DNA from: an uncultured Chitinophagaceae bacterium
GTDB lineage: Bacteria; Bacteroidota; Bacteroidia; Chitinophagales; Chitinophagaceae
Direction: 5' to 3'
NCBI GenBank assembly: GCA_946885665.1
Contig: CAMPGT010000100.1
Coordinates: forward strand, 1-13,051
DNA length: 13,051 bases
Positions 1 through 13,051 of the stretch are shown here, one piece after another. The first letter of the stretch is position 1. Each line of letters starts with the position of its first letter. The notes beneath the pieces were generated by a model. It did no database searches, was not told the DNA's origin, and saw only the letters and a list, made by a program, of their open reading frames with translations. The translations under genes were made by a program, and so were the position numbers.

Positions 1-13
1 CCCCATTAACTCC

Positions 14-21
14 TACCTTTG
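14..21 (+). promoter_or_regulatory. Predicted Bacteroidota -7 promoter box for tsaB
   Basis: TACCTTTG is a perfect match to the Bacteroidota -7 consensus TAnnTTTG. It ends 6 nt before the chosen TTG start codon, so the transcript would have almost no leader. The matching -33 element would lie off the left edge of the window. The same 8-mer recurs before the cstB-like gene. Confidence 0.6.
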
Positions 22-27
22 CCCCCC

Positions 28-708
28 TTGGCACTCATCCTCTCAATAGATACTGCACTCGAAACCGCATCGGTAGCGATCAGCAAAAATGATCGGATGC
101 TTGCCGTGAAGTCGAACGAAGCCCAGCTCGACCATGCCGCATGGATACACGAAGCCATCCAGGACCTCTTTATAGAAACAAACTGTGAACTCCAACAGCT
201 CGCGGCTATTGCCGTGACATCGGGGCCTGGGTCCTACACAGGACTTCGCGTGGGGATGGCCACTGCAAAAGGATTGTGCTATGCCCTCAACAAACCGCTC
301 ATCACCGAAACAACGCTCATGCTCACCGCCGCCAGGCTCAAAAAAACTTTTGATGCAAGCGCGTGTTCGTTGCCGGTACTGATATGCCCGATGATAGACG
401 CGAGGCGCATGGAAGTCTTCACCATGCTGTACAATTGGTCACTGCAACCGGTTTTGGCGCCTCAATCGCTGATACTCAACGATAAATCATTCGAGGATCA
501 GCTTGAAGCAAACAACGTGGTGTTTTGCGGCAACGGAATGCCGAAGTGGAAAAGCAGTTGCAGTCATCCCCATGCCTTTTTCTCCAACAACTTGCACGAT
601 ATCAGCGACCTGGCGGAAATAGCCCTCGATAAGTTAAAAAGTTCCCGGTTTTCTGAACTGGCCTACACCGAGCCTGATTACTTTAAAAATTTTTATACGG
701 GGAAATAG
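28..708 (+). CDS. tsaB: tRNA threonylcarbamoyladenosine biosynthesis protein TsaB
   Basis: TsaB is the non-catalytic partner of TsaD (with TsaE) in making N6-threonylcarbamoyladenosine at position 37 of ANN-decoding tRNAs in the cytoplasm. The 226-residue product has the family's usual length. It begins with the ASKHA-type strand ALILSIDTALETASVAIS and carries the signature GPGSYTGLRVG at residues 66-76, followed by AKGLCYALNKP. The start was chosen at TTG 28 because it gives the typical MALIL N-terminus. The in-frame TTG at 19 lies inside the predicted promoter box, and no ATG is available before residue 24. No partner genes are visible. The 88-nt gap to the next gene, with its own promoter candidate, suggests tsaB is transcribed separately. 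The identity is secure; the start is an inference. Confidence 0.93.
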   Translation: MALILSIDTALETASVAISKNDRMLAVKSNEAQLDHAAWIHEAIQDLFIETNCELQQLAAIAVTSGPGSYTGLRVGMATAKGLCYALNKPLITETTLMLTAARLKKTFDASACSLPVLICPMIDARRMEVFTMLYNWSLQPVLAPQSLILNDKSFEDQLEANNVVFCGNGMPKWKSSCSHPHAFFSNNLHDISDLAEIALDKLKSSRFSELAYTEPDYFKNFYTGK

Positions 709-727
709 ATATTCTAAAAGAAATTAA

Positions 728-752
728 TTGATTAGCCTCTGTTGCTAATTAA
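728..752 (+). promoter_or_regulatory. Imperfect inverted repeat, candidate operator for the ArsR-like regulator
   Basis: The arms TTGATTAGC (728-736) and GCTAATTAA (744-752) flank a 7-nt spacer. The inner 6 bp (ATTAGC/GCTAAT) are perfectly complementary and the full 9-bp arms have one mismatch. The repeat overlaps the candidate -33 element of the downstream regulator gene, as expected for autorepression by a dimeric ArsR/SmtB protein. It could instead fold as a weak hairpin after tsaB, but no T-run follows. The operator role is inferred. Confidence 0.5.
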
Positions 753-769
753 ATTAACTCGTAAATTCG
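741..769 (+). promoter_or_regulatory. Candidate promoter of the ArsR-like regulator gene
   Basis: GTTG at 741-744 resembles the -33 TTTG element. After 17 nt comes TAAATTCG (762-769), matching TAnnTTTG at all but one position. Transcription would start near 774-777, giving a short leader that contains the Shine-Dalgarno sequence. Spacing is within the usual range, but both elements are imperfect. Confidence 0.4.
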
Positions 770-780
770 CGTTTGTTTAA

Positions 781-788
781 AAAAGGAG
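781..788 (+). promoter_or_regulatory. Strong Shine-Dalgarno sequence
   Basis: AAAAGGAG lies 8 nt before ATG 797 and decides the start of the regulator over the in-frame TTG at 773, which is upstream of the site. Such strong sites are uncommon in Bacteroidota, and none of the other genes here has a comparable one. Confidence 0.7.
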
Positions 789-796
789 ATGTGAAC

Positions 797-1144
797 ATGA
801 ATGTATCGAGTAATTATTCAATGATCCTGAATGCGGAAAACGAGAACAGTGAGCCAGTGAAAGTTGATTTTGTTAACCTTAAGAAAGCTGCAATGATCCT
901 TCGTGCCCTGAATCACAAGCTCAGGCAGCAAATCGTGAAGTTGATAGATGAGAACGAGAAACTTACGGTTACCGAAATCTACATAAAACTAAGGCTCGAA
1001 CAATCCGTCGCGTCCCAGCACCTGGCCATCTTGCGCCGTGCGGGTGTCGTGAAAACTACCAGGGACGGTAAGTTTATTTATTATTCCGTTAACAGTTCAA
1101 GGATCGAGGGTATCATGAATTGTGTGCATAGCCTAACTGAATAA
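797..1144 (+). CDS. ArsR/SmtB-family winged-helix transcriptional regulator
   Basis: The 115-residue protein is a small DNA-binding regulator. After a polar N-terminal tail (1-27) comes an alpha-helical part, then a helix-turn-helix at about 57-83 with the recognition-helix pattern SVASQHLAILRRAGVV, and a wing at about 84-97 (TTRDGKFIYYSVN). The metal-site motif ELCVCDL of ArsR/SmtB is absent. The only cysteine is Cys109 in the last helix (MNCVHS). Eighteen nt downstream is a CstB-like persulfide dioxygenase, an arrangement resembling BigR/SqrR-type persulfide sensors and their targets, but those sense with two cysteines. An inverted repeat over its own promoter suggests autoregulation. Family membership is clear; the inducer is a guess. 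Confidence 0.85.
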   Translation: MNVSSNYSMILNAENENSEPVKVDFVNLKKAAMILRALNHKLRQQIVKLIDENEKLTVTEIYIKLRLEQSVASQHLAILRRAGVVKTTRDGKFIYYSVNSSRIEGIMNCVHSLTE

Positions 1145-1150
1145 GATCAT

Positions 1151-1158
1151 TACCTTTG
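1151..1158 (+). promoter_or_regulatory. Predicted -7 promoter box of the cstB-like gene
   Basis: TACCTTTG matches TAnnTTTG perfectly and sits in the 18-nt gap after the regulator stop codon. Only 4 nt separate it from ATG 1163, so transcription would start at or next to the A of the start codon. No good -33 TTTG is seen at the right distance; that element would lie within the end of the regulator gene. Confidence 0.6.
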
Positions 1159-1162
1159 CGGC

Positions 1163-2569
1163 ATGCTTATCCAACAACTCTACACTGGTTGTCTCAGTGA
1201 AGCCGCATACTATATTCAGAGCGATGGCGAAGCCGCTGTTATCGATCCTCTCCGGGATATCGAATCGTACCTGCAGCTCGCTACCCAGGAAAAGGCCACG
1301 ATCAGGTATATTTTCGAGACGCATTTTCATGCTGACTTCGTCAGTGGCCATCTCGACCTCCAGGCTGCCACCGGCGCTCCAATCGTCTATGGGCCGAATA
1401 CCGAAACCAACTTCCCCATCCATCTCGCCAAAGACGGCGAAAAGTTCAAATTAGGCAAGGTGAGCATTGAAGTGCTGCACACACCCGGCCACACGATCGA
1501 ATCGACGTGCTATCTGCTTCGCGATGAAGACGGAAAGCCGCATGCAGTGTTTACAGGCGATACACTCTTCGTGGGCGACGTGGGCCGTCCCGACCTCAGC
1601 AGCGGCAACCTCACCAAAGAAGAGCTGGCGTCCATCATGTACGATTCTCTAAGAAACAAAATAATGGCGCTCCCCGACGATGTGCTGGTGTACCCTGCGC
1701 ACGGGCCGGGCAGCAGTTGCGGCAAGAACCTTGGCCCCGAAACGACCAGCACCATCGGTCAGCAAAAGGAAACGAATTACGCCTTGCGGGAACAAACCCG
1801 CGAAGAGTTTATAAAAGCTGTTACCCACGACCTCGATGAACCACCGCAATACTTTCCAGTCAACGCACGCATTAACAGGGAAGGGTACGACAGCCTTGAA
1901 AAAATTCTCGATAAGGCCCTTACGCCACTGTCGGTAGAGGAGTTCAGAGAAAAGATGCAGCATGACGAAACCATCGTTCTCGACACGCGCCGGGCCACCA
2001 GCTTTACACAGGGGTTCATCCCTAACGCCATAAGCATCGGACTGGAGGGAAGATTTGCGGAGTGGGCAGGTGTTTTACTGTCGTTCGAAAAGCCCATTCT
2101 GATAGTGGCCGCCCCGGGAACCGAGCGCGAAGCGGTGATCCGCCTCGCCAGGGTGGGCTTCTCATTGATCAATGGGTATTTAGCGGGCGGCTTTGAATCA
2201 TGGAAAGAGGCCGGCGAGCCGATCGACATGATCATCGACGTTGAGCCTGATGAACTGGCGATGGACATTCCGCACGATCCCCGGCTGGCAGTGGTAGATG
2301 TGAGAAGGGAAACTGAGTTTGGCGATTCTCACATCGTAAATGCCGTTAATCTGCCCCTGGATGAGCTGAACGATCCCGTGAACATTTCGAAACTGGATGA
2401 GGATCTGAATTTTTATCTTCATTGCGGAACGGGCTACAGGAGCGTGATTGCCGCATCGCTGATCAAGCGGCAGGGAATTCACAACATCAGGAACATATTG
2501 GGTGGATTTGAACGGATCAGGGAACAGGAAAATATTGCGCTTAAGAAAGAGAACAGTGTGCTGAACTAG
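1163..2569 (+). CDS. cstB: CstB-like persulfide dioxygenase-sulfurtransferase (MBL plus two rhodanese domains)
   Basis: The 468-residue protein is predicted to oxidise low-molecular-weight persulfides to sulfite and form thiosulfate, detoxifying sulfide in the cytoplasm. Residues 1-230 are a metallo-beta-lactamase fold with HFHADF (54-59), HTPGH (106-110), TGD (131-133) and GRPD (141-144). The last His of the usual HxHxDH motif is Phe, which fits the mononuclear iron site of ETHE1/CstB enzymes using His54, His110 and Asp133. GSSCGK holds Cys186, a cysteine conserved in CstB. Residues 262-352 form a rhodanese domain with no active-site cysteine (IVAAPGTERE). Residues 365-452 form an active one with HCGTGYRS (Cys421). 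This domain order is that of CstB. No TauE-like exporter or sulfide:quinone reductase lies beside it here. Confidence 0.9.
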   Translation: MLIQQLYTGCLSEAAYYIQSDGEAAVIDPLRDIESYLQLATQEKATIRYIFETHFHADFVSGHLDLQAATGAPIVYGPNTETNFPIHLAKDGEKFKLGKVSIEVLHTPGHTIESTCYLLRDEDGKPHAVFTGDTLFVGDVGRPDLSSGNLTKEELASIMYDSLRNKIMALPDDVLVYPAHGPGSSCGKNLGPETTSTIGQQKETNYALREQTREEFIKAVTHDLDEPPQYFPVNARINREGYDSLEKILDKALTPLSVEEFREKMQHDETIVLDTRRATSFTQGFIPNAISIGLEGRFAEWAGVLLSFEKPILIVAAPGTEREAVIRLARVGFSLINGYLAGGFESWKEAGEPIDMIIDVEPDELAMDIPHDPRLAVVDVRRETEFGDSHIVNAVNLPLDELNDPVNISKLDEDLNFYLHCGTGYRSVIAASLIKRQGIHNIRNILGGFERIREQENIALKKENSVLN

Positions 2570-2588
2570 ACGGGAGACGGAAGGAGGG

Positions 2589-3495
2589 TTAACTTCCTTT
2601 AGGCGGTTCTTCATCGATCCACAACTCACTGTACTCTGGCTTCCATTCTTTTTTCCAGCGCCGATGGCTCCACAACCACATTTCGGGATGCTGCCTGATC
2701 ACTTTTTCCAAAAAGCGCGCATACTGCCTCGTCAGCTCGCCCGCCGGCAGCGTAGCCGCTTCGCTTGTGCATATTTCATACTCCATCCGGTAATACCCCC
2801 CCCCGTTTCACTTTGTAGATCTGCCCAAATGCTACAGAAAGGTTGCCCGCAACGGCGCCCCTTTCGGGTCCCCAAACAAAAGGCGTTGGTCTTCCGAAAA
2901 AATTAAGCCAGTAGGCCCTTGAAACATCTCCCGGTACCTGGTCGGCAACCAGCACAAGCAGGTATTGCGTGTTCCTGTAAGGAATCATCTCTTTTCTCAT
3001 TTCCGTGGCCGGCAGCAGAATATTGTTGCTGGCCTTTCTCAGTTTCAGCATTATCCGGTCGAACGTTTTGTTTTGAACAGGCATATACACCACGATCATG
3101 GGAAACGACAGGTACCGCGTAGCGCCCACGTTGGCCAGTTCCCAATTGAAATTGTGCCCCAGCAAAAACTGCAACTTTTTTCCCTTTCGGTACTCTTCTT
3201 CTAACTGCGTATTGTCAATCGTAAAATGTTTGGACGCGTACGCAGCGCCGCCCGACAATATCTTAAGGGTTTCAATAAAGTTGTCGATGAAATTCTTGTA
3301 GAATTGTTTTTCTATTTTCTTTTTTTCTTATGCAGTCCGTTCCGGAAAGGCGATGTTGAGATTGTTCCTCACTACCTGCTTGCGATACCCGAATACATGA
3401 TAAATGACAAAATACACGAAATCCGAAAACAGGTACAACACCCGGATCGGCAGCAGGGACAGGGCGTACAAAAATCCGTAGGCTAGGTAGTACAT
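2589..3495 (-). pseudogene. Broken LpxL/HtrB-like lysophospholipid (lipid A) acyltransferase
   Basis: Read through two lesions, this encodes about 300 residues, the usual size for acyltransferases that add a secondary acyl chain to lipid A at the inner membrane. The N-terminal piece (55 codons from ATG 3495) has a hydrophobic helix and ends RNNLNIAFPERTA before TAA at 3330-3328. The same frame then continues EKKKIEKQFYKNF, so AAA (Lys) appears to have become TAA. The middle piece carries the catalytic HX4E motif in GHNFNWE and GNLSVAFGQIYKVKRGG. A G9 run (2796-2804) then shifts the frame; with eight Gs it would continue YYRMEYEIC to MWLWSHRRWKKEW, a typical family C-terminus. The start lies 2 nt after the kinase-RapZ fusion, so the two were co-transcribed. 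Sequencing error or phase variation could explain the G run; the stop argues for decay. Confidence 0.8.
2796..2804 (-). repeat. G9 homopolymer tract causing a frameshift in the acyltransferase gene
   Basis: Nine C on the plus strand (G on the coding strand) fall inside a codon run encoding KRGG. Eight would keep the acyltransferase frame open to its C-terminus; nine lead to a stop ten codons past the run (VLPDGV then TGA). Such tracts slip in replication and are also prone to sequencing error. Confidence 0.85.
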
Positions 3496-3497
3496 GG

Positions 3498-4946
3498 CTA
3501 GGTGTTGATCCAGTTTTTGGCGTCCTGCTCCACGTGGTTGAGCTCAATCTTCACTTTGAATTTATTCCGCAGATGACGTGCAAGACTATCGGCAGCGAAC
3601 ACGCTCCTGTGCTGCCCGCCGGTACATCCGAAACTCACCTGCAGGTGCTCAAATCCTCTCTTGATATAATCTTCGACGGATATGTCCACGATCGTATAAA
3701 TGCTATTGAGGAACTCGGCGATCTTCGATTTTTGTTCGAGAAAATCCTGGACGGATTTATCCCTCCCTGTCAGTTGCTTATATTCCTCGAATCTGCCGGG
3801 GTTGAGTAATCCGCGGCAGTCGAACACAAAGCCTCCACCGGTTCCGCCCACTTCCGGCGGTATGCCTTTGCGGTAAGAAAAACTGTTGATGTGCACCACC
3901 AGCGGCGTGCCTTCATCGGCCTGCACCGGTTGAAAGCGGTCAATAATTTCATCACTGACGACGAGGTTCAGCAGCCGGTCGAATTCCGGCAGTTGAATAC
4001 CCGAATTTTTATTCGCGAGAAATGATTTCAAATTGGTCAAGGCGAGCGGAATGCTTGTGAGAAAGTGCGCCTTGCGTTCAAACAATCCCCTGAACCCATA
4101 AGCGCCCAGCACCTGCAGCAACCGGATCAGCACATAGCCGTTGTACCGGTTCACAAAAGGTATCCGTTCAACTTTTTCCGACAGGTTTTCTTCAACGCAC
4201 TCAATATAATATTCCAGCAGCCTGTCTTTCCATTCGTCAGAAAGCTGGGCCCTGGCCTGCCACAACATGGAGGCCACGTCGTATTGCAACGCGCCTTTCA
4301 TCCCGCCCTGGTAATCGATAAAATGAACCTGGCCGTCATCTGTCATCACGTTTCTGCTCTGAAAATCGCGGAACATGAAATATTTGTGCTCCGCACTGGA
4401 AAGGAAAGTGCTGAGTTGCTCAAAATCTTCCAGCAATTGTTCTTTATCGTAGGGCGCCTGAAGCGTATCGAGAAAATAGTATTTAAAATAAAGCAGGTCG
4501 CTCATGATGGCCTGTTTGCCAAATTCCCGGCTGGTTATGCACCTGCTGTAATCCAGGGAATTATCGCCTTTGATCTGTAAATGTGCCAGTTGTTTAAGTG
4601 AGGCCTGGAACAACGCATACACCTTCTCATGCTGTCCCAATTCATCCAATTGGTTCAGTAATGAAACGTTTCCAAAATCTTCCTGCAGATAAATGGTCGT
4701 TTCTTTGTTGACCGCCATAATTTGCGGCACGGGACAGCCGCAGGCCCTGAAGTGTTTCGAAAAATAAATAAATGTTTCGTTCTCGCGGATATTTCTGCCA
4801 TAGGTTGCTATCGAAGTAATTCCTTCTCCATAAGCTCTGAAATAAATGCGATCGCTTCCGCTCTGTGGTATCTTTTCAATAGTAACAACCGGCGAGCCGT
4901 ATGTTGCGCGGAACAGTTGTTTTATTTCCTCTAGTACTTCATCCAT
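3498..4946 (-). CDS. APH/AmgK-like phosphotransferase fused to a RapZ C-terminal domain
   Basis: The 482-residue protein has two parts. Residues 1-340 are an aminoglycoside-phosphotransferase-fold kinase with the catalytic loop FRDFQSRN (192-199; Asp194, Asn199) and the metal-binding DYQGG (211-215), most like AmgK, which phosphorylates MurNAc/GlcNAc at the anomeric position in peptidoglycan recycling. Residues 348-482 resemble the C-terminal half of RapZ: HINSFSYRKGIP, FVFDCRGLLNPG (373-384) and FGCTGGQHRSV (439-449). In E. coli RapZ this half binds glucosamine-6-phosphate and the GlmY/GlmZ RNAs. RapZ's own P-loop ATPase half is absent, and the basic C-terminal tail needed for RNA binding is not matched (the end is NHVEQDAKNWINT). 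It may therefore be an amino-sugar kinase with a sensor domain. It is followed 2 nt later by the broken lipid A acyltransferase. Domain calls are strong; substrate is inferred. Confidence 0.88.
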   Translation of the reverse strand: MDEVLEEIKQLFRATYGSPVVTIEKIPQSGSDRIYFRAYGEGITSIATYGRNIRENETFIYFSKHFRACGCPVPQIMAVNKETTIYLQEDFGNVSLLNQLDELGQHEKVYALFQASLKQLAHLQIKGDNSLDYSRCITSREFGKQAIMSDLLYFKYYFLDTLQAPYDKEQLLEDFEQLSTFLSSAEHKYFMFRDFQSRNVMTDDGQVHFIDYQGGMKGALQYDVASMLWQARAQLSDEWKDRLLEYYIECVEENLSEKVERIPFVNRYNGYVLIRLLQVLGAYGFRGLFERKAHFLTSIPLALTNLKSFLANKNSGIQLPEFDRLLNLVVSDEIIDRFQPVQADEGTPLVVHINSFSYRKGIPPEVGGTGGGFVFDCRGLLNPGRFEEYKQLTGRDKSVQDFLEQKSKIAEFLNSIYTIVDISVEDYIKRGFEHLQVSFGCTGGQHRSVFAADSLARHLRNKFKVKIELNHVEQDAKNWINT

Positions 4947-4956
4947 AGTTAGTCGG

Positions 4957-4964
4957 CAAAAATA
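4957..4964 (-). promoter_or_regulatory. Predicted -7 promoter box of the kinase-RapZ fusion gene
   Basis: On the minus strand TATTTTTG is a perfect TAnnTTTG match, 10 nt before ATG 4946, and falls in the 23-nt gap after the antiporter gene. It suggests that the fusion gene and the acyltransferase gene can be transcribed separately from the antiporter. No convincing -33 partner was found. Confidence 0.5.
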
Positions 4965-4969
4965 ACGGA

Positions 4970-6850
4970 TTACAAAGGATTGACCAGCTCTTCTTCCTGC
5001 GGTTCCCGGCTTGTTCTTCTGCCGGGATTTCGTTCCATATCCGCCCTCAACGTGTGTTCCAGTTCTTCGATGTAGGAACGCGCCGTCACAATATACTCGT
5101 CAGTGTTCCTGATGGAAGCGAGTTTTTTGAGGGTTTTCTCATCGTGAACGAAAAATTTACGCGCCGCCTTAAATACTGCGTGTTGCGGGTAACCCAGCGA
5201 CTTCATAACGTCTACACCCATTCGAAGAGAGGTGTCGATCGTTTCGCGGTACACGTGCAGCATGCCTGCGTTCATCAGGTCGTATGCATCGTAGCGGTTG
5301 GCTGCTCTTACGAACATCCTTAGGTTGGGATAATGTTTCTTTATCGTTTCGATGATCTCGAGTCTCTTTTCGGAGGGTTCCAGCGCGATGACGATCAGCC
5401 GCGCTTTCGCGGCGCCGGCAGCTTCCAGCAGGTCGTGCCGCGATGCGTCGCCATAATATACCTTGAAGCCCATCCTCCTTAAAATTTCCACGCGCTCCGA
5501 GTTGGTATCCAGAATGGTGGTATTGATATCGTGAGCGCGCAGGAACCGGCCAACGGTATTTCCGAAATGCCCAAAACCCGCTATGATCACAGGATTTTGT
5601 TCATTGATGGCGTCGGGTTCACGTTGCCGTCCGTCTGGCTTGTTGCACGCATTTAACCGGGGTTGAAGCACTCTTTCATTGATCATCATTACAATAGGTG
5701 TGATTGCCATGCTGATGGCGACCACTGCCATCATCGAATCCGACACCTCCTTGCTGATGATTCCTTCATGCATGGTAAATGAAAGCAGCACAAAAGCAAA
5801 TTCACCAACCTGGCATAGCGAAAATGCAAACAGCAGGCTTTGGCTGGTATTCATTTTCGTTGAACGGGCGATGACGTACAGCACGGCTCCCTTTATCACC
5901 ATGAGCAGTACGACGATACCGAGTATCCGTAATGGATCGCTTATCAGTAATTCGAAATTGATGGAGGCGCCAACGGCTATGAAGAAAAGCCCGAGCAAAA
6001 TTCCTTTGAAAGGCTCGATGTCGCTCTCGAGCTCATGTTTGTACTCGCTGTTGGCCAACACTACGCCCGCAAGGAAAGTGCCCAGGGCCGGACTGAGGCC
6101 CACCTGCGTCATCAAAACCGCAATGGCAACCACCAGCAAAAGCGCCGTTGCGGTGAAAAGCTCCCTTAACTGCGTGCCGGCTACGATGCGGAAAAGCGGC
6201 CGTACGAGGAACTTTCCCGCAACAAATATTGATGAAACAGATCCCAGCACCACAACGCCCTGTTCCCACGCGGGAAGTCCGGAAACGAGCGTCGAACCGG
6301 AATAGTGGTTGGGATTTGTGTCACCCGTGCTTAACGACAACAGGGGTAACAGCGCAAGCATGGGTATGACGGCGATATCCTGGAAAATGAGAACAGAAAA
6401 AGCAGTTGCACCGGCCGTTGATTTGGTCAACCCTTTTTCTGCCAGGGTTTGCATCACGATGGCCGTTGACGACAGTGATACGATCATTCCGATGGCGACG
6501 GATGCGCGCCAGTCGAGACCGGCGAAATACGCCAACATACCCGCAACGATACTCGTTACGACAACCTGGAGCGTTCCCAGGCCGATGATGGTTCCTCTCG
6601 AGCGCCAGAGTTTTTCAGGCTCAAGTTCGAGGCCGATGAGGAAGAGCATCATCACCACGCCAAATTCAGCAAAGTGCATGATGTCTTCACCCTCCGATCC
6701 AATGAAGTTGAGCAGTGCAGGGCCGATGATGATGCCGGCCAAAAGATATCCTAACACTGACCCCAGTCCCAGCCTTTTTGACACAGGAACCATGATCACG
6801 GCAGCGGCAAGATAAACCAGCGCCTGAAACAGGAATGAATGTTGGTCCAT
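4970..6850 (-). CDS. CPA2-family cation:proton antiporter with RCK domain (KefB/KefC/YbaL-like)
   Basis: The 626-residue inner-membrane protein is predicted to exchange K+ or Na+ for H+. Residues 1-395 contain about 12 hydrophobic segments, with the family sequences LGYLLAGIIIGP (33-44), GVVMMLFLIGLELEP (64-78), FQDIAVIP (156-163) and GLSPALGTFLAGVVLA (251-266). Residues 419-540 form an RCK/TrkA-N Rossmann domain: VIIAGFGHFG (421-430), the acidic nucleotide-binding Asp448 and YYGDAS (465-470). The tail from about 580 is charged and probably coiled. The layout is that of KefB, KefC and YbaL, in which nucleotide or glutathione adducts gate transport. No Kef ancillary flavoprotein gene is adjacent, so glutathione control is not assumed. 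It starts at ATG 6850; the 186-bp gap upstream is shared with the divergent gene at 7037. Confidence 0.9.
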   Translation of the reverse strand: MDQHSFLFQALVYLAAAVIMVPVSKRLGLGSVLGYLLAGIIIGPALLNFIGSEGEDIMHFAEFGVVMMLFLIGLELEPEKLWRSRGTIIGLGTLQVVVTSIVAGMLAYFAGLDWRASVAIGMIVSLSSTAIVMQTLAEKGLTKSTAGATAFSVLIFQDIAVIPMLALLPLLSLSTGDTNPNHYSGSTLVSGLPAWEQGVVVLGSVSSIFVAGKFLVRPLFRIVAGTQLRELFTATALLLVVAIAVLMTQVGLSPALGTFLAGVVLANSEYKHELESDIEPFKGILLGLFFIAVGASINFELLISDPLRILGIVVLLMVIKGAVLYVIARSTKMNTSQSLLFAFSLCQVGEFAFVLLSFTMHEGIISKEVSDSMMAVVAISMAITPIVMMINERVLQPRLNACNKPDGRQREPDAINEQNPVIIAGFGHFGNTVGRFLRAHDINTTILDTNSERVEILRRMGFKVYYGDASRHDLLEAAGAAKARLIVIALEPSEKRLEIIETIKKHYPNLRMFVRAANRYDAYDLMNAGMLHVYRETIDTSLRMGVDVMKSLGYPQHAVFKAARKFFVHDEKTLKKLASIRNTDEYIVTARSYIEELEHTLRADMERNPGRRTSREPQEEELVNPL

Positions 6851-7004
6851 AGTTATTGAAGTTGCAACAATTGTAGAATTAATTTCATAAATGAATTTAA
6901 GAATATCGCATTAGCCTTGTTGTGAAGACTTCTTCGTTAATTTTTTTTTAAGTTATCAGCGCTGGTGCTCAATGATTTACTTAATCGCGAGGATAGGCAC
7001 ATAG

Positions 7005-7033
7005 TTTGCATGAGGGAACGGTAAATAAGTTTT
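7005..7033 (+). promoter_or_regulatory. Candidate promoter of the small membrane protein gene
   Basis: TTTG (7005-7008) and TAAGTTTT (7026-7033) are 17 nt apart. They match the -33 TTTG exactly and the -7 TAnnTTTG with one mismatch. The box ends 3 nt before ATG 7037, implying a leaderless or nearly leaderless transcript. The rest of 6851-7004 shows an AT-rich stretch with a T9 run near 6942-6950 and nothing else I can name. Confidence 0.45.
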
Positions 7034-7036
7034 TCC

Positions 7037-7357
7037 ATGCAAAAGAGGATTTTAGGGTATGTATTACTGGTATTAGGATTAGGGGGAATGGGATTAGCAG
7101 GTTATTTATTTGCAGTGGGTACCGGCGGAAGAGGTCAATTAATTGAAGTGTGCAGCTATATGATTTTGGGCGCCATCTGCTTTTTTGTCGGTCTCAATTA
7201 CGTTTATACAGATGCTAACAAGTTTACGGAAGAACATCTCCAGATCACACCCGAACTTGAAGAAGTGTCGCCGATACAGCAACAATGGAGAACCATCCAT
7301 ATCGCGAAGCAGCCTGCAAGGCAGGCGCGCGAAAATGCTTCGGCAGACGTTGTTTAG
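7037..7357 (+). CDS. Small two-helix membrane protein of unknown function
   Basis: I do not recognise this 106-residue protein. It has two hydrophobic segments, about 5-27 (glycine-rich, LGYVLLVLGLGGMGLAGYLF) and 37-57 (CSYMILGAICFFVGLNYVY), followed by a soluble tail of about 48 residues rich in Gln, Glu and Ala. It is probably an inner-membrane protein with a hairpin topology and a tail that stays on one side. The promoter candidate directly upstream, ATG start and continuous open frame support a real gene. Its stop codon overlaps that of the convergent glycosidase gene by 4 nt, so there is no room for a dedicated terminator between them. It is not part of an operon. Confidence 0.7.
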   Translation: MQKRILGYVLLVLGLGGMGLAGYLFAVGTGGRGQLIEVCSYMILGAICFFVGLNYVYTDANKFTEEHLQITPELEEVSPIQQQWRTIHIAKQPARQARENASADVV

Positions 7358-9981
7358 AGCCCGTTTTTATTTCCATATTCACTGATGAGCTGCGCCACCA
7401 GGGCGGTCCAACCGGTTTGATGGCTCGCTCCAAGGCCCTTTCCCGTATCGCCGTGAAAATATTCAAAGAACAGCACCAGGTTCTCATTGCCCGGCTGCTT
7501 GTAAAACCAACTGTATTCATCATTGTAGATGCGGCGGTTGCCGTGCTCGTCCTTTTCGAATAAACTGATCACCCTTTTTGTCAGTTCGTCTGCCACCTCC
7601 AGCAGGTTCATCATGGTACCGGAACCCGTTGGACATTCAACCTTGAATGTATCGCCGTAAAAATTGCCGTAGCTGCGGATAGATTGTATGATAATATAAT
7701 TAATCGGCATCCACACGGGCCCGCGCCAGTTGGAATTACCTCCGTAAATATCTGAAGTTGAATCGCCCGGATCGTAGCGGATCGTGTACTGGACGTTATC
7801 AACGGTAACCGAATAGGGTTCCAGCTCGTGTTTCTTCGAAAGTGCGCGTATACCGCCGGGTGAAAGAAATTCATTCTCGTTCAACAATCTCTTCAGCAGG
7901 TAAACGAGGCGGTCCTTTCTTACAAGCGACAACAGCAATTCCTTGCCGTCACTTCGTTCCTCATTTGGCCAAAACCTGTTGTTTTGTTTCCTGTACCGTT
8001 CGAACCACGCTGTGCGCTTCTTAAAGTCTTTCATCTTTTCAAAAACAGCGCTCTCGATTGTGGAAACGGCAAACAGGGAAGTAAGTCCCACAATCGATTG
8101 AATTCTCAGCGGCTTTGGATCATTGCCGCGCACCACCAGCACATCATAGAAGAATTTGTCTTCGTCGTTCCACAGCCTGTGTTCGTTCAGCGCTTCTGCA
8201 ATTAACACAAAGTGTTCAAAAAACTTTGTGGCCATGTCTTCGTACGCAGGGTCATGAGTGGCAATTTCTATCGCCATGTCCATCATGTCGAGCGCGTAGG
8301 TGCCCATCCAACTGGTGCCATCGGCCTGCTCGAGCTGCATTTCGCCCGCGAAATGGATATTACGGTTAAAGACGCCAATATTGTCCAGGCCGAGGAATCC
8401 TCCTTCAAAGATGTTGTTGCCATTCAGATCCTTTCTGTTGATCCACCACGTGAAATTGATGAGCAGCTTTTGAAACACTTTTTTCAAAAATGGCACATCG
8501 CCAGTGCCTGTCTGTTTCTTTTCAATTTTGTACACCTGCATGGCCGCCCAAGCGTGTACCGGTGGATTGACATCACTGAAGTTCCATTCGTATGCGGGAA
8601 GCTGTCCATCCGGCTTCATGTACCACTCGCGCATGATCAGCAATAACTGGTGTTTGGCGAAAGTAGGATCGGCAACGGCCATGCAAATGCTTTGAAAGCC
8701 AAGGTCCCACGCGGCGTACCATGGGTACTCCCATTTGTCGGGCATGGAGATGATGTCCTGGTTTTTGAGATGCTTCCAGTCGTTATTTCGCCCGGTCATT
8801 TTACTGTTGCTGACAGGCGTGATGCCATCGCTTTTGTTGAGCCAGTCTTCCACATCGTAGTGGTAATACTGCTTGCTCCACAGCAGCCCTGCAATAGCCT
8901 GCCGTTGAATGTTCGCCATATCCTCGCTCATTCCTTTTGGCAGAATGGCGCTGTAATATTCGTCTGCTTCGGCTTTGCGGACGCTGAAGATGTCCTGAAA
9001 ACCCTTTTCGAAAGGATCCTCGGCAAAGGCGTTGCTGAGCCGGCAATAAAGGGTTTTTGTGGCGCCGCCGGCAATTTTCAACTTATACACAGGTGCACAT
9101 TTCGTTCCTTTCTTCCTGCTCCTCAATTCCGGTACGTTCAAATGGTTGATGATCGCCTCATGAAACGCATCTTTTGTGAACACTGATTCGTTCGGTGCAT
9201 TGGTAACCTTCAGCGTATTCGTTTCATTATTGGTAAAAAGGAGGTCGTTCGGTTTCTGAAAATAGAAATAATAATTCGGCAGGCGCGAATGTTCGGCCTT
9301 CACGCAGGTTTTGTTGACAAAGGTAATGGCAGGTTCTTTTATTTCCGGCTCATTGCGCCACCGGTTGTAGAACCACAAGGTAGGCAGTACGGTTACTTCT
9401 GCTGATTTTGAATATTTGTTGGTGATGTCAATGCGTATGTAGATGTCTGTTGGGTTTTTCTTTGCATAGGTGACCTTAACATCGAAGTACTCATTGTTAT
9501 TGAAAATGCCGGTGTCAAGTATTTCATATTCCGGTTCTAACCTGGTGCGCTTCCTGTTTTCGTCGCGTAGTTGTGCATATGGAAACTCCTGTTGCGGATA
9601 TTTATACAGGTATTCCATGTAATGATGAGTGGGAAGGTTGTCGAGGTAATAATACAATTCCTTTACATCTTCGCCATGGTTGCCTTCGCCGTTGCGCAAA
9701 CCAAAAAGGCGTTCCTTCAGTATCGGGTCCTTGCCATTCCATAACGCGATGGCGAAACACAAATTCTGAAAAAGGTCGGAGATGCCTGCGAGACCGTCCT
9801 CTCCCCACATGTACGTTCGATAAGCGGCATGATCGAAAGGGAAGTAGTGCCATGCGTTGCCATCCTGGCTGTAATCTTCACGTACCGTTCCCCACTGGCG
9901 TTCACTGAGGTAAGGTCCCCATTGAACGATGGGTACGGCTTTCCCTGCGTTTGTGGCGAGACGTTGATGTTCGGCGGTCAT
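7354..9981 (-). CDS. GH63-like (MGH1-type) cytoplasmic glycoside hydrolase
   Basis: The 875-residue protein has an N-terminal beta-rich region (about 1-345) and a C-terminal (alpha/alpha)6-barrel of the GH63/mannosylglycerate-hydrolase type. In the barrel, WEYPWYAAWDLG (417-428) probably supplies the general acid at Asp426. GGNSNWRGPVWMPINY (747-762) is the typical GH63 substrate-site segment, and FFEYFHGDTGKGLG (838-851) probably holds the general base, Glu840. No signal peptide is visible, so it should act in the cytoplasm on a short alpha-glucoside or mannosylglycerate-like compatible solute; the substrate cannot be read from sequence. It is divergent from the oxidoreductase gene across a 50-bp gap and converges on the small membrane gene. 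Family assignment is firm; catalytic residues are inferred by motif position. Confidence 0.87.
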   Translation of the reverse strand: MTAEHQRLATNAGKAVPIVQWGPYLSERQWGTVREDYSQDGNAWHYFPFDHAAYRTYMWGEDGLAGISDLFQNLCFAIALWNGKDPILKERLFGLRNGEGNHGEDVKELYYYLDNLPTHHYMEYLYKYPQQEFPYAQLRDENRKRTRLEPEYEILDTGIFNNNEYFDVKVTYAKKNPTDIYIRIDITNKYSKSAEVTVLPTLWFYNRWRNEPEIKEPAITFVNKTCVKAEHSRLPNYYFYFQKPNDLLFTNNETNTLKVTNAPNESVFTKDAFHEAIINHLNVPELRSRKKGTKCAPVYKLKIAGGATKTLYCRLSNAFAEDPFEKGFQDIFSVRKAEADEYYSAILPKGMSEDMANIQRQAIAGLLWSKQYYHYDVEDWLNKSDGITPVSNSKMTGRNNDWKHLKNQDIISMPDKWEYPWYAAWDLGFQSICMAVADPTFAKHQLLLIMREWYMKPDGQLPAYEWNFSDVNPPVHAWAAMQVYKIEKKQTGTGDVPFLKKVFQKLLINFTWWINRKDLNGNNIFEGGFLGLDNIGVFNRNIHFAGEMQLEQADGTSWMGTYALDMMDMAIEIATHDPAYEDMATKFFEHFVLIAEALNEHRLWNDEDKFFYDVLVVRGNDPKPLRIQSIVGLTSLFAVSTIESAVFEKMKDFKKRTAWFERYRKQNNRFWPNEERSDGKELLLSLVRKDRLVYLLKRLLNENEFLSPGGIRALSKKHELEPYSVTVDNVQYTIRYDPGDSTSDIYGGNSNWRGPVWMPINYIIIQSIRSYGNFYGDTFKVECPTGSGTMMNLLEVADELTKRVISLFEKDEHGNRRIYNDEYSWFYKQPGNENLVLFFEYFHGDTGKGLGASHQTGWTALVAQLISEYGNKNGL

Positions 9982-9994
9982 TGGTGCTTTGGTG

Positions 9995-10002
9995 CGAAAG
10001 TA
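9995..10002 (-). promoter_or_regulatory. Candidate -7 box of the glycosidase gene
   Basis: On the minus strand TACTTTCG matches TAnnTTTG with one mismatch, 13 nt before ATG 9981. No -33 element is clear. It lies in the 50-bp divergent gap shared with the oxidoreductase promoter. Confidence 0.35.
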
Positions 10003-10019
10003 CGATAAAGCGTTTGCCG

Positions 10020-10027
10020 TAATATTG
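10020..10027 (+). promoter_or_regulatory. Candidate -7 box of the oxidoreductase gene
   Basis: TAATATTG matches TAnnTTTG with one mismatch and ends 4 nt before ATG 10032, the same spacing as in the cstB-like gene. No -33 element at the right distance was found. Confidence 0.4.
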
Positions 10028-10031
10028 CATT

Positions 10032-11093
10032 ATGTCAAAACTTTTCGAACCACTACGGATAAAAGATATTGAGTTAAAAAACCGCATCGCCGTATCACCG
10101 ATGTGCGAATATTCATCACAGGATGGATTTGCCAACGACTGGCACCTTGTGCATCTTGGCTCGCGCGCCATCGGCGGCGCCGCCCTTGTGTTCACTGAGG
10201 CAACGGCTGTGTCGCCGGAGGGACGGATCTCACCGGATGACCTGGGCATCTGGAAAGACGAACACATTGATTTTTTAAAAAGGATCACTTCATTTATTCA
10301 CGATCATGGTTCGGTTGCAGGCGTTCAGCTTGCGCATGCGGGCCGCAAGGCAAGTGTAAGCTCGCCATGGCTGGGCAATAAGTACCTCGGTGAAGACGAA
10401 CGCGGGTGGCAACCGATGGCGCCATCTCCCGTTCCTTTCCGCGACGATACACCGTTGCCGCATGAATTGAGTAAAGAAGAAATAAAAAAAGTGGCGCGCG
10501 ATTTTGCACAGGCCGCAGTGAGAGCGAAGGACGCGGGTTTTAAAGTAGTTGAAGTACATGCGGCGCACGGCTACCTGTTGAATCAATTTCTGTCGCCAAT
10601 AAGTAACAAAAGACAGGATGAGTATGGCGGCAGCTTTGAAAATCGCATGCGCCTCACACTGGAAGTAATTGACGCGGTGAAGAAAGAATGGCCCGAACGC
10701 AACCCTTTGTTTGTACGCATTTCTGCTATCGAATGGGTGGATAACGGCTGGAGCATAGATGATTCCGTGAAGCTGGCTGTTAAATTGAAGGAGAAAGGGG
10801 TTGACCTGGTCGATTGTTCCAGTGGCGGAAATGCGAGCAGGGCAAAAGTTGAGATTGGTCCGATGTACCAGGTTCCCTTTGCTGAAAAAGTGAAGAAGGG
10901 ATCGGGTATCCTGACGGCGGCCGTTGGATTGATTACCACTGCGCAGCAATGCGAGGAAATTATTTCGGAAGGAAGAGCAGATATGGTTTTCCTGGCGCGG
11001 CAGCTTTTACGCGATCCTTATTTTCCGTTGCATGCAGCGAAGGAGTTGAACGAGGATGTGGAATGGCCCAATCAATATTTAAGAGCCAAATAA
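10032..11093 (+). CDS. NADH:flavin oxidoreductase, Old Yellow Enzyme family (YqjM/NamA-like)
   Basis: This 353-residue FMN enzyme is predicted to reduce activated C=C bonds of enones, maleimides or similar electrophiles with NAD(P)H in the cytoplasm. The sequence follows the YqjM (thermophilic-like) class. SPMCEYSS (22-29) carries Cys25 and Tyr27, which tune the flavin and bind substrate. GVQLAHAGRKA (97-107) contacts FMN. HAAHGYLLNQFLSP (176-189) has the His176/His179 pair that binds the substrate oxygen. ISNKRQDEYGGSFENR (190-205) is the family's conserved loop, and ARQLLRDPYFP near the C-terminus forms the FMN phosphate site. Length is typical. It is divergent from the glycosidase, with no operon partner. 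The physiological substrate is unknown, as for most of the family; a stress or detoxification role is inferred. Confidence 0.92.
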   Translation: MSKLFEPLRIKDIELKNRIAVSPMCEYSSQDGFANDWHLVHLGSRAIGGAALVFTEATAVSPEGRISPDDLGIWKDEHIDFLKRITSFIHDHGSVAGVQLAHAGRKASVSSPWLGNKYLGEDERGWQPMAPSPVPFRDDTPLPHELSKEEIKKVARDFAQAAVRAKDAGFKVVEVHAAHGYLLNQFLSPISNKRQDEYGGSFENRMRLTLEVIDAVKKEWPERNPLFVRISAIEWVDNGWSIDDSVKLAVKLKEKGVDLVDCSSGGNASRAKVEIGPMYQVPFAEKVKKGSGILTAAVGLITTAQQCEEIISEGRADMVFLARQLLRDPYFPLHAAKELNEDVEWPNQYLRAK

Positions 11094-11108
11094 CCCACTC
11101 CACACTCC

Positions 11109-13051
11109 CTACATATTCCTCCTATACTGCCCGCCCACTTCATACAGCGCGTGGGTAATCTGGCCCAGTGAACAATATTTCACTGCGTTCATCATTTCGG
11201 CAAAAATATTTTTGTTGCTGATAACGGCGCGTTGCAGTTCGTGAAGGGCATTTGCGCTGAACGGTTCATTTCTTTTCCAGAATGCTTCCAGGTTCTCAAT
11301 TTGCTGCTGCTTTTCCTCGCCGGTGCTGCGAATGACTTCGGCAGGCACGATGGTGGCGCTTCCCGTTTTATTCAGAAAGGTGTTGACGCCCACAACAGGC
11401 AGCTCGCCGTTGTGTTTCAGGTGCTCATAATACAGGCTCTCTTCCTGTATCCTGTTTCGCTGGTACATGCGTTCCATCGCACCGAGAACGCCCCCGCGAT
11501 CCGATATCCGTTCAAACTCTGCCAGCACGGCTTCTTCCACTAGGTCCGTAAGCTCTTCAATAAGAAAGGAGCCCTGGTTGGGATTTTCGTTTTTTGCGGT
11601 GCCCAGTTCGCGGTTGATGATCAGTTGAATGGCCATGGCGCGTCGCACCGATTCTTCTGTGGGCGTTGTGATCGCTTCGTCGTATGCATTTGTGTGAAGG
11701 CTGTTGCAATTGTCATAGATCGCGTACAGCGCCTGCAGCGTTGTGCGGATGTCGTTGAAGTCTATTTCCTGCGCATGAAGGCTTCTGCCGCTCGTTTGAA
11801 TGTGGTATTTTAATTTCTGGCTCCTTTCATTGCCTTTGTACAGGTGTTTGATTGCCTTTGCCCAAATCCTTCTCGCCACCCGGCCGATAACACTGTATTC
11901 AGCATCCATGCCGTTGCTGAAGAAAAAACTAAGGTTCGGCGCGAAGTCGTCGATGTGCATGCCCCTGCTTAGATAATATTCGAGATAGGTAAATCCGTTG
12001 GCAAGTGTAAAGGCAAGTTGTGTGACAGGATTGGCGCCGGCTTCGGCAATGTGATAACCACTGATGCTGACGCTGTAAAAATTTTTTATCGAGTGTTGAA
12101 TGAAATATTCCTGCACGTCGCCCATCAGCTTCAAAGCAAATTCGGTGCTGAAGATGCATGTATTCTGTGCCTGGTCTTCTTTCAGGATATCGGCCTGTAC
12201 AGTGCCGCGCACATGGGCCAGCGCCGAAGCTTCAATTTTTTTGTAAATATTTGGTTCGATGGCATTGCGGTCGGCAAGTCTATGTTCCTGCATGTATTTT
12301 TCGCACTGCTGGTCTATGGCTGCATTGAGAAAAAAAGCGAGGATCACCGGCGCCGGACCGTTGATCGTCATGCTCACCGAAGTGTTGGGGGCACAAAGAT
12401 CGAAGCCGCTGTACAGTTTTTTCATGTCGTCGAGCGTGGCGATGCTGACGCCGGCGTTGCCCACTTTTCCAAAGATATCGGGGCGCTCGGCAGGGTCCTC
12501 GCCGTAAAGGGTAACGCTGTCGAACGCTGTTGATAGCCGGATGGCCGGTTGCCCTTCGCTGAGGTAATGAAAACGCTTATTGGTGCGCTCGGGTCCGCCT
12601 TCGCCGGCGAACATGCGTGTGGGATCTTCATCGAGGCGTTTCAGCTCGAACACGCCGGCGGTATAAGGGAATTCGCCGGGAACATTTTCCCGGAGCTGCC
12701 ACCGCAAAATATCGCCCCAGTCTTTATACTTCGGCAAGATCACCTTATGGATGACGGTGCCCGAAAGGGTTTTTGCGGTCAGGGGTTTGCGGACTACGCG
12801 GTTCCTTACTTTGTATTCGAAAAAATCGGAACGGTATGTTGCTAACCGCGACGGCCATTCGGTGATGAGGTGGCGGCAGGCATTATCGAGCTCCTTTTCG
12901 GTTGCAGCGACCAGCGATTCTATTTCTTCTTTTGCCGCGCCGGATACCAGTTCAAGAGCGCCCTGCAATTGGTATAACCGCGATGCAACGGCGCATTGGC
13001 TGTTTACCCAGGCATCATATTTCCTGTTGCTTTCGGCGATCTCTGACAGGT
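11109..13051 (-). CDS. icmF: IcmF-type fused isobutyryl-CoA mutase, C-terminal mutase domain (partial)
   Basis: The frame is open to the right edge, so only the last 646 residues are seen. It is the adenosylcobalamin-dependent mutase barrel that interconverts isobutyryl-CoA and n-butyryl-CoA. IcmF features include [72 protein letters not shown] and the C-terminus [10 protein letters not shown]. In [10 protein letters not shown] the glutamine at 12165-12167 stands where methylmalonyl-CoA mutase has the arginine that holds the carboxylate, pointing to isobutyryl-type substrates. In IcmF a B12-binding domain and a MeaI-like G-protein chaperone precede this barrel; here they would lie beyond 13051. 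The visible start-like TTG at 12968 is internal. It converges on the oxidoreductase gene, 15 nt apart. Confidence 0.88.

Follow-up and report, generated by a model that had tools for sequence, protein, structure and literature searches.

AmgK is the N-acetylmuramate/N-acetylglucosamine 1-kinase of Pseudomonas and Caulobacter, and MurQ is the consumer of MurNAc-6-phosphate (MurNAc-6P) in the catabolic route. Pseudomonas is described as using AmgK and MurU without MurQ, with MupP as the MurNAc-6P phosphatase between AnmK and AmgK (PMC5371407). RapZ of Escherichia coli is reported to bind GlcN6P at 186 nM, its isolated C-terminal domain is likewise reported to bind GlcN6P, and its RNA-binding residues are reportedly confined to Enterobacteriaceae (PMC7073468); YvcJ of Bacillus subtilis is described as binding UDP-GlcNAc and is stated, second hand, to have phosphatase activity (PMC7525490). 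Khan and Gorke (PMC7199280) note that the E. coli RapZ pocket looks like the cysteine-dependent tyrosine phosphatase loop and suggest hydrolysis of GlcN6P by RapZ as possible, so that the phosphatase-loop idea for E. coli RapZ is already published. According to Islam et al. (PMC9841335), the C247A and C247S substitutions each abolish E. coli RapZ activity, His190 is required for function, a catalytic function of the thiol is possible and the density in a crystal of the C-terminal domain with GlcN6P is likely a transformed product. Among open-licence PMC papers we found none that combines the phosphatase-loop idea with AmgK/MurU recycling in Bacteroidota.

The window analysed here, the whole stretch of 13,051 nt, contains a gene that brings these two subjects together. 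The earlier note had read an APH/AmgK-like kinase and a RapZ C-terminal domain (RapZ-C) in a single frame, and Pfam confirmed this reading, with an intact RapZ-C in a protein of 482 aa. Its features are as follows.

3498..4946, minus strand: whole gene of the kinase-RapZ-C fusion, 482 aa, with ATG at 4946 and stop at 3498-3500 (open frame, translation, Pfam)
4011..4946, minus strand: AmgK-like kinase of APH fold, about residues 1-312
4350..4370, minus strand: kinase catalytic loop, residues 193-199, with R193, D194, F195, R198 and N199 invariant in a 50-row alignment
4314..4316, minus strand: D211 of IDYQGG, invariant in the 50-row alignment
3519..3902, minus strand: RapZ C-terminal domain, residues 349-476
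3792..3803, minus strand: NPGR, residues 382-385, with Gly384 at the position of E. coli His190 and Arg385 at that of Trp191 (alignments, column counts)
3603..3626, minus strand: CTGGQHRS, residues 441-448, the Cys-X5-Arg-Ser phosphate loop, with Cys and Arg in 54/54 rows

APH was the sole Pfam match in the N-terminal half, and the full-length RapZ model scored 103 of 244 bits on the fusion, matching with the C-terminal part of the model; by both measures the P-loop ATPase half of RapZ is absent. The translation ends in HVEQDAKNWINT, and the basic RNA-binding tail of RapZ is absent from it. Pfam, the RapZ model and the C-terminus thus agree with the earlier description of a kinase in place of the ATPase half and of a missing basic tail. 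The fusion represents a protein family of Bacteroidota in which a probable cell-wall-sugar kinase is joined to the sensing half of E. coli RapZ.

Several other genes of the window deserve mention. An LpxL-like lipid A acyltransferase gene lies directly behind the fusion gene (2601-3495, minus strand) and shows, compared with 19 relatives, a frame shift near 2799; either the sequence is in error there or the gene is broken. On the plus strand, a metallo-beta-lactamase with two rhodanese stretches (1163-2569) stands behind an ArsR-type regulator at 773-1144, and an open frame of 106 aa (7037-7357) has hydrophobic stretches at its start and no Pfam match at E 0.01.

A homology search with the fusion yielded at least 8000 scored candidates, all passing E 1e-5, and both Pfam domains were present in 120/120 among the matches listed. 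A rare architecture is thereby ruled out. Those relatives that bear a name at their source are called 'aminoglycoside/choline kinase family phosphotransferase', 'phosphotransferase' or 'RNase adapter RapZ'. The earlier note could not say whether the architecture had been characterised; it proves to be common in Bacteroidota, and we found no published work on it among open-licence PMC papers. From the genome collection 80 loci were retained, chiefly of Chitinophagaceae and other Bacteroidota, and the fusion also occurs in records of the plasmid collection under the names Bacteroides finegoldii, Parabacteroides distasonis, Phocaeicola massiliensis and Prevotella sp. oral taxon 299. A search with the RapZ-C profile gave, among the matches listed, mostly short-contig proteins. 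Within a set of 198 Bacteroidota genomes, 24 contained RapZ-C, with a single match each, in frames of 478-525 aa (20 genomes) or 134-149 aa (four genomes). Three genomes (G037, G101, G018) encode the kinase (338-343 aa) separately from RapZ-C (133-135 aa), in adjoining genes; at locus L110 the kinase is followed after 3 bases by RapZ-C, which overlaps the MurU-like gene by 4 bases. G186 has a RapZ-C gene with no adjoining kinase, its kinase match being on a different contig. Another architecture of the domain is seen in two Streptomyces plasmids (L200 and L201, both at 3016-3897), where a 293-aa 'RNase adapter RapZ' carries RapZ-C at its N-terminus (from residue 2/3 to 117), followed by about 175 further residues.

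The best NCBIfam kinase matches of the fusion were two AmgK models, whose equivalog cut-offs of 550 and 500 bits are far above the scores obtained, 56.5 and 40 bits. The catalytic Asp, Asn and Asp of the APH/kinase fold are present and invariant in the 50-row alignment (D194, N199, D211); from roles in the APH/kinase superfamily, we take D211 to be the metal-binding Asp. A gene for a MurU-like nucleotidyltransferase lies at most five genes away in 78 of 103 loci, a count that includes the window itself and in which three of the 25 misses stop at a contig edge; locus L112 also has such a gene, additional to this count. The neighbour is on the same strand in 76/78 and at a distance of -55 to +176 bases in 68/78. 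Because these loci are mostly from Chitinophagaceae they are not independent; among the 23 phylum-wide loci (L110-L132), the MurU-like gene is near the kinase in 16, plus L112. The best NCBIfam match of the MurU-like protein is MurU, at 131-147 bits in four proteins, below the cut-off of 250, and no MurU-like gene was found within the window. Of the 198 genomes, the 24 with RapZ-C and no others have a MurU-like orthologue (E <= 7e-35), which lies on a different contig in six; the next match (5e-32) is from G015, a genome with the kinase and without RapZ-C.

Kinase relatives were identified by profile search in 67 of the 198 genomes. MurQ occurs in 11 of these 67 versus 130 of the 131 genomes without the kinase, weak SIS matches in G093 and G134 not being counted as MurQ. 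Such an exclusion is what a MurNAc salvage route predicts, given that Pseudomonas has AmgK and MurU and is described as lacking MurQ. Altogether, the best-scoring kinase model, the MurU-like neighbour and the exclusion of MurQ suggest that the kinase is probably an AmgK-type MurNAc 1-kinase of peptidoglycan recycling, in line with the amino-sugar kinase of cell-wall recycling proposed in the earlier note. Judged from sequence and gene context, its substrate is very likely MurNAc, perhaps also GlcNAc, phosphorylated at C1.

The second half of the fusion has the RapZ-CTD fold. The Cys-X5-Arg-Ser loop is kept in 54/54 homologue rows, and its Cys441 and Arg447 are invariant there as well as in 13/13 sequences across phyla. 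T248, G249, H252 and R253 (E. coli numbering) of the pocket are kept in 54/54 rows and H190 is Gly. Gly384 is found in 54/54 rows, and the next residue, Arg385, is Arg in 49, Lys in 4 and Gln in 1; at the His190 position, nine other RapZ-C sequences show His in four cases, Tyr in two and Phe in three. A Gly-rich insertion precedes the strand in Bacteroidota RapZ-C. We infer that the Bacteroidota pocket may be roomier and more basic, features that a substrate bearing a lactyl carboxylate would require. The local order of strand, Cys-X5-Arg-Ser loop and helix is as in cysteine-dependent phosphatases; fold comparison gave no phosphatase fold above noise level for RapZ-C, and Pfam gave no HAD match in the fusion at E <= 0.01.

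If RapZ-C were a MurNAc-6P phosphatase, genomes that both produce MurNAc-6P and follow the AmgK route should require it. By itself, AnmK (PF03702) was ruled out as the explanation of RapZ-C, being present in 17/24 RapZ-C genomes versus 119/174 others, and a fit appeared only after the addition of PF01869 kinases. All seven RapZ-C genomes without AnmK encode a PF01869 protein of kinase type, about 300 aa long. Its gene directly adjoins those of an AmpG-like transporter and of a GH3/NagZ-like protein in L133, L135 and L138, and L136 has the same set with one extra gene inside; in L134, L137 and L139 the AmpG-like gene adjoins the kinase gene or is one gene off. The families of the AmpG/GH3 neighbours are confirmed for L135, while those of L134, L137 and L139 are confirmed only as MFS transporters. 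The GH3 gene of L135 (9888-12764; also in L133 and L138), adjoining the AmpG-like and kinase genes, encodes about 958 aa with a NagZ-like glycosidase and a beta-lactamase-family domain.

We defined a maker as a genome with AnmK or a kinase-type PF01869 protein, the label being a prediction for the latter, and split kinase-type from activase-type PF01869 proteins by E-value and frame length. Five kinase-type proteins that were scanned (L135, L138, L139, L214, L215) had NagK, a GlcNAc kinase, as the nearest NCBIfam model, below its cut-off. Nine kinase genomes without RapZ-C have PF01869 matches, with one protein each above the acyl-CoA dehydratase activase cut-off, and for this reason these proteins were not counted as sugar kinases; with all PF01869 matches taken as makers, 9 of the 44 genomes lacking both MurQ and RapZ-C would be makers. 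Under our definition, all 141 MurQ genomes of the 198 are makers, the 57 genomes without MurQ include 13 makers that are exactly the 13 with RapZ-C, and the 67 kinase genomes divide into 24/24 makers with RapZ-C and 0/43 without. The table behind these counts covers the kinase, RapZ-C, MurQ, AnmK and PF01869 proteins.

A second set comprised 76 genomes of one order, overlapping the first in part. The kinase is present in 31 of these, 29 with RapZ-C. The remaining two, G015 and G246, are the only genomes of the 76 without a kinase-type PF01869 protein; they also lack AnmK and have retained the kinase and MurU-like genes, with a 4-base overlap. All the other genomes have such a protein, whether RapZ-C is present or not. 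On the kinase tree, which leaves out L165 (G030, kinase cut by a contig end) and shows a very long branch for the G186 row, RapZ-C absence needs two changes only, one in a large clade and one in the G015/G246 pair. The link between RapZ-C and makers therefore amounts to one or two independent events, and its Fisher value of 4e-13, which ignores kinship, should not be read literally. For MurQ presence the same tree needs at least four changes within those first-set genomes that have the kinase.

In our view the fusion is best explained as a two-step enzyme. MurNAc-6P, formed through AnmK or through a sugar kinase of BadF type, would be bound by the RapZ-C half in its Cys-X5-Arg loop and stripped of its 6-phosphate, Cys441 probably being the nucleophile; the freed MurNAc (perhaps GlcNAc too) would then be phosphorylated at C1 by the kinase half, and a MurU-like enzyme would convert the product to UDP-MurNAc, bypassing MurA and MurB. 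One chain could thus do the combined job of MupP and AmgK in Pseudomonas. We consider it rather likely that RapZ-C binds MurNAc-6P or acts on it; that it is catalytic, which the earlier note had left unconsidered, has about an even chance, and a bifunctional MurNAc-6-phosphatase/MurNAc 1-kinase is for us an equally balanced proposition. For T. forsythia, AmgK and MurU have been proposed by others (PMC7670621), and its murK mutant is described as viable and accumulating UDP-MurNAc-pentapeptide (PMC5790795), which suggests that the MurNAc-6P step is dispensable where free MurNAc is imported.

A non-catalytic RapZ-C that senses MurNAc-6P (or GlcNAc-6P) and switches the MurNAc 1-kinase, matching salvage to the MurNAc-6P pool, would produce a genome pattern identical to that of a phosphatase. 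A fused or adjoining gene would suit a regulator of this kind, and the E. coli RapZ-CTD is reported to bind a hexosamine 6-phosphate (PMC7073468). However, RapZ-C genomes with AnmK and without MurQ would be left with no known outlet for MurNAc-6P, the RapZ-C gene and the kinase of G186 are on different contigs, and an invariant Cys appears to exceed the needs of a binding loop; we regard such a sensor as unlikely. The distribution of RapZ-C fits a MurNAc-6P phosphatase or sensor at least as well as a sensor of GlcN6P, the form of control favoured in the earlier note. In the latter case RapZ-C would sense GlcN6P (or UDP-GlcNAc) and tune the amino-sugar kinase to de novo supply, and the retained phosphate loop as well as the ligands reported for RapZ and YvcJ speak for it. 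The His190 needed in E. coli (PMC9841335) is nevertheless Gly in 54/54 rows, a weak point since Tyr or Phe stands there in 5/9 other RapZ-C sequences, and the link to MurNAc-6P makers would be left without a reason. With His190 lost, an Arg gained and the domain tracking predicted MurNAc-6P makers, GlcN6P control is not the best fit and seems to us improbable.

Some relatives are named after the RNase adapter, and the RapZ-CTD fold would agree with an RNA adaptor of the E. coli RapZ kind. Such a role is ruled out as a working explanation, with neither ATPase half nor basic tail present, and with His190 lost and the RNA-binding residues reported from Enterobacteriaceae only (PMC7073468) we find it scarcely credible; the earlier expectation that no RNA step is involved holds on the same absence of the P-loop half and tail.

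Returning to the two-step enzyme, we tentatively advance a single broader claim, whose parts stand together at somewhat less than an even chance: the RapZ C-terminal domain may be an ancient family of amino-sugar-6-phosphate phosphatases, which in Bacteroidota would supply the MurNAc-6P phosphatase activity within a fused MupP-AmgK enzyme, or stand alone beside the kinase and MurU, and whose active site would have been recast in P-loop RapZ/YvcJ as a self-clearing sensor of GlcN6P and a site of RNA binding. If true, a MurNAc-6P phosphatase would be named for Bacteroidota on the anabolic MurNAc route, and thousands of proteins labelled 'RNase adapter RapZ' or 'aminoglycoside/choline kinase family phosphotransferase' would gain a function. 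The question of whether the C-terminal domain of RapZ only binds amino-sugar phosphates or hydrolyses them would also become directly testable, with the stand-alone RapZ-C proteins of 133-135 aa as small targets that carry neither RNA nor an ATPase half. As the route would bypass MurA, it may bear on the fosfomycin tolerance of such bacteria, by analogy with Pseudomonas.

Compared with known systems, the fusion shares its C-terminal domain with RapZ of E. coli and YvcJ of B. subtilis, but differs from both in having a kinase for the P-loop ATPase half, Gly for His190, a Gly-rich insertion and no basic tail. It resembles AmgK in the APH fold, the best-scoring NCBIfam kinase model and the MurU-like neighbour of most relatives, and departs from it in the low score (56.5 of 550 bits), the junction to RapZ-C and a substrate that is still a candidate. 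The RapZ-C half would resemble MupP in the reaction proposed for it and in its pathway position; MupP, however, is a HAD phosphatase, whereas the RapZ-C half has the RapZ-CTD fold and could be at most a functional analogue. With the cysteine-dependent tyrosine and dual-specificity phosphatases, the RapZ-C half has in common the succession of strand, Cys-X5-Arg-Ser loop and helix.
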